In this document: positions 1-64,000 of the stretch, piece after piece | Numbering within the stretch: position 1 is the first letter of the stretch | Layout of the letters: each line of letters opens with the position of its first letter | DNA from: an uncultured Olsenella sp. | GTDB lineage: Bacteria > Actinomycetota > Coriobacteriia > Coriobacteriales > Atopobiaceae | Assembly: GCA_900314535.1 (NCBI GenBank) | Contig: OMVT01000003.1 | Span: forward strand, 1-64,000 | Direction of reading: 5' to 3' | DNA length: 64,000 bases | Notes under the pieces: model-generated | The model's database searches: none | What the model was told of the DNA's origin: nothing | The model's input: only the letters and a program-made list of their open reading frames with translations | Made by a program: the position numbers and the translations under genes

Positions 1-149
1 ACGGTACCGCAGGGCTTGCGGGAACCGGGGACGCGAAAGCGTCCCGAACGCTCGTGGAGCAGGCGTAAGACCAGCTTCCGCCGCAAGGCGGAGGAAGGCC
101 ATCTGCGTCGAAGCGAGAATCCCCCAGCTTCAGCCATGGGGAGTGTCAA
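1..149 (+). ncRNA. Possible omega RNA / right end of an IS200/IS605-type element
   Basis: Seen: a run of small GC-rich hairpins (GACGC-GAAA-GCGTC near 30-43; CTTCCGCC-GCAA-GGCGGAGGAAG near 77-99; CCCCA...TGGGG at 122-140) ends in GGGGAGTGTCAA at 138-149. Known: IS605-group elements carry no terminal inverted repeats; they end in subterminal hairpins, and the right end together with the 3' part of tnpB is transcribed as the omega RNA that guides TnpB. Inferred: these bases are the right end of such an element, and flanking bases from about 150 would be the natural guide. The tnpB body, if present, lies to the left of the window. Confidence 0.5.
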
Positions 150-198
150 GGGTGCTGAAAACATGTCGGGCGTGTGTTTGGCTATGTTTCGGGCATGA
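1..198 (+). CDS. Possible C-terminal tail of TnpB, partial at left edge
   Basis: The frame is open from the first base to a TGA at 196-198 and gives a very Arg/Lys-rich peptide beginning TVPQGLREPG. Low-complexity basic tails of this sort are seen where a tnpB frame runs into the element's structured 3' end. No RuvC or zinc-finger motif falls in the window, so the call rests on position and on the adjacent right-end structure. The real tnpB stop could be further left, in which case this frame is not translated. The frame runs past the presumed element boundary at 149 into flanking DNA. Confidence 0.25.
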   Translation, partial: TVPQGLREPGTRKRPERSWSRRKTSFRRKAEEGHLRRSENPPASAMGSVKGAENMSGVCLAMFRA

Positions 199-265
199 TT
201 CGTTCGAATGACAACTCCGAGAAGCCTTTCTGTCTTCCCGGGGGTGCTCACTGGGTGGAAACAAT

Positions 266-310
266 CCTTGCGTAGACTCACATCGAAGCTGAGAGGGAAG
301 ACACGCAAGG
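266..310 (+). promoter_or_regulatory. Inverted repeat in gltB leader overlapping its ribosome site
   Basis: CCTTGCGT at 266-273 is repeated in inverse as ACGCAAGG at 303-310, and the right arm overlaps the Shine-Dalgarno stretch AAGGGAG (307-313) just before the gltB ATG at 321. Pairing would hide the ribosome site. I do not recognise a known glutamine riboswitch class here. A regulatory role is inference. Confidence 0.35.
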
Positions 311-320
311 GAGAAACCTT

Positions 321-3300
321 ATGAGTTCAGACAACCAGCTGCATGCCGACCAGCATGCGCAGGCCTGCGCTTCTTCAGAGAACGAGGGACTCTACCGTCC
401 CGAGTTCGAGCATGATGCCTGCGGCATCGGCGCGCTTGCCCATCTGAAGGGCCAGCGTTCCCACCAGATGATCGACGACGCCCTGAGCGTCCTTGTGAAC
501 CTCGAGCACCGTGGCGGCAAGGGCCTCGAGCACAATACCGGCGACGGCGCCGGCATCCTGTTCCAGGTGCCGCACCGCTTCTTCCGCCGCGAGGCACAGC
601 GCTATGGCTACCTTCTGCCGGATGAGGGCGACTACGGTGTCGCTATGCTCTTCTTCCCGCAGGATGAAGAGGGCCTCGCTGTCGCAAAGCGCGTATTCGA
701 GGATGGCTGCGCCGAGCAGGGCATTCCTCTGCTCTTCTGGCGCTCGGTTCCGACGGATGCCCACGACCTCGGCGAGACCGCCAGGGCATGCATGCCGACG
801 ATCGTCCAGGCATTCCTGGGCCGTCCCGAGAACGTGGAGCGTGGCCAGGCGTTCGAGCGTGCGCTCTATGTCTGCCGCCGCGTCATCGAGAAGAAGGCCG
901 ACGCTGAGAGCGCGCTTTCGGGCAAGATCTTCTATGTCTGCTCGATGAGCAGCCGCACGATCGTCTACAAGGGCATGCTTGTCGCGACGCAGATGCGCCG
1001 CTTCTATCCTGATCTGGCCGATGCTTCGACCGAGTCCTCGATCGCGCTTGTGCACTCCCGCTACTCCACGAACACGACGCCGAGCTGGGAGCGTGCACAC
1101 CCGAACCGCTACATCATCCACAACGGCGAGATCAACACGCTCAAGGGCAACGTGAACTGGATTCGTGCCCGTGAGCCGGGCCTGTACTCTCCTGTCATGG
1201 GTGCAGACTTGAAAAAGGTCATCCCCATCATCAACCGTGAGGGCTCAGACTCTGCCATCCTCGACAACGTGCTCGAGTTCCTGACCATGAACGGCCGCTC
1301 GCTTCCGCGTGCGGTCTCGATGCTCCTGCCTGAGCCGTGGGACAAGAACCCGAGCCTCTCGGAAAAGCGCCGCGCCTATGACTCCTACCAGTCCATGCTC
1401 ATGGAGTCCTGGGATGGCCCTGCTGCCATCGCCTTCACGGACGGCATCGTCACGGGCGCTGCCCTTGACAGAAACGGCCTTCGTCCTGCCCGCTACTATG
1501 TGACACGCGATGATCGCCTGATTCTCACCTCCGAGGTCGGTGCCCTTCGCTGCGACCCTGAAGAGGTGCTCCAGACCGGCTCTCTCGGCCCGGGCCAGAT
1601 GCTTCTTGTCGATCCTGCAAAGGGCCGCGTGCTCTGGGACGACGAAATCAAGGAGGCCTTCGCAAACCAGAAGCCATACCGTGACTGGGCTGCCGCGGAG
1701 ACGATCGACGTCGAGGACCTGAAGCCTGCAGACTCCGATCCCTTCGAGCAGCATGATGCAAAGGTGCCGCTCGTGACGAGGCTTGCCCGCCACGGCTACC
1801 ACTTCGACGATGTGGAAGAGGCAATACTTCCTATGGCACAGAAGGGCGCAGCCCCTCTGGCTTCCATGGGTGCAGACATTCCTCTGGCAGTGCTTTCCCG
1901 CCACCCGCGCTCGTTCTTCGACTACTTCAACCAGCTCTTCGCCCAGGTCACGAACCCGCCTATCGATGCACTTCGTGAGAGCTTCGTGACGTCGACCCTG
2001 CTCTATCTCGGCAACCATGGCAACCTCCTCGAGGACATGCGCGACAACTGCCGCCTCGTGCGTCTCCAGGGCCCGATCCTCACGAAGGACGAGTTCGACC
2101 GCATCTGCGCTATCGACCATGAGGGATTCGAGGCACGCCGCTTCTTTGCCACCTACAAGCGTGACGGCGGAGATGACGCACTGGAGAAGGCGCTTGACGA
2201 GCTCGGCGACGAGATCGTCGCAGCCGTGCGCGAGGGCGTGAACATCATCGTCCTCTCCGACCGTGCAGCAGACGGGGAAGTCTCCATCCCGTCGCTTCTT
2301 GCTGTCGGCTCTGTCCACAACCGCCTGCTTGCTGCCGGCATCCGTACCCGTGCCGACCTCGTCGTCGAGTGTGGCGATGCAATCACGCCGCATGACTTCG
2401 CGACGCTTGTCGGCTACTCTGCCTCCGGCATCTATCCGTACATGGCCCATGACTGCATCCGTGCGCTCTCCGAGAAGGGCGAGCTTGCCCTTTCCGCCGA
2501 AGAGGGCATCGCGAACTACAACAAGGCAATCACGAAGGGCATCGTCTCCGTCATGTCCAAGATGGGCATCTCGACGATGCAGGGCTACCACTCTGCCCAG
2601 ATCTTCGAGATCGTCGGCTTCTCGAAGGAGTTCGTGGACAAGAACTTCAAGAACACGGTCTCCCGTGTCGGCGGCCTGGGCGTGGCCGATGTCGAGCGTG
2701 AGTGCAACGAGCGCTACGACGAGGCAGAGGCTCTGAAGAAGAGCCCGGCTCCCGACCAGCTTGCAAGCTCCGGCCTCACGAAGTGGAGGCCTCTCGGCGG
2801 CGAGGACCACATGATTACGCCGCAGGTCATCTACCTCCTCCAGCGTGCTGTGCGCGAGGGCGACTACGATCTCTTCAAGCAGTACTCGAAGGCGCTCCAT
2901 CCGAAGAACCGCTCGATCGTCCTTCGCGACCTCCTCGAGTTCGTGCCACTCGCCTCGGGTCCTGTGCCTCTCGACGAGGTCGAGCCTGCTTCAGAGATCG
3001 TGAAGCACTTCACGACGGGCGCCATGTCCTACGGCGCCATCTCCGAAGAGGCACATGAGTGCATGGCCATCGCAATGAACCGCATCGGCGCGAAGTCGAA
3101 CACCGGCGAGGGCGGCGAGAACCCGTCCCGCGAGACGACGCTTCCGAACGGCGATTCGAAGCTCTCTGCAATCAAGCAGGTGGCATCGGCGCGCTTCGGC
3201 GTCACGAGCCGCTACCTCATGAGCGCAAAGGAGATCCAGATCAAGCTTGCTCAAGGCGCAAAGCCGGGCGAGGGCGGACACCTGCCGGGCCGCAAGGTCT

Positions 3301-4964
3301 GGCCGTGGGTCGCTGAGGTTCGCCGCTCGACGCCGGGCGTCGGCCTGATCTCGCCTCCGCCTCATCACGACATTTACTCGATCGAGGACCTGGCAGAGCT
3401 CATCTTCGACCTCAAGAATGCCAACCCGGGCGCCCGCATCTCCGTGAAGCTCGTCTCCGAAGCAGGCGTCGGCACGATTGCCACAGGCGTAGCCAAGGGC
3501 GGCGCGAACAAGATCACGATCTCCGGCGCCAATGGCGGTACCGGTGCAGCCCCGCGCGACTCCATCTACCATGCAGGACTGCCCCTCGAGCTTGGCCTCG
3601 CCGAAACGCAGCAGACGCTTCTCAGGAACGGCCTCCGCTCCCGTGTCGTGCTCGAGGCTGACGGCAAGCTCATGGACGGCCGCGATGTGGCCGTAGCATG
3701 CCTGCTCGGTGCCGAGGAGTTCGGCTTCGCGACGGCAGTCTGCCTCTCCATGGGCTGCCTCATGCAGCGCGACTGCCAGCAGGACACCTGCCCGATCGGC
3801 CTTGCCACCCAGAACTGCCGCCTGCGCAAGTGCTTCGCCGGCAAGCCTGAGCACGTCGTGAACTTCATGATGTTCGTGGCAGAGGAGCTCAGAGAGTACA
3901 TGGCCCAGCTCGGCTTCCGCACGGTCGACGAGATGGTCGGACATCCCGAGTGCCTGCGCCAGGTCAAGGTGGAGAACAACTGGAAGGCCAACACGCTCGA
4001 CCTCTCGCCGATCCTGGCCCAGGTCACGAACGAGTTCGGCAAGGATATCCCGGGCGCCGAGGCAAAGCACTATCTGCCGAGCATGGCTATGGACTCAGGG
4101 CTCTCCCAGACGCTCGACTCCACGCTCTTCATCCCGTACACGAAGACGGCCAGGGAATCGCTTCGTCCTATCCATTTCCATGCGGACATCTCGAACGTGA
4201 ACCGCTGCGTCGGCACGATGCTCGGCTCTGCCGTGACGGCAAAGCATCCCGAGGGCCTGCCTGAGGGCTCGATCACGATTGACTGCGAGGGCTCGGGCGG
4301 TCAGTCCTTCGGCGCATTCCTGCCGGCGGGCATCACGCTCAACATCTCGGGCGATGCGAACGACTACTTCGGCAAGGGCCTCTCCGGCGGCATCCTGACG
4401 GTGGCTCCTCCTGCATCGGCGACGTTCAAGTTCAACGAGAATGTCGCAATCGGCAACGTTGCCTTCTACGGCGCCACGTCGGGCAAGGGCTTCATCAACG
4501 GTCTTGCCGGCCAGCGCTTCGGCGTCCGCAACTCCGGTGCCACGATCGTGTGCGAGGGCGTGGGCAACCACGGCTGCGAGTACATGACAGGCGGCGTGGC
4601 ACTCATCCTCGGCGAGGTCGGACAGAACTTCGCAGCCGGCATGTCCGGCGGCATCGCCTACGTGTTCGACGAGCACCGCACGCTCAAGGACCGCACAAAC
4701 ATGGACATGGTCAGCCTGAAACCGGTCGACGAGGACGACATCACGCTCATCCACAGCCTCATCGAGGAGCATGTCCGCCGCACGAAGAGCCCGCTCGGCA
4801 TCAAGATGCTCTACCGCTTCGACGATATCGTGCCTGAGTTCGTGAAGGTCATCCCGCACGAGTACGAACGTGCCCTCACCCTCACGCGCGAGGCGGAGAA
4901 GCAGGGCAAGAGCCACGAGGATGCAGTCGAGTATGCATTCGAGACCATGAGGAAGGAGATGTAG
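321..4964 (+). CDS. gltB: Glutamate synthase (GOGAT), large subunit
   Basis: Transfers the amide nitrogen of glutamine to 2-oxoglutarate, giving two glutamates; the large subunit carries both half-reactions. At 1547 residues it has the usual family length. Cys34, in the motif DACGIG, fits the N-terminal nucleophile exposed after propeptide removal. A class II amidotransferase domain (about 34-430) is followed by the central and FMN-binding synthase domains. The 3Fe-4S cysteines are C1146, C1152 and C1157 in CLMQRDCQQDTCPIG. A glycine-rich GXGXG beta-helix domain closes the protein (about 1290-1547). The ATG follows AAGGGAG at a normal distance. gltD begins 3 bases downstream, so the two subunits form one operon. 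With glnN at 14122 this completes the GS-GOGAT ammonium assimilation route. Confidence 0.97.
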   Translation: MSSDNQLHADQHAQACASSENEGLYRPEFEHDACGIGALAHLKGQRSHQMIDDALSVLVNLEHRGGKGLEHNTGDGAGILFQVPHRFFRREAQRYGYLLPDEGDYGVAMLFFPQDEEGLAVAKRVFEDGCAEQGIPLLFWRSVPTDAHDLGETARACMPTIVQAFLGRPENVERGQAFERALYVCRRVIEKKADAESALSGKIFYVCSMSSRTIVYKGMLVATQMRRFYPDLADASTESSIALVHSRYSTNTTPSWERAHPNRYIIHNGEINTLKGNVNWIRAREPGLYSPVMGADLKKVIPIINREGSDSAILDNVLEFLTMNGRSLPRAVSMLLPEPWDKNPSLSEKRRAYDSYQSMLMESWDGPAAIAFTDGIVTGAALDRNGLRPARYYVTRDDRLILTSEVGALRCDPEEVLQTGSLGPGQMLLVDPAKGRVLWDDEIKEAFANQKPYRDWAAAETIDVEDLKPADSDPFEQHDAKVPLVTRLARHGYHFDDVEEAILPMAQKGAAPLASMGADIPLAVLSRHPRSFFDYFNQLFAQVTNPPIDALRESFVTSTLLYLGNHGNLLEDMRDNCRLVRLQGPILTKDEFDRICAIDHEGFEARRFFATYKRDGGDDALEKALDELGDEIVAAVREGVNIIVLSDRAADGEVSIPSLLAVGSVHNRLLAAGIRTRADLVVECGDAITPHDFATLVGYSASGIYPYMAHDCIRALSEKGELALSAEEGIANYNKAITKGIVSVMSKMGISTMQGYHSAQIFEIVGFSKEFVDKNFKNTVSRVGGLGVADVERECNERYDEAEALKKSPAPDQLASSGLTKWRPLGGEDHMITPQVIYLLQRAVREGDYDLFKQYSKALHPKNRSIVLRDLLEFVPLASGPVPLDEVEPASEIVKHFTTGAMSYGAISEEAHECMAIAMNRIGAKSNTGEGGENPSRETTLPNGDSKLSAIKQVASARFGVTSRYLMSAKEIQIKLAQGAKPGEGGHLPGRKVWPWVAEVRRSTPGVGLISPPPHHDIYSIEDLAELIFDLKNANPGARISVKLVSEAGVGTIATGVAKGGANKITISGANGGTGAAPRDSIYHAGLPLELGLAETQQTLLRNGLRSRVVLEADGKLMDGRDVAVACLLGAEEFGFATAVCLSMGCLMQRDCQQDTCPIGLATQNCRLRKCFAGKPEHVVNFMMFVAEELREYMAQLGFRTVDEMVGHPECLRQVKVENNWKANTLDLSPILAQVTNEFGKDIPGAEAKHYLPSMAMDSGLSQTLDSTLFIPYTKTARESLRPIHFHADISNVNRCVGTMLGSAVTAKHPEGLPEGSITIDCEGSGGQSFGAFLPAGITLNISGDANDYFGKGLSGGILTVAPPASATFKFNENVAIGNVAFYGATSGKGFINGLAGQRFGVRNSGATIVCEGVGNHGCEYMTGGVALILGEVGQNFAAGMSGGIAYVFDEHRTLKDRTNMDMVSLKPVDEDDITLIHSLIEEHVRRTKSPLGIKMLYRFDDIVPEFVKVIPHEYERALTLTREAEKQGKSHEDAVEYAFETMRKEM

Positions 4965-4967
4965 GCC

Positions 4968-6431
4968 ATGGGAAAGCCAGGAGCATATCTTTCGATCGAT
5001 CGCCAGGAACATGGCATGCGTCCTGCCAAGGACGCGCTCAAGGACTTCGGCGAGCTTGCCCAGCCTCTCTCCGAAGAGCTGCAGGAGCTGCAGGCCAGCC
5101 GCTGCATGTACTGCGGTGTCGCGTTCTGCCAGACCGGCATCTCGTTCGGTCCGGCCCGTACGTCCGGCTGCCCGCTCCACAACCTGATTCCTGAGTGGAA
5201 CGACCTTCTCTACCGCGGCCTCTGGGACGATGCGGCTGCACGCATGAGCCTCACGAACCCGTTCCCCGAGTTCACGGGCAGAGTCTGCCCGGCACTCTGC
5301 GAGGTGGCCTGCAACCTGGGCCTCCACCAGGAGCCGATGACGATCAGGGACGACGAACGTGCCATCTCCGATCACGCCTGGGAGTCCGGCTACATGAAGC
5401 CGCTTGCGAAGCACGCAGACGACGCAAAGAGCGTCGCCGTTGTGGGCTCTGGCCCCTCCGGCCTGGCAGCTGCCTGGGAGCTTGCCCGCCGCGGCTTTGC
5501 CGTGACGGTTGTCGAGAAGTCTGACCGTGCGGGCGGCCTTCTCATGTACGGCATCCCGAACATGAAGCTCCCGAAGGAGGTCGTCGAGCGCCGTGTCAAG
5601 CTCATGGAGGACTCCGGCATCGTGTTCGAGACCTCCCGCGATGTGACCGATCCGGCCGTGGCCGAGTGGCTCAAGAACAGCTTCGACGCTATCGTCGTCG
5701 CTGCAGGCGCTGGCGCTGCCCGCACGCTCAGGGTGCCGGGTGCAGACGGGGAGGGCGTCGTCCTCGCCGTCGACTATCTGACCTCCTCGACGAAGTCGGT
5801 CCTTTCCGGCAAGGCTCCTGCCATCTCTGCCAAGGGCAAGGACGTCGTTGTCATCGGCGGCGGCGATACGGGCACGGACTGCGTCGCAACGGCGCTTCGC
5901 CAGGGTGCCAAGAGCGTCCACCAGCTCGAGTTCCTGCCTGCTCCTCCGGATGCAAGGAAGCCCGGCAACGCCTGGCCTGAGTGGCCGAATGTGAAGAAGA
6001 CCGACTATGGCCAGCTCGAGGCTGAGGCAGTCCAGGGAGCCGACCCGCGCTCCTGGGCATCTGACACCATGGAGGTCCTCCGTGGCGAGGATGGCTCGCT
6101 TCAGGGCCTCAAGGTCGCAGACCTCGACTGGAGCGCCGGCAAGCCGCAGCGTATCGAGGGCTCCGAGCATGAGCTGCCGGCCCAGCTTGTCCTCATCGCA
6201 ATGGGCTTCTCTGGCCCCACGGCCGAGGTCCTCTCTGCACTCGGTGTGAGCTCACACGAGTTCCGCGGCGGCGTCCGTCCGACGCTTGCGGCGGAAGACT
6301 CCCATCGCGCGGAGGCAGAAGGGGAGACCCCGGTCTTTGTGGCAGGCGACACGAGGAATGGCTCCTCGCTCGTCGTCACGGCCATCGCTGATGGCCTGGC
6401 CTGCGCCAAGGAAGCAGCGGAAGCACTCTGA
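4968..6431 (+). CDS. gltD: Glutamate synthase, small (NADPH, FAD) subunit
   Basis: Passes electrons from NAD(P)H through FAD and iron-sulfur centres to GltB. The 487-residue protein starts with an FeS-binding region that includes C46, C49 and C54 (CMYCGVAFC) and a second cysteine set near CPALCEVAC. An FAD-binding Rossmann motif GSGPSG lies near residue 158 and a nucleotide-binding motif GGGDTG near 298. Its ribosome site (AAGGAG) lies inside the last codons of gltB, 3 bases away, which indicates translational coupling. Family members of this length also include the small subunits of related oxidoreductases, but the adjacent gltB settles the assignment. Confidence 0.96.
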   Translation: MGKPGAYLSIDRQEHGMRPAKDALKDFGELAQPLSEELQELQASRCMYCGVAFCQTGISFGPARTSGCPLHNLIPEWNDLLYRGLWDDAAARMSLTNPFPEFTGRVCPALCEVACNLGLHQEPMTIRDDERAISDHAWESGYMKPLAKHADDAKSVAVVGSGPSGLAAAWELARRGFAVTVVEKSDRAGGLLMYGIPNMKLPKEVVERRVKLMEDSGIVFETSRDVTDPAVAEWLKNSFDAIVVAAGAGAARTLRVPGADGEGVVLAVDYLTSSTKSVLSGKAPAISAKGKDVVVIGGGDTGTDCVATALRQGAKSVHQLEFLPAPPDARKPGNAWPEWPNVKKTDYGQLEAEAVQGADPRSWASDTMEVLRGEDGSLQGLKVADLDWSAGKPQRIEGSEHELPAQLVLIAMGFSGPTAEVLSALGVSSHEFRGGVRPTLAAEDSHRAEAEGETPVFVAGDTRNGSSLVVTAIADGLACAKEAAEAL

Positions 6432-6505
6432 TCTACGTCCAGGCGCAGCCTCAAGCGCTGCGCCTGGTTTCTTTGCAGCACGTCCGAGTCTTGAAAGGGG
6501 CGGCC

Positions 6506-6799
6506 ATGGCGGAAAGAGATCTCACACAGCAAAGCGGGGATGCGCCTCAGGCACCCCAGTGGGTCGATGGCACCTCCGAAGATGACGGGGAAAGCGATAT
6601 TCCCCTGGTATGGATGGAGGACGGCGACGAGCATCCTTTCGTTCCCGCAACGGGAGACAACGAGCCTTGGCTTGATGTCATGAACACGATGCTGGAGGAC
6701 GAGCGGAAGCGCGAGCCGAAAGAGAAGCCCAAGCACGAGGAGGATCCCGAAGAGGCGGAGCGCCGCCGCATGAAGGACGATCTCCTGAAGTGGGTGTAG
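6506..6799 (+). CDS. Small acidic hypothetical protein
   Basis: A 97-residue protein, rich in Glu and Asp, with a lysine/arginine/glutamate-rich helical C-terminus that ends in KDDLLKWV. No domain is recognised, and there is no signal peptide or membrane segment. I chose the ATG at 6506 because GAAAGGGG lies 5 bases upstream; a longer in-frame TTG start at 6473 lacks a ribosome site. It lies 74 bases after gltD and before a strong terminator, so it may be co-transcribed with gltBD. Function unknown. Confidence 0.6.
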   Translation: MAERDLTQQSGDAPQAPQWVDGTSEDDGESDIPLVWMEDGDEHPFVPATGDNEPWLDVMNTMLEDERKREPKEKPKHEEDPEEAERRRMKDDLLKWV

Positions 6800-6812
6800 A
6801 AGATCTGAAGAT

Positions 6813-6850
6813 ACGAGCGGCCCGGGGTCTTGAGGCTCCGGGCCGCTCGT
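6813..6850. terminator. Bidirectional terminator hairpin
   Basis: A perfect 13-bp stem, ACGAGCGGCCCGG (6813-6825) against CCGGGCCGCTCGT (6838-6850), is followed by CTTGTCTC. It lies between the convergent acidic-protein gene and the phospholipase-like gene and can end both transcripts. Confidence 0.85.
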
Positions 6851-6875
6851 CTTGTCTCAGGCATGCCTTTTGCGT

Positions 6876-7829
6876 CTAGCGGACGATATCAGGGGCGCCT
6901 TCTCCTTCGGACATGAAGTCGCCGTTGTAGTTCCTGTTGCCAGTCAGAGGGAAGAGGTCCTTGCCGGCAAGGAAGGCATCTGCAGCCTCAGGCCAGCTCT
7001 TCTCGGCCGCCTCGAAGACATCGAGGAAGCTCTCGGTGGATTCTTTTCCGGTAGCAGGATCTTTCCAGACATGGTGCTCCGTATTGGCAGAAGCGCAGGA
7101 CGTATCGTGGTGTGCCGGATGCACGAGGGAGGCGAGCATCGAATATTCGCGGGCAAGTTCCTCAACATTCGTGAGCGTGATTTCGGAGAGCCTGCCTTTC
7201 GGCTCGAGTGCATGGTAGAGGCGCGCATAGTCGCGCACGGCATGGCCATACTGCTTGCCGTCGAGCGGAAGGCCATATACCTCGTGCGCTGTCTGGGAGA
7301 AGAGGGCAGAGCCTATGCGCGAGATCTGGGGCGTCGTCTCGAGGGCACGCTGCGCTGCCTCGCCGGTCTCTGCTCCTTCTTCTTTCCTTACCCACAGGAG
7401 CCAAGAGTCGATATCGGCCTCTATCACGGCATGGACCTCGCTATGCGCGGAGACAAGGTCTGGATCCTGGGCACCGAGCGCCTCCTGCTCTGCATAGACG
7501 AAGGGGTGCGCGTGGGAGTCGAGCCAGTAGTGGGCAAAGAGGCCGACCGTGAAGGCACGGCCGATGCCCTGGTCCTCCTTGGGCAGGGCCAGGACAGCGG
7601 CACGCAGGGATTCGAGCGCTGCTGCCACCTTCTCGGCGTGAATCTGGTCTGCCAGCACGTGGCAGGTGTGGTTGTGGGTGACCGGTCCTGTCCAGCGGCA
7701 GAAGAAGGGATCGGGCCCCTGGGAGCCGAGGATATAGGCACGCTGCTCTTCGCCGTTCGAGAAGAGCTCGTGCGGCAGATAGGGGAGCGTCTCCTCCGCA
7801 AAGAGGCTGTGGGTGATGAGTGCAGGCAT
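6876..7829 (-). CDS. Zinc-dependent phospholipase C-family protein
   Basis: A 317-residue protein beginning MPALITHSLF. Spaced histidine and aspartate motifs fit the zinc-dependent phospholipase C / S1-P1 nuclease-like fold: an N-terminal THSLFAEE, GSQGPDPFF, THNHTCHVLAD, GLFAHYWLDSHAHPF and HSEVHAVIEADIDSW. No signal peptide is evident, so it may act in the cytoplasm; the substrate cannot be inferred. The ATG at 7829 was preferred because GCGAGG precedes it; the open frame extends further upstream without such a site. It is transcribed convergently to gltBD and divergently from mntP. Family assignment is fairly secure; enzymatic activity is not shown. Confidence 0.72.
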   Translation of the reverse strand: MPALITHSLFAEETLPYLPHELFSNGEEQRAYILGSQGPDPFFCRWTGPVTHNHTCHVLADQIHAEKVAAALESLRAAVLALPKEDQGIGRAFTVGLFAHYWLDSHAHPFVYAEQEALGAQDPDLVSAHSEVHAVIEADIDSWLLWVRKEEGAETGEAAQRALETTPQISRIGSALFSQTAHEVYGLPLDGKQYGHAVRDYARLYHALEPKGRLSEITLTNVEELAREYSMLASLVHPAHHDTSCASANTEHHVWKDPATGKESTESFLDVFEAAEKSWPEAADAFLAGKDLFPLTGNRNYNGDFMSEGEGAPDIVR

Positions 7830-7973
7830 GAAGAACCTCGCTTTCAGCTTATCTGATGGAAACGTGCAGCAAGAGGCCATATGGCACCCTTCAGCTGGCA
7901 AAGCGGCTAGAATAGGCACTTTGCTGCTGCGGGAGGCGCCTCGAGAACAGGTGCCAGAAATACGAGGCCACGC

Positions 7974-8549
7974 GTGAACATAGCCGAGATCGTCCTTCTG
8001 GGTGCTGCTCTGTCGGCAGATGCCTTTGCTGTCACTGTCTCTGATGCTTGTACCTATACCCATGAACGGCGGCGCCGACTGTTCCTGATGCCGGTCTTCT
8101 TCGGATTTTTCCAGGCGCTCATGCCCTGCCTCGGCTATGTGCTGAGCGGCCTTGCGGCAGATCTCATCGAGAGATATGCAGGCATCGTCACCCTCGTGAT
8201 CTTGGGCATCATCGGCGCCAGCATGCTGATTGAAGGCATCAAGTCGCTCAAGAAGGAGAAGCCGGAAGACTGCGAATGCTGCGGCGACACAAGCCGGCAC
8301 CTTACGGTCTGGACCTTGATCCTTCAGGCCATCGCCACCGCTATCGATGCCTTCGCGGTCGGTGTGAGCCTTCGTGCCGAAGGTGTGCCTATCCTGGCCT
8401 CCTCAGCCATCATCGGCTGCATCACCTTCGCGTTCTGCATCGTGGCGCTCTTCATCGGACGCCGCCTCGGCACGCTTCTGGGGGACAGGGCCGAAGTCGC
8501 AGGCGGCTGTGTCCTCATCCTTATCGGCCTCAAGGCCTGCTTCCTGTAG
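7974..8549 (+). CDS. mntP: Manganese efflux pump MntP-family protein
   Basis: A 191-residue membrane protein with about six transmembrane helices in two repeated halves. Each half carries the conserved acidic motif (LSADAFAV near residue 13; TAIDAFAV near 125) typical of MntP, formerly DUF204. A short hydrophilic loop with a CECC cysteine cluster sits between the halves, around residues 100-105. The start is GTG at 7974, after ACGAGG. Known MntP proteins export Mn2+ and are often controlled by a Mn riboswitch or MntR; I see no riboswitch in the 144-base divergent region upstream. Confidence 0.85.
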   Translation: MNIAEIVLLGAALSADAFAVTVSDACTYTHERRRRLFLMPVFFGFFQALMPCLGYVLSGLAADLIERYAGIVTLVILGIIGASMLIEGIKSLKKEKPEDCECCGDTSRHLTVWTLILQAIATAIDAFAVGVSLRAEGVPILASSAIIGCITFAFCIVALFIGRRLGTLLGDRAEVAGGCVLILIGLKACFL

Positions 8550-8659
8550 CTCTGTATGGATTCTGGGCGCCCGTCTATGCAGGTGGGCGAATGGGTAACA
8601 ATGGCTCTGGCACAAATTGGCTTATGAATGCTGGCTTTTCCTCAAGGAGGCTTTCCTCA

Positions 8660-9193
8660 ATGGATTTCCTGAAACGCATATTCCGTCACGGCAAGTCGAG
8701 CACGCTGCTCTCGGGCGCGTTCCTTGCGCTCCTCGGCGTCATCTGCCTCGGCTATACCGAGGATGCCGTCCTCGGCATCGTCCGCCTTGTCGGTATCGTC
8801 TCGCTTGTCCTCGGCATCACGAAGTTCGTCGATGTCTTCATCAACAAGATGAAGGACCCGGCGCTTGTGAGCGCAGGCGTCGTCGAGGTCGTCCTCGGCC
8901 TCATCCTGACCCTTGCTCCCGATGCCTTCATCGTGATCGTCTTCATCATCCTCGGCGTTGCCGTCATCGGCTGCGGCATCACGGCGGTCGAGGAGAGCAA
9001 GGAAGGCACAGGCACGCACGACAAGGTTGTCGGCATCTGCGATATCGTCCTCGGTGCGATCATGGCGATCGCTCCCTTCGCCTTCATCAACGCGATCGGC
9101 ATCATCTCGGGCCTGGCCCTGCTTGTGGCGGGCTTCACGCAGATCCTCGCATCGATGAAGATGCCGGAGGAGAGCTTCGCGAAGAAGCGGTAG
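8660..9193 (+). CDS. DUF308 (HdeD-like) membrane protein, first copy
   Basis: A 177-residue protein made almost entirely of hydrophobic helices, with repeated pairs of short transmembrane segments and small polar turns, as in DUF308/HdeD-like proteins. The ATG at 8660 follows AAGGAGG at 8644-8650. Its C-terminus is short and charged (EESFAKKR). A related protein is encoded at 10608-11147, on the other side of a solute-binding protein. The family's biochemical function is unknown; in enterobacteria HdeD is linked to acid stress. Confidence 0.75.
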   Translation: MDFLKRIFRHGKSSTLLSGAFLALLGVICLGYTEDAVLGIVRLVGIVSLVLGITKFVDVFINKMKDPALVSAGVVEVVLGLILTLAPDAFIVIVFIILGVAVIGCGITAVEESKEGTGTHDKVVGICDIVLGAIMAIAPFAFINAIGIISGLALLVAGFTQILASMKMPEESFAKKR

Positions 9194-9213
9194 GACAGAA
9201 GGAATCTTGGCTG

Positions 9214-9245
9214 GACGCCCGTCTGCACATGAGCAGGCGGGCGTC
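9214..9245 (+). terminator. Terminator hairpin after the DUF308 gene
   Basis: A 13-bp perfect stem, GACGCCCGTCTGC against GCAGGCGGGCGTC (9214-9226 and 9233-9245) with a 6-base loop, lies 20 bases after the stop codon. The following T tract is weak (TTGCC). Confidence 0.65.
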
Positions 9246-9268
9246 TTGCCGAAGAATTGGCGCATTCT

Positions 9269-9290
9269 GGGGCCGGCAGCTGCCGGCTCC
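9269..9290. repeat. Palindrome upstream of solute-binding protein gene
   Basis: GCCGGCAGCTGCCGGC at 9272-9287 is a perfect 16-base palindrome that extends to 11 bp per arm with one G-T pair. It lies about 75 bases before the ATG at 9363. It may be an operator for the solute-binding protein gene or part of the preceding terminator; the sequence does not decide. Confidence 0.4.
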
Positions 9291-9362
9291 TTCCGAATGT
9301 AGGAGAATGGCACTGAACAGACAGGATGCCCGCGCATAGGCACAGGATCGGAAGGGTTGGCC

Positions 9363-10490
9363 ATGGACAATATCACCCGCAGGGACTTCTTCGGTGCAGC
9401 CGGCACGCTTGCGGCAGCTCTGGGACTTGCTGCCTGCAGCTCGGGCTCATCCTCTGGCACGACGACGACCACATCCGATCCGGTCGGTGCAGGGTCTGAC
9501 CTCATCGAGGCAGCGCAGGCAGAGGGCTCGATCTCTGTGCTCGGCTCCTGTGGCGAGGAGTACCTGAAGGCAGCAGCTGCGCACTTCAACGAGCTCTACA
9601 ATATCAAGGTCGACTACAAGCATCTCGCGACCGGCGAGGCGCAGTCCTTGATCGAGTCTGAGGCCGGAGCTCCCACCTACGACATCTGGTTCGGCGGCAC
9701 GACCGATCCCTATAACATCGTCTCGGACGAGAAGCTGTTCGACAGCTCCTATCTGCCGAAGAACTCCTCGCACCTCATGAGCGAGTCCTATATGTCCTCG
9801 AACAACGACTGGTTCGGCATCTACAAGGGACTCTTGGGCATCATGTACAACAAGGAGGAGCTCGAGCGTCTCGGGGCAGATGCGCCGAAGGACTGGCCAG
9901 ACCTGCTCTCCGATTCCTACAAGGGCCTCATCTGGACCGCAAACTACGAGACGAGCGGCACCGCGCGCCTCTTCATGAACACGATCGTCCAGCTCTATGG
10001 GCACGACCAGGGCATGCAGTACCTGACGCAGCTCGACAAGAACGTCCAGGTCTATACGAAGGTCGGCGCCACGCCAGTCAAGAACCTCGGCACGGGGGAG
10101 TGCGTCATCGCTGTCGGCTTCCTGCACGACGGCATCGCGCAGATCGAGGACAACCACTACGAGAACATCGAGCTTGTCCAGCCGACATCGGGCATTTCCT
10201 ACGAGATCGGCGCTACGGCTGCGCTCAAGGGCTGCGCACATCCGAATGCCGCAAAGCTCTGGCTCGAGTATGCGCTCTCGCCTGAGTGCGTCGAGCTCGG
10301 TGCAAAGAACGGCTCCTACCAGAATCTCGTGATTGACAATGCGACGCAGCCATCCCAGGTGAGCAAGCACAAGCTCAACCCGGACAACGTGATGGACTAC
10401 GACTTCGAGAGCGCGAAGGAGCACACGACTGCCTATGTCCAGGAGATCATGGGCATCATAGGCGGCACGGACTCGCGTTTCGAACGCTAG
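9363..10490 (+). CDS. ABC transporter solute-binding lipoprotein (family 1)
   Basis: A 375-residue extracellular binding protein. The N-terminus has a Tat-like twin arginine (TRRDFFGAAG) and a lipobox (LAAC, C25), so it should be exported folded and lipid-anchored. Motifs such as YDIWFGG, YNKEELERLG and GTARLFMNTI match the iron(III)/phosphonate/spermidine-like group of family 1 binding proteins; the ligand is not predictable. The ATG at 9363 follows GGAAGGG. No permease or ATPase gene lies next to it, which is unusual, and it sits between two DUF308 genes. The transport partner must be encoded elsewhere, or the protein acts as a sensor. Confidence 0.8.
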   Translation: MDNITRRDFFGAAGTLAAALGLAACSSGSSSGTTTTTSDPVGAGSDLIEAAQAEGSISVLGSCGEEYLKAAAAHFNELYNIKVDYKHLATGEAQSLIESEAGAPTYDIWFGGTTDPYNIVSDEKLFDSSYLPKNSSHLMSESYMSSNNDWFGIYKGLLGIMYNKEELERLGADAPKDWPDLLSDSYKGLIWTANYETSGTARLFMNTIVQLYGHDQGMQYLTQLDKNVQVYTKVGATPVKNLGTGECVIAVGFLHDGIAQIEDNHYENIELVQPTSGISYEIGATAALKGCAHPNAAKLWLEYALSPECVELGAKNGSYQNLVIDNATQPSQVSKHKLNPDNVMDYDFESAKEHTTAYVQEIMGIIGGTDSRFER

Positions 10491-10526
10491 ATACGAAACA
10501 AGAGCTGAAACCGACAAGCCGGATTC

Positions 10527-10580
10527 AAGGGCGCCAAAGCGGGTATGAGCCTCATCAAGGATATACCTGAAGGCGCCCTT
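10527..10580 (+). terminator. Possible terminator or leader hairpin with long loop
   Basis: AAGGGCGCC (10527-10535) pairs with GGCGCCCTT (10572-10580) across a 36-base loop, followed by TGTGCGTCTT. It could end the solute-binding protein transcript or form part of the leader of the next gene. The long loop makes either role uncertain. Confidence 0.35.
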
Positions 10581-10607
10581 TGTGCGTCTTCGAGAGAAGG
10601 GGCTGCT

Positions 10608-11147
10608 ATGGAATTCAGATTTCAGCGTTCGAAGGCAGGTGCGATACTTTCTGGCATCGCCTTCATCATCCTGGGCATCGTCGCATTCACGCATCCAGCG
10701 AATGCAACGCTCTTCCTGACCGAGGTCACGGGCTGGGTCCTCATCGTGCTCGGCGTCTGCGGCCTCGTGATGGCATTCACGCACTTCAGCATCATGCTCT
10801 CGCAGCTCGACTTCTACGGCGGCCTTCTGGCGCTGCTCCTGGGCATCCTGGTCGTGAACTGGCCGCAGTTCTTCGTAGCCTGGATCTTCGTGCTTTTGGG
10901 CATCTACGTGATGATTGCCGGCTTCAACTCCGTCTTTGCTGCCAACTCCCTGCGCATGATCGGCGTCTCCGGTTCTGGCGGCGCCATGTTCGGCGGCTTC
11001 CTCATGGCATTCCTGGGCCTTCTGCTCATGATGTCGCCGTTCATGATGGCAAGCGTATCGATGATGGTGGCAGGGGTCGCCCTTGTCTACTCGGGCGTCG
11101 TGAGCATCATCGACGGCATCCGCATGAAGAAGCACGAAGACGCCTGA
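10608..11147 (+). CDS. DUF308 (HdeD-like) membrane protein, second copy
   Basis: A 179-residue protein with about six hydrophobic segments in pairs, starting MEFRFQRSKAG and ending in a charged tail (RMKKHEDA). Its layout resembles the protein at 8660-9193. The ATG at 10608 was chosen because GAAGGGG precedes it; an in-frame ATG at 10545 lies inside a hairpin arm region and lacks a ribosome site. It is the last intact gene before a decayed, IS-rich stretch. Function unknown. Confidence 0.72.
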   Translation: MEFRFQRSKAGAILSGIAFIILGIVAFTHPANATLFLTEVTGWVLIVLGVCGLVMAFTHFSIMLSQLDFYGGLLALLLGILVVNWPQFFVAWIFVLLGIYVMIAGFNSVFAANSLRMIGVSGSGGAMFGGFLMAFLGLLLMMSPFMMASVSMMVAGVALVYSGVVSIIDGIRMKKHEDA

Positions 11148-11960
11148 ATCTCACGGCAATACCGATAATCCGGAGGTCTTGGCCTACATTGCCGGAGCCT
11201 CTTTCCATAATGCGGCAGTCCGGTCGTGCAGCCAAAGCCTGATCCACGACGCACGGCGGAGGTCCTCTGTTTCTTGAACGAGTCCCTGTCGCCCTGCTGC
11301 ATATCGACCAGTCGCAACCTTCGAGCTTTATTTGGGTCTACGAATTGGTTTTGCGTCGGGCGGAAATGCCGCCTATGCCTCCTTGGAACAAGCTCGGTCC
11401 ATCACGAAGCGGAAGGAGCCTCGGATAGACAAGACAACGAAAGAGAGGGCGCTCAGGCTACCTGGACAGAAGGCTGGCGGCGCAGGGGTCGCATATCAGG
11501 AAACAGCGCCCGGTGCGGGATGCAACAGATACCAGCTCATCCGGCTCCCGCTCATTCTTGAGGAATCCGGGGAGGCTGCGGCACTTGCTCGCGGTAGTTC
11601 AGGATCGAGGCCATGCCGTACTGTGCTGCTGGGGCGCGCATGGCCCGGCGGGATGCACTCCGATGACACCGGGACAGGGCACGGACCCGGAAAGTCCAGG
11701 AGAAAGGGATCCTCCAAGGACTACGAGGCCTGCATCGCTGCCGCAATCGGGTCGTCTGACCTGTTTCCGCGACCGCATTGCCGCTTGACAGGGGTTCGGG
11801 TCATATGAGCACCCAGCGAGACGGATTCAGGACGGCCTCCCTGCCTGGCCAGAACGGGCCTCTACACCAACTTTTTCACACTACCGAGTTTTGGGGCAGA
11901 CTGTCTAGCAAGTGAGCTTTAAGCACATATCTTCAGGTGCCGATTATTGCGGTGCGCTAT
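11148..11960. other. Stretch with no convincing gene
   Basis: About 800 bases without a recognisable product on either strand. Short open frames exist (for example 11332-11808, plus), but they have no clear ribosome site, no known motif, and unusual runs of Gly, Ser and Arg. The stretch adjoins an IS relic and is probably decayed sequence. Confidence 0.5.
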
Positions 11961-12116
11961 GGAAACGCTGAACAATTGCGAGCAGCGGCATCCCGCTTTC
12001 CTGCAGCAGCCGGAGCGGCTGCCGCAGGCCTTCTCCATGCCCTGCGCACCAGCCCGCATCCGCCTCCAGGCATCCGCAGGGCCGCTCCGGACGCCTGGAG
12101 GCCCGCCTTCTGGCAG

Positions 12117-12318
12117 CTAGGCTATGGCGGGCCCCAGGAAGTCTGCCTGCCTTCCTGCCCTTGCGACCATGAGCATGTTGGCGCCCGTGAAGAGGATGCG
12201 CATCCTGCATCCGTTCTTCCGCAGGCCCCGGCAGCGCGCCTTCGAAAAGCCGAAGGTCTGCTTGAGGATGTGGAAGACGTGCTCCACATGGGCCCTCACG
12301 CTCGCCTTCCTGCGCTCT
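12117..12318 (-). pseudogene. IS5-like transposase, C-terminal fragment
   Basis: The minus-strand frame gives RRKASVRAHVEHVFHILK and then FGFSKARCRGLRKN...RMRILFTGANMLM. This is the characteristic C-terminal block of IS5-type DDE transposases (RxxVEHxF...FGxxKxRYRGLxKN), and it ends at a stop at 12117-12119. The catalytic domain upstream is absent: at about 12318 the sequence changes to an IS3-like fragment on the opposite strand. A non-functional remnant. Confidence 0.75.
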
Positions 12319-12319
12319 G

Positions 12320-12942
12320 AGCCGCAAGAAGGTGCAGCGCATCATGAGGAAGTTCGGCATCGTGTGGGAGAGGAAGCGCAGGAGGCCCTGCGGCCCGATC
12401 GGCCAGGACGGGGAGCCCAAGGTGGCGCCCAATGCCGTTAACAGGGACTTCAGGCGCGGCGCTCCCCTCAAGGCCGTCTCCGCCGACATCACCTGCCTCC
12501 CATGCATGGACGAGGGCTTCGTCTGCATGTCCGGAATCCTGGACTGCCAGACAGATGTGCTGCTTGCCCGCAAATGCTCCATCTCGATGGAGGAGAGGCT
12601 CGTGCTGGACACATATGACCAGCTCAGGGGGCCCGGCCTTCCCGACGACATCTGGGCATGCTCGGACCAGGGCGTCCACCATGCCGCACGGGCCTGCCGG
12701 GACAGGCTCAGGGAGCCCGGAATCCGGCAGTCCATGTCCAGGCGGGCCTGCTGCTGGGACAATGCATGCATCGGGAGCTTCTGGGGACGGATGGAGGAGC
12801 AGATGGGAGACACGGCGCATCTCCCTCCGAGGGGGTCATGGCGCCTGCCGGCAGGTACGCCGACCGCTGCAGCGATCACAGGGGGCAGGAGCGTCCAGGA
12901 TGGCTGACCCCCATGGAGTATGCAGGAAGGTTCACTGCCTAG
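12320..12942 (+). pseudogene. IS3-family transposase (OrfB) fragment, frameshifted
   Basis: From SRKKVQRIMRKFGI on, the frame follows the integrase-like OrfB of IS3 elements. The first catalytic Asp is in SADITCLP and the second in CSDQGVHH. In the block CWDNACIGSFWG (Gly codon 12773-12775) the third catalytic residue, normally Glu, is Gly. A frameshift near the G tract at about 12832 moves the rest (RYADRC...GWLTPMEYAG) into another frame, ending at the TAG at 12940-12942. The N-terminal half of OrfB and all of OrfA are missing. Dead relic. Confidence 0.8.
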
Positions 12943-13130
12943 CAGTGTGCGGAGATTGGGGTCCACCTCAGAATGCCTCCGGAAGGATATCTGCGCTGGT
13001 AGACATGCCTATTATCCCACTTGGAGGCATCCCGTGCGGCCGGGAGCCCGCGAGTGCGACGCTATTTATTCAGCGTTTCCCTAACAGGTTTCCTCCTTGT
13101 GGACAAGCGCGGGAGATATGGAAAAGAATG

Positions 13131-13664
13131 TCAGCCAAGCTGCGGAGACTGCATGGCCTGGACTTGCTCTTTGAGCCTGCGATCTAGTTCCTCATAGGTC
13201 TTTCGGTTTTTCTCGTAGTCCTGTCGACGTTCCTGTTCAGCTTGCTGCTGCTCTTCTGCGTAGGCTATGGTCCTGATCGAATAGACGATAACGACATTCT
13301 GGCTCGCCCCCTCGATCGTGGCATGGACCATGTCCTTGTCTACGAGAGCAGTTATCGCGTCTCCTGCAGCAGGAGCAGGGCCTTCGAGACGCTCAGGTGT
13401 ATACACAAGGCAGGCTGTCTCACCTGGCTGGGGAAGGGAATCCCAGTTGCAGCTCGTAACCTCGACATAGAGATACGTATCATCTTCATTCAGAATGCCG
13501 GGAGTGACCCTTCTGACTGTGCCGGCAAGCTGCATAGGAGGAAGGGCATCGCTTCGATTATGCTTTTCCCCTTGATCGCTAGCAGCGAGATGTACAAGCA
13601 ATAATGTGAGTAACAGCAGGATGAGCGAGGGGACAGCAAGCATGAGACCAATCTGTTTTCGCAT
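13131..13664 (-). CDS. Hypothetical membrane-anchored protein with coiled-coil tail
   Basis: A 177-residue protein. An N-terminal hydrophobic segment (about 5-27) should anchor it or act as a signal. A central region of about 80 residues, possibly beta-rich, follows (LAGTVRRVTPG...TYLYVEVTSC), and the tail is Gln/Glu/Arg-rich and probably a coiled coil (from about 133). No family was recognised. GGAAGGG lies 5 bases before the ATG at 13664. Codon use is less GC-biased than in neighbouring genes, and it lies 50 bases from the IS relic, so it may have been acquired. Confidence 0.6.
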   Translation of the reverse strand: MRKQIGLMLAVPSLILLLLTLLLVHLAASDQGEKHNRSDALPPMQLAGTVRRVTPGILNEDDTYLYVEVTSCNWDSLPQPGETACLVYTPERLEGPAPAAGDAITALVDKDMVHATIEGASQNVVIVYSIRTIAYAEEQQQAEQERRQDYEKNRKTYEELDRRLKEQVQAMQSPQLG

Positions 13665-13716
13665 CAGTGCCCTTCCATAATGCCAATAGATCAGTGCCCT
13701 TCCATAATGCCAATAG
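13663..13716. repeat. Perfect 27-bp tandem duplication over a start region
   Basis: The 27-base unit beginning ATCAGTGCCC and ending CCAATAG is present twice without mismatch, at 13663-13689 and 13690-13716. On the minus strand each copy carries the ribosome site GGAAGGG of the hypothetical gene starting at 13664; only the inner copy is joined to the ATG. Likely a recent slippage duplication. Confidence 0.9.
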
Positions 13717-13737
13717 TAAACTGCTGCAGCCTAGTTT

Positions 13738-14053
13738 CTAACCACTGAAAAAAGTCCCAAAGGTAGATGTAAACCCTGGATAGTTATAATCGATATAAGC
13801 CATTCCATTCCAGCCATCATATACATACAGGTATGAATGTCCGACAGCTGGATCATTGCCCGGAGTCCTTGTCGCATCCACCCATCCGGCAACCTTATGA
13901 GCGAACTCTCAGAGGTCCTGGCCCATCGGACCGGGGCCTCTTTTCTGTTTGGATCGTGGATACGTGTCGGTCTTGTGCTGGTATGCAATCTTTTATCTGT
14001 GGGAAACATGAGAAAACATTTGATGAAACAATGTGGCGGTAGTCTTTGAACCA
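13738..14053 (-). pseudogene. Frameshifted remnant of an unknown gene
   Basis: On the minus strand one frame runs open from about 14053 to about 13895 (containing STIQTEKRPRSDGPGPLR). A second frame, 13908 to the stop at 13738-13740, gives EFAHKVAGWVDATRTPG then VGHSYLYVYDGWNG and ends in TFGTFFSG. The aromatic-rich second part looks like real protein, but it is preceded by a stop and has no start codon. The simplest reading is one gene broken by a frameshift near 13900. No family is recognised. The region is poorer in GC than its neighbours. Confidence 0.4.
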
Positions 14054-14056
14054 TCA

Positions 14057-14077
14057 GATGCGGCCGCTGGCTGCATC
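14057..14077 (+). promoter_or_regulatory. Hairpin in glnN leader
   Basis: GATGCGGCC and GGCTGCATC form a 9-bp stem (one G-T pair) with a 3-base loop, 45 bases before the glnN ATG. No poly-T follows, so it is more likely an mRNA leader structure or operator than a terminator. Confidence 0.35.
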
Positions 14078-14121
14078 CGCCTACCAGATACGTACCACTT
14101 GCTCAAGGGAGAGAGGCGTAC

Positions 14122-16212
<2,091 letters not shown>

Positions 16213-16249
16213 GGAAGCATTTCTTCCCCCCCAAAATGCTTATGACGGT

Positions 16250-16276
16250 GCCCCCGGCTGCTCAGCAGCCGGGGGC
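16250..16276 (+). terminator. Rho-independent-like terminator after glnN
   Basis: GCCCCCGGCTGCT (16250-16262) pairs perfectly with AGCAGCCGGGGGC (16264-16276) about 38 bases after the glnN stop. A weaker hairpin AAGCATT/AATGCTT precedes it at 16215-16241. The downstream T tract is poor. Confidence 0.75.
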
Positions 16277-16365
16277 GCTGCTCTATGTAGACCTCTTCTC
16301 GCACAGGGCTGCGCTCGCCTCTCCCGGTACAATGGTGGGGAAAACAAGCGAGCAGGAGGTCAGCC

Positions 16366-19065
16366 ATGGCTGAAGAAGCAGCTACCCAGGAAGCGGAAGA
16401 GAAGCGCCGCCGCATTGCCGTGATCGACGGCAATTCCCTCATGCACCGCGCCTATCACGCAATCATGCAGCCGATGAGCGCACCGGACGGACGTGCCACG
16501 AATGCCCTCTTCGGCTTCTTCAACATGTTCATCAAGATGGTCGAGACGTTCAAGCCTGACGGCGTCATCTGTGCCTTCGACAAGGGCAAGCCGCAGGTGA
16601 GGATCGATATGCTGCCGCAGTACAAGGCGCAGCGCCCTCCCATGGACGAAGCGCTCCACGAGCAGTTCCCGATGGTGAAGGAGCTTCTGGGCGCCCTCGA
16701 TGTGCCGGTCTGCGAATGCGAAGGCTGGGAGGGTGACGATATCTTGGGCACCCTTGCCAAGAAGGGCGAGGATGAGGGCTACGATATGCTCCTCTTTACG
16801 GGCGACCGCGACATGTACCAGCTTGCAACGGACCATGTGAAGATCGTATCGACGAAGAAGGGCGTCTCCGACGTGCAGATCATGACGCCGGAATCGGTGG
16901 ACGACCTCTATCACGGCATCACCCCCGATCTCGTGCCTGACTTCTATGGACTCAAGGGCGATACATCCGACAATATCCCCGGCGTTCCCGGCATCGGCCC
17001 CAAGAAGGCAGCAGCCTTGATCGTCAAGTACGGCAACCTCGACAACGTCGTGGCGCACGCCGGCGAGGTCAAGGGCAAGATGGGGGAGAACCTGAGGTCA
17101 CACATCGATGATGCGCTCCTTTCCCGCAAGGTCGCGACGATCAGGCGCGATGCACCGATCGATATCGACCTCGCCGACGCGAAGTTCCCGACGTTCGACC
17201 CGGCCAAGGTCGCAAAGGCCTTCGGCGACCTCGGATTCACGGGCATGACATCAAGGCTCATCGAGCTCGAGGGGAAGGGCGCAGAGCCGCCGGCAGAGCC
17301 TGCTGTTCTGGAGCTTCCAGCTGTCGTCACGGGCAAGAAGGCAGAGACAGCACTCGACAAGGCAATCAAGGATGGTTCGTGGGTAGGATGTGCGCTTGAG
17401 CCTCTCGAGGACAAGAAGCAGATGTCGCTCGACCTATTCTCGGATGCCCCGAAGCGCGTGCTCTGGGCAGCAACCGATGCGGTCCTCATGCGCTTCGAGG
17501 GAGATGCGTGCGAAGAGGCGCTCTGCCGCCTTGTACATGAGGGGAAGCTTGCCGCAGGAGATGTGAAGGCGCTTCTCCATCTCGTGTGCCCCTATGACTC
17601 GGCAGATGCTGCCGAAGTGGAAGCTAAAGAGATAGACCCTTCCCGCATCTTCGATGTCGGCGTTGCAGACTACCTGCTGCGCTCGGAAGGCGTCTCCTAT
17701 CTCGTGCCTGACATCTGCTCCCGTGTGCTCTCGTCTCCTCTGCCTGAGCCGACTGACAAGGTGCCGGCGGCCGCGCTTGAAGCCTATGGGTCCCAGCTCC
17801 TCGTGCCCGAGCTCGAAAAGCATCTCAAGGAGGATGAGTGCGACGAGCTCTTCTGCGAGGTGGAGATGCCGCTTCTGCCGGTGCTCCTCCAGATGGAGAG
17901 GACAGGACTCCATGCAGACGCAGGAGAGCTTGCCCGCCAGAGCCAGGAGCTTGGTTCCGAGATCGATGCTATGGCAGAGAAGATCCACGAGGAGGCAGGC
18001 GAGGACTTCAATATCGACTCGCCGCAGCAGCTCTCCCATGTTCTCTTCGATGTGCTGGGCTTGCCCACAGCCGGCCTCAAGAAGACGCGCAAGGGCTTCT
18101 ATTCCACGAATGCGAAGGTGCTCTCCGATCTTGCCGAGTCGAGCGAGATCGTGCGCGAGGTGCTTGACTACCGCGAGCGCAACAAGATCCGCTCGACCTA
18201 TCTCGACGCCCTGCCGGAAGACATCCGCAGGGATGGCCGCATTCATACGACTCTGAACCAGACCGTTGCAGCTACGGGACGCCTCTCGAGCTCCGACCCG
18301 AACCTCCAGAACATCCCGACCCGCTCTGAGCTCGGCCACAGGGTACGCCGTGCCTTCACGGTGCCTGAAGGCTCGGTATTTCTGGCCTGCGACTATTCGC
18401 AGATCGAGCTCAGGCTCCTGGCGCATCTTTCCTGCGATGAGCATCTGATCGATGCCTTCTGCTCCGGGGCCGATTTCCACCGCCAGACCGCAGCACGTGT
18501 CTTCAACGTGCCGGTCGAGGAGGTCACGCCTGCCCAGAGGAGCCGTGCCAAGGCCGTGAACTTCGGCATCGTCTATGGCCAGCAGGCCTATGGCCTCTCG
18601 ACGTCGCTCAAGATCTCCCGTGCCGAAGCGCAGCAGATGATTGACCGCTACTTCGAGGTCTACCCGGGCGTGCGCACCTATCTCGACTGGTGCATCCAGT
18701 TCGCACGCGAGAAGGGCTATGCACTGACTGCCTATGGCAGGCGCCGCTATACGCCCGATATCAAGAGCTCGAACTTCCAGCGTCGCTCGTTTGCCGAGCG
18801 TACGGCCATGAACCACCCGATGCAGGGCACCGCTGCTGACATCATCAAGATGGCAATGGTGGAAGTGCCGAAGAAGCTTGCAGCAGAGGGCCTGAAATCG
18901 AAGCTTGTCCTCCAGATTCACGACGAACTGGACTTCGAGGTGCCGAAAGACGAGATCGAGGCGCTCTCCCAGCTCGTGAAGGAGACGATGGAAGGTGTGG
19001 CAGAGCTCCGCGTGCCCTTGATTGCCGAAGTCTCCTATGGTGCGAACTGGGCGGAGGCGAAGTAG
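16366..19065 (+). CDS. polA: DNA polymerase I
   Basis: Fills gaps and removes RNA primers in replication and repair. The 899 residues comprise a 5' nuclease domain (about 1-300, with FDKGKPQ, GDRDMYQLA and the GIGPKKAAALI helix-hairpin-helix), a middle region, and a family A polymerase domain (about 500-899). Polymerase motif A is DYSQIELRLLAH (D676), motif B RSRAKAVNFGIVYG and motif C QIHDELDFEV (H852, D853). In the middle region the Asp-x-Glu proofreading motif is absent (VGCALEPLED at its expected place), so 3' exonuclease activity is probably lost, as in many Pol I proteins. rnhA follows 3 bases after the stop. Confidence 0.96.
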   Translation: MAEEAATQEAEEKRRRIAVIDGNSLMHRAYHAIMQPMSAPDGRATNALFGFFNMFIKMVETFKPDGVICAFDKGKPQVRIDMLPQYKAQRPPMDEALHEQFPMVKELLGALDVPVCECEGWEGDDILGTLAKKGEDEGYDMLLFTGDRDMYQLATDHVKIVSTKKGVSDVQIMTPESVDDLYHGITPDLVPDFYGLKGDTSDNIPGVPGIGPKKAAALIVKYGNLDNVVAHAGEVKGKMGENLRSHIDDALLSRKVATIRRDAPIDIDLADAKFPTFDPAKVAKAFGDLGFTGMTSRLIELEGKGAEPPAEPAVLELPAVVTGKKAETALDKAIKDGSWVGCALEPLEDKKQMSLDLFSDAPKRVLWAATDAVLMRFEGDACEEALCRLVHEGKLAAGDVKALLHLVCPYDSADAAEVEAKEIDPSRIFDVGVADYLLRSEGVSYLVPDICSRVLSSPLPEPTDKVPAAALEAYGSQLLVPELEKHLKEDECDELFCEVEMPLLPVLLQMERTGLHADAGELARQSQELGSEIDAMAEKIHEEAGEDFNIDSPQQLSHVLFDVLGLPTAGLKKTRKGFYSTNAKVLSDLAESSEIVREVLDYRERNKIRSTYLDALPEDIRRDGRIHTTLNQTVAATGRLSSSDPNLQNIPTRSELGHRVRRAFTVPEGSVFLACDYSQIELRLLAHLSCDEHLIDAFCSGADFHRQTAARVFNVPVEEVTPAQRSRAKAVNFGIVYGQQAYGLSTSLKISRAEAQQMIDRYFEVYPGVRTYLDWCIQFAREKGYALTAYGRRRYTPDIKSSNFQRRSFAERTAMNHPMQGTAADIIKMAMVEVPKKLAAEGLKSKLVLQIHDELDFEVPKDEIEALSQLVKETMEGVAELRVPLIAEVSYGANWAEAK

Positions 19066-19068
19066 GGA

Positions 19069-19611
19069 ATGGCATCGTTCGACGATTTCCAGCGCCAGCA
19101 CCCGGAGGATGTGTCTCAGGCTCCCCGGCGCATGCAGGTCACCATCTATACGGATGGTTCGAGCAGGGGAAACCCGGGACCGGGCGGCTACGGTGCTGTG
19201 CTTCTCTTCACGGATTCGAAGGGCGAGGTCCACAGGCGCGAGTTCTCGCAGGGATACAGGCTCACGACGAACAATCGCATGGAGCTCATGGGAGCGATCG
19301 TCGCGCTCGAGGCGCTCAAGCGTCCCTGCACGGTCGAGCTCCACTCCGATTCGCAGTATGTCGTGAACGCGTTCAACAAGCATTGGGTCGAAGGCTGGCA
19401 GAAGAGGGGATGGAAGACCGCCTCGAAGCAGCCGGTCAAGAACCCCGATCTTTGGCGGCGTCTTCTCGATGCGATGCGTCCGCACGATGTGAGCTTCATC
19501 TGGGTCAAGGGGCATGCAGGCCACGAGTTCAACGAACGCTGCGATGAGCTGGCAACGACGGCAGCAGATGACCGTGCATCCTGGGCAGAAGATCCGGGAT
19601 TTGCTGGATAG
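19069..19611 (+). CDS. rnhA: Ribonuclease HI
   Basis: Cleaves the RNA strand of RNA-DNA hybrids. The 180-residue protein has the four acidic catalytic residues in family context: D29 in [12 protein letters not shown]72 in [10 protein letters not shown]94 in HSDSQYVV and D159 in NERCDELA. A roughly 22-residue N-terminal extension precedes the core. The ATG lies 3 bases after polA, so primer-removal functions are co-transcribed. A clear terminator follows. Confidence 0.95.
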
Positions 19612-19634
19612 GGTACAGGCAAGCAGATTCTCTC

Positions 19635-19666
19635 GAGGGGCAGGATATCCATCCTGCCCCTCTTTT
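19635..19666 (+). terminator. Rho-independent terminator after rnhA
   Basis: GAGGGGCAGGAT (19635-19646) pairs perfectly with ATCCTGCCCCTC (19651-19662) and is followed by TTTT. It ends the polA-rnhA transcript. Confidence 0.92.
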
Positions 19667-19696
19667 GTGTCTGCGCTAAGGAGGGCAAGGCAGCTC

Positions 19697-19725
19697 TTGC
19701 ATATACCCCTCAGGGGTGTTAAGTT
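19697..19725 (+). promoter_or_regulatory. Promoter with CsoR-like operator in its spacer
   Basis: TTGCAT (19697-19702) and TAAGTT (19720-19725) are spaced by 17 bases, and the perfect inverted repeat ACCCC-TCA-GGGGT (19705-19717) fills that spacer. C-tract/G-tract repeats of this type are the operators of CsoR/RcnR-type copper or nickel sensors. The gene downstream encodes a heavy-metal-binding domain, which supports metal control. The identity of the regulator is inference. Confidence 0.6.
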
Positions 19726-19760
19726 AGCAGTATCAAACAGATAGGGATAAAGGAGTGCCT

Positions 19761-20135
19761 ATGAGTGCTGTCGATATCATCATCATCGCGATTGTCGCGG
19801 TTGCCTTCTTCTTTGCGGCGCGCCGTGCCGGCCAGACATTCTCTGGCAAGCGCGACTGCTGCTCTGGTGCCAAGAAGGATGGTGCCAAGACGTTCCCGAC
19901 CCGCAGGATCGAGGATACGGATGAGTCGCACTACCCGTATGTGGCAGATCTTGCCGTGAAGGGCATGCACTGCGAGAACTGCGCCCGCAATGTGACGAAT
20001 GCGCTCGATTCTGTCGATGGGACCTGGGCAACGGTCGACCTTGCTTCCGGCACGGCACATGTGCGCTCGAAGAAGGAGATCGACGAGGCGGCACTTGCCC
20101 GTGCGGTCAAGGAAGCAGGATACAGGCTCGCCTAG
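19761..20135 (+). CDS. Membrane-anchored heavy-metal-associated (HMA) domain protein
   Basis: A 124-residue protein. An N-terminal transmembrane helix (about 4-22) followed by a basic, cysteine-containing segment (RDCCSG) resembles FeoB-associated Cys-rich membrane proteins. The C-terminal half is an HMA domain with the metal-binding motif MHCENC (C71, C74), as in copper chaperones and CopZ-like domains. The ATG at 19761 follows AAGGAG; a GTG at 19755 overlaps that site. It probably binds Cu(I) or a similar soft metal at the membrane. The 3' end overlaps the convergent HAD gene, sharing a CTAG so that each strand reads TAG. Confidence 0.78.
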   Translation: MSAVDIIIIAIVAVAFFFAARRAGQTFSGKRDCCSGAKKDGAKTFPTRRIEDTDESHYPYVADLAVKGMHCENCARNVTNALDSVDGTWATVDLASGTAHVRSKKEIDEAALARAVKEAGYRLA

Positions 20136-20914
20136 GCCTCGCCCTTTCCATCAGGCATATTGTTCAGACAGCCCTTCTGGGTGTCGACGGCGTCAAGATA
20201 CGCCACGATGCCTGGGAGGGCTTCTGCAAAGCTCAGGAGGTCGCCGCGGAACATGGCGCGCTTCGGCCAGGCATGGCCGACGTAGGCAGTGGGAAGCCCG
20301 ATGTCGGGATGCGGGAAATCGCGGCGTGCGTCGTTTCCGACCATCAGGCACTCGTCGGGAGCGCATCCGATGCTTGCACAGAACTCCTCGTAGTAGCGGG
20401 CTGAAGGCTTCGAGCGCTTCGAATTGTCGAGCGTCGATATTGCGGCAAAGTCATCGTCGGTGACCCCTGCCCAGACCATGCGGACCTCGTCGGTTGCAAG
20501 CGAGAACAGAGGGTTTGTCGCCAGGGCAGAGATGAGCCCCAGGCTCTTCGTGGCTTCGAGCGCCTCGCGCACGCCGGCACGCGGGCGTGCCTGCACAAGG
20601 CCATCTCTCATCAAAGGAATCTCCGTCTTCTCATAGCACTCGATTGCATCGGCGATAGCGGGGTCTGAGAGCGGGATGCCGGTATGGGAGAGGACGATTT
20701 CGTCGAAGAGCTGGCGGTTCGTGAGGTCATCGGTGCGTTCCTGGCTGTCTACGGCCAGATAGGCACGCGTGATTGCATGCATCGTCTTCGGAAAGGGGAT
20801 GCCCGATATCTTCGAGAGCAGCTTTGCCTCGCCTGAGAGATAGCGGGCAACAAAAGCTGTCAGATTGATATTGAGCAGCGTATCGTCCAGATCGTACAGG
20901 ACCGCCTTGATCAT
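20132..20914 (-). CDS. HAD-superfamily hydrolase
   Basis: A 260-residue protein with all four haloacid dehalogenase motifs: I, YDLDDTLLN near residue 7; II, LATNP; III, the lysine in NSKRSKPSA; IV, VGNDARRDF. The helical cap between motifs I and II fits subfamily I phosphatases (phosphoglycolate phosphatase or pyrophosphatase-like); the substrate is unknown. The ATG at 20914 (MIKAVLYD) follows GGAAGG; an earlier in-frame ATG at 20938 lacks a clear ribosome site. It stands alone, convergent to the HMA gene. Confidence 0.85.
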   Translation of the reverse strand: MIKAVLYDLDDTLLNINLTAFVARYLSGEAKLLSKISGIPFPKTMHAITRAYLAVDSQERTDDLTNRQLFDEIVLSHTGIPLSDPAIADAIECYEKTEIPLMRDGLVQARPRAGVREALEATKSLGLISALATNPLFSLATDEVRMVWAGVTDDDFAAISTLDNSKRSKPSARYYEEFCASIGCAPDECLMVGNDARRDFPHPDIGLPTAYVGHAWPKRAMFRGDLLSFAEALPGIVAYLDAVDTQKGCLNNMPDGKGEA

Positions 20915-21365
20915 GGATGCACCTTCCGGGATTGCCATTGCCTCACATCAGTGTGGTTCCCTCAAAGGATGGAGACTATGCGTGAAGACAGGTGGCTGGG
21001 CAGGAAATGACCATTCGGGACATCCTGTACGTAGATAAGCAGAGTGCCATGTAGCATATCTCTCGCATCCTCTAGGGAGAGTATCTGAGCCGACCATAGC
21101 GTTTATGGATATGTTATCTTCAGATATATAAAGAAAGCATAGCTCACTTCCCGGAAATCTCGGGAGATTCGGCCTTTAAGCTTGCAATTCCTGCCCCAAT
21201 GAAGATACTCTTAATCCTGCATGACAATAACGTCGTGCACCTGTATCTGTTGGCCCCCGAGAGCATGCAATTTCTGCGGTCTGTGTCTGGTGCAACGAAG
21301 CGCCTCTCCGCACGGCAAGCGGCAATCATGACGACCGGGGCCCCGTTTCCGAAAGGGGTCCACCT
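20915..21365 (+). promoter_or_regulatory. Long rpsA upstream region
   Basis: This 450-base gap is more AT-rich than its surroundings. A possible promoter is TTATGG (21103-21108) with TATATA (21125-21130), spacing 16. That would give an rpsA leader of about 230 bases. At its end CCCC (21341-21344) can pair with GGGG (21355-21358) in a small hairpin that covers the ribosome site GAAAGGGG. No tRNA or small RNA was recognised. E. coli rpsA is autoregulated through its leader; a similar role here is only a guess. Confidence 0.4.
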
Positions 21366-22553
21366 TTGAGTGAGATTCAGAACTCGTCCATCTTCTCCCT
21401 GGATGATGTGTCCGATGAGGAGATGAACAACCTCATCGACGGCTCCGTCACCGATTTCGATGAGGGCGACCTGGTGACCGGTGAGGTCGTCAAGATCGAG
21501 CATGATGAGGTTCTGCTTGACATCGGCTACAAGTCCGAAGGCGTCATTCCTGCCCGCGAGCTGTCCATCCGCAAGGACGTCAATCCTGCTGACATCGTGA
21601 AGCTCGGCGACACGATCGAGGCTCTCGTTCTCCAGAAGGAGGACAAGGAAGGCCGTCTGATCCTCTCCAAGCGTCGTGCTGAGTACGAGCGCGCCTGGAA
21701 CCGCGTCGAGGAGAAGTTCAACAAGGGCGAGAACGTCGAGGGCGAGGTCATCGAGGTTGTCAAGGGCGGCCTCATTCTCGACATCGGCCTCCGTGGCTTC
21801 CTGCCTGCTTCCCTCGTTGACCTCCGCAGGGTCAAGGACCTCAACGCCTACCTCGGCACCCGCATCGAGGCCCGTGTCATCGAGATGGACCGCAACCGCA
21901 ACAACGTCGTCCTCTCCCGCCGCGTCGTCCTCGAAGAGGCACGCAAGGCAGAGCGCTCCGAGATCCTCTCGAAGCTCAAGCCGGGCATGCGTCTCAAGGG
22001 CACCGTTTCCTCGATTGTCGACTTCGGCGCATTCGTCGACCTCGGCGGCATCGACGGACTCATCCACATCTCCGAGCTCTCCTGGAACCATGTCAACCAT
22101 CCTTCCGAGGTTGTCAAGGTCGGCCAGGAAGTCGAGGTTCAGGTGCTCGACGTCGACCTCAATCGCGAGCGCATCTCCCTCGGTCTCAAGCAGACTCAGG
22201 AAGATCCTTGGCGCTCCCTCGTCAAGAAGTACCCGGTCGGCGCTATCGTCGAGGGCACTGTCACGAAGCTCGTTACCTTCGGCGCATTCGTCGACCTCGG
22301 CGATGGCATCGAGGGTCTCGTGCACATCTCCGAGATGGCCAAGCAGCATGTGGACGCTCCGTCGCAGGTCTGCAAGGTCGGCGACAAGGTCCAGGTGAAG
22401 GTCATGGAGATCGACCTCGATCGTCGTCGCATCTCCCTGTCCATGAAGGCTGCTGCCGAGACGCTGGGCGTCGAGGTCGAGGTCAAGCCGCTCGACAAGC
22501 CGGAAGGCGAGGAGGCTCCTGCTGAGGCAGAGGCCGCAAAGGACGCCGAGTAG
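21366..22553 (+). CDS. rpsA: 30S ribosomal protein S1
   Basis: Binds mRNA and helps load it onto the 30S subunit. The 395-residue protein has four S1 RNA-binding repeats, at about 34, 120, 205 and 290, each opening with a pattern like GTVSSIVDFGAFVDLG. The acidic N-terminus and the Glu/Ala-rich C-terminus (EGEEAPAEAEAAKDAE) fit actinobacterial S1. The start is TTG at 21366 (MSEIQNSS), after GAAAGGGG. A non-ATG start combined with a hairpin over the ribosome site could lower or regulate initiation. A strong terminator follows. Confidence 0.95.
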   Translation: MSEIQNSSIFSLDDVSDEEMNNLIDGSVTDFDEGDLVTGEVVKIEHDEVLLDIGYKSEGVIPARELSIRKDVNPADIVKLGDTIEALVLQKEDKEGRLILSKRRAEYERAWNRVEEKFNKGENVEGEVIEVVKGGLILDIGLRGFLPASLVDLRRVKDLNAYLGTRIEARVIEMDRNRNNVVLSRRVVLEEARKAERSEILSKLKPGMRLKGTVSSIVDFGAFVDLGGIDGLIHISELSWNHVNHPSEVVKVGQEVEVQVLDVDLNRERISLGLKQTQEDPWRSLVKKYPVGAIVEGTVTKLVTFGAFVDLGDGIEGLVHISEMAKQHVDAPSQVCKVGDKVQVKVMEIDLDRRRISLSMKAAAETLGVEVEVKPLDKPEGEEAPAEAEAAKDAE

Positions 22554-22576
22554 CTTCTAGCTCCATAGCGCTGCCC

Positions 22577-22614
22577 AAGCGGCAGGAAGCCAGGTGGCTT
22601 CCTGCCGCTTTTTC
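22577..22614 (+). terminator. Rho-independent terminator after rpsA
   Basis: A 16-bp perfect stem, AAGCGGCAGGAAGCCA (22577-22592) against TGGCTTCCTGCCGCTT (22595-22610), runs straight into TTTCT. Confidence 0.93.
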
Positions 22615-22829
22615 TGTCTCGTTACGGGGCGTGAACGAATCGGGACAGCTGGCTACGATTCTGGTCCCGTGTCCATGAAAATGTAAACTGCCCGTTAAGC
22701 TCCTGCCCGAACAGCTCCTTTCAGGAAGCAATGGGTTACTTTGTTACCTGCATAACTCTGGAGGCGTCTGCTTCCAGTGTGGCTTTCGGGCCTTGTGCCC
22801 GGAAGGGGAGAACACAGAAAGGGACAAAC

Positions 22830-24470
22830 ATGAAGAATGTGACACGTCGCAGCTTCGTGAAGGGCTCTGCCCTCGCAGGTGCTGGCGCTGCTGCTCTGGG
22901 CCTTGCTGCCTGCGGCGGCTCCGGCACGGCCACGACTGAATCCGGCGACAAGAAGAAGATCCTGCGCTTCGGTCAGTCCAATGCCAAGGAAGGCATGGAC
23001 ATGCAGAAGTCGACGAACTCCGCCGAGTCCTCGATCTCCGAGTCCGTCTGCGAGGCTCCGCTGCGCTGGAACGAGGACAACGAGCTCGTCACCTGCCTGC
23101 TCGAGGAGATCCCGACGTTCGAGTCCGACGGCGTGACGCTCCACTGCAAGCTCAAGCAGGGCATCAAGTTCCACGATGGGACCGAGCTCACCTCGAAGGA
23201 CGTCAAGTACACGTTCGAGCGCATGATGACGCCGTCCACGGGTGCCAAGTCCACCTATATGTACGACATGATCGTCGGCGCCAAGGAGATGCTCGCAGGC
23301 GAGCGCGACAACCTCGACGAAGGCATCACGTGCGAGGATGACTACAACTTCACGTTCCACATCGTGTCGCCGATGGTCACCTTTATCAACAACCTCGGCA
23401 TCTCCTATGCCCAGATCTTCCCGCATGAGGCATGCGAGGCAGCAGGCGATGCCTGGGGCACCGGCACGAACTTCATCGGCACCGGCAAGTACAAGATCGT
23501 CTCGAACGACGATACGACCGAGGTCGATATGGAGCGCTTCGATGACTACCATGACGGGAAGCCGGCGCTCGACGAGCTGAAGTATGTCTTCTACGACGAC
23601 AACAACACGAAGCTCATGGCCTTCAAGAACGGCGACATCGACTACTGCGACCTGTCTGCAGAGCTCCTGCAGCAGTACCAGAATGACTCCGAAGTCGCTC
23701 CGCTCATCAACCAGTATGAGACGCTCGGTGTCCAGTTCGTGAACCTGAACCTCTCCGACGGCATGGGCCTCACGGATGTCCGTGTCCGCCAGGCACTGTC
23801 TCTCGGCATCGACCGCGACTCGATCGTCGAGAACGTCGTCAACGGCGCTGGCACGGTCGCTACGGGCTGGCTTGCTCCTCAGACGCCGGGCCACGACGAT
23901 TCTGCACCTGCCTTCGAGTACGACGTCGAGAAGGCAAAGCAGCTTCTCTCCGACGCAGGCGCTACGAACCTCTCCCTCACGGCCAAGGTCAGGAGCGGCG
24001 TCAACCAGCGCCAGCTCGTGGCAATCCAGGCCATGTGGCAGGAGATTGGCGTGAACCTGGACGTCCAGGTCGAGGACAACGGCGTCTGGTCTTCCGACTG
24101 GGCAGCAGGCTCTCTTCAGATCACCGCACTCGGCTGGTTCCCGCTCTATGCTGATGCAGACAACCACATGTACACGTACTTCTACAGCGCCAACGCTGCG
24201 AAGAAGTCCTCGTTCTACAACAATGCGACGTTCGACGATCTCGTGAGCCGCGCCCGCGTCTCCCAGGATTCCTCCGAGCGTGCAGACCTCTACAAGCAGG
24301 CAGATGACCTGCTCACGCGCCAGGACTATGCAACGCTTCCGCTCTACTGGCCGAAGAACCAGCTCGTTGCAAAGGACTACGTCCTGAACGCAAAGGTCGG
24401 CAACCTGATCTACCACATGTTCGATGTGGACATCGACACGACGAAGGACGACTACAGCCCTGTCGAGTAG
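22830..24470 (+). CDS. oppA: Oligopeptide ABC transporter, substrate-binding lipoprotein
   Basis: A family 5 binding protein of 546 residues that captures peptides outside the membrane. A Tat-type signal (TRRSFVKGSA) and lipobox LAAC (C28) indicate a folded-export lipoprotein. Family motifs are KFHDGTELTSKDVKYTFERM and GTGTNFIGTGKYKI. The ATG at 22830 was chosen for AAAGGG 7 bases upstream. It heads a five-gene oppABCDF cluster; a 201-base gap with a hairpin separates it from oppB. Two related binding-protein genes lie at 32483-35945. Dipeptide (DppA) specificity is also possible. Confidence 0.88.
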   Translation: MKNVTRRSFVKGSALAGAGAAALGLAACGGSGTATTESGDKKKILRFGQSNAKEGMDMQKSTNSAESSISESVCEAPLRWNEDNELVTCLLEEIPTFESDGVTLHCKLKQGIKFHDGTELTSKDVKYTFERMMTPSTGAKSTYMYDMIVGAKEMLAGERDNLDEGITCEDDYNFTFHIVSPMVTFINNLGISYAQIFPHEACEAAGDAWGTGTNFIGTGKYKIVSNDDTTEVDMERFDDYHDGKPALDELKYVFYDDNNTKLMAFKNGDIDYCDLSAELLQQYQNDSEVAPLINQYETLGVQFVNLNLSDGMGLTDVRVRQALSLGIDRDSIVENVVNGAGTVATGWLAPQTPGHDDSAPAFEYDVEKAKQLLSDAGATNLSLTAKVRSGVNQRQLVAIQAMWQEIGVNLDVQVEDNGVWSSDWAAGSLQITALGWFPLYADADNHMYTYFYSANAAKKSSFYNNATFDDLVSRARVSQDSSERADLYKQADDLLTRQDYATLPLYWPKNQLVAKDYVLNAKVGNLIYHMFDVDIDTTKDDYSPVE

Positions 24471-24537
24471 GTGGTATCAAGTCTCTGAAGGTTGCATGCC
24501 GTATACGAGATAGAAACTTGAACTGTCTATGCTGATT

Positions 24538-24566
24538 GGGAGGGTGCCTCTCCGGGGCATCCTCCC
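24538..24566 (+). terminator. Stem-loop between oppA and oppB
   Basis: GGGAGG...TGCC (24538-24548) pairs with GGCA..CCTCCC (24556-24566). There is no T tract. In many ABC operons such a hairpin stabilises the binding-protein mRNA or partly terminates it, so that more binding protein than permease is made; that role is inferred here. Confidence 0.6.
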
Positions 24567-24671
24567 GTCACTTTAGGAGAGGGCTGCAGGACAGAAAGAA
24601 AGGACGAGGGCCAAGGGAGCCGTCCTTCCTTTCCGTGCTGTGAGCCACAGAACACGTGGGAAGGAGCGACG

Positions 24672-25607
24672 ATGAAGGGCTACCTCGTGAAGAGGATTCT
24701 GCAGGCACTCGGTGTCATCCTGTGCATCTCTGCAATCACCTTTTTCGTCCTGAACATCGTGCCAGGCGACCCCGTCCGCATCATGATGGGCGATATGGCC
24801 GATGAGAACACGGTCCAGCAGGTCCGCCACACCATGGGCCTCGACCGTCCGGTGTGGGAGCAGTACATCAGCTGGATCACGAACATGCTGCAGGGCAACT
24901 TCGGCACCTCATATACGCAGAAGAAGGCAGTCTCGGTCCTCATGGGCAATGCCTTCGGCGTGACAGCGCGCCTTGCAGGCTTTGCGTATCTGTTCGCGCT
25001 GGCACTGGGCCTCATCTTCGGCGTGCTTGCTGCCGTGAACCACGGCAAGGCGCTTGACCGTGTCCTCATGGGGCTTGCCATCTTCGGCATCTCTGCGCCG
25101 GCCTTCTGGGTGGCCATCATCCTCCAGATCGTCTTTGCGCTGAACCTCAAGTGGTTCCCGCTGTCAGGCACGAAGTCGGCTGCGGCCTTCGTCCTGCCGA
25201 CGATAGCTCTGGGCGTGCGCTATGCAGCATCGATTGCCCGTGTCACGCGCACCTCGATGCTCGATGTCCTGAACCAGGACTATATGAGGACTGCAGAGGC
25301 AAAGGGCCTCAAGAAGTGGTCCGTCATCCTCGGCCATGGCTTCCGCAATGCCCTGATCCCGATCATCACGATTGCTGGCACCCAGCTCGGCGACATCTTC
25401 ACGGGATCGATCCTCATCGAGTCCATCTTCGCGCTGCCGGGCATGGGCAAGCTCCTGCTCGATGCCATCAATGCGCGCGACCTGCCGCTCATCCAGGGCG
25501 GCGTCATGTACATTGCCGCCATATGCGTGGTCGTCTATCTGATCGTCGACATCCTGTATGCCGTGGTCGATCCGCGCATCCGTCTCGGAGGGGAGGCTGC
25601 TGAATAA
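24672..25607 (+). CDS. oppB: Oligopeptide ABC transporter permease OppB
   Basis: A 311-residue inner-membrane permease with about six transmembrane helices, the typical N-terminus MKGYLVKRILQALGVI and the motif NIVPGDPVRIMMG. The cytoplasmic EAA loop reads TAEAKGLKKWSVILGHGFRN and contacts the ATPases. GAAGGAG precedes the ATG. The stop overlaps the oppC start by one base (TAATG), which indicates coupled translation. Confidence 0.93.
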   Translation: MKGYLVKRILQALGVILCISAITFFVLNIVPGDPVRIMMGDMADENTVQQVRHTMGLDRPVWEQYISWITNMLQGNFGTSYTQKKAVSVLMGNAFGVTARLAGFAYLFALALGLIFGVLAAVNHGKALDRVLMGLAIFGISAPAFWVAIILQIVFALNLKWFPLSGTKSAAAFVLPTIALGVRYAASIARVTRTSMLDVLNQDYMRTAEAKGLKKWSVILGHGFRNALIPIITIAGTQLGDIFTGSILIESIFALPGMGKLLLDAINARDLPLIQGGVMYIAAICVVVYLIVDILYAVVDPRIRLGGEAAE

Positions 25608-26578
25608 TGGCACTCTTGAACAGCGACAAGAACGACAAGCGCACACAGAATGCTGAGCGCATTGCAGACGATATCGCAAGGGGCAACCTCGAGGCTTCGG
25701 CCAAGGCAGGATCTGCCAAGGCCGGATCGAAGCGCGCTTCCACCTACTGGGCCGTGTCCTGGCAGATCATGAAGAAGAACCGTGTCGGCATGGTATGCCT
25801 CGGCATCATCATCTTCCTGATTGCCGTCGCAATCCTGGCGCCGGTGCTCGCGCCCTACGATCCTGATGCCCAGACGCTTTCGAACATGCTCAAGGCACCT
25901 TCGGCAGAGCATCTCTTCGGTACGGACGAGTATGGCCGCGACATCCTGTCCCGTGTCATCTACGGCTGCCGCGTCTCGCTTTCCGTCGGCGTCGTCTCCC
26001 AGCTCATCGCAACGCTCATCGGCTTCTTTGCCGGTGTCTGCGCCGGATACTTCGGAGGCGCTGTGGATGCCGTGATCTCCTTCATCATCCAGGTCTTCTC
26101 GAGCTTCCCGTTCCTCCTCTTCGCCATTGTCGTCATGTACGTCATGGGTCCTGGCCTCATCAACCTCTATGTCGCACTCGGCCTTCTGATGTGGACCTCG
26201 ACAGCACGACTCATCCGCGGCGATGTCATGCGCCTCAAGGGCTCTGAGTACATCCAGTCCTGCATACTTTCCGGCGGCTCGAGCTGGCGTGTCATCACCC
26301 GCCATCTGCTCCCGAACTGCGCCTCGACCCTGATCGTCACAGCCACGCTCGGCATCCCCTCTGCCATCATGAGCGAGGCATCGCTTTCGTTCTTGGGCCT
26401 CGGCGTCCAGCCGCCCATGTCGAGCTGGGGCCAGATGATCTCGGCCTCCCAGCCCTACATCCAGTCCAATACCTACTACAGCGTTATCCCGGGCATCGCG
26501 ATCATCATCACGGTCATGGCATTCAACCTCTTCGGCGACGCCCTCCGCGATGCGCTCGACCCGAAGATGCGTTCGTAG
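25607..26578 (+). CDS. oppC: Oligopeptide ABC transporter permease OppC
   Basis: The second permease, 323 residues, partner of OppB. An extended hydrophilic N-terminus of about 45 residues, rich in Ala, Lys and Ser, precedes the first helix (WQIMKKNRVGMVCLG). It contains the conserved FGTDEYGRDILSRVIYG motif and the EAA loop GGSSWRVITRHLLPNC. The end (GDALRDALDPKMRS) is typical of OppC/DppC. Its ATG shares a base with the oppB stop. Confidence 0.93.
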   Translation: MALLNSDKNDKRTQNAERIADDIARGNLEASAKAGSAKAGSKRASTYWAVSWQIMKKNRVGMVCLGIIIFLIAVAILAPVLAPYDPDAQTLSNMLKAPSAEHLFGTDEYGRDILSRVIYGCRVSLSVGVVSQLIATLIGFFAGVCAGYFGGAVDAVISFIIQVFSSFPFLLFAIVVMYVMGPGLINLYVALGLLMWTSTARLIRGDVMRLKGSEYIQSCILSGGSSWRVITRHLLPNCASTLIVTATLGIPSAIMSEASLSFLGLGVQPPMSSWGQMISASQPYIQSNTYYSVIPGIAIIITVMAFNLFGDALRDALDPKMRS

Positions 26579-26590
26579 GGGAGGAGCATC

Positions 26591-27667
26591 ATGACTGATA
26601 CCGTACATGCCATATCGGAAGCGGACCGCATCTACGCGCAGGAGCTCGAGAGGCAGCAGAAGCAGGCTCACAAGAAGGATGTCCTGCTCGATGTGGACGA
26701 CCTCTGCGTCACGCTCTTCACGGAAGATGGCGCCCTTCCCGCAATCCAGCATCTGTCCTTCATCATGCGCCGTGGCGAGACGCTCGCCGTCGTCGGCGAG
26801 TCCGGATGCGGCAAGTCGATGACAGCGCTCTCGATCATGGGCCTTCTGCCCCAGCCGCCTGCAAAGGTGACGGGCGGTGCCATCAAGCTCGAGGGCACCG
26901 ACCTTACGAAGCTCTCCGAGGATGAGATGCGCCAGTACCGTGGCTCCAAGATCGGCATGATCTTCCAGGAGCCCATGACGTCGCTGAACCCGGTCATGAC
27001 GGCAGGAAAGCAGATCCGCGAGGGCATCCTCGTGCACAATCCGGGAATGGCAAAGGAGGAGGCAGACAAGCGCGCTCTCGAGATGATCAAGCTTGTCGGC
27101 ATCCCCGCCCCGGAGAAGGTCTTCAAGAGCTATCCGCATGAGCTCTCGGGCGGCATGCGCCAGCGCATCATGATCGCTATGGCTCTTGCCTGCCAGCCGT
27201 CGCTCCTGATCTGCGACGAACCGACTACGGCTTTGGACGTAACGATCCAGGCACAGATCCTCCAGCTCATCGACCGCATGAAGACGGAGCTCGGCACCGC
27301 TGTCATGCTCATCACCCACGACATGGGCGTCGTCTCCGAGATGGCTGACTGGGTCATCGTCATGTACGCCGGACACCTCGTCGAGTACACGATGGCAGGA
27401 ACGCTCTTCACCGATCCGAAGCATCCCTACTCCGTCGGCCTCATCAACTCGATTCCGTCTCTCGACAACGACGTGGATACGCTCTATGCAATCCCAGGCA
27501 ATGTCCCGATGCTGAATGCGCTGCCGGATGGGTGCCCCTTCAACCCGAGGTGCCCGTTTGCAAAGGACATATGCCGCAAGCAGTGCCCGAAGCTCGAGGC
27601 AATCGACGGCGACGAGTACCACAAGGTCGCCTGCTGGAAGTACACCGATGCATGGAAGGAGGACTAG
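26591..27667 (+). CDS. oppD: Oligopeptide ABC transporter ATPase OppD
   Basis: A 358-residue ATPase. Walker A is [12 protein letters not shown] (about residue 72), signature ELSGGMRQR, Walker [13 protein letters not shown] and switch ITHDMG. The C-terminal extension carries the cysteine pattern [14 protein letters not shown]...C, typical of OppD/DppD and able to bind an FeS cluster in some members. GGAGGAG precedes the ATG, and oppF follows after one base. Confidence 0.94.
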
Positions 27668-27668
27668 C

Positions 27669-28736
<1,068 letters not shown>

Positions 28737-28757
28737 AAGCTGACTCCATAGAGAGCA

Positions 28758-28790
28758 AGCGCGCCGGCATCCTGAGGGTGCCGGCGCGCT
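28758..28790. terminator. Bidirectional terminator between oppF and efflux operon
   Basis: AGCGCGCCGGCATCC and GGGTGCCGGCGCGCT form a stem of about 14 bp (28758-28772 and 28776-28790) with CTTTGT downstream on the plus strand. It lies between two convergent operons. Confidence 0.85.
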
Positions 28791-28813
28791 CTTTGTAGCC
28801 CTGAAGCTGATGC

Positions 28814-30037
28814 TTACTGGTAGCGGAGTGCTTCGATCGGGTCGAGCTTGGCAGCCCGGCGTGCGGGGTAGTAGCCGAAGATGATGCCGATCAGGATCGA
28901 GATGCCGGTCGCAATGGCGATCGAGGCAAGGTCGAGCACCGGCGTGATGCCGCCGAAGCCGGCAGAGGCCAGAAGAGAGCCTGCCAGCTGCGCCACGGCA
29001 AGAGAGCCGAGATAGCCGAAGACGATGCCGAAGATGCCGCCCGTGATGCACAAGATCACGGACTCGAGCAGGAACTGCTTCGTGATGTCGGAGCTCCGGG
29101 CACCCAGCGCCTTCCTGAGTCCTATCTCGCGGATGCGTTCGGTCACATTTGTGAGCATCATGTTCATGATGCCGATGCCGCCGACGACAAGCGAGATGGA
29201 GGCCACTGCTGTCATGAGCAGCTGGAACGTCATCATCGCGCTGTTGACCTGATCGATCGCAGACTGCATGGCTGATACGTCATATTGCCCCATATGGTCT
29301 TCCGAGCTCTCGATGTGATAGTGCTTCTGGACCCAGGCATCGGTCTCTGCGACAAGCTCCATCACATCCTGGTCCTTGCGGGCGAGGCCTATTGCCATGA
29401 ATGCCGGAGAGCCTGGATAGCCAAGGCGTCTCTGGCAGGTCTTGAATGGCATGAAGGACGTGAGCATCGTTCCCATGCCTGCCTGGGATTCATAGACGCC
29501 GATGATCGTGAAGTTCGCATTGACGAGGCGTACCTTCTGGCCGACAGCATCCTCTGCGTCCATGCCAGTAAGCCTCTTTGCCGCTCCCTCGTCGACAAGG
29601 ATCACGTTCGACGCTTCATCGTTTTCCATGTCCGTGAAGACACGTCCGGAGACGAGCTTCGTTCCCATGATCTTGAAATAGCTGGGCTCGACGCCCTGGA
29701 CCTGGAGATAGGAGTCGGAGCTTCCGCCATTCTGCGAGGAGTTCGAAAGGTCGACGCCGGCATTGTTCGTGAGGCTGATGGCTTCATAGCCGTCCACGCT
29801 CTGCTTGAGCGAGTCGATGTCGGTGCTCTTGATGCCCGATCCCACGCCGATCGTGATGATCCGGGCACGGTTTGCGCCCATCTCGCCCATGATGGACTCG
29901 CGGACGCCGCCGATGAGCCCTGTCATCGTTATGACGGCAGCGATGCCGATAACGATGCCGAGAATCGTGAGGAGGGAGCGCCCGCGGTTCGCATCGAGCG
30001 CCTCCCAGGTCTCCTCGAAGTAGTCTCTTGCTCTCAT
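28814..30037 (-). CDS. MacB-like ABC transporter permease
   Basis: A 407-residue permease of the MacB/FtsX family: one N-terminal helix (RSLLTILGIVIGIAAVITM), a large extracytoplasmic domain of about 230 residues, and three C-terminal helices, closing with YPARRAAKLDPIEALRYQ. The ATG at 30037 (MRARDYFEE) follows AAAGGGGG and overlaps the ATPase stop as ATGA. It is the third gene of an adaptor-ATPase-permease operon. Likely cargo is a peptide, antibiotic or lipid-like compound; specificity is not predictable. Confidence 0.88.
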   Translation of the reverse strand: MRARDYFEETWEALDANRGRSLLTILGIVIGIAAVITMTGLIGGVRESIMGEMGANRARIITIGVGSGIKSTDIDSLKQSVDGYEAISLTNNAGVDLSNSSQNGGSSDSYLQVQGVEPSYFKIMGTKLVSGRVFTDMENDEASNVILVDEGAAKRLTGMDAEDAVGQKVRLVNANFTIIGVYESQAGMGTMLTSFMPFKTCQRRLGYPGSPAFMAIGLARKDQDVMELVAETDAWVQKHYHIESSEDHMGQYDVSAMQSAIDQVNSAMMTFQLLMTAVASISLVVGGIGIMNMMLTNVTERIREIGLRKALGARSSDITKQFLLESVILCITGGIFGIVFGYLGSLAVAQLAGSLLASAGFGGITPVLDLASIAIATGISILIGIIFGYYPARRAAKLDPIEALRYQ

Positions 30038-30765
30038 GTGCGCCCCCTTTCGTGGGACCCAGACTGGGCCACCCAGGCCCGTTCCTCCTCGTCGGTGAGC
30101 AGATGTCCGTCCCTGATATGGACGCAGCGGTCTGTCCATGAGGCGACCTCCGCATCGTGGGTGATAAGGACGATGGTCTTTCCTTCATCCCTGAGCTTCA
30201 GGAAGGTCTCGAGGATGAGGCGGCTCGTTGCAGAGTCGAGGTTTCCGGTCGGCTCATCGGCAAGTATGAGCGCCGGGTCGTTCACGAGGGCACGGGCGAT
30301 TGCGACACGCTGCATCTGGCCGCCTGAGAGCTCGTTCGAGCGGTGGTCATAGTACTCGGCAGGAAGGCCGACGGCGGCAAGGGCTGAGCAGGCCCGCTGC
30401 TCCCGCTCCTTCGGAGGCAGCGGGCCATAGAGGAGCGGCAGCATCACATTGCGGAGCACTGTCGCCCGCGGCAGCAGGTTGAAGGACTGGAAGACGAAGC
30501 CGATGCGCTCAGAGCGGATCTGGGCAAGCTCGTCGTCTGTGAGCTTCGAGACATCGAGGCCTTCGAGCTTGTATGAGCCCGAGGTCGGCGTATCGAGGCA
30601 GCCCATGATGTACATGAGGGTCGACTTGCCGGAGCCGGAGGGTCCCATGATCGACAGGAGCTCGCCACGCTTCACCGTGAGCGAGACGCCGCGCAGGGCA
30701 TGGGTCGGGATGCCTCCTTCGTCGTAGATGCGGTGTATGCCCTGCATCTCGATGATCGGGGTCAT
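30034..30765 (-). CDS. MacB/LolD-like ABC transporter ATPase
   Basis: A 243-residue ATPase. Walker A is GPSGSGKSTLMYI, signature ELSGGQMQR, Walker B LILADEPTGNLD and switch ITHD. It belongs to the class that powers FtsX-type permeases by mechanotransmission. Both ends overlap its neighbours by ATGA, so all three operon genes are translationally coupled. Confidence 0.92.
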   Translation of the reverse strand: MTPIIEMQGIHRIYDEGGIPTHALRGVSLTVKRGELLSIMGPSGSGKSTLMYIMGCLDTPTSGSYKLEGLDVSKLTDDELAQIRSERIGFVFQSFNLLPRATVLRNVMLPLLYGPLPPKEREQRACSALAAVGLPAEYYDHRSNELSGGQMQRVAIARALVNDPALILADEPTGNLDSATSRLILETFLKLRDEGKTIVLITHDAEVASWTDRCVHIRDGHLLTDEEERAWVAQSGSHERGRT

Positions 30766-32186
30766 GATGAGACCTTCGTCGCGCCTGCTGTGGCACCTTC
30801 GTCCAAGGCAGGGGATGAGGAGGAATCGGAATCTGCTGCATCGTAGCCGGAGATATCGACCTCGTCGCCTTCCTTCACGTTCGTGATGGCAGCTTCATCG
30901 GCGTTCTTCGCAAGGATCTCGACCGTGCGCTTCTCCCAGCTTCCTTCCTGGGCAGGATTGTCGCCCTTGAGTATCCAGACATAGGAGGAGCCGTCTTCTG
31001 CCTCGTGCAGCGCTGCGATCGGCACGATCAGGGAGTCGGGCACATCCTGCGTCACGATGGTCGCATCTGCTGTCATGCCCGGCTTCACGCGCGGATCGGG
31101 GGCGGGGATGATGAGGGAGACCTTGTAGGTGGCTGTGCTGCTGTAGCCGTAGCCATAGCTCTCCGAGCTCTCAGAGGCCGTGGCGACACGCTCGACCGTG
31201 CCTTCGAGCGTGACATCAGGCAGTGCCGAGAACGTGACCGTGGCGCTCTGGCCGATAGCAAGCGAGGAGATATCCATCTCGTCGACCGAGGTCGTGACGC
31301 GGAGCTGCGAAAGGTCGGCTATCTGGACAAGGGGTCCTGTCGTCGCGCTGCCGGATGCAGCGGCGGCACCCCAGGAGGCACCATTCTGGGCATTGACGGC
31401 GATGACGGAACCGGAGACGGGAGCGGTGACCGTGCGCTTGTCAGCCGTTGCCTGGGCATCGGCCACAGCCTGCTGGGCATTTGCCAGCGTCGTCTTTGCA
31501 GCATCGACCGAGCTTGCAGCAGGCACGACCGTCGAGTACCAGACATCGTCCGGGTCCTGCATCATGGTCTGCTCTTCTGCAGTCTTGGCGCTGTTCCAGG
31601 CGTTCAGCGCTTTCTTGTACGTGCGGTATGCCTGGTCATAGGCGGCATTCGCATCGTCGAGCGCGCGCTGGGCGGAGGCTGCCTCCTGCTGGGCCTGCGT
31701 CACGGCGCGGTCGAGGCTGTCGTTCTTGAGGGTGAAGAGGACATCTCCTGCATTGACGGCGTCGCCTTCCGAGACCCGCACATCCTGGATGATGCCATCC
31801 ACTTCAGGCGTCACGACGGTGCTCGAGACCGGCTGGGCAGAGCCCGAGACCGTGACCGAGGAGATGAGGTCGCCCTTGTAGACGAAGGTCGTCACGTGCT
31901 CGATCGTGCCGGTGCCCTGAGAGGCGAAGAGCTGCGGCAGGATGAACGCTGCGGCAGCAGCCGCGATGACAGCACAGATGATGAGGGCACGGATACGCTT
32001 CTTGCGCTTCTTCTCCCTGCGGACACGCTCCAAGGCAGCAAAGGCAGCAAGGCCTTCTGCATCCTCTTCGGCTTCGGTACGCGGCAGCTGTGTCGTGGCA
32101 GCCGTCTTTCCGAGTCCTTCGCCAGGTGCCAGGACATCGAGGGGCTTCGGCGCTCTGTCTTCCGGCACGTGCTCGTTCTCAGCCAT
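30762..32186 (-). CDS. HlyD/MacA-like membrane fusion (adaptor) protein
   Basis: A 474-residue protein with a cytoplasmic, charged N-terminus of about 65 residues, one transmembrane helix (LIICAVIAAAAAAFILP, about 69-85), then lipoyl/barrel-sandwich halves flanking a helical hairpin rich in Ala, Gln and Asp (about 155-260), and a beta-barrel domain. An acidic, Ser-rich tail ends the protein. In a Gram-positive cell it probably binds the large external domain of the adjacent permease. AAGGAG precedes the ATG. It is the first gene of the operon. Confidence 0.85.
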   Translation of the reverse strand: MAENEHVPEDRAPKPLDVLAPGEGLGKTAATTQLPRTEAEEDAEGLAAFAALERVRREKKRKKRIRALIICAVIAAAAAAFILPQLFASQGTGTIEHVTTFVYKGDLISSVTVSGSAQPVSSTVVTPEVDGIIQDVRVSEGDAVNAGDVLFTLKNDSLDRAVTQAQQEAASAQRALDDANAAYDQAYRTYKKALNAWNSAKTAEEQTMMQDPDDVWYSTVVPAASSVDAAKTTLANAQQAVADAQATADKRTVTAPVSGSVIAVNAQNGASWGAAAASGSATTGPLVQIADLSQLRVTTSVDEMDISSLAIGQSATVTFSALPDVTLEGTVERVATASESSESYGYGYSSTATYKVSLIIPAPDPRVKPGMTADATIVTQDVPDSLIVPIAALHEAEDGSSYVWILKGDNPAQEGSWEKRTVEILAKNADEAAITNVKEGDEVDISGYDAADSDSSSSPALDEGATAGATKVSS

Positions 32187-32282
32187 GGTGCACGCTCCTT
32201 TGTCTGTCTGAGGGAGGGGCCATTACACACACAAGAGATAGGAATGCAGTTCTGAAAGAAAGCTTGAATCAAAGGTACCCAT

Positions 32283-32340
32283 AGAAGCCAGAAGGCGCGA
32301 GGCGCTGGAACCAGATATCGGCCAGCGGATTCTGGCTTCT
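32283..32340. repeat. Compound inverted repeat upstream of efflux operon
   Basis: AGAAGCCAGAA (32283-32293) and TTCTGGCTTCT (32330-32340) are perfect inverted arms. Nested inside, GCGCTGG (32302-32308) can pair with CCAGCG (32322-32327). It lies about 100 bases before the adaptor gene on the minus strand and may be a leader RNA structure or a regulator site. I cannot assign it to a known family. Confidence 0.5.
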
Positions 32341-32427
32341 CGATGCTATCGTCTCTTTCCGCCTCCCATCTATCCATCGATATGTCCGTCTCTTTCCTTG
32401 CATCTCTGTAAGGCAGGCACAAAGAAA

Positions 32428-32453
32428 GGGAGGAGGGCGCATGCCCTCCTCCC
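32428..32453 (-). terminator. Terminator for the peptide-binding protein gene
   Basis: GGGAGGAGGGC and GCCCTCCTCCC form a perfect 11-bp stem with a 4-base loop. On the minus strand it is followed by TTTCTTTG, 30 bases after the stop of the binding-protein gene that ends at 32483. Confidence 0.85.
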
Positions 32454-32482
32454 CAAGAAGCCCAATCTATGCCTGCCAGCTG

Positions 32483-34105
32483 CTATGCGCTGTACGTCAT
32501 TCCCTTGAAGTGGAAGTCGACCAAGATATCGAGGCCGTCGTAGCCCTTGCGCAGGACATACGGGTTCTGCGGCCAGACAACAGGAATCGTGCCGAAGTCG
32601 GTGCGGACGAGCTGGTTGTCTGCCTTGATCGTGTTCTCCTTCGCCGTCGCATCGTCGAGGGAGGCACGTGCGGCATCGACGTAGCCGTCGAAGGCAGATG
32701 AATTGTAGAAGCTCGAGCGCTGGGAGGCATTCGTGCTGTAGAAGTAGGATGCCATGTGCTCGACGCCGACGAACGAGAGCGTCGACCAGGTCACGAGCGT
32801 GACCTGGAGCGTGCCGTTCTTGCGGGAGTCGGCCCAGAGGCCCGCATCGATGGTCTGGACATCGACATTCACGCCGACCTGGCTCCAGTAGTTCTGGATT
32901 GCGACCATGACAGACTGGTCCTGGCTCCTGACCTGGGCGGTGAGGGAGAGGCCATCCGCTCCTGCCTCGGCGAGGAGCTCACGTGCCTTCTCGGGGTCGT
33001 ACTCGAGGATGTCGGCGCCTTCGTCGGAGCCGGTCTCCGAGGGCGGGATGAAGCCCGTGCAGGGGATGGCAGCACCGGAAAGGACCGTATCTGCCAGCTC
33101 CTGGCGGTTGATTGCGAGGGAGAGGGCCTGGCGGACGCGGGCATCCTGGAGCTTCGGCTCATTGAGGTTCAGGTTCACGAACTGCGTTGCAGCAGGCGTG
33201 TAGAAGACGATTTGGTCCTTCACATCGTCGTCCGATTCATACTGCTGCAGGAGCGACGTGCTGAAGAAGCAGAGGTCGATATCGCCGTTCTTGTAGTTCA
33301 TCATGCGCGTGTTCGCGTCATCGATGTAGAGCACGTCGACCTCGTTGATGGCAGGCTTGCCCTGGTGGTAGTCCTCGAAGGCCTTGAGCACGACTTCGGA
33401 GGACTCATCGTTCGACTCGAGGTAGAAGGGGCCGGAGCCGATGAAGTTCGTGCCGGTGCCCCAGGCATCCCCTGCAGCCTCGCAGGCTGCCTTCGGATAG
33501 ATCGAGGCATAGAACTGGCAGAGCATGTTGAGGAAGGAGGAGTAGACCTGACGGAGCTTGATCGTGAAGTGCGTATCATCGACCACGGTGAAGCCGGAAA
33601 GCGTCGTGGCTGTGCCATCGAGCACTTCCTGGCCGCCCTCGATGTAGACGAAGGAGTCGGCCTCGGCCTTCTTGGCAAGAAGACGCGTGAGCGAGTACTC
33701 GACATCCTCTGATGTCATCGTCGAGCCATCATGGAACTTGATGCCGTCCTTGAGCTCGAAGGAATACGTCAGGCCATCATCAGACACCGTTGGCAGCTGG
33801 GTCACGAGCAGAGGTTCGACCTCGAGCGTCTTCGTGTTGAGCGTCACGAGCGTGTCGCAGATGTTCTCCGAGGCACCCCAGGTGCTCGACGTCGTCTGCG
33901 TATCGAACGAGGTCTTCGAGTTCGCCGTGCCGACCTTGAGGACGACGGAGTCGGAGGTGGACGTGCTGGCATTCGAGCCGCCGCAGGCGGCAAGGCCTGC
34001 TGCAGAGGCAGCAACGGCGGCGCCGAGCGCTCCCCTCAGGAATGAGCGCCTTGTGACGCTTTCGGGCAGGATGTGGCTGAGCACCGTCTGTCTCGGGCTG
34101 GTCAT
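32483..34105 (-). CDS. Peptide-type ABC substrate-binding lipoprotein (family 5)
   Basis: A 540-residue binding protein. The signal has a twin arginine (VTRRSFLRGALG) and a lipobox (LAAC, C41), so it should be an exported lipoprotein. Family motifs are KFHDGSTMTSEDVEYSLTRL and GTGTNFIGSGPFYL. The ATG at 34105 was chosen for the purine-rich GAGAGGAA upstream. It has no permease genes of its own and resembles OppA, so it may feed OppBCDF. A close paralogue immediately upstream, on the same strand, is broken. Confidence 0.87.
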   Translation of the reverse strand: MTSPRQTVLSHILPESVTRRSFLRGALGAAVAASAAGLAACGGSNASTSTSDSVVLKVGTANSKTSFDTQTTSSTWGASENICDTLVTLNTKTLEVEPLLVTQLPTVSDDGLTYSFELKDGIKFHDGSTMTSEDVEYSLTRLLAKKAEADSFVYIEGGQEVLDGTATTLSGFTVVDDTHFTIKLRQVYSSFLNMLCQFYASIYPKAACEAAGDAWGTGTNFIGSGPFYLESNDESSEVVLKAFEDYHQGKPAINEVDVLYIDDANTRMMNYKNGDIDLCFFSTSLLQQYESDDDVKDQIVFYTPAATQFVNLNLNEPKLQDARVRQALSLAINRQELADTVLSGAAIPCTGFIPPSETGSDEGADILEYDPEKARELLAEAGADGLSLTAQVRSQDQSVMVAIQNYWSQVGVNVDVQTIDAGLWADSRKNGTLQVTLVTWSTLSFVGVEHMASYFYSTNASQRSSFYNSSAFDGYVDAARASLDDATAKENTIKADNQLVRTDFGTIPVVWPQNPYVLRKGYDGLDILVDFHFKGMTYSA

Positions 34106-34233
34106 GCGGGTTCCTCTCTCTTGGCGGCTCTGCGGCTTGGCAGGGCAGCATCCCCGGACATGCAAGATTAATGGCTACACTTTACTAGGAATTAGATAGA
34201 TTTCCATGCCTCGAGACCCATCATGTAACAATT

Positions 34234-34286
34234 CCAGCCTCTCCGAAAGCTGCTTTCGGCAATGGAGCAGCTTTCGGAGAGGCTGG
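34234..34286. terminator. Perfect 20-bp inverted repeat between binding-protein paralogues
   Basis: CCAGCCTCTCCGAAAGCTGC (34234-34253) is repeated exactly in inverse at 34267-34286 with a 13-base loop. It lies 31 bases after the broken paralogue and before the intact gene, both on the minus strand, so it most likely terminates the upstream transcript. A clear T tract is lacking. Confidence 0.75.
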
Positions 34287-34316
34287 AGTGCAACCTGCTT
34301 GCGATGTGTCTTTCGT

Positions 34317-35945
34317 TCAGTTCCAGGCGCTCTTGGACATGTCCTTGTAGTGGAAGTTCACGAGGATCGAGAGGCCATCGTAGCCTTCGCGCAGGACATA
34401 GGGGGGTCTTCGGCCACACGACAGAGATCGTTGCGAAGTCCGTGCGGACGAGCTGGCGGTCTGCGGCAATCGTGTCTTCCTTTGCCTCGTCCTCGTTGAG
34501 CGTCGTCCTGGCAGCATCGACGTAGCCGTCGAAGGCAGGCGAGCTGTAGAAGCTCGAGCGCTGGGAAGCTTTCGAGCTGTAGAAGTATGAGGCCATGAAC
34601 TCCACGCCGATGAAGGAGAGTGTCGACCAGGTCACGAGTGTGACCGTGAGAGCGCCGTTTGCACGCTCCTCGCGCCAGAGGCCGGCATCGATGGTCTGGA
34701 CATCGAGATTCACGCCAATCTGGCTCCAGTAGTTCTGGATTGCGACCATGACCGCTTGGCCGGAGCTCCTGACCTGTGCCGTGAGGGAAAGATCTGTGAC
34801 TTTTGCCTCGGCGAGGAGCTCACGTGCCTTCTCGGGGTCGTACTCGAGGACATCGGCGCCTTCGTCGGAGTTCGTGACTGAGGGCGGGATGAAGCCACAG
34901 CAGGGCTCGGCCGAGCCGGAAAGCACGGTGTCTGCGAGCTCCTGGCGGTTGATTGCGAAGGAGAGTGCCTCGCGCGCGCATCCTGGAGCTTCGGCTCATT
35001 CAGGTTCAGGTTCACGAACTGCGTGGAGCCCGGCATGTACATCTGGATCTGGTCCTTCACGTTAGAGTCTGCCTCGTACTGTGTCAGGAGCGAGGTGCTG
35101 AAGAAGCAGAGGCCGATGTCGCCGTTCTTGTAGTTCATCATGCGGGTGTTCGCATCGTCGATGTAGTAGACATCGATCTCGTCCAGGCCTGGCTTGCCCT
35201 CGTGGCAGTCCTCGAAGGCCTTGAGGACGACTTCTGAGGAATCATCGTTCGAGTCGAGCTTGTAGGGGCCCGATCCTATGAAGTTCGTGCCCTGGCCCCA
35301 GGCATCCCCTGCCGCCTCGCAGGCTGCCTTCGGATAGATCGAGGCATAGAACTGGCAGAGCATGTTCAAGAAGGAGGAGTAGACCTGCTTCAGCCTGATC
35401 GTGAAATGCATGCTGTCGGTGGCGGTGAAGCCGGAAAGCGTCGTGGCCGTGCCGTCGAGCACTTCCTGGCCGCCCTCGATGTAGACGAAGGAGTCGGCCT
35501 CGGCCTTCTTGGCAAGAAGACGCGTGAGCGAGTACTCGACATCCTCTGTTGTCATCGTCGGTCCGTCATGGAACTTGATATCGTCCTTGAGCTCGAAAGA
35601 GTATGTGAGGCCATAGTCTGAGACGTCAGGAAGCTTCGTCAGAAGTACCGGCTTCACCTCGAGCGTGTCAGGATCGAGCTCGACGAGCGTCTCGCAGATA
35701 TTCTCAGAGGCGCCCCAGGTAAGAGAGGTCGTCTGCGTATCGAAGGAGGCCTTCGGATTCTCGACGCCGACCTTGAGCACGGCAGGGGAGGAGCCGGAGG
35801 TGGAGGCAGCCTCTCCGCCGGAGCAGGCGGTGGCGCTGATGGCAGCTGCCGCCACGGCAGAGCCGAGCGCTCCTTTGAGGAACGAGCGGCGCGTGAGGGA
35901 TGCCGGAAGCGCATGCGCGATGGCAAAGGTCTGATGGCCGGCCAT
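34317..35945 (-). pseudogene. Broken paralogue of the peptide-binding lipoprotein
   Basis: It matches the gene at 32483-34105 along its whole length: Tat signal LTRRSFLKGALG, then KFHDGPTMTTEDVEYS and YYIDDANTRMMNYKNGDI. The reading frame is lost twice. Near 34975, a GC repeat (CGCGCGCGC) is four bases shorter than the intact copy, just after EPKLQDAR. Near 34405, a G tract of six holds one base more than the intact copy, in VVWP-YVLREGYDG. All three segments would otherwise join into a full-length protein ending at the TGA at 34317. Both lesions sit in simple repeats, so slippage, phase switching or sequencing error are all possible. ATG at 35945. Confidence 0.85.
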
Positions 35946-36196
35946 GAAGATCAGCTCCAGCCTCTCCGGGATGCCCGGAGCTCGGGCTATCGATAAAGTG
36001 CATAGGATGAACGGTACGCGCTGCAGGGGCGCAGCACTATCAATGGAGGCGAAGCCTTCTGAGATTGCAGCGAAATGGAAACAGGCGACACGGAGCTGCA
36101 AACATGTCCACCTCGCAAAAATTGATGGATGCCCCGTGCGCGCCCTGCCCTGGCGGCGCACAATGGAGAGGTCTGAGAACGAGAGAAAGGATTTCC

Positions 36197-37462
36197 ATGA
36201 GCGATGTAGTCGACCGCTTTGTCCGCTATTGCGCAATCGCTTCGCAGTCCGACCCTTCGGTGGATATCACGAAGCCGGAGAACATCCCGACGACGAAGAC
36301 GCAGTTCGCTGTTGCCAACGCTATTGCAGACGACCTCAGGGAGCTTGGCGCGGAGGACGTCTCTGTCGACGAGCATGCCTATGTGATCGCCCACTGGCCG
36401 GCAAGCGCAGGCCTCGAGGACCTGCCGTGCCTCGGCTTCTGCTGCCATATCGATACGGCCTGGCAGACCTGGGGCGATGAGGTGCATCCCGAGATCAAGC
36501 ACTACGAGGGAGGGGAGCTTCTGATCGGCACCGGGCGCGATGGCAAGCCGGTCACGATCAGCCCGAAGACGAACCCGGCACTTGAGCACATGGTCGGCTG
36601 GGATCTCGTGACGAGCGACGGCACCTCCCTTCTCGGTGGCGACGACAAGGCAGGAGACGCCGAGATGGTGAGCCTGCTCAAGCGTCTCAAGGACGACCCC
36701 TCGATTCCGCATCCGCGCCTTGCGTTCTCGTTCGTGCCGGATGAGGAGCTGGGACACGGTGCTGCCCTTCTCGACCTCAAGAAGTTCGGTGCCGACTATG
36801 GCTACACGATCGACGGCGGCCCGCTCGGCGAGTTCTGCTACGAGACGTTCAATGCCGCCGAGGCGAAGGTCTATGCAACGGGCCGCTCGGTCCATACGGG
36901 CACGGCCAAGGGCCTCATGATCAATGCGTCCGAGGCCATCTGGCAGTTCCACAGCATGATTCCTGCCCAGGAGCGTCCGGAGTACACGGAAGGCTATGAC
37001 GGGTTCTACTATCTCGAGCGCGTCGAGGGCAACTGCGAGGTCGCCGAGGCCGACTACATCATCCGCGACCACAAGCAGGAGCTCGTCGAGAAGAGGAAGG
37101 AGCTCATGCGCCGCGCGGTCGAGCTCGTGAACCTCCAGTACGGCGAGGAGGTGCTCAGGATCGAGATCCACGACCAGTACCATAACCTCGCAGATGTCGT
37201 GACGAAGCCGGAGTACCGGCACCTCATCGACAATGCCCGTGAGGCGTACGGCAAGATCGGCCAGGACATGCGCTGCATCCCGATGAGGGGTGGCACCGAC
37301 GGCTCCCAGCTCAGCTTCCGCGGCTTCCCGTGCTGCAACCTGAGTGCCGGCTACTATAACGCCCACGGCGTCCGTGAGTTCGTGCCGGTGCCGGAGCTCG
37401 AGGCAATGGTGGACATGCTCGTGGAGCTCGTGCAGCTCTACGCAAAGAAGCAGGAGGCATAA
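36197..37462 (+). CDS. pepT: Peptidase T (tripeptide aminopeptidase)
   Basis: A cytoplasmic zinc peptidase of family M20B that removes N-terminal residues from tripeptides. In the 421 residues the metal and catalytic motifs are FCCHIDTAWQ (about residue 80), LGGDDKAGDAE, VPDEELGHGA (catalytic Glu pair), TIDGGPLGEF and RGGTDGSQLSFRG. The ATG at 36197 follows GAAAGG. It is paired with an M42 peptidase gene 2 bases downstream and sits beside peptide transport genes, which points to peptides as a nitrogen or carbon source. Confidence 0.93.
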   Translation: MSDVVDRFVRYCAIASQSDPSVDITKPENIPTTKTQFAVANAIADDLRELGAEDVSVDEHAYVIAHWPASAGLEDLPCLGFCCHIDTAWQTWGDEVHPEIKHYEGGELLIGTGRDGKPVTISPKTNPALEHMVGWDLVTSDGTSLLGGDDKAGDAEMVSLLKRLKDDPSIPHPRLAFSFVPDEELGHGAALLDLKKFGADYGYTIDGGPLGEFCYETFNAAEAKVYATGRSVHTGTAKGLMINASEAIWQFHSMIPAQERPEYTEGYDGFYYLERVEGNCEVAEADYIIRDHKQELVEKRKELMRRAVELVNLQYGEEVLRIEIHDQYHNLADVVTKPEYRHLIDNAREAYGKIGQDMRCIPMRGGTDGSQLSFRGFPCCNLSAGYYNAHGVREFVPVPELEAMVDMLVELVQLYAKKQEA

Positions 37463-37463
37463 G

Positions 37464-38528
37464 GTGGCAGATACGGCAAACGAGGTCAAGGCAGAGAACC
37501 TTCTCGACCTCACGCGCGAGCTCATTTCGGTCGACTCTCCTGTCGGCTATTACCCTGAGATCCATGCATGGCTCAAAGACCGCCTCGCTTCCTGGGGCTA
37601 TGAGATGTACACGGACAACAAGGCAACGGCCTATGTGAAGGTCGAGGGCGAGGACACGTCCAAGACCGTGATGGTGGGAGCCCACCTCGATACGCTCGGC
37701 CTCATCGTCCGTGGCTTCAACGACGACGGGACGCTCCGCGTGCGCCAGCTTGGCGGCGTCAACTACCACTCGCTCGAGGGCGAGTGCTGCCGCATCCATT
37801 GCCGCGATGGCCGTGTCGTGCCAGGACAGGTCATCTGCGAGAAGCACTCGGTCCATGTCTTCGAGGATGCGAAGACCGTCGAGCGCACCGAGGATACGAT
37901 GTTCGTCTCCGTCATAGGCGACGTGAAGTCCCCTGAAGATGCCCGCGCGCTCGGTATCACCGAGGGTGCCATCGTGGCACCCGACCCGCACTTCGAGTCC
38001 TTCGATAACGGCTATATCGTCTCGCGCTTCATCGACGACAAGGGAGCCGTGGCAGCGCTTCTCGATACGCTCCTGTGGCTCCATGAGACCGGCCAGAAGC
38101 CCGCTGTGACGACGCTCTTCGCCTTCCCGATCTACGAGGAGATAGGGCACGGCGGAGCATATGTGCCCCCCGAGGTCTCCGAGTATGTGGCGCTCGATAT
38201 CACGCTCATCGGTCCTGACTACGATGCCGACGAACACAATGTCGGCATCATCTGCGCAGACCACAAGGGCCCCTATGACTGGGAGCTCACGAACCGCCTC
38301 ATCCGCTGTGCCGAGAGTGCCTGCACGCCGGGACACTGGAACACGCAGGTCTGCTTCCATTACTCCACGGATGCGAATGCTGCCTATGTCCTCGGCAACA
38401 ATCTCGCTTCCGGTGCCTTCGGCATGGCCTGCCTGAACACGCATGGCCGCGAGCGCTGCCATGTGGATGCACTCGTCGAGACGGAAAAGCTTGCCCGTGC
38501 CTACCTCATGGGCCAGGGCCGCGCCTAG
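37464..38528 (+). CDS. M42-family metallo-aminopeptidase
   Basis: A 354-residue zinc aminopeptidase of the M42 (FrvX/PepA-like) family, whose members form large tetrahedral particles that degrade peptides. The motifs are VGAHLDTLGLIV (metal His and Asp), RFIDDKGAVAALL (bridging Asp), FPIYEEIGHGGA (catalytic Glu and metal Glu) and ALDITLIG. The start is GTG at 37464, after GGAGG, one base past the pepT stop. Some M42 proteins were once annotated as endoglucanases; context favours peptidase. Confidence 0.87.
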   Translation: MADTANEVKAENLLDLTRELISVDSPVGYYPEIHAWLKDRLASWGYEMYTDNKATAYVKVEGEDTSKTVMVGAHLDTLGLIVRGFNDDGTLRVRQLGGVNYHSLEGECCRIHCRDGRVVPGQVICEKHSVHVFEDAKTVERTEDTMFVSVIGDVKSPEDARALGITEGAIVAPDPHFESFDNGYIVSRFIDDKGAVAALLDTLLWLHETGQKPAVTTLFAFPIYEEIGHGGAYVPPEVSEYVALDITLIGPDYDADEHNVGIICADHKGPYDWELTNRLIRCAESACTPGHWNTQVCFHYSTDANAAYVLGNNLASGAFGMACLNTHGRERCHVDALVETEKLARAYLMGQGRA

Positions 38529-38642
38529 CCGCGTGGTGCTTTTCGGTCTTTGGCAAAACGTGGTGGCAAGAGCTGCTCCATGTGGGCATCATAGATAGTG
38601 ACTGAACGATCCGCGGGAGCGGCACTGAGGAAGGACTGGCCC

Positions 38643-39047
38643 ATGCAGAAGGGGAACAAGAACCTGAACGATTTCATGCGCGGCAGGAACGGCACCGACG
38701 AGCTTGCGGTAGCATCGCTCTGCGTTGCGCTCATTCTCCTGATCATCAATATCTTCGCCAGCCAGCTCTGGCTCACGATTGTCGTCCTGGCCTTCGTCGC
38801 CTACGGCCTCTTCCGCTTCTTTGCACCGGCCTCTGTTGCGCTCCGGGAGCAGAACGAGCACTTCGTGAAGATCATCGGCCCCGTCGCGCCGTGGCTGCGC
38901 GATCCGGCAGCTGCCCTGAAGGAGTCGCAGCAGTACAAGCATCTCCAGTGCCCTCACTGCGGCCAGATGGTCCGCGTGCCGCGCGGCAAGGGCGCCATCC
39001 GCGTCACGTGCCCGCGCTGCCACGAGAAGTTCGACACGCGCTCCTAG
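38643..39047 (+). CDS. Zinc-ribbon membrane protein, unknown function
   Basis: A 134-residue protein: hydrophilic N-terminus, two close transmembrane helices (about 20-60), and a C-terminal zinc ribbon with CPHCG and CPRCH separated by 16 residues. The ATG at 38643 lies after GAGGAAGG; an earlier in-frame GTG at 38598 lacks a site. It is 9 bases upstream of coaE and is probably co-transcribed with coaE and the lytic transglycosylase. The ribbon faces the cytoplasm if the helices form a hairpin. Confidence 0.75.
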   Translation: MQKGNKNLNDFMRGRNGTDELAVASLCVALILLIINIFASQLWLTIVVLAFVAYGLFRFFAPASVALREQNEHFVKIIGPVAPWLRDPAAALKESQQYKHLQCPHCGQMVRVPRGKGAIRVTCPRCHEKFDTRS

Positions 39048-39056
39048 GAGAATTCG

Positions 39057-39668
39057 ATGTACCGCCTTTTCCTTGCCGGAGGCACCGCCTCCGGCAAGTC
39101 CTCTGCCGCCAGGTATCTGGCCCAGAAGGGCGCCCTGCGCATAGATCTCGACCAGCTCTCCCGTGCCGTCCTGGCGCCGGGAGAGCCGTGCGTTAGAGAG
39201 ATTGCCGATGCCTTCGGATCCGATCTCGTCGATCCTGCGACCGGCATCCTCGACCGCCACCTTCTGGCAGAGCGAGCCTTCAGGGATGCAGCCTCGACGA
39301 AGAGGCTCGAAGACATCGAGCTTCCCCATATCACAGGTGCCTTGAAGGCCATCCTCTCCGAGGGGCAGGCCGAGGTCGCGGTCGTCGAGATTCCTCTGCT
39401 TGACAGGGCAGAGTCCTACTTCGACGAGGCAGACGAGATTGCCTGCGTGATCACGCCTCTGGCACTCCGCCGCGAGCGTGCCATCGCGCGTGGCATGGAC
39501 GGAGCCGATTTCGACCATCGAGTCGCCCAGCAGCCGACCGATGCCTACCTCGAAAAGAAGGCAGATACCGTCTTCAGGAACGACGGCGACGAGGATGCGC
39601 TCAGAGCGCAGCTCGATGCATGGTGGAAGAAGCGTGAGGCTGCCGGCTGGCAGGGGAGGGCGCGATGA
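39057..39668 (+). CDS. coaE: Dephospho-CoA kinase
   Basis: Catalyses the last step of coenzyme A synthesis, phosphorylation of dephospho-CoA. The 203-residue protein has the P-loop GGTASGKSSAARYL at residue 8, the DxD-type RIDLDQLSR, and VVEIPLLDRAESY. The P-loop is GGTASGKS rather than the commoner GGIGSGKS. The ATG is 9 bases from the upstream gene and its TGA overlaps the next start (ATGA). Confidence 0.9.
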   Translation: MYRLFLAGGTASGKSSAARYLAQKGALRIDLDQLSRAVLAPGEPCVREIADAFGSDLVDPATGILDRHLLAERAFRDAASTKRLEDIELPHITGALKAILSEGQAEVAVVEIPLLDRAESYFDEADEIACVITPLALRRERAIARGMDGADFDHRVAQQPTDAYLEKKADTVFRNDGDEDALRAQLDAWWKKREAAGWQGRAR

Positions 39669-40267
39669 GGGCACGTGGCTGCGGCGGCTGCCTTCTGCGC
39701 ATCATCGTCTGTGTCCTGGCGGCAGGCTTCATCTGGCAGCTCTTCGGAGCCGATTTCGAGCCCTATGTGAAGAAGGCAGAGCGCCTTGCCTATCCTGTCT
39801 CCTACGACGAGGCGATACTCGAGTCGTCTTCCCGCCACAACGTGGATCCGCTTCTTGTCTGTGCCGTCATCAAGTGCGAGAGCAACTGGGACCCGTCTGT
39901 GTCGTCGGGTGTCGGCGCCTGTGGCCTCATGCAGCTCATGCCGGAAACCGCAGAAGAGCTCATACGCCAGGGCTATGTGGATGGCAGCGTGTACAGCGCA
40001 GATGCACTCTATGACCCGGAGACGAATATCGAGTTCGGCTGTGCCTACCTCGAGCTTGCAAGGCACGAGCTCGGCAGCACGGATGAGGTCATTGCTTCCT
40101 ACAATGCCGGCATCGGCAAGGTGAAGGAGTGGCTCGCATCCGGCACGGGCTCCATCTCGGAGCTTTCCCAGGAGTATCCCGAGACGGCGACCTATCTCAA
40201 GAAGGTCCAGAATGCCTATGAGCGCTACCGGGCACTCTATACGGAAGGCCTTGCTGCAAAGGCCTGA
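39665..40267 (+). CDS. Lytic transglycosylase (SLT domain)
   Basis: Cleaves the MurNAc-GlcNAc bond of peptidoglycan. The 200-residue protein has an N-terminal membrane anchor (LLRIIVCVLAAGFIWQLF) and an SLT/lysozyme-like domain. The catalytic Glu is in VIKCESNWDP, with the conserved GLMQLMPETA and ASYNAGIGKVKEW. It is small and lacks LysM or other binding domains. The start overlaps coaE by ATGA. It is the last gene before the uvrB promoter. Confidence 0.88.
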   Translation: MRARGCGGCLLRIIVCVLAAGFIWQLFGADFEPYVKKAERLAYPVSYDEAILESSSRHNVDPLLVCAVIKCESNWDPSVSSGVGACGLMQLMPETAEELIRQGYVDGSVYSADALYDPETNIEFGCAYLELARHELGSTDEVIASYNAGIGKVKEWLASGTGSISELSQEYPETATYLKKVQNAYERYRALYTEGLAAKA

Positions 40268-40273
40268 GCTCTG

Positions 40274-40300
40274 TTGCAAGAACAGATGTTCCTGTATGAT
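40274..40300 (+). promoter_or_regulatory. LexA (SOS) box inside the uvrB promoter
   Basis: GAACAGATGTTC at 40280-40291 matches the LexA/DinR box GAAC-RNRY-GTTC of actinobacteria and firmicutes at every position. It lies between TTGCAA (40274-40279) and TATGAT (40295-40300). LexA bound here would block polymerase, so uvrB should be induced by DNA damage. The -35/-10 spacing is 15, a little short. Confidence 0.85.
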
Positions 40301-40317
40301 AGCTGCAGGAGGTCATG

Positions 40318-42573
40318 ATGGCAGACAAGGATGAAGATCAGTTCTCAGAGCCGCTTGCCGGCTCGAAGGAGGCGCGCGAGCGCTTCGGTGCCGAGCTGAA
40401 GAGGTTCGGTCTCGGTGCAGACTCATCGAAGCTCGAGGTCGTCTCGCCCTATGAGCCGGCAGGAGACCAGCCCCAGGCCATAGAGAAGCTTGCAGACGGC
40501 GTGAGGCGCGGCCTTCGCTACCAGACGCTTCTGGGCGTCACAGGCTCGGGCAAGACGTTCACGATGGCAAAGACGATCGAGGCCGTGAACAAGCCTACGC
40601 TCATCATGGAGCCGAACAAGACGCTTGCGGCGCAGGTGGCAGGCGAGATGAAGGAGCTCTTCCCGAACAACGCCGTCGTCTACTTCGTCTCCTACTACGA
40701 CTACTACCAGCCTGAGGCCTATGTGCCGCAGTCCGATACCTATATCGAGAAGGATGCCTCGATCAACGAGGAGGTGGAGAAGCTCCGCCACCAGGCGACC
40801 TCGAGCCTGCTCTCCCGCCGTGATGTGATCGTCGTGGCGTCCGTCTCCTGCATCTACGGCATCGGGTCTCCGCAGGACTATGCAGGGCTCGCTCCGAACA
40901 TCGACAAGTCGGAGCCGCTCGAGCGCGACGACCTCATACGCTCCCTCATCGATATCCAGTACGACCGAAACGACCTCGACCTCTCGATCGGCACGTTCCG
41001 CGTAAGGGGAGACACGGTCGATGTCTGGCCGCCCTATGCAGAGAATCCTTTGAGGATCTCGTTCTTCGGCGACGAGGTCGAGCTCATAGCCGAGATCGAC
41101 AAGGTCACGGGCGAGGTCATCCGCGAGTTCGATGCCATCCCCATCTGGCCGGCATCGCACTACGTGACAGAGCGCCCGAAGATCAACCACGCACTCAAGA
41201 CCATCAACGACGAGCTCACGCAGCGTCTCGCCGAGCTCAAGGCAGACAACCGTCTCCTCGAGGCACAGCGCCTGAAGGAGCGCACGTCCTACGACCTCGA
41301 GATGCTCGAGAACATGGGCTACTGCAATGGCATCGAGAACTACTCGCGCCACCTCGATGGCAGAAAGCCGGGCGAGCCGCCCTATACGCTCATCGACTAC
41401 TTCCCGGACGATATGCTCTGCATCATCGACGAGTCCCATGTCACGGTGCCGCAGATCCGCGGCATGCATGAAGGCGACCGCTCGCGCAAGGTCACGCTCG
41501 TCGAGCATGGCTTCAGGCTTCCATCCGCTCTCGACAACCGCCCACTGCGCTTCGACGAGTTCGAGCAGCGCATCCCGCAGTTCATCTATGTCTCGGCGAC
41601 GCCGGGAGACTACGAGGAGCAGGTCTCGCAGCAGACGGTGGAGCAGATCATCAGGCCGACCGGCCTTCTCGATCCGAAGATCGAGGTGCGTCCGGTCCGC
41701 GGCCAGATTGACGACCTCATCAGCGAGATCAAGGAGCGTACGGCAAAGAAGGAGCGCGTGCTCGTGACGACGCTCACGAAGCGGATGGCAGAGGACTTGA
41801 CCGACCATCTCCTCGACGAGGGGATCAAGGTCAACTACATGCACTCCGATACAGCGACGCTCGACCGTGTCCGCATCATCCGCGAGCTCCGCGAAGGCAA
41901 GATCGATGTCCTTGTCGGCATCAACCTCCTGCGCGAGGGCCTCGATATCCCCGAGGTCTCGCTCGTCGCAATACTCGACGCCGACAAGGAAGGCTTCCTC
42001 AGGAACAGAAGGTCGCTGATCCAGACGATGGGACGCGCCGCCAGAAACGTCTCGGGCGAGGTCATCATGTACGCAGACGAGATCACGGACTCGATGCGCG
42101 AGGCCATCGACGAGACGAGGAGGCGCCGCTCGATCCAGGAGAAGTTCAATGAGGAGCACCATATCGAGCCGCATACCGTGCGCAAGGCGATCAACGATAT
42201 CTCGGCCTTCCTGGCAGAGGCGCACGATACGCTCGATACGAAGGAGAGGAAGGACGGCGTCTTCTTCACGCCGGCAGGATCTGAAGCAGGAGATGCTCCT
42301 GCCATGACAGAAGAGCAGCTCACGGAGGACCTGAAAAAGCTGCCGCGTGCCGAGGTCGAGCGCCTCATCTCGACCCTCCAGGAAGAGATGGCAGCAGCCT
42401 CCGAGTCCATGGACTACGAGGAGGCAGCGCGCGTGCGCGACCAGCTCGTCCAGGTGAAGGCGCTCGTCGAGCACACGACCGAGGAGGATGTGATGCGCCG
42501 CCTCAAGGCCGGTGCCCGGAAGGGCTCCGAGCATGCGACAAGGCGCCGCTACCGGGGACCGCGCAAGCATTAG
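40318..42573 (+). CDS. uvrB: Excinuclease ABC subunit B
   Basis: The damage-verifying helicase-like subunit of nucleotide excision repair. The 751-residue protein shows Walker [14 protein letters not shown] (about residue 73), the tyrosine-rich beta-hairpin region [13 protein letters not shown] that inserts into the helix, [15 protein letters not shown], helicase motif [11 protein letters not shown], and a C-terminal UVR domain ([14 protein letters not shown]) that contacts UvrC. Of the two adjacent ATGs (40315, 40318) the second is better spaced from AGGAGG. It is a single-gene transcript with a LexA box and a terminator. Confidence 0.96.
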
Positions 42574-42587
42574 AAGATGCAGAAAAG

Positions 42588-42615
42588 AGCGGGGGCAGCA
42601 CGCGCTGCCCCCGCT
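42588..42615. terminator. Terminator between uvrB and convergent operon
   Basis: AGCGGGGGCAGC (42588-42599) pairs perfectly with GCTGCCCCCGCT (42604-42615). It lies 14 bases after the uvrB stop and 26 bases from the end of the convergent flavoprotein gene. Confidence 0.88.
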
Positions 42616-42641
42616 TCACATCTGTCAGTTCTTTCTGTGCC

Positions 42642-44303
42642 CTATTCCCTGATCTCGCGTATCAGGTGCTCGGCGCAGCTGATGCCATCCGCTGCTGCGC
42701 TCATGATGCCGCCTGCATAGCCTGCACCCTCGCCGCAGGGCCAGAGGCCTCTTGTAGAGACGGACTGGCCATCCTTCTCGCGCACGACACGCACCGGAGA
42801 AGAGGAGCGGGTCTCGACGCCGGTGAGCACGGCATCTGCCACATCGAAGCCCTTGAGGTGCTTGCCCATCTGCGGAATCGCAGCACGCAGGGTCTCTGCG
42901 ATGTAGGGAGGAAGGGCCGGCTCGATCGTACCCCAGGTGACGCCGCGCGGATAGGTCGGCTGGACGGTGCCTGCTGCTGACGATGGCTGGCCTTTGAGGA
43001 AGTCGCCGACAAGCTGTGCCGGTGCCTGATAGGCGCCCCCGCCAAGCTCGAATGCCTTCCTCTCGCAGGAACGCTGGAGCGACAGCCCTGCGAGAGGGTC
43101 ATCTCCGGGAAGGTCTTCGGGAAAGACATTCGCAAGGATGCCGGCATTCGCATTTGTGCCGGCACGGTCGGAGAGGCTCATGCCGTTCGTACAGACGCCG
43201 CCTTCCTCGCTGGCTGCGGCAACCACATAGCCGCCCGGGCACATGCAGAAGCTGAAGGCGCTCCTGCCGGAAGGCAGGTGGCTCACGAGCTTGTAGGGGG
43301 CAGCGCCGAGTGCGGGGTGTCCTGCAGCAGGTCCATACTGCGCCTTGTCTATCTGTGCCTGGAGATGCTCAATGCGGGCACCCATGGCAAAGGTCTTGCG
43401 CTCGAGCGTTACCTGCTTCTTATGGAGGAGCTCGAAGACATCGCGGGCCGAATGGCCGCAGGCAAGCACGACCTCATGCGCTGCGATATCCTCGCCGCGC
43501 CCGATGCCTTCATGCTCCTGCGTCACATGGATGCCTGAGATCGAGCCATCCTGGGCAAGGTAGATGTCATCAAGCCTGCAGCGGAAGCGGACCTCGCCGC
43601 CTGCTTCCTCGATGCGGTGCACGATGTTCGTGACCACATGGGGCAGGATGTCGGAGCCGACATGGGGCTTTGCGTCCCAGAGGATGCGCTCGGGAGCTCC
43701 TGCCTCGACGAAGGTCTCAAGTATCAGCCTATGGAGCGGGCTCTTCGTGCCGGTCTGGAGCTTGCCGTCAGAGAAGGTGCCGGCGCCTCCAAGGCCGAAC
43801 TGGATGTTGCTCTCTGTATCGAGGAGGCCGGTCTCATTGAAGCGGCTGACCCGCGCGGTCCTTCGCTCCGCGTCATCTCCACGCTCGATCAGAAGCGGGG
43901 AGAGGCCTGCCTCTGCAAGCGTGAGGGCACAGAAGAGGCCAGCGCATCCGGCCCCGACGACAATCGGGCGCTCATCGAGAGTCGAGGTATGCCGCTGCGG
44001 GAAGCGGGGCGGCACCTCGTCGACCGTGCGGACGTTTCTGTCCTGGCGGTGGTGGGCAAGACGGCGCAGGAAAGCACGCTCCTTCTCCTTGCCGCCCACA
44101 AGCGCGATGCGCACCGTGAACATCAGGTGGACATCCGACTTCTTGCGGGCATCGATCGAGCGGCGCCTGAGCTCGAACGAGGCGATCTGTGCCTTCGTGA
44201 GATGGTATTTCTTCAGCACATGCTGCTCGACGATGTGCTTTTCGGACTCGACGGTCCCATCCAGCGTTCCCAGAGGTATTGCTATGTTTGAGATTTCGAT
44301 CAC
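42642..44303 (-). CDS. FAD-dependent dehydrogenase-like protein (COG2509 type)
   Basis: A 553-residue flavoprotein. An N-terminal domain of about 100 residues (KKYHLTKAQIASFELRRRSI) precedes the FAD-binding motif VVGAGCAGLFCALTLAEAG (about residue 115). Further motifs are FGLGGAGTFSDGKLQTG and, near the C-terminus, WPCGEGAGYAGGIMSAAADG. This arrangement matches the widely conserved, functionally uncharacterised COG2509 group. The start is GTG at 44303, after AAGGAG. It is the last gene of an operon with mrp and another flavoprotein. A link to FeS or redox maintenance is only suggested by context. Confidence 0.82.
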   Translation of the reverse strand: MIEISNIAIPLGTLDGTVESEKHIVEQHVLKKYHLTKAQIASFELRRRSIDARKKSDVHLMFTVRIALVGGKEKERAFLRRLAHHRQDRNVRTVDEVPPRFPQRHTSTLDERPIVVGAGCAGLFCALTLAEAGLSPLLIERGDDAERRTARVSRFNETGLLDTESNIQFGLGGAGTFSDGKLQTGTKSPLHRLILETFVEAGAPERILWDAKPHVGSDILPHVVTNIVHRIEEAGGEVRFRCRLDDIYLAQDGSISGIHVTQEHEGIGRGEDIAAHEVVLACGHSARDVFELLHKKQVTLERKTFAMGARIEHLQAQIDKAQYGPAAGHPALGAAPYKLVSHLPSGRSAFSFCMCPGGYVVAAASEEGGVCTNGMSLSDRAGTNANAGILANVFPEDLPGDDPLAGLSLQRSCERKAFELGGGAYQAPAQLVGDFLKGQPSSAAGTVQPTYPRGVTWGTIEPALPPYIAETLRAAIPQMGKHLKGFDVADAVLTGVETRSSSPVRVVREKDGQSVSTRGLWPCGEGAGYAGGIMSAAADGISCAEHLIREIRE

Positions 44304-44318
44304 AGGGAGCGCTCCTTT

Positions 44319-45542
44319 CTAGTTCCGGATCTCTCGGGCGGCTTTGGCAGCCTCTGTTCCGGCCTTCATGCCCGAGGTCCAGGCCCAGCCCAGATTGTAT
44401 CCTCCGCAGGGCCCATCGATATCGAGCGCCTCGCCGCAGGCAAAAAGGCCACGGGAGCCGGCAAGGGCAGGATCTGCTTCAAGGGTCGGCGCGAATGAAG
44501 AGATGGCAAGGCCGCCGCGCGTGACCTGAGCATGTCCGGTATCTGTGCGTCCTTCGACCGTGAAGGAAAGGGCCTTGAGCGCCTGCGCGATGCGGTCGGG
44601 ATCTCCGCCTTCACGTTTCCAGAGGAGCTCTGCAAGGCGTGGATCTGAGACGCCTTCCGCGGTATGTGCCAGGCGGATGAGGCGGGACAGCTGCGATGCG
44701 GCATAGTCCGGCGCGAGGTCGAGCGCGAGCGTATCGCCTGGTTCGGCCAGCCGTGAGAGATTGAAGACAGCGATGCCGGAGAGTCCATAGGGCCTGAACA
44801 GGAACTCTCCTGCTTCTTCGGCGATCTTCTCTCCTTCATGCAGAAGCGTGGCTTTGCCATGGGCACGCCTGCCGTCGAGGGTCTCAAGCGGAAGCCCCTT
44901 GAGCGCAAGCGGGCAGAGGATGGGCTCCGGTGCGATGCGGGGAAGCTGCGGCACAAGCGTCTCGGCCAGGTGACCGCCGCCTGCAAGGACGGCGCAGGAG
45001 GCTAGAAGCGCACCTTCGCCGGCCTCGCCTGAAAACGAGACCTTCCAGCCCTTGCTCTGGGATTCAAGCTTCTTGGCACCGCGTCCTGGCAGAAGCAGGA
45101 CTCCTGTACGCTGGGCGCGGGCAAGAAGGACATCGCGCACAGATGCTGCCTGCCTCGAGAGGGGATAGCAGCGGGTGTCGTCTGCCGTCCATGCCATGCC
45201 TGATGCCAGGAAGAAGGCGAAGACCTCATCTGCCATGTCTTGCCCGACGGCTGACTCGACGAAATCGGGGTGGTTGTAGAAGGAGGGAGCAAGATCTGCC
45301 GCTGTGAAGTTGCAGCGTCCGTTGCCGGTCGCCAAGATCGTGCGGCCGCACTCGAGGGCTTCTTCGAGGACGCATACTGAGGCGCCTTCCTCTGCTGCCG
45401 TGATGGCACAGGCCAGGCCTGAGGCGCCGCCGCCGACCACGCAGACATCTGCAATCTTTGGCGGTGCCACCTTCATCGCAGCATCGAGGGCGCGCTCGCG
45501 CAGCTGTGAGCGCGCGGTCTTCTGTCTTCTGCCTCCTGCCAT
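44319..45542 (-). CDS. HI0933/BaiN-like flavoprotein
   Basis: A 407-residue protein of the HI0933 family (NAD(P)/FAD-dependent oxidoreductase). The dinucleotide motif is VVGGGASGLACAITAAEEG (about residue 37), followed by the family motif LATGNGRCNFT and the C-terminal FACGEALDIDGPCGGYNLGW. Family members include BaiN of bile-acid-metabolising clostridia, but most are uncharacterised, so bile-acid activity should not be assumed. The mrp gene ends 10 bases upstream and the next flavoprotein gene starts 15 bases downstream. Confidence 0.85.
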   Translation of the reverse strand: MAGGRRQKTARSQLRERALDAAMKVAPPKIADVCVVGGGASGLACAITAAEEGASVCVLEEALECGRTILATGNGRCNFTAADLAPSFYNHPDFVESAVGQDMADEVFAFFLASGMAWTADDTRCYPLSRQAASVRDVLLARAQRTGVLLLPGRGAKKLESQSKGWKVSFSGEAGEGALLASCAVLAGGGHLAETLVPQLPRIAPEPILCPLALKGLPLETLDGRRAHGKATLLHEGEKIAEEAGEFLFRPYGLSGIAVFNLSRLAEPGDTLALDLAPDYAASQLSRLIRLAHTAEGVSDPRLAELLWKREGGDPDRIAQALKALSFTVEGRTDTGHAQVTRGGLAISSFAPTLEADPALAGSRGLFACGEALDIDGPCGGYNLGWAWTSGMKAGTEAAKAAREIRN

Positions 45543-45552
45543 GGGAGCCTTT

Positions 45553-46425
45553 CTATTTCAGTGCGTCCATCACGGTCGCAGAGGCGATGATTGCGGCAAT
45601 CGCATCAGGGATGAGGCCGTCGGGGAGATCCTGCTCCATCCTGCCGGCATCGCACATCTGCGCGAAGGAAGGATCGATTGGCAGCTGGCCCAAAAAGTCG
45701 AGGTCGTAGCGCTTTGCAGTCTCCTCGGCGCGGCTCGGGCCATACGGCTCGATCTTCTCGCCACAGTGCGGGCAGGTGAGATAGGCCATGTTCTCGACGA
45801 GGCCGAGGCACGGCACTTCCATCATCGATGCCATCTTCACGGCCTTGCCGACGACCATCTGGACGAGGTCCTGCGGCGAGGAGACGATGATGACACCCTC
45901 GATTGGGAGGGACTGGAAGACGGTGAGGGCTACGTCACCGGTTCCTGGAGGCATATCGACGAGCAGGAAGTCGAGGTTGCCCCAGTTCGTCTGGCCCCAG
46001 AACTGCTGGAGGGCGCCAGCGAGGATGGGTCCACGCCAGAGCACCGGATCATCGTTGTGCTCGAGCAGGAGGTTTGTCGACATGACCTTCATGCCGTTTG
46101 CGGTCTCGCAGGGGACCATGTTGTTTCCGTCAGCGGTGACCATATCGTCGGCGAGGCCGAACATCTTCGGGATCGAGGGGCCGGTGATATCGGCGTCGAG
46201 GATGCCGACAGAGGCACCGTGACGGGCAAGCTCGGTGGCCAGGATGCCGGTCACGAGCGACTTGCCGACGCCTCCCTTGCCGGAGATGACACCGATCACA
46301 TGCTTGATGTTCGAGTTCTCGTTGAGCGGGAAGATCTGGGGTCCCTGCTCGGCCTGGGGTGCATCTTCGTGTATCTGGCCCATCTCTTCGCGTATCTGCT
46401 GTTCCTCTTCAGGTGAAAGCGGCAT
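45553..46425 (-). CDS. mrp: Mrp/NBP35-family ATP-binding protein
   Basis: A P-loop ATPase thought to carry iron-sulfur clusters to apoproteins. In 290 residues it has the deviant Walker A GKGGVGKSLVTG (about residue 49), DADITGPSIPKMFG, VDMPPGTGD and the metal-site pair CPHCGE (CxxC), characteristic of ApbC/Mrp. The ATG at 46425 (MPLSPEEEQQ) was chosen for AGAAAGG upstream. It is the first gene of a three-gene operon and is divergent from the YhcH-like gene. Confidence 0.92.
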   Translation of the reverse strand: MPLSPEEEQQIREEMGQIHEDAPQAEQGPQIFPLNENSNIKHVIGVISGKGGVGKSLVTGILATELARHGASVGILDADITGPSIPKMFGLADDMVTADGNNMVPCETANGMKVMSTNLLLEHNDDPVLWRGPILAGALQQFWGQTNWGNLDFLLVDMPPGTGDVALTVFQSLPIEGVIIVSSPQDLVQMVVGKAVKMASMMEVPCLGLVENMAYLTCPHCGEKIEPYGPSRAEETAKRYDLDFLGQLPIDPSFAQMCDAGRMEQDLPDGLIPDAIAAIIASATVMDALK

Positions 46426-46562
46426 GGTGCGCCTTTCTCTTAGGTAAATGCTGTTTCCCACCTATCATACCCCGCACGGCCCTTTCATCATGCTCGCGGT
46501 GCCTGAAAAGCCGCCTTTGGGTGCATAATGGGAGGCAATGCATCCGTCTGAAGGGATTGAGC

Positions 46563-47021
46563 ATGCTTGCAGCAACGCTTGGCTATGTCGACCGCTACGA
46601 CTTCCAGAACGAGCGGTTCCAGAAGGCCTATGCCTTCCTGCGCCAGAACGACCTCAGCGCACTTCCGCTCGGGAAGCATGAGGTCGCAGGCGACGAGGTA
46701 TTCGCGAACGTCCAGGAATACGATACGGTGCCGGCAGCCCAGAAGCACTATGAGGCGCACAGGCGCTACTTCGATATCCAATACATCGTCTCGGGCGAGG
46801 AGGCCATTGCCGTTACGCCGGTCGAAGGCGTCAAGGCACTCCAGGAGTTCGACGAGGCATCCGACTTCTGCCTCTACGACGAGCCAAAGGCCTGCTCGTG
46901 GGTTCCGCTCCACGCAGGCGAGCTCATGATCTTGGGGCCCGAGGAGGCACACAAGCCAGGATGTGCCCTTGCAGGTCCCGAGCATGTACGCAAGGTCGTC
47001 GTGAAGGTTGCCGTCTCATAG
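46563..47021 (+). CDS. YhcH/YjgK/YiaL (TabA-like) family protein
   Basis: A 152-residue cupin-like protein. Characteristic stretches are HEVAGDEVFANVQEY, YEAHRRYFDIQYIVSGEE and MILGPEEAHKPGC, with the metal-binding His/Glu pattern of the family. Members act in sugar-acid metabolism or biofilm control (TabA), but the substrate here is unknown and no sugar genes are adjacent. The ATG at 46563 follows GAAGGGA. It stands alone between the mrp operon (divergent) and murT. Confidence 0.82.
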   Translation: MLAATLGYVDRYDFQNERFQKAYAFLRQNDLSALPLGKHEVAGDEVFANVQEYDTVPAAQKHYEAHRRYFDIQYIVSGEEAIAVTPVEGVKALQEFDEASDFCLYDEPKACSWVPLHAGELMILGPEEAHKPGCALAGPEHVRKVVVKVAVS

Positions 47022-47090
47022 CGGCCCCCCCGTAATAGAATCATGAATTAGCGAACAATCGTCTGCTTGTCCGTTGCCGCATGCCCAGTC

Positions 47091-47120
47091 TTTAGGTATT
47101 TTTATGGGTAACTGTAAAAT
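47091..47120 (+). promoter_or_regulatory. Candidate promoter for murT-gatD
   Basis: TTTAGG (47091-47096) and TAAAAT (47115-47120) are 18 bases apart in an AT-rich gap between the YhcH-like gene and murT. Only the -10 is a good match. Confidence 0.35.
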
Positions 47121-47195
47121 ATCTGAAAGATTGCAGTGTGATGCGGCCTTATCCAGAGATGAGGTTCGGTCTCACGTTTGGGCAAGGGGGTGTCA

Positions 47196-48593
47196 ATGGC
47201 GCAGGACAGCAAGCCGGCAGGCTTCAGGAGGGCGCTCGTGGCAGCGAAGCTCTCGGGCGTTGGGCTGCATGCCCTCCGCCGCGCCGGCACGAATTTCCCG
47301 GGCGAGGTGGCAAACCGCTTCTGCCCCGATTTCCTGGATGGCCTCGAGCCGACAGAGCGCTCCATCTTCGTGACGGGGTCGACAGGCAAGACCACGACGA
47401 CCAACCTGATTGCCGACCTGCTGGTGGCGATGGGGGAGGATCCAATCACGAACCGTGCCGGCTCCAACATCAACACCGGCATCGAGACGGCTTATCTCAG
47501 CGCTGCTGATCTCGACGGCAGGCCCCGCAAGAAGATCGCGGCGATCGAGATCGATGAGCGCTGGTGCCCGACGCTGCTTCCCGTCCTCAAGCCGACCGTG
47601 ATGGTCGTCACGAACCTGGGCCGCGACTCCTTCCACCGCAATGCGAATGTCGATGTCGTCTACCGGGTCCTCGACGAGGCGCTCAAGGGCGTATCCCGCC
47701 TGGTCCTGAACGGCGACGACCTGATTTCCCATACGCTTGCGAAGACGAACCAGGACCGCGTCTATTTCGGAATCGACCGCCTGCCGGAGGATGCCGACGA
47801 GCCCCGCACCATCATCAATGATTGCCTCTACTGCTCTGAATGCGGCGCCCGGCTCGTCTACGAGTTCAGCCATTACAACCATATCGGGCGGGCGCATTGC
47901 CCAAAGTGCAGTTTCCGCTCGCCAGCGCTCGACTACGAGATGCTGGACGTGGATTGGGAATGGGGCTTCTGTCACATCCGCGAGAACAGCCAGGAGGCCC
48001 AGCCGGTCTATGAATATCCGACCATCGGCCCCGACATCACTGATCTCTACAACGAGATCGCTGCGATAGCTGCCCTGCGCGAGCTGGGCTATCCTGCCGT
48101 GCAGATCGGCGCCGTCCTGCGTGGCGTCCGCACCACGAGCTCGCGCTACAAGGAGCGCCAGCTCGGCTCCAAGAAGGTCGTGAGCGTCCTCACGAAGGGG
48201 CAGAACCCGGTCGGGTGCTCCCGCTCCTTCGACCGCATCCGCAGCTGCCCGGGCACCAAGGCCGTGATCGTGATGCTCGACGATGACCGCTACATCAAGG
48301 TCTCGAGCGAATATACGGGCTGGTACTACGAGTGCGATTTCGAATATCTGTGCGATCCCTCGATCCGGCAGATTGCCCTCTACGGTGTGCGATCATATGA
48401 CCTGGAGCTGAGGCTCCTTCTGGCGGGAATCTCCTCGGACCAGCTCATCCTGGCAGAGAGTCCTGAGACGGCAGCCGCGGCGCTCGACCTCGACCAGGTC
48501 GATACGGTCTGCATCTCGTTCGACAACTACAATACCTATCTCTGCGAGCGTGCCACGCAGGCGCTTGAGGAGCGTCTTGGAGGTGGCCGATGA
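47196..48593 (+). CDS. murT: Lipid II isoglutaminyl synthase subunit MurT
   Basis: Together with GatD, MurT amidates the alpha-carboxyl of D-glutamate in lipid II. The 465-residue Mur-ligase-like protein has the ATP loop TGSTGKTTTTNLI (about residues 61-73), a four-cysteine zinc ribbon inserted in the central domain (CSECG near 213, CPKC near 236), and a C-terminal DUF1727-type domain. The ATG at 47196 follows AAGGGGG. Its TGA overlaps the gatD start (ATGA), the usual murT-gatD arrangement. The partner GatD here lacks its catalytic residues (see that entry), so the ammonia source is uncertain. Confidence 0.92.
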   Translation: MAQDSKPAGFRRALVAAKLSGVGLHALRRAGTNFPGEVANRFCPDFLDGLEPTERSIFVTGSTGKTTTTNLIADLLVAMGEDPITNRAGSNINTGIETAYLSAADLDGRPRKKIAAIEIDERWCPTLLPVLKPTVMVVTNLGRDSFHRNANVDVVYRVLDEALKGVSRLVLNGDDLISHTLAKTNQDRVYFGIDRLPEDADEPRTIINDCLYCSECGARLVYEFSHYNHIGRAHCPKCSFRSPALDYEMLDVDWEWGFCHIRENSQEAQPVYEYPTIGPDITDLYNEIAAIAALRELGYPAVQIGAVLRGVRTTSSRYKERQLGSKKVVSVLTKGQNPVGCSRSFDRIRSCPGTKAVIVMLDDDRYIKVSSEYTGWYYECDFEYLCDPSIRQIALYGVRSYDLELRLLLAGISSDQLILAESPETAAAALDLDQVDTVCISFDNYNTYLCERATQALEERLGGGR

Positions 48594-49369
48594 GCTGGGA
48601 GAGCGTGCTGGTGGATGGCCCTGCCACCGATGTGACCCCCCACCAGGGGGAAGGGCTCGACCTCGAGGTCCTCTACCCGGGCATCGCCGACCTTGGAGGC
48701 GATGCGGGCAACATCTTCTATCTCTGCGCCTGCCTGCCAGGAGCTACCCTCCATCAGACGCATCTGGGAGAGCGTCCGTACTTCATGGACCATCGCCCTG
48801 ACTTCGTCTTCCTCGGCAACATGGATGCCTCCAACCAGGAGCGCGCCGCGAAAGACCTCGCCCCCTGGAAGGAGCGGCTCGTGGAGCTCGCCGACGATGG
48901 GGTGCCCATCCTCTTCACGGGCGCCGCTGCGGAGATTCTGGGCGAGCATGTGGCGCTCGATCATGGGCGCGCCTTCGACGGACTCGGCATCTTCCCCTTC
49001 ACGACCACGATGCATCCGATCTCGGAGCGCATCAACGACTTCTTCGTCGGCACGGCGGATGGGATCGAGATCCTGGGCTGGAAGAGCCAGTTCACCGAAT
49101 CCTTCGGTGACAACACAAGGAGCTGCTTTGCCCGCGGCACCCGGGGCTGCGGCATCAACCTCGGGACCGATCTCGAGGGCTTCCGGCGTGGTGGTTTGGT
49201 GGCAACGTGGCTTCTGGGACCCTTCCTCGTTGCGAATCCTGTCTATACGGAGCACCTTATTGCTACCATGGGAGTGGCGCATCCCCAGCTGGCGTTCGAG
49301 AAGGTGGCACGGAAGGCCTTCGAGCGCCGCATCGTGGAACTGCGCGATACCAGCCGCATAGCTGACTAG
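48590..49369 (+). CDS. gatD: GatD-like glutamine amidotransferase, catalytic residues missing
   Basis: A 259-residue protein in the gatD position, with recognisable family blocks: ADLGGDAGN near the N-terminus, RPDFVFLGNMD, FDGLGIFPF and LLGPFLVANPVYTEHLI. From memory of S. aureus GatD, three catalytic blocks have changed. The nucleophile motif (TICGGYQ) reads FTGAAAE, with Gly111/Ala112 where Cys94 belongs. The motif with His189 (YLHGP) reads WLLGP, with Leu209. The ENHGGR loop reads WKSQFTESF. The protein therefore looks unable to hydrolyse glutamine, yet the gene is intact and coupled to murT. It may be structural or regulatory. Confidence 0.85.
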   Translation: MSWESVLVDGPATDVTPHQGEGLDLEVLYPGIADLGGDAGNIFYLCACLPGATLHQTHLGERPYFMDHRPDFVFLGNMDASNQERAAKDLAPWKERLVELADDGVPILFTGAAAEILGEHVALDHGRAFDGLGIFPFTTTMHPISERINDFFVGTADGIEILGWKSQFTESFGDNTRSCFARGTRGCGINLGTDLEGFRRGGLVATWLLGPFLVANPVYTEHLIATMGVAHPQLAFEKVARKAFERRIVELRDTSRIAD

Positions 49370-49414
49370 GAGGTGCTGCCGCCCTTCTGGCCGCTTCTGA
49401 GTTAGAGGGTTTGA

Positions 49415-52310
<2,896 letters not shown>

Positions 52311-52324
<14 letters not shown>

Positions 52325-52814
52325 GGGGCAGGTCAAGACGAATGCGATGCGCGAGCTCGACCAGGCACACATCCCCTATAGGGTGCAGGTCGTCGAGGGT
52401 GAAGAGGATATCTCGAGAGGACTCGGCGTCCGCATGGCAGAAGAGGTCGGGGCAGACCCCGAGAGCCAGTTCAAGACGCTTGTCTGCGTCTCGCCGACAC
52501 GGGACCACGTCGTGTGCTGCATACCTGTGGCAGAAGAGCTCGACCTCAAGAAGGCAGCAGCGGCAGCAGGGGAGAAGTCGCTCGAGCTCATGCCGATAAA
52601 GCAGCTCGAGAGCGTCACGGGCTATGTGCGTGGCGGCTGCACCCCTGTCGGCATGAAGAAGAAGTTCCCGACCTTGATCGACGAGACGGCCGAACTCTTC
52701 GATGAGATCGGCATCTCGGGCGGGAAGCGTGGCGTCGGCCTCATCGTGGCACCGGAGCCCCTGGCCAAGTTCCTGGACGCACGCTTCGTCGATATCGTGC
52801 AGGAAGGGCGATGA
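52311..52814 (+). CDS. ybaK: Cys-tRNA deacylase, YbaK/EbsC family
   Basis: Hydrolyses mischarged Cys-tRNA(Pro) in trans. The 167-residue protein has the family pattern: TNAMRELDQAHIPY at the N-terminus, FKTLVCVSPTRDHVVCCIPV with the conserved Lys of the active site, and YVRGGCTPVGMKKKFP. The ATG at 52311 is 9 bases after AAGGAGG and lies inside the uvrA end; another ATG at 52302 is too close to that site. The TGA overlaps murJ. Confidence 0.9.
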
Positions 52815-54454
52815 TGGAGAACAGAGAAATGGACATCGAGGAGCAGCAGACTGACGAGGAAGAGGCGCTTGCCGAGTCGGTAGGCCGCTCGTCTGCAATG
52901 ATGAGCGTGCTCGTGATGATTTCGCGTGTCACGGGCTTCTTCCGCACCTGGGCGCAGGCATATGCCGTCGGCGTCACGATGCTCGCCTCGTGCTACACGA
53001 TCGCGAACAACCTCCCGAATCTGCTCTATGAGCTTGTCATGGGCGGCATGCTCGTCACGGCATTCCTGCCTGTCTACATGAACGTGAAGCGCAAGCTCGG
53101 ACGCGAAGGTGCCAATGCCTACGCCTCGAACCTCTTCTCGCTCATCCTCCTCATCATGGGCGGCCTCTCCGTCCTCTGCATCATCTTCGCGGCGCCGGTC
53201 GTGTGGACGCAGACGTTCTCGGCGACCAAGGAGTTCGACTTCGACCTCTCGGTCTACTTCTTCCGCTTCTTCGCAATCGAGATCATGCTCTACTCGCTCT
53301 CGACTATCGTCTCCGGCATCCTGAATGCCGAACGCGAGTACTTCTGGAGCACGGCAGCGCCGATCTTCAACAACTTCGTGACGATCGCCTCGTTCGTGCT
53401 CTATGCCTGGCTCGTGCCGACGAACCAGGGGCTGGCGCTCCTGATCCTGGCGCTCGGCAACCCTCTGGGCGTTGCCGTGCAGCTCCTCGTGCAGCTGCCG
53501 AGCCTCCACAGGATGGGCGTGCGCATCCACTTCAGGATCGACCTCCACGATCCTGCCATCAAGGACACGCTCTCCATCGGCATCCCGTCGCTTCTCTGCA
53601 CGATCGTGATGTTCGTCACGTCCTCCGTGCAGACATCCTGCGAGATGCAGTCTTCGGTCTCCGGCTCCTCGGTCGCCTACTATGCCCGCATCTGGTATAC
53701 GCTGCCGTATTCGATCCTCTGCGTGCCGATCACGACGGCCATGTTCACGGAGCTCTCCGACCTCTATGCGAAGCACGATATGACGGGATATAGGCGTGGC
53801 ATCTCGTCCGGCACGAGCAAGATTCTGTTCCTGCTCATCCCGATGATGCTCTTCCTGATCGTGTTCTCGACGCCTCTGATTACCGTGATGGCAGGCAGGA
53901 GCTTCTCGGCAGACGAGATCGAGATGACGGCAAGCTTCCTCATCGCCCTTGCGTTCTCGCTTCCGCTCTACGGCGTCTATATCTATCTCCAGAAGATCTG
54001 CTCCTCGATGCGCCACATGATGCTCTTTGCGACGGCCAATATCCTGGCCGGCGTCGTTGAGGTCATCTATCTCATGGTCGCGACGCCGAGATACGGCCTC
54101 AACTGCTCGGCCTGGGGCAATACGGTCTTCTATGTGATCGTCGATATCGTGGCCTTCCTCGAGCTCCATCACCGGATCGGTGGTGTCGGCATCCGCCATA
54201 TGGCAGTCTCTTCCGTGCGTTCGCTCGCGCTCGGTGCCGCAGGCGCTGTCGCTGCCTTCCTCATCCTCCAGCTCCTCGGACGCTTCTTCGGCCCCACGGA
54301 TGGCTCGATGCTCAAGGGCATCCTCTATTCCGTGATCGGCGGCATCCCAGCCCTGGTCGTGACCTACGGCGGTGCTGTCGCCCTGAAGATCCCTGAGGCT
54401 GATGCAATCGGTCGCCTCATGGACCGCTTCCTGCCGGCACGCCTGCGCAGGTAG
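52811..54454 (+). CDS. murJ: Lipid II flippase MurJ
   Basis: A MurJ/MviN-type flippase of the MOP superfamily that moves lipid II across the membrane. The 547 residues contain about 14 transmembrane helices after an acidic N-terminus of about 30 residues. The motifs are ISRVTGFFRTWAQAYAVG, NNLPNLLYELVMGGMLVTAFLPVY and GILNAEREYFW. The length is close to the core family; the large kinase-like extension of mycobacterial MviN is absent. The start ATGATG overlaps the ybaK stop. It is the end of the uvrA-ybaK-murJ cluster. Confidence 0.93.
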   Translation: MMENREMDIEEQQTDEEEALAESVGRSSAMMSVLVMISRVTGFFRTWAQAYAVGVTMLASCYTIANNLPNLLYELVMGGMLVTAFLPVYMNVKRKLGREGANAYASNLFSLILLIMGGLSVLCIIFAAPVVWTQTFSATKEFDFDLSVYFFRFFAIEIMLYSLSTIVSGILNAEREYFWSTAAPIFNNFVTIASFVLYAWLVPTNQGLALLILALGNPLGVAVQLLVQLPSLHRMGVRIHFRIDLHDPAIKDTLSIGIPSLLCTIVMFVTSSVQTSCEMQSSVSGSSVAYYARIWYTLPYSILCVPITTAMFTELSDLYAKHDMTGYRRGISSGTSKILFLLIPMMLFLIVFSTPLITVMAGRSFSADEIEMTASFLIALAFSLPLYGVYIYLQKICSSMRHMMLFATANILAGVVEVIYLMVATPRYGLNCSAWGNTVFYVIVDIVAFLELHHRIGGVGIRHMAVSSVRSLALGAAGAVAAFLILQLLGRFFGPTDGSMLKGILYSVIGGIPALVVTYGGAVALKIPEADAIGRLMDRFLPARLRR

Positions 54455-54483
54455 AGAACAGCCAGATAGCATCGAAACGATTT

Positions 54484-54510
54484 CGAGGCCTCCGCTTGGC
54501 GGGGGCCTCG
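54484..54510 (+). terminator. Terminator-like hairpin after murJ
   Basis: CGAGGCCTCCGC (54484-54495) pairs with GCGGGGGCCTCG (54499-54510), with one mismatched position, 30 bases after the murJ stop. There is no T tract. Confidence 0.6.
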
Positions 54511-54567
54511 CTGCATCTGCCGAAACAATGGCACAGGCGAGATCTCGGCCTTTGCCTGCTTGGCGCC

Positions 54568-54741
54568 ATGCGGGACAGAGCCCAAGAGCCCACGCTTGCC
54601 GGAGAAGAGTGCCATGCCCCTCGATCTCTTTTCAGAGGACTTTCTGCCCTCATCTGTATTCCTGCCATCGCCTTCATCGTCCTTGTCTTCTGCCTGCCGC
54701 TCCTCGCAATCCAGGCGCTGAAGAAGTATCTGGGGAAATAG
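54568..54741 (+). CDS. Possible small single-span membrane protein
   Basis: A 57-residue frame whose second half is one clear transmembrane helix (LICIPAIAFIVLVFCLPLLA) followed by the basic tail QALKKYLGK. The start codon is uncertain: the ATG at 54568 lacks a good ribosome site, while a better-sited ATG at 54614 is in another frame (35 residues). A frameshift joining both is possible. Function unknown. Confidence 0.35.
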   Translation: MRDRAQEPTLAGEECHAPRSLFRGLSALICIPAIAFIVLVFCLPLLAIQALKKYLGK

Positions 54742-54811
54742 GCCGGGCTCCAGGATGGGCAGGCACGCTCCATTGCCGCTACGTTACAGAGCGGTGTCCT
54801 CGCTGCGGCAA

Positions 54812-54865
54812 GCACTTTAGTGTGCTAAAGTGCCACCAGCAGACAAGATGGATGCAGAAGCATCC
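54812..54865 (+). promoter_or_regulatory. Two hairpins in his operon leader
   Basis: GCACTTTAG-TGTG-CTAAAGTGC (54812-54833) is a perfect 9-bp inverted repeat. GGATGC-AGAA-GCATCC (54850-54865) is a second, 6-bp hairpin ending about 10 bases before the AAGGAG of the first his gene. The first could be an operator or attenuator. There is no T-box signature and no run of His codons. Confidence 0.5.
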
Positions 54866-54886
54866 TGGACATGAAGGAGCGACATC

Positions 54887-56551
54887 GTGCTGAGCGGTAC
54901 ACCCCAAGGATTCCGCGACATCCTGCCGAAGGAGGCATTGGCGCGCGAGCGAATCTGCGACGCAGTCAGGAGCTGCTTCGCGAGCCATGGCTATCTTCCG
55001 GTCGAGACGCCGCTTCTCGAAGACCGCCATACCCTCGAGGAGGCAGGACGCATCAAGAACCTGCCGTTCCAGCTCTTCGATGCGGAGGACGACGAGCTCC
55101 TCGTGCTCAGGCCCGATCTCACGCTGCCGATTGCACGCATGGCAGCAGCAAGGTTCGCGGCAGGGCAGCTGCCGGCACGCCTCAGGTATGTGGCGCCCGT
55201 CGTGCGCGAGCGTGCAAGCCTCAAGGGCCAGCCGCGCCAGTTCACGCAGCTCGGCGTCGAGCTCATCGGCGGAGACGATGTGAAGGCAGAGTCCGAGGTC
55301 GTCTCGCTTCTCGGCGAGGTGCTCCAGGCCCTCCATGTGCCGGCCTGGAAGATCGTCTGCGGCTCTGTCTCGCCCCTGAAGGCGCTTCTTGCCACATGCG
55401 CGCCGGATGAGGCATTCGCGAAGCAGGCGCTTGCGCTCGTCCATGAGAGCGATCTCGTGAGCCTGGATGAGCTTGTCGCAGCCTCCTCGCTTGCTCCTGA
55501 GGCGGCACGTGCGCTCCATGAGCTGCCAAGGCTCAATGGCGGAGCTGAGACGATCGATGCGCTCGATGAGCTCCTGGATGGTGCCGGCGTCCCGAAGGAG
55601 GGAAGAGGCACCTCTGAGCTCAGGGCCCTCGTGGCATCGCTTTCCGACCTTGCCCAGGCAGGGGAGCTTGCCTTCGACTTCTCGATCATCAACTCATTCG
55701 ACTACTACACGGGCATCATCTTCAAGGCCTATTCGGAAGGCATCGCCGCATCCCTTGCTTCCGGCGGCCGCTACGATGCGGTCCTCAAGAACCTCGGCAT
55801 GCCCGATACCTGCGCCTGCGGCTTCGCCCTCTCGCTCGAGCGTCTCCAGGAGGTCCTGGGCGAGATGGGAGATACCGGCGTTGTGACGCCGGGCGTGCGC
55901 CTGGCAGAGCGCCCGATCCGCATTGCCGTGCCGAAGGGATCGCTCTTCGGCGATACCGTGAAGCTGCTCGAGAAGGCTGGGCTTCCGGTCGAGGGGCTCA
56001 AGGACCCGGGACGCCGCCTCATCGTGCATGAGGACGGGGTCGACTATGTGATCGTCCGTGCCCAGGATGCCCCGTATTTCGTGGGCTATGGTGGTGCCGA
56101 TTGCGGCATCTGCGGCAACGACTCGATACTTGAGGCCCAGGTCGAGCTCCTGCAGCTTGTGGACCTGCGCTACGGTGCCTGCCGCTTCGTCGTCGCAGAG
56201 CCGAGAAGCGCTGCCGGCAAGACCGACCGTGCCTATGCCTGGCGCGGTTACGAGCGCGTTGCAACGAAGTACCCCCACATCACGCAGGCGTACTATGACC
56301 GTATCGGCCGGCAGGTCGAGATTCTGCCGCTCCACGGCAACATCGAGCTTGGCCCGATTGTCGGCATGGCAGACCGCATCGTCGATATCACGGCGACGGG
56401 CACGACGCTCAGGGAGAACGACCTCGTGATTGTCGACGACGTGCTCGAGTGCAGTGCCCGCTTCTTCGCGGGCCCTGCTGCCTACCGCTCCGATGCCCGC
56501 ATACGTTCCCTGGCTGACCGCCTCGCGGCTGCAGCCAGCAAGGAGGAATAA
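54887..56551 (+). CDS. hisZG: HisZ-HisG fusion, ATP phosphoribosyltransferase
   Basis: Catalyses the first step of histidine synthesis. The 554-residue protein joins two chains that are normally separate. Residues 1-335 are HisZ, the histidyl-tRNA-synthetase-like regulatory subunit (TPQGFRDILP, LRPDLTLPIARM, FDYYTGIIFKAY, ASGGRYDAVL). Residues 344-554 are short-form HisG (RIAVPKGSLFGDTVKLL, YGGADCGICGND, ADRIVDITATGTTLREN). Short-form HisG lacks its own regulatory domain and needs HisZ, so the fusion fixes a 1:1 ratio. The start is GTG at 54887, after AAGGAG. It is the first gene of the his operon and overlaps hisD by one base. Confidence 0.93.
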   Translation: MLSGTPQGFRDILPKEALARERICDAVRSCFASHGYLPVETPLLEDRHTLEEAGRIKNLPFQLFDAEDDELLVLRPDLTLPIARMAAARFAAGQLPARLRYVAPVVRERASLKGQPRQFTQLGVELIGGDDVKAESEVVSLLGEVLQALHVPAWKIVCGSVSPLKALLATCAPDEAFAKQALALVHESDLVSLDELVAASSLAPEAARALHELPRLNGGAETIDALDELLDGAGVPKEGRGTSELRALVASLSDLAQAGELAFDFSIINSFDYYTGIIFKAYSEGIAASLASGGRYDAVLKNLGMPDTCACGFALSLERLQEVLGEMGDTGVVTPGVRLAERPIRIAVPKGSLFGDTVKLLEKAGLPVEGLKDPGRRLIVHEDGVDYVIVRAQDAPYFVGYGGADCGICGNDSILEAQVELLQLVDLRYGACRFVVAEPRSAAGKTDRAYAWRGYERVATKYPHITQAYYDRIGRQVEILPLHGNIELGPIVGMADRIVDITATGTTLRENDLVIVDDVLECSARFFAGPAAYRSDARIRSLADRLAAAASKEE

Positions 56552-57942
56552 TGAGGAAGATCGTGCTGTCCGAGGGAGAGACCCTCACCAATGCTGACCT
56601 GAAGAGGACAGGTGCCCTGCCGAAGGAGGTCATGGAGTCTGCCCAGGCAATCGTCGACGAGGTGCGCGAGCGCGGCGATGCGGCTGTCCGCGACTTCTGC
56701 CTCAAGTTCGATGGTGCCTGCCCCAAGAGCTTCCGCGTGCCCGACGAGGCCGTCAAAGGCGCGCTCGAGAAAGTCGATCCGCGCTTCGTCGAGGCCGTGA
56801 AGCGCTCCTATGCGCAGGTGTGCGAGTTCCACGAGCACGAGCGCGAGGATTCCTGGTTCGAGACGAGGCCTGATGGCACGATCCTGGGCGTCAAGGTCAC
56901 GCCCGTGCCCTCTGTTGCCGTCTACGTTCCGGGAGGACGCGCCCAGTATCCCTCTACCGTCATCATGGACACGGTCCCGGCAAAGGTTGCAGGCGTCGAG
57001 CGTGTCATCATGTTGACGCCGCCCCAGAAGGATGGCACGCTCTCTGCCTATACGCTCGCCGCTGCCGCCATCGCAGGGGTCGACGAGGTCTACGCTGTCG
57101 GCGGTGCCCAGGGCATCGCTGCTGCTGCCTATGGCACGGAGTCCATCCCGAAGGTCGCGAAGATTGTCGGTCCGGGCAATGCCTATGTGGCCGCTGCGAA
57201 GCGCTATGTCTCGGGCGATGTCGGCATCGATATGGTGGCTGGTCCCTCCGAGGTCTGCGTGCTCGCCGGCTCGACGGCAGATCCTGTGATCGTCGCTGCC
57301 GACCTCATGGCACAGGCAGAGCACGACCCGATGGCTGCGTGCTACCTCGTGACAGATGCGCCTGAGCTGCCAGACCAGGTCCTTGTCGCAATCGATGGCT
57401 TCCTCAAGGAGAGTCCGCGTGCCGAGATCACGAAGGCAAGCCTCGACAACCGTGGCCAGATCGTGATTGCGCCTTCGCTCGACGCTGCCATCGACTCCGT
57501 CAATGTGATCGCCCCTGAGCACCTCGAGCTCCATGTGCCGGAGGCCTTCTCCATTCTGGGCAAGATCAGAAACGCTGGCGCCATCTTCTTGGGTCCCTGG
57601 AGCTCCGAGCCTCTGGGAGACTACGTCGCAGGCCCGAACCACACGCTGCCGACCGGCGGCACGGCGCTCTTCTCGAATCCTCTTGGGGTCTACGACTTCC
57701 AGAAGCGCTCTTCCGTCATCTCCTATACGCCCCAGGGCCTCATGGCAGATGCCCCGGCAACCCAGGCCATGGCAGAAGCGGAAGGCCTCTGGGCCCATGC
57801 CCTCTCGGCAGGACTGAGGAGGAAGCTCGTCGAGGAAGGCCAGGACCACATCGCTGACGCCGATGCTGCCTTCGCCGGGGCGCAGGAGATTGCCTGGCCG
57901 ACGAAGCTTTCCACCCCTGGCCGCGTGCCTCTGGGGGAGTAG
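56551..57942 (+). CDS. hisD: Histidinol dehydrogenase
   Basis: Performs the last two oxidations, histidinol to histidine. At 463 residues it is somewhat longer than the usual 430-440. Motifs: VYVPGGRAQYPSTVIM, GPGNAYVAAAKRYV, DMVAGPSEVCVLA (active-site region), AQAEHDPMA (zinc Gln/His) and NHTLPTGGTA. The ATG shares a base with the upstream TAA. Confidence 0.95.
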   Translation: MRKIVLSEGETLTNADLKRTGALPKEVMESAQAIVDEVRERGDAAVRDFCLKFDGACPKSFRVPDEAVKGALEKVDPRFVEAVKRSYAQVCEFHEHEREDSWFETRPDGTILGVKVTPVPSVAVYVPGGRAQYPSTVIMDTVPAKVAGVERVIMLTPPQKDGTLSAYTLAAAAIAGVDEVYAVGGAQGIAAAAYGTESIPKVAKIVGPGNAYVAAAKRYVSGDVGIDMVAGPSEVCVLAGSTADPVIVAADLMAQAEHDPMAACYLVTDAPELPDQVLVAIDGFLKESPRAEITKASLDNRGQIVIAPSLDAAIDSVNVIAPEHLELHVPEAFSILGKIRNAGAIFLGPWSSEPLGDYVAGPNHTLPTGGTALFSNPLGVYDFQKRSSVISYTPQGLMADAPATQAMAEAEGLWAHALSAGLRRKLVEEGQDHIADADAAFAGAQEIAWPTKLSTPGRVPLGE

Positions 57943-57944
57943 CC

Positions 57945-59039
57945 ATGGGAAAAGGACTCTCTCCCCGTGTGCGTGCACTCGTGCGTGCGAGCGTCGCCGA
58001 TCTTGAGCCGTACGATCCCGGCTTCACGCCGGTACGCATCAACCTCTCTGCCAATGAGAACACGCATGGGATGCCTGAAGAGGTCAGGCGCTCCGTGCAG
58101 GCGGCGCTGGCGCATGTTGTCGTGAACCGCTATCCGGCACCCTTGGCTCCTGAGCTCAGGGAGGCCCTTGCCGAGTGGCATGAGGTGACGCCCGAGCAGG
58201 TGCTTGTCTCGAATGGCGGCGACGAGGCGCTCTTCAACCTGTTCCTCGCCTTCGGAGGCGCCGGGCACACCATGGTGACATGCCCGCCGACGTTTTCTGT
58301 CTACAAGCTCTACGCCGAGATGGTCGAGACGCCGGTCGTCGAGGTGCCGCGCGATCCGGTGACGCTCCTGCCTGATGTGGACGGGCTCGTCGAGGCTGCA
58401 AAGACTGCCTCGCTTGTGGTCCTGACCTCGCCGAACAACCCGACAGGAGACTGCATGGCTCCCGCCGATGTGAAGCGCATCTGCGAAGCCTGCCCGGGCA
58501 TCGTCCTCGCCGATGAGGCATACGGCGAGTTCGCGCCCGCCGGCATGAGCGCTGCCCCCTTGCTCGACGAGTGCGACAACCTGATCGTGCTCCACACCTT
58601 CTCGAAGGCGCTCTGCCTTGCAGGCGGCAGGATCGGCTATCTCCTGGGCGCCCCTGACGTGCTCGATGCCCTGGTCGCCGTGCGCCAGCCCTATTCCGTG
58701 AACTCGTTCAGCCAGGCAGCGGCGCTTGCATGCCTTCATGAGCTTGGTGCCTTCGATGCGGCTATCGACGATATCGTGAAAGAACGTGGATGGCTCACAG
58801 AGGCGCTCTCGGAGCTTCCGGGCGTGCATGTGTGGCCGAGCTCTGCGAACTTCCTCTGCGTGCGGGTGCCCAAGGCAGCTGAGAAGTGGGCAGCGCTTCG
58901 GGACGAGTTCTCGATCCTCGTGAGGAACTTCTCGGCGACGCCGGGCCTCGAGGACTGCCTCAGGATTACGGTGGGCACGCATACGGAGAACGAAGCAGTT
59001 GTCGCAGCGCTCGAGGCGCTGCTCTCAAGGGAGGCCTAG
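57945..59039 (+). CDS. hisC: Histidinol-phosphate aminotransferase
   Basis: A PLP enzyme converting imidazole-acetol phosphate to histidinol phosphate. The 364-residue class I/II aminotransferase has the PLP lysine K221 in HTFSKALCLAGGRIGY, substrate motif INLSANENTHG, VSNGGDEAL and SPNNPTGD. It starts 2 bases after hisD and its stop abuts hisB without a gap. Confidence 0.94.
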   Translation: MGKGLSPRVRALVRASVADLEPYDPGFTPVRINLSANENTHGMPEEVRRSVQAALAHVVVNRYPAPLAPELREALAEWHEVTPEQVLVSNGGDEALFNLFLAFGGAGHTMVTCPPTFSVYKLYAEMVETPVVEVPRDPVTLLPDVDGLVEAAKTASLVVLTSPNNPTGDCMAPADVKRICEACPGIVLADEAYGEFAPAGMSAAPLLDECDNLIVLHTFSKALCLAGGRIGYLLGAPDVLDALVAVRQPYSVNSFSQAAALACLHELGAFDAAIDDIVKERGWLTEALSELPGVHVWPSSANFLCVRVPKAAEKWAALRDEFSILVRNFSATPGLEDCLRITVGTHTENEAVVAALEALLSREA

Positions 59040-59627
59040 ATGGGACGCACTGCCGAAGTGGCACGCAAGACCGGCGAGACCGATATCCAGATCAGGATCG
59101 ACCTCGATGGGACAGGAGCATCCGCGATTGATACAGGCGTGGGCTTCTTCGACCATATGCTGACGGCGCTCTCCCGCCACTCCCTGATCGATATGGATAT
59201 CGCGGTCAAGGGCGATACGTGGGTGGATGACCACCACACGGTCGAGGATACGGGCATCGCCTTGGGACAGGCAATCGCCCAGGCGCTCGGCGACAAGCGC
59301 GGCATCCGCCGCTTTGCGGACTGCGCTGTGCCGCTCGACGAGGCGCTCATCCAGTGCGCCCTCGATATCTCTGGCAGAGGAGAGCTCTTCTGGGATGTGC
59401 CGATCGGCCCTGACAAGGTGGGGACCTTCGATACAGAGCTTGCCCAGGAGTTCTTCTGCGGCTTTGCCCGCCAGGCAGGGATCACGCTGCACCTTCGTGA
59501 GCTCTGCGGCTCGAATGCCCATCACATCATCGAGGCGACCTTCAAGTCCTGTGCAAGGGCTCTGAGGTCTGCCGTCGAGTCCGACCCGCGTGTGACCGGC
59601 ATCCCTTCGACCAAAGGTACGCTCTAG
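59040..59627 (+). CDS. hisB: Imidazoleglycerol-phosphate dehydratase
   Basis: A dehydratase of 195 residues with the two manganese motifs FFDHML (near 37) and DDHHTVED (near 64), then a C-terminal repeat with FFCGFA and SNAHHIIEATFK. It is monofunctional: the phosphatase half of the E. coli HisB is absent, so the histidinol-phosphatase must be encoded elsewhere. The start codon follows the hisC stop directly. Confidence 0.95.
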   Translation: MGRTAEVARKTGETDIQIRIDLDGTGASAIDTGVGFFDHMLTALSRHSLIDMDIAVKGDTWVDDHHTVEDTGIALGQAIAQALGDKRGIRRFADCAVPLDEALIQCALDISGRGELFWDVPIGPDKVGTFDTELAQEFFCGFARQAGITLHLRELCGSNAHHIIEATFKSCARALRSAVESDPRVTGIPSTKGTL

Positions 59628-59639
59628 AGGAGGCACGCT

Positions 59640-60308
59640 ATGCCCAGACGCATTGCCGTCGTCGACTATCACAAAGGAAACCTGCTCTCCGTCGTCCGCT
59701 CTGCCACCGAGGCAGGCGGCGACGCCGAGATAACGGACGAACCGGAGAAGATCGCCTCCGCCTCTGGCCTCATCATCCCCGGTGTCGGCTCCTTCGAGGA
59801 TGCGATGATCTACCTCGAGGAGAGCGGCGAGCGCGATGCCGTGATGGACGCCGTGGGAAGGGGCGTGCCGCTTCTGGGCATCTGCCTCGGGCTTCAGCTC
59901 CTCTCAGAGCGCGGCGACGAGCGCGTGGCAGAGCCTGCGGATAGCGGACGCTGGGTTTCCGGCCTTGCTCTCATCAAGGGCTCTGCGACCCGTCTCGAGT
60001 CGAGCCGCCTCAAGGTGCCGCATGTCGGCTGGGACCAGCTGCATCTCACAGAGCACGGTGCTGCCTGCCCGCTCTTCGAAGGCGTGCCTGAAGGTGCCAA
60101 TGTCTACTTCACGCACTCCTATGCGCTCGATGAGGATACCAATCCTTCTGTCATCGCAGGCAAGACGTTCTATGCGCGTGCCTTTGCCTCTGCAATCTGG
60201 AAGGACAACATCTTCGGCGTCCAGTTCCACCCGGAGAAGTCTTCGAGGGTAGGCCTCCGCATGCTCAAGAACTACATCAGAATCGTCGAAGAAGGGGGAG
60301 TCCGATGA
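59640..60308 (+). CDS. hisH: Imidazole glycerol phosphate synthase, glutaminase subunit HisH
   Basis: The class I glutaminase that supplies ammonia to HisF. The 222 residues carry the nucleophile cysteine in LLGICLGLQLL (near 82) and the catalytic His/Glu in FGVQFHPEKSS; VDYHKGNLLSV is the family N-terminus. Both catalytic blocks are intact, in contrast to the GatD of this window. The stop overlaps hisA (ATGA). Confidence 0.95.
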   Translation: MPRRIAVVDYHKGNLLSVVRSATEAGGDAEITDEPEKIASASGLIIPGVGSFEDAMIYLEESGERDAVMDAVGRGVPLLGICLGLQLLSERGDERVAEPADSGRWVSGLALIKGSATRLESSRLKVPHVGWDQLHLTEHGAACPLFEGVPEGANVYFTHSYALDEDTNPSVIAGKTFYARAFASAIWKDNIFGVQFHPEKSSRVGLRMLKNYIRIVEEGGVR

Positions 60309-61048
60309 TCCTCTTTCCTGCGATAGATCTGGTCGGTGGCAAGGTCGTGCGGCTCCAGAAGGGCGACCGTGCCCATATGGACGTCTACAGCGAGAACCCT
60401 GCCGGCGTCGCCGAGGAGTTCAGGGAGGCAGGGACCTCCTGGATCCACGTCGTCGACCTCTCCCGTGCCTTCGGCGAGGACGAGGAGGCGCTTTCTGCCA
60501 ACAGGCGTGCCCTTGCTGCCATCTGCAAGACACCTGGCATCTCGGTCGATGCGGGAGGCGGCATCCGGTCCGTCCAGGACATCGAGGAGCTTCTTGCGCT
60601 CGGCGTCAGGCGTGTCGCAATCGGCACGGCGCTTGTGCGCGATCCAGCCTTCGCCGAGGCAGCTGCCAAGGAGTATGGAGACGCGGTCGTGGCCGATATC
60701 GCGGCCAAGGACGGCAAGGTCAAGGTCTCGGGCTGGCGGGATGATGCGAAGCTCTCTGCTGACGAGCTCGTGAAGCATCTTGCCGGTCTGGGCTTCCGTC
60801 ATCTCGTCTTTACCGATATCGCCCGTGACGGCATGCAGACCGGCATCGATGCGGCTGCCTATGCGCATATCGCCGAGGTCGCAGGATTTCCTGTCGTTGC
60901 GTCCGGCGGCATCGCCCGCATCGACGATATCAGGGCGCTGGCTGCGCTCGGGCCGAACAGGATCGAAGGAGCCATCTGCGGCAGGGCCCTCTACGAAGGC
61001 GCATTCACGCTGGAAGAGGCTCTTGCAGCTTCCCGAGGTGAGGAGTAG
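60305..61048 (+). CDS. hisA: ProFAR isomerase
   Basis: A (beta-alpha)8 barrel isomerase of 247 residues. The motifs are [18 protein letters not shown] (catalytic Asp at residue 8), VDAGGGIRS and [11 protein letters not shown]. PriA of many actinobacteria has a dual HisA/TrpF role; which type this is cannot be settled by eye. It is coupled to hisH and is followed by hisF after 2 bases. Confidence 0.93.
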
Positions 61049-61050
61049 CC

Positions 61051-61818
61051 ATGCTGTGCAAACGAGTCATTCCCTGCATGGATGTGAAGGACGGCCGCGT
61101 CGTAAAGGGCGTGAACTTCGTCGACCTTGTCGACGCAGGAGATCCGGTCGAGCTGGCCAGGAAATATGACCGCGAAGGTGCCGACGAGGTCGTCTTCTTG
61201 GATATCACGGCGACGTCGGACAACAGGAAGACGACGATCGACCTGGCCTCGCGTGCAGCCTCAGAGCTCCGCATCCCGTATACCGTGGGCGGCGGCTTCC
61301 GCGACATCGCAGGCTGCCGCACGATGATCGCCGCAGGTGCCGACAAGGTGTCGATCAACTCCGCTGCCGTGCGCGAGCCCGGCCTCATCACGGCTGCGGC
61401 AGAGGCATTCGGCTCTCAGGCCGTCATCGTCGCAATCGACGCAAAGCAGGTCGGCAGGGGCGACAGGTGGGAGGTCTACCTGAACGGCGGACGCGTGCCG
61501 ACAGGCATCGACGCCGTCGCCTGGGCAGAAGAGGCAGCGAGGCGTGGTGCCGGCGAGATCCTGCTTACGAGTATGGACCGCGATGGCACGAAGGATGGCT
61601 TCGACATCCCGCTCACGCGCGCGGTGGCACGGGCTGTCCCGATTCCGGTCATTGCCTCGGGCGGTGTCGGCACGCTCGAGCACTTTGCCGAGGGCATCAT
61701 CGACGGCGAAGCTGATGCCGTGCTCGCCGCGAGCGTCTTCCACTTCGGCACCTATACCGTGCGCCAGGTGAAGGAGTATCTCGCGACCCAGGGCATCCCG
61801 GTGCGTCTGGACTTCTAG
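61051..61818 (+). CDS. hisF: Imidazole glycerol phosphate synthase, cyclase subunit HisF
   Basis: Forms imidazole glycerol phosphate using ammonia from HisH. The 255-residue barrel protein has [17 protein letters not shown] (catalytic Asp at residue 11), [19 protein letters not shown] and [12 protein letters not shown]. It starts 2 bases after hisA. Confidence 0.96.
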
Positions 61819-61827
61819 GAGGATACG

Positions 61828-62214
61828 ATGGCAGAAGGCTATGCCGCAAGAAGCTATGCAGGAGAGCCTGTTCAGGAGACAAAGCTCGATTTCGATGCGC
61901 TGAAATACGACGCCCATGGGCTCATTCCCGTCGTCGTGCAGCAGTGGGACACGGGCGAGGTCCTCATGGTCGCCTGGGCGAACAGGGAGGCGCTCCTGAA
62001 GACGTTCGAGACGGGCACCTCCTGGTTCTGGTCCCGCTCGCGCACAGAGCTCTGGAACAAGGGCGCCACGAGCGGCAACGTGCAGCAGGTGAAGCGGGTA
62101 TTGTGCGACTGCGATGCCGACACGCTCATCTACGAGGTGGATTCCCCGGGCCCTGCCTGCCATACCGGCCACAGAAGCTGCTTCTTCCGCGAGCTCAGGA
62201 GCGATATCGCGTAA
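61828..62214 (+). CDS. hisI: Phosphoribosyl-AMP cyclohydrolase
   Basis: Opens the purine ring of PR-AMP. In 128 residues: [50 protein letters not shown] with the metal-binding Cys/Asp, and [12 protein letters not shown]. It is single-domain, so the HisE pyrophosphohydrolase is not fused and does not follow in this window. AGGAGG lies before the ATG. Last his gene seen. Confidence 0.95.
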
Positions 62215-62317
62215 GGACCTTCACGTGCTTATCTGATGCAGGGCACTTATCTTCTGCTTTCCGCTGCTAGAATGGTGTGCTCAGGAAGAAAGCAGATACA
62301 GGGAGGCCCCCTACACG

Positions 62318-63448
62318 ATGGATATCCGCGAGATCTCGCTCGACAGCCTCGAAGAGGAAGTCAAGAGCCAGAACGTCCTGCTCCCGATCGAGCAGTCCGC
62401 AATCTGGGCGAAGTATCAGGCAACGATTTCCGGACGCACGCCCTGGGGCGCGCTTGCGGCGAGCGTGGACGGATCCGACGTAGCGGTGTGCTCGTTCCTC
62501 GATTTCCAGACGCATGGCTACCACTACCTCAATGCCGTCCACGGGCCCATCTGGTTCCATGAGCCGACAGAGGAAGAGGAGGATGAGCTCGCGCAGGCGC
62601 TTGCCGACTATCTCCACAAGCATGACCGCAGGCAGGTCTTCATCCGCATGGCCCTCGTGCACGACATCGCAGAATCGCATCCCGCTCTTTCGACCGTGCC
62701 GTATGACCATACCGTGATCATCGATGTCACGGGCGGAGACGACGCGATCCTCTCCCGCATGAAGCCGCGCGGACGCCGCGATGTGAGGAAGGCCCTGCGC
62801 GAGAGCCCGGCTGTCTGCGCAGACGAGACCGAGGCGGCGACGAAGTCCTTCCAGGACTACTACGATGTGATGGTCGAGACCGGCAAGCGCGATGGCTTTG
62901 TGCCGGCACCGATCTCCGACTACGAGGACATGATCCGTCTCCTTGGGCCCGAGCACTGCCGCGTCTATGCCGGCAGGGTCTCAGGCAAGGTTGCAACCTG
63001 GTCCATCGTCACGATTTCCGGCAAGCGTGCCGTGCGCTACTATGGCGCGTCGCTCAACGAGTACATGCGCCAGCATGTGACGGACAAGCTCGTCTATTTC
63101 GAATGCTGCGACCTTGCGAAGAACAAGGGCATCGAGTCGTATGACATGATGGGCATCGGCTCCGATTTCGCGCCGTCGCTTCTCGGCCTCAACGAGTTCA
63201 AGTGCAAGTTCACGAAGGAGACGGCAGAAGTTGCCCCCTCCCGCGATATCCCGGTCCGCCGCGGCTTCTATGCGCTGCTCGTGAAGGCACGCGACATCGT
63301 CGTCGCCCGCCGCAAGCGTGCCGAGGACGAGGCGGAGCGCAAGCACAGGGCAGAGCTCGAGCGTGCCCATGCAGAAAAGGCGAAGCATGAGTCGGAGAAG
63401 CTCGCCGAGGCAGACGCCGAGAAGAAGACAGAAGAGTCCGGGAACTAG
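62318..63448 (+). CDS. FemAB-type aminoacyl/peptidoglycan transferase
   Basis: A 376-residue protein of the FemABX group, which adds amino acids from aminoacyl-tRNA to lipid II side chains. It has two GNAT-like halves; motifs are LLPIEQSAIWAKYQ, MKPRGRRDVRKALRE (typical of Fem proteins) and AVRYYGASLNEYM. The last 55 residues are a charged Glu/Lys/Ala helix, likely a coiled coil, where Fem proteins usually have an internal helical arm instead. GGGAGG precedes the ATG. The gene stands alone, 2 bases from uvrC, and is consistent with a branched or cross-bridged wall. Confidence 0.85.
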   Translation: MDIREISLDSLEEEVKSQNVLLPIEQSAIWAKYQATISGRTPWGALAASVDGSDVAVCSFLDFQTHGYHYLNAVHGPIWFHEPTEEEEDELAQALADYLHKHDRRQVFIRMALVHDIAESHPALSTVPYDHTVIIDVTGGDDAILSRMKPRGRRDVRKALRESPAVCADETEAATKSFQDYYDVMVETGKRDGFVPAPISDYEDMIRLLGPEHCRVYAGRVSGKVATWSIVTISGKRAVRYYGASLNEYMRQHVTDKLVYFECCDLAKNKGIESYDMMGIGSDFAPSLLGLNEFKCKFTKETAEVAPSRDIPVRRGFYALLVKARDIVVARRKRAEDEAERKHRAELERAHAEKAKHESEKLAEADAEKKTEESGN

Positions 63449-63450
63449 CC

Positions 63451-64000
63451 ATGGCGCGCGCACCTCTGCCCTGGGACATCTCTCGCAATGGGGAGCCGTC
63501 TCTTAGAGACCAGGTGGACCAGGCCCCCACCGATCCTGGCTGCTATCTCTGGAAGAATGCCCAGGGCACGGTCATCTATGTCGGCAAGGCAAAGAACCTC
63601 CGCAACCGCATGCGGCAGTACATCAACCTGACGGATGACCGCGCAAAGATCCCGCTCATGATGCAGGAGGTGCGCTCGTTCGACTACATCGTCGTCGAGA
63701 ACGAGCATGAGGCGCTCGTGCTCGAGCGCAACCTCATCGCCCAGTATCACCCCTACTACAACGTCGACTTCAAGGACGACAAGTCCTACCCCTATATCGC
63801 AATCACGGAATCGGATGCGTTTCCGGCCATCAAGTACACGCGCGAGCGCCACCGCAAGGGGACACGCTACTTCGGCCCCTATACGGATGCCCATGCGGCA
63901 CGGGAAACGGTCGATACGCTGCGCAAGGTCGTGCCGATCTGCTCTGCGAACTGCGTCGAGTGGAAGCGCGCGAAGCGCATCCTTGAAGCGCATCCCGACG
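63451..64000 (+). CDS. uvrC: Excinuclease ABC subunit C, N-terminal part (cut by window end)
   Basis: The nuclease subunit of nucleotide excision repair; 183 residues are visible and the frame is open to the last base. The GIY-YIG nuclease domain is clear: PTDPGCYLWKNAQGTVIYVGKAKNLRNRM region (near 26-54), EALVLERNLIAQYHPYYNV, and DKSYPYIAIT with RYFGPYTDAHAA. The UVR, endonuclease V and HhH parts lie beyond the window. The ATG follows the FemAB-like gene by 2 bases, so the two may share a transcript. Confidence 0.95.
   Translation, partial: MARAPLPWDISRNGEPSLRDQVDQAPTDPGCYLWKNAQGTVIYVGKAKNLRNRMRQYINLTDDRAKIPLMMQEVRSFDYIVVENEHEALVLERNLIAQYHPYYNVDFKDDKSYPYIAITESDAFPAIKYTRERHRKGTRYFGPYTDAHAARETVDTLRKVVPICSANCVEWKRAKRILEAHPD

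Follow-up and report, generated by a model that had tools for sequence, protein, structure and literature searches.

MurT2-GatD2, a sister family of MurT-GatD with a predicted pseudo-glutaminase subunit

Several Gram-positive pathogens cannot do without D-Glu amidation, and MurT-GatD is a drug target. A coupled pair of murT- and gatD-like genes in an uncultured Olsenella sp. raises the question of what such a complex might do once the residues for glutamine hydrolysis have been replaced. The pair is located in a stretch of 64,000 nucleotides (contig OMVT01000003.1), hereafter referred to as the window, with the following features:

46333..49394, no strand assigned: segment of about 3.06 kb with a yhcH-type gene, murT2 and gatD2; missing from the same-genus genome G002
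47196..48593, forward strand: murT2, Mur-ligase-like subunit; ATG at 47196, stop at 48593 (sequence and alignment)
48590..49369, forward strand: gatD2, predicted pseudo-glutaminase subunit of 259 aa (sequence, PDB alignments, alignment and AlphaFold)
48920..48922, forward strand: codon 111, GGC for Gly, aligned with the nucleophile Cys, within FTGAAAE (sequence and alignment)
49214..49216, forward strand: codon 209, CTG for Leu, aligned with the catalytic His, within WLLGP (sequence and alignment)

MurT2-GatD2 is the name used here for the sister family of MurT-GatD to which this pair is assigned. A second, intact canonical MurT-GatD pair (CGGYQ / ENHGGR / HGP) is present on another contig of the same genome (G000:C72). 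Within the extra segment, positions 46567-47021 encode a YhcH/YjgK/YiaL (DUF386) protein, and the spacer at 47022-47195 has a low GC content (0.48).

Replaced catalytic residues in a conserved complex

The GatD2 protein of the window aligns with the GatD structures from S. aureus, S. pyogenes and S. pneumoniae (E values of 1e-8 to 1e-5), and its AlphaFold model (pLDDT 93.9) adopts the GatD fold, the nine best PDB matches all being GatD structures. Scores against the NCBIfam equivalogs are nevertheless far below the cut-offs, both for GatD2 (36 bits, cut-off 450; 25.7, cut-off 400) and for MurT2 (188 and 160, cut-off 800 in either case).

Residues were mapped using PDB alignments with these three structures together with 24 canonical GatDs from the same order. 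It had been claimed from the sequence alone that all three catalytic blocks are altered, and the alignments bear this out: the nucleophile Cys is replaced by G111 and the catalytic His by L209, while KSQFTE (165-170) takes the place of ENHGGR. The third oxyanion Gly is M78. The gene was also correctly read as intact, as the 259-aa frame is open and an ATGA overlap joins it to murT2. Neither the alignment nor the AlphaFold model reveals a substitute Cys-His pair or a displaced triad elsewhere in the protein. What had been described as a loss in the window's GatD is real, but it is common to a whole clade rather than confined to one gene. Cys and His are both missing from all 28 aligned GatD2 proteins of Coriobacteriales, and likewise from the 18 Bacillota copies inspected (16 plus two).

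Other residues are conserved in their place. The Cys, Gly, Ala and Gly found in 23-24 of 24 canonical GatDs correspond in GatD2 to G111 (27/28), M78 (28/28), F109 (27/28) and A113 (27/28), and the canonical Glu, His and Tyr (again 23-24/24) to K165, Q167 and W207 (27/28 each). In total, M78, F109, G111, A113, E115, K165, Q167, T169 and W207 are nearly fixed in Coriobacteriales, and the copies from Bacillota and f5 carry E/D115 in 18 of 19 cases and K/R165 in 17 of 19. Conservation is higher in the remodelled pocket than elsewhere in the protein (0.66 versus 1.42 bits; permutation p = 0.0008 for the switched positions), indicating that the catalytic positions, as far as conservation can tell, are re-set and not randomly lost. 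Ala or Gly replaces the channel-plugging Tyr of canonical GatD in 27 of the 28 aligned Coriobacteriales proteins, and Bacillota members retain Tyr/Phe there. Where measurable, dN/dS ranges from 0.03 to 0.30, indicative of purifying selection. Together with the open frames and the recurrence of these substitutions across dozens of independent genomes, single-contig ones included, this rules out a decayed gene, a sequencing error or an assembly artefact, leaving such explanations a negligible chance. Given that recurrence, the earlier comparison with HisH in the window is not required as a control against a reading error.

MurT2 residue numbers follow S. aureus and were fixed with PDB alignments. 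The 27 aligned MurT2 proteins retain GTNGKTT, N85, E108, N130, D134, R138, N267, R298, K315 and the zinc-ribbon Cys. In the window's copy, in which the P-loop reads GSTGKTTT, this motif, the Mg-binding Glu, the GxN acceptor motif and the Cys4 zinc ribbon are all present. At the sequence level, MurT2 is thus shown to retain its predicted ATP-, Mg- and acceptor-binding residues, and its ligase side probably works like that of canonical MurT-GatD. The side facing GatD differs: the triad Asp D349 is gone in 27 of 27 proteins (Tyr/Phe in 26, Asn in one; Tyr in the window), other residues stand at D137 and E141 of the interface loop, and the ammonia-channel loop is partly altered. A two-residue insertion separates K315 from N316 in the K-N-P motif (KGQNP in the window). 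The alignment reveals no new conserved Arg/Lys in MurT2 that would obviously be able to hold an amino acid carboxylate.

In S. aureus, C94, H189 and MurT D349 all matter in mutagenesis (PMC3266927, PMC5871853, PMC6113224); D349 completes the glutaminase triad, and D349N severely reduces activity (PMC6113224). Since the equivalents of all three residues are missing together, it is strongly supported that MurT2-GatD2 would be unable to hydrolyse glutamine.

The two subunits have evolved together. Coriobacteriales GatD2 and MurT2 are each monophyletic (support 1.0), their trees co-diverge (Mantel r 0.86), and Bacillota GatD2 proteins cluster with those of Coriobacteriales, apart from canonical GatD. 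Gene arrangements among relatives comprise murT2-gatD2, gatD2-murT2, natural fusions (in many genomes) and a tandem of two pairs. Sequence and model thus show GatD2 to be a putative pseudo-glutaminase in which the fold and the MurT2 partner have been retained.

Distribution and genomic context

About 31 of 299 sampled Coriobacteriales genomes carry a GatD2 relative, mostly at 35-45% identity, as do 17 of 295 genomes of one Bacillota order; none was found outside Coriobacteriales among 396 sampled Actinomycetota genomes. Carriers are gut and oral bacteria from two phyla, and some have more than one pair (two or three). In 28 of the 31 Coriobacteriales carriers, complete single-contig genomes included, searching for the MurT C-terminal family revealed no MurT other than MurT2. 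G013, whose two pairs are both dead, is the 29th carrier in which no canonical MurT-GatD was found. Likewise, none of the 17 Bacillota carriers yielded a high-scoring canonical MurT. Among the 31 Coriobacteriales carriers, only the window's genome and Collinsella vaginalis (G236) have both a canonical and a dead pair. A rough Fisher test of mutual exclusion gives 7e-16, a value to be taken as indicative rather than as a probability, as the genomes are related; the test counts three genomes as having both and, by match alone, 220 of 268 non-carriers as having a canonical-like match. Judged from gene content, the dead pair usually replaces the normal MurT-GatD.

Several unusual loci were noted. 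C. vaginalis carries a tandem of two murT2-gatD2 pairs (L060, G236:C3) alongside its canonical pair. Very divergent dead GatD/MurT pairs occur at L059:3830-6140 (G013:C136) and L199:8733-10906 (G799:C41); L199 is placed outside the main clade of GatD2, and in the divergent G013 pair MurT retains the triad Asp while its GatD lacks Cys and His. A third MurT type, with SSTN for GAN and KNTAG for KNPAG, was found with no GatD beside it (L138, L139 and L140; G046:C170, G003:C427 and G010:C9), each genome also encoding a higher-scoring MurT; it is possibly a GatD-free MurT. Six near-complete Coriobacteriales genomes (G012, G025, G033, G052, G063 and G071) gave no MurT_C match at all; MurT seems to be dispensable in parts of this order.

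Regarding the history of the window's segment, mrp directly adjoins uvrA in the same-genus genome G002, which lacks 46333-49394. The GC and GC3 of the segment match those of its flanks, and uvrA is 86% identical to its same-genus counterpart, so that the contig belongs to the genus. Gain of the segment in the window's genome, or its loss in the sister, would explain the coexistence of both pairs. Sister genome G001 was set aside, as no uvrA or MurT was found in it although it is rated 100% complete.

In Bacillota, a second alanine racemase gene directly precedes murT2-gatD2 in three loci (L183, L186 and L188), its stop overlapping the murT2 start in L188, and an alanine racemase lies beside the pair in a fourth genome (G775); all four genomes have another racemase elsewhere. 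In two genomes (loci L182 and L190), a diaminobutyrate transaminase directly follows the pair. These operons are few and probably reflect one event each, and neither gene was seen beside the pair in the Coriobacteriales loci. Recurrent neighbours in Coriobacteriales are pyruvate:ferredoxin oxidoreductase, carbamate kinase, a GT2-like gene and a two-component system, which look like shared synteny; beyond MurT2 itself, a conserved neighbourhood explaining function was not found there. The carbamate kinase gene lies upstream of murT2-gatD2 in L070 and L072 and downstream in L084 and L087, the side differing between Atopobium/Lancefieldella and Collinsella. None of the loci examined places a glutaminase gene with the pair. 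MurE is of the DNPR type (meso-DAP) in several Bacillota carriers, where a B-type cross-link is therefore not to be expected; this speaks against B-type cross-linking in all carriers.

Proposed function and alternatives

We propose that MurT2 would activate the carboxylate of a lipid-linked peptidoglycan precursor as an acyl phosphate, the target most likely being the D-Glu alpha-carboxyl, the site amidated by canonical MurT-GatD. A nucleophile not released from glutamine would then attack the acyl phosphate, an amino acid amine being likelier than free NH3. GatD2 would stay as a required structural or allosteric subunit, with the new conserved acid/base pair E/D115 and K/R165 in its former glutamine pocket. 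That MurT2-GatD2 is in this way a glutamine-independent family of D-Glu alpha-carboxyl ligases, with an amino acid preferred over NH3, is our leading interpretation, though we give it slightly less than an even chance. It would account for the retention of only one pair in most genomes, since the same carboxyl would be completed by either enzyme. An amino acid nucleophile is favoured because both the former glutamine pocket and the C-terminal domain of MurT are rebuilt and fixed, because some genomes have two or three pairs, and because a racemase or diaminobutyrate transaminase adjoins the pair in Bacillota. Mur ligases normally join amino acids. On the other hand, this view is weakened by the small number of such operons, with none seen in Coriobacteriales, and by the lack of a new conserved Arg/Lys for the carboxylate in MurT2. 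A more specific and tentative idea is that the pairs join lineage-specific amino acids to the D-Glu alpha-carboxyl, GatD2 acting as an amino acid sensor or docking subunit. If true, the family includes candidate ligases for type B-like walls, which are substituted with glycine or a diamino acid; to our knowledge, the genes for such ligases have not been assigned.

The sequence-only reading had offered free ammonia, a borrowed glutaminase or a job other than D-Glu amidation. The absence of glutamine use common to these options is strongly supported, and the options fall into an order: most weight goes to the same site with a different nucleophile, or to another job, and least to a borrowed glutaminase. 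Ammonia-dependent amidation, in which free NH3/NH4+ would yield D-isoglutamine and GatD2 would be indispensable as a structural or conducting subunit, is somewhat unlikely in our estimation but has experimental precedent. S. aureus MurT requires GatD even when NH3 is supplied, and together with GatD C94G it amidates lipid II with NH3 at pH 8.5 (PMC3266927, Table 2), so a dead GatD can serve as an obligate subunit and NH3 use is chemically possible. At pH 7.5, however, no such activity was seen (PMC3266927, Table 2). Replacement of the canonical pair and the loss of the channel Tyr in Coriobacteriales fit this model, as does carbamate kinase, which is able to release NH3 and adjoins the pair in a few loci, whereas the Tyr plug retained in Bacillota members does not. 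The wall of L. parvula, reported as A4alpha with L-Lys-D-Asp, with no extra amino acid on D-Glu mentioned and the state of the alpha-carboxyl not given (PMC3035223), is as such an ordinary A4alpha wall and fits NH3 better than an amino acid; G073, taken as L. parvula, has MurT2-GatD2 only. Nevertheless, glutaminase loss alone predicts neither the newly fixed pocket and the MurT C-terminal insertion nor several pairs per genome and the racemase and transaminase operons.

A substrate other than D-Glu, such as a D-Asp bridge residue or the DAP carboxyl, with GatD2 as a scaffold, appears improbable. Coexistence with the canonical pair in the window's genome and in C. vaginalis is compatible with two jobs, and bridge D-Asp is reported in the walls of L. 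parvula and O. uli, but near-exclusion with the canonical pair across two phyla, in organisms that differ in MurE motif, points to a site common to all these walls. Ammonia borrowed in trans from another glutaminase is highly improbable: the cell has other class I glutaminases, among them the canonical GatD of the window's genome, yet most carriers lack canonical GatD, MurT2 lacks the Asp that completes the glutaminase triad, and GatD2 and MurT2 are fused in many genomes. It ranks last because, in addition, the interface Asp and parts of the channel loop are changed and the loci examined hold no conserved glutaminase neighbour.

In carriers of MurT2-GatD2, the same wall site is thus probably completed without nitrogen from glutamine. 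This would bear on penicillin-binding protein recognition, host muropeptide sensing and annotation; a GatD match in Coriobacteriia is no proof of amidation. The family is also a concrete candidate for unassigned D-Glu ligases.

Comparison with known systems

In the available parts of two papers on MurT-GatD, the triad is called highly conserved (PMC6113224) and the operon universal in Actinobacteria (PMC6085368), with no mention of a dead form in these parts. A targeted literature search for a Cys-less GatD family yielded only the 2012 S. aureus paper, and we found no description of one.

Retention of a dead glutaminase domain has a parallel in vertebrate carbamoyl phosphate synthetase I (CPS I), which is ammonia-dependent. 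There, too, a class I glutaminase domain without Cys is kept beside the synthetase, and conservation and dN/dS indicate that MurT2-GatD2 retains its dead domain under selection. The synthetases are different, however, and NH3 is the established donor in CPS I, whereas that of MurT2-GatD2 is proposed here. The pseudomurein peptide ligases pMurC and pMurE (6vr7, 6vr8) are among the MurT matches and, as their names imply, join amino acids. They are archaeal, and MurT2 is clearly closer to MurT. We know of no GatD partner for either enzyme.

The closest relative is the lipid II isoglutaminyl synthase MurT-GatD (S. aureus 6gs2/6h5e, S. pneumoniae 6fqb, S. pyogenes 9sq9), which shares the two folds, the gene overlap or fusion, the zinc ribbon and the ATP, Mg and acceptor residues. 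Identity to the solved canonical chains is about 20-29%, and scores are far below the NCBIfam equivalog cut-offs. In place of the canonical composite triad of three residues, third oxyanion Gly and glutamine loop, MurT2-GatD2 has other conserved residues. By its predicted defining residues, MurT2-GatD2 is outside the glutamine-dependent MurT-GatD synthases, yet it is their closest sister.
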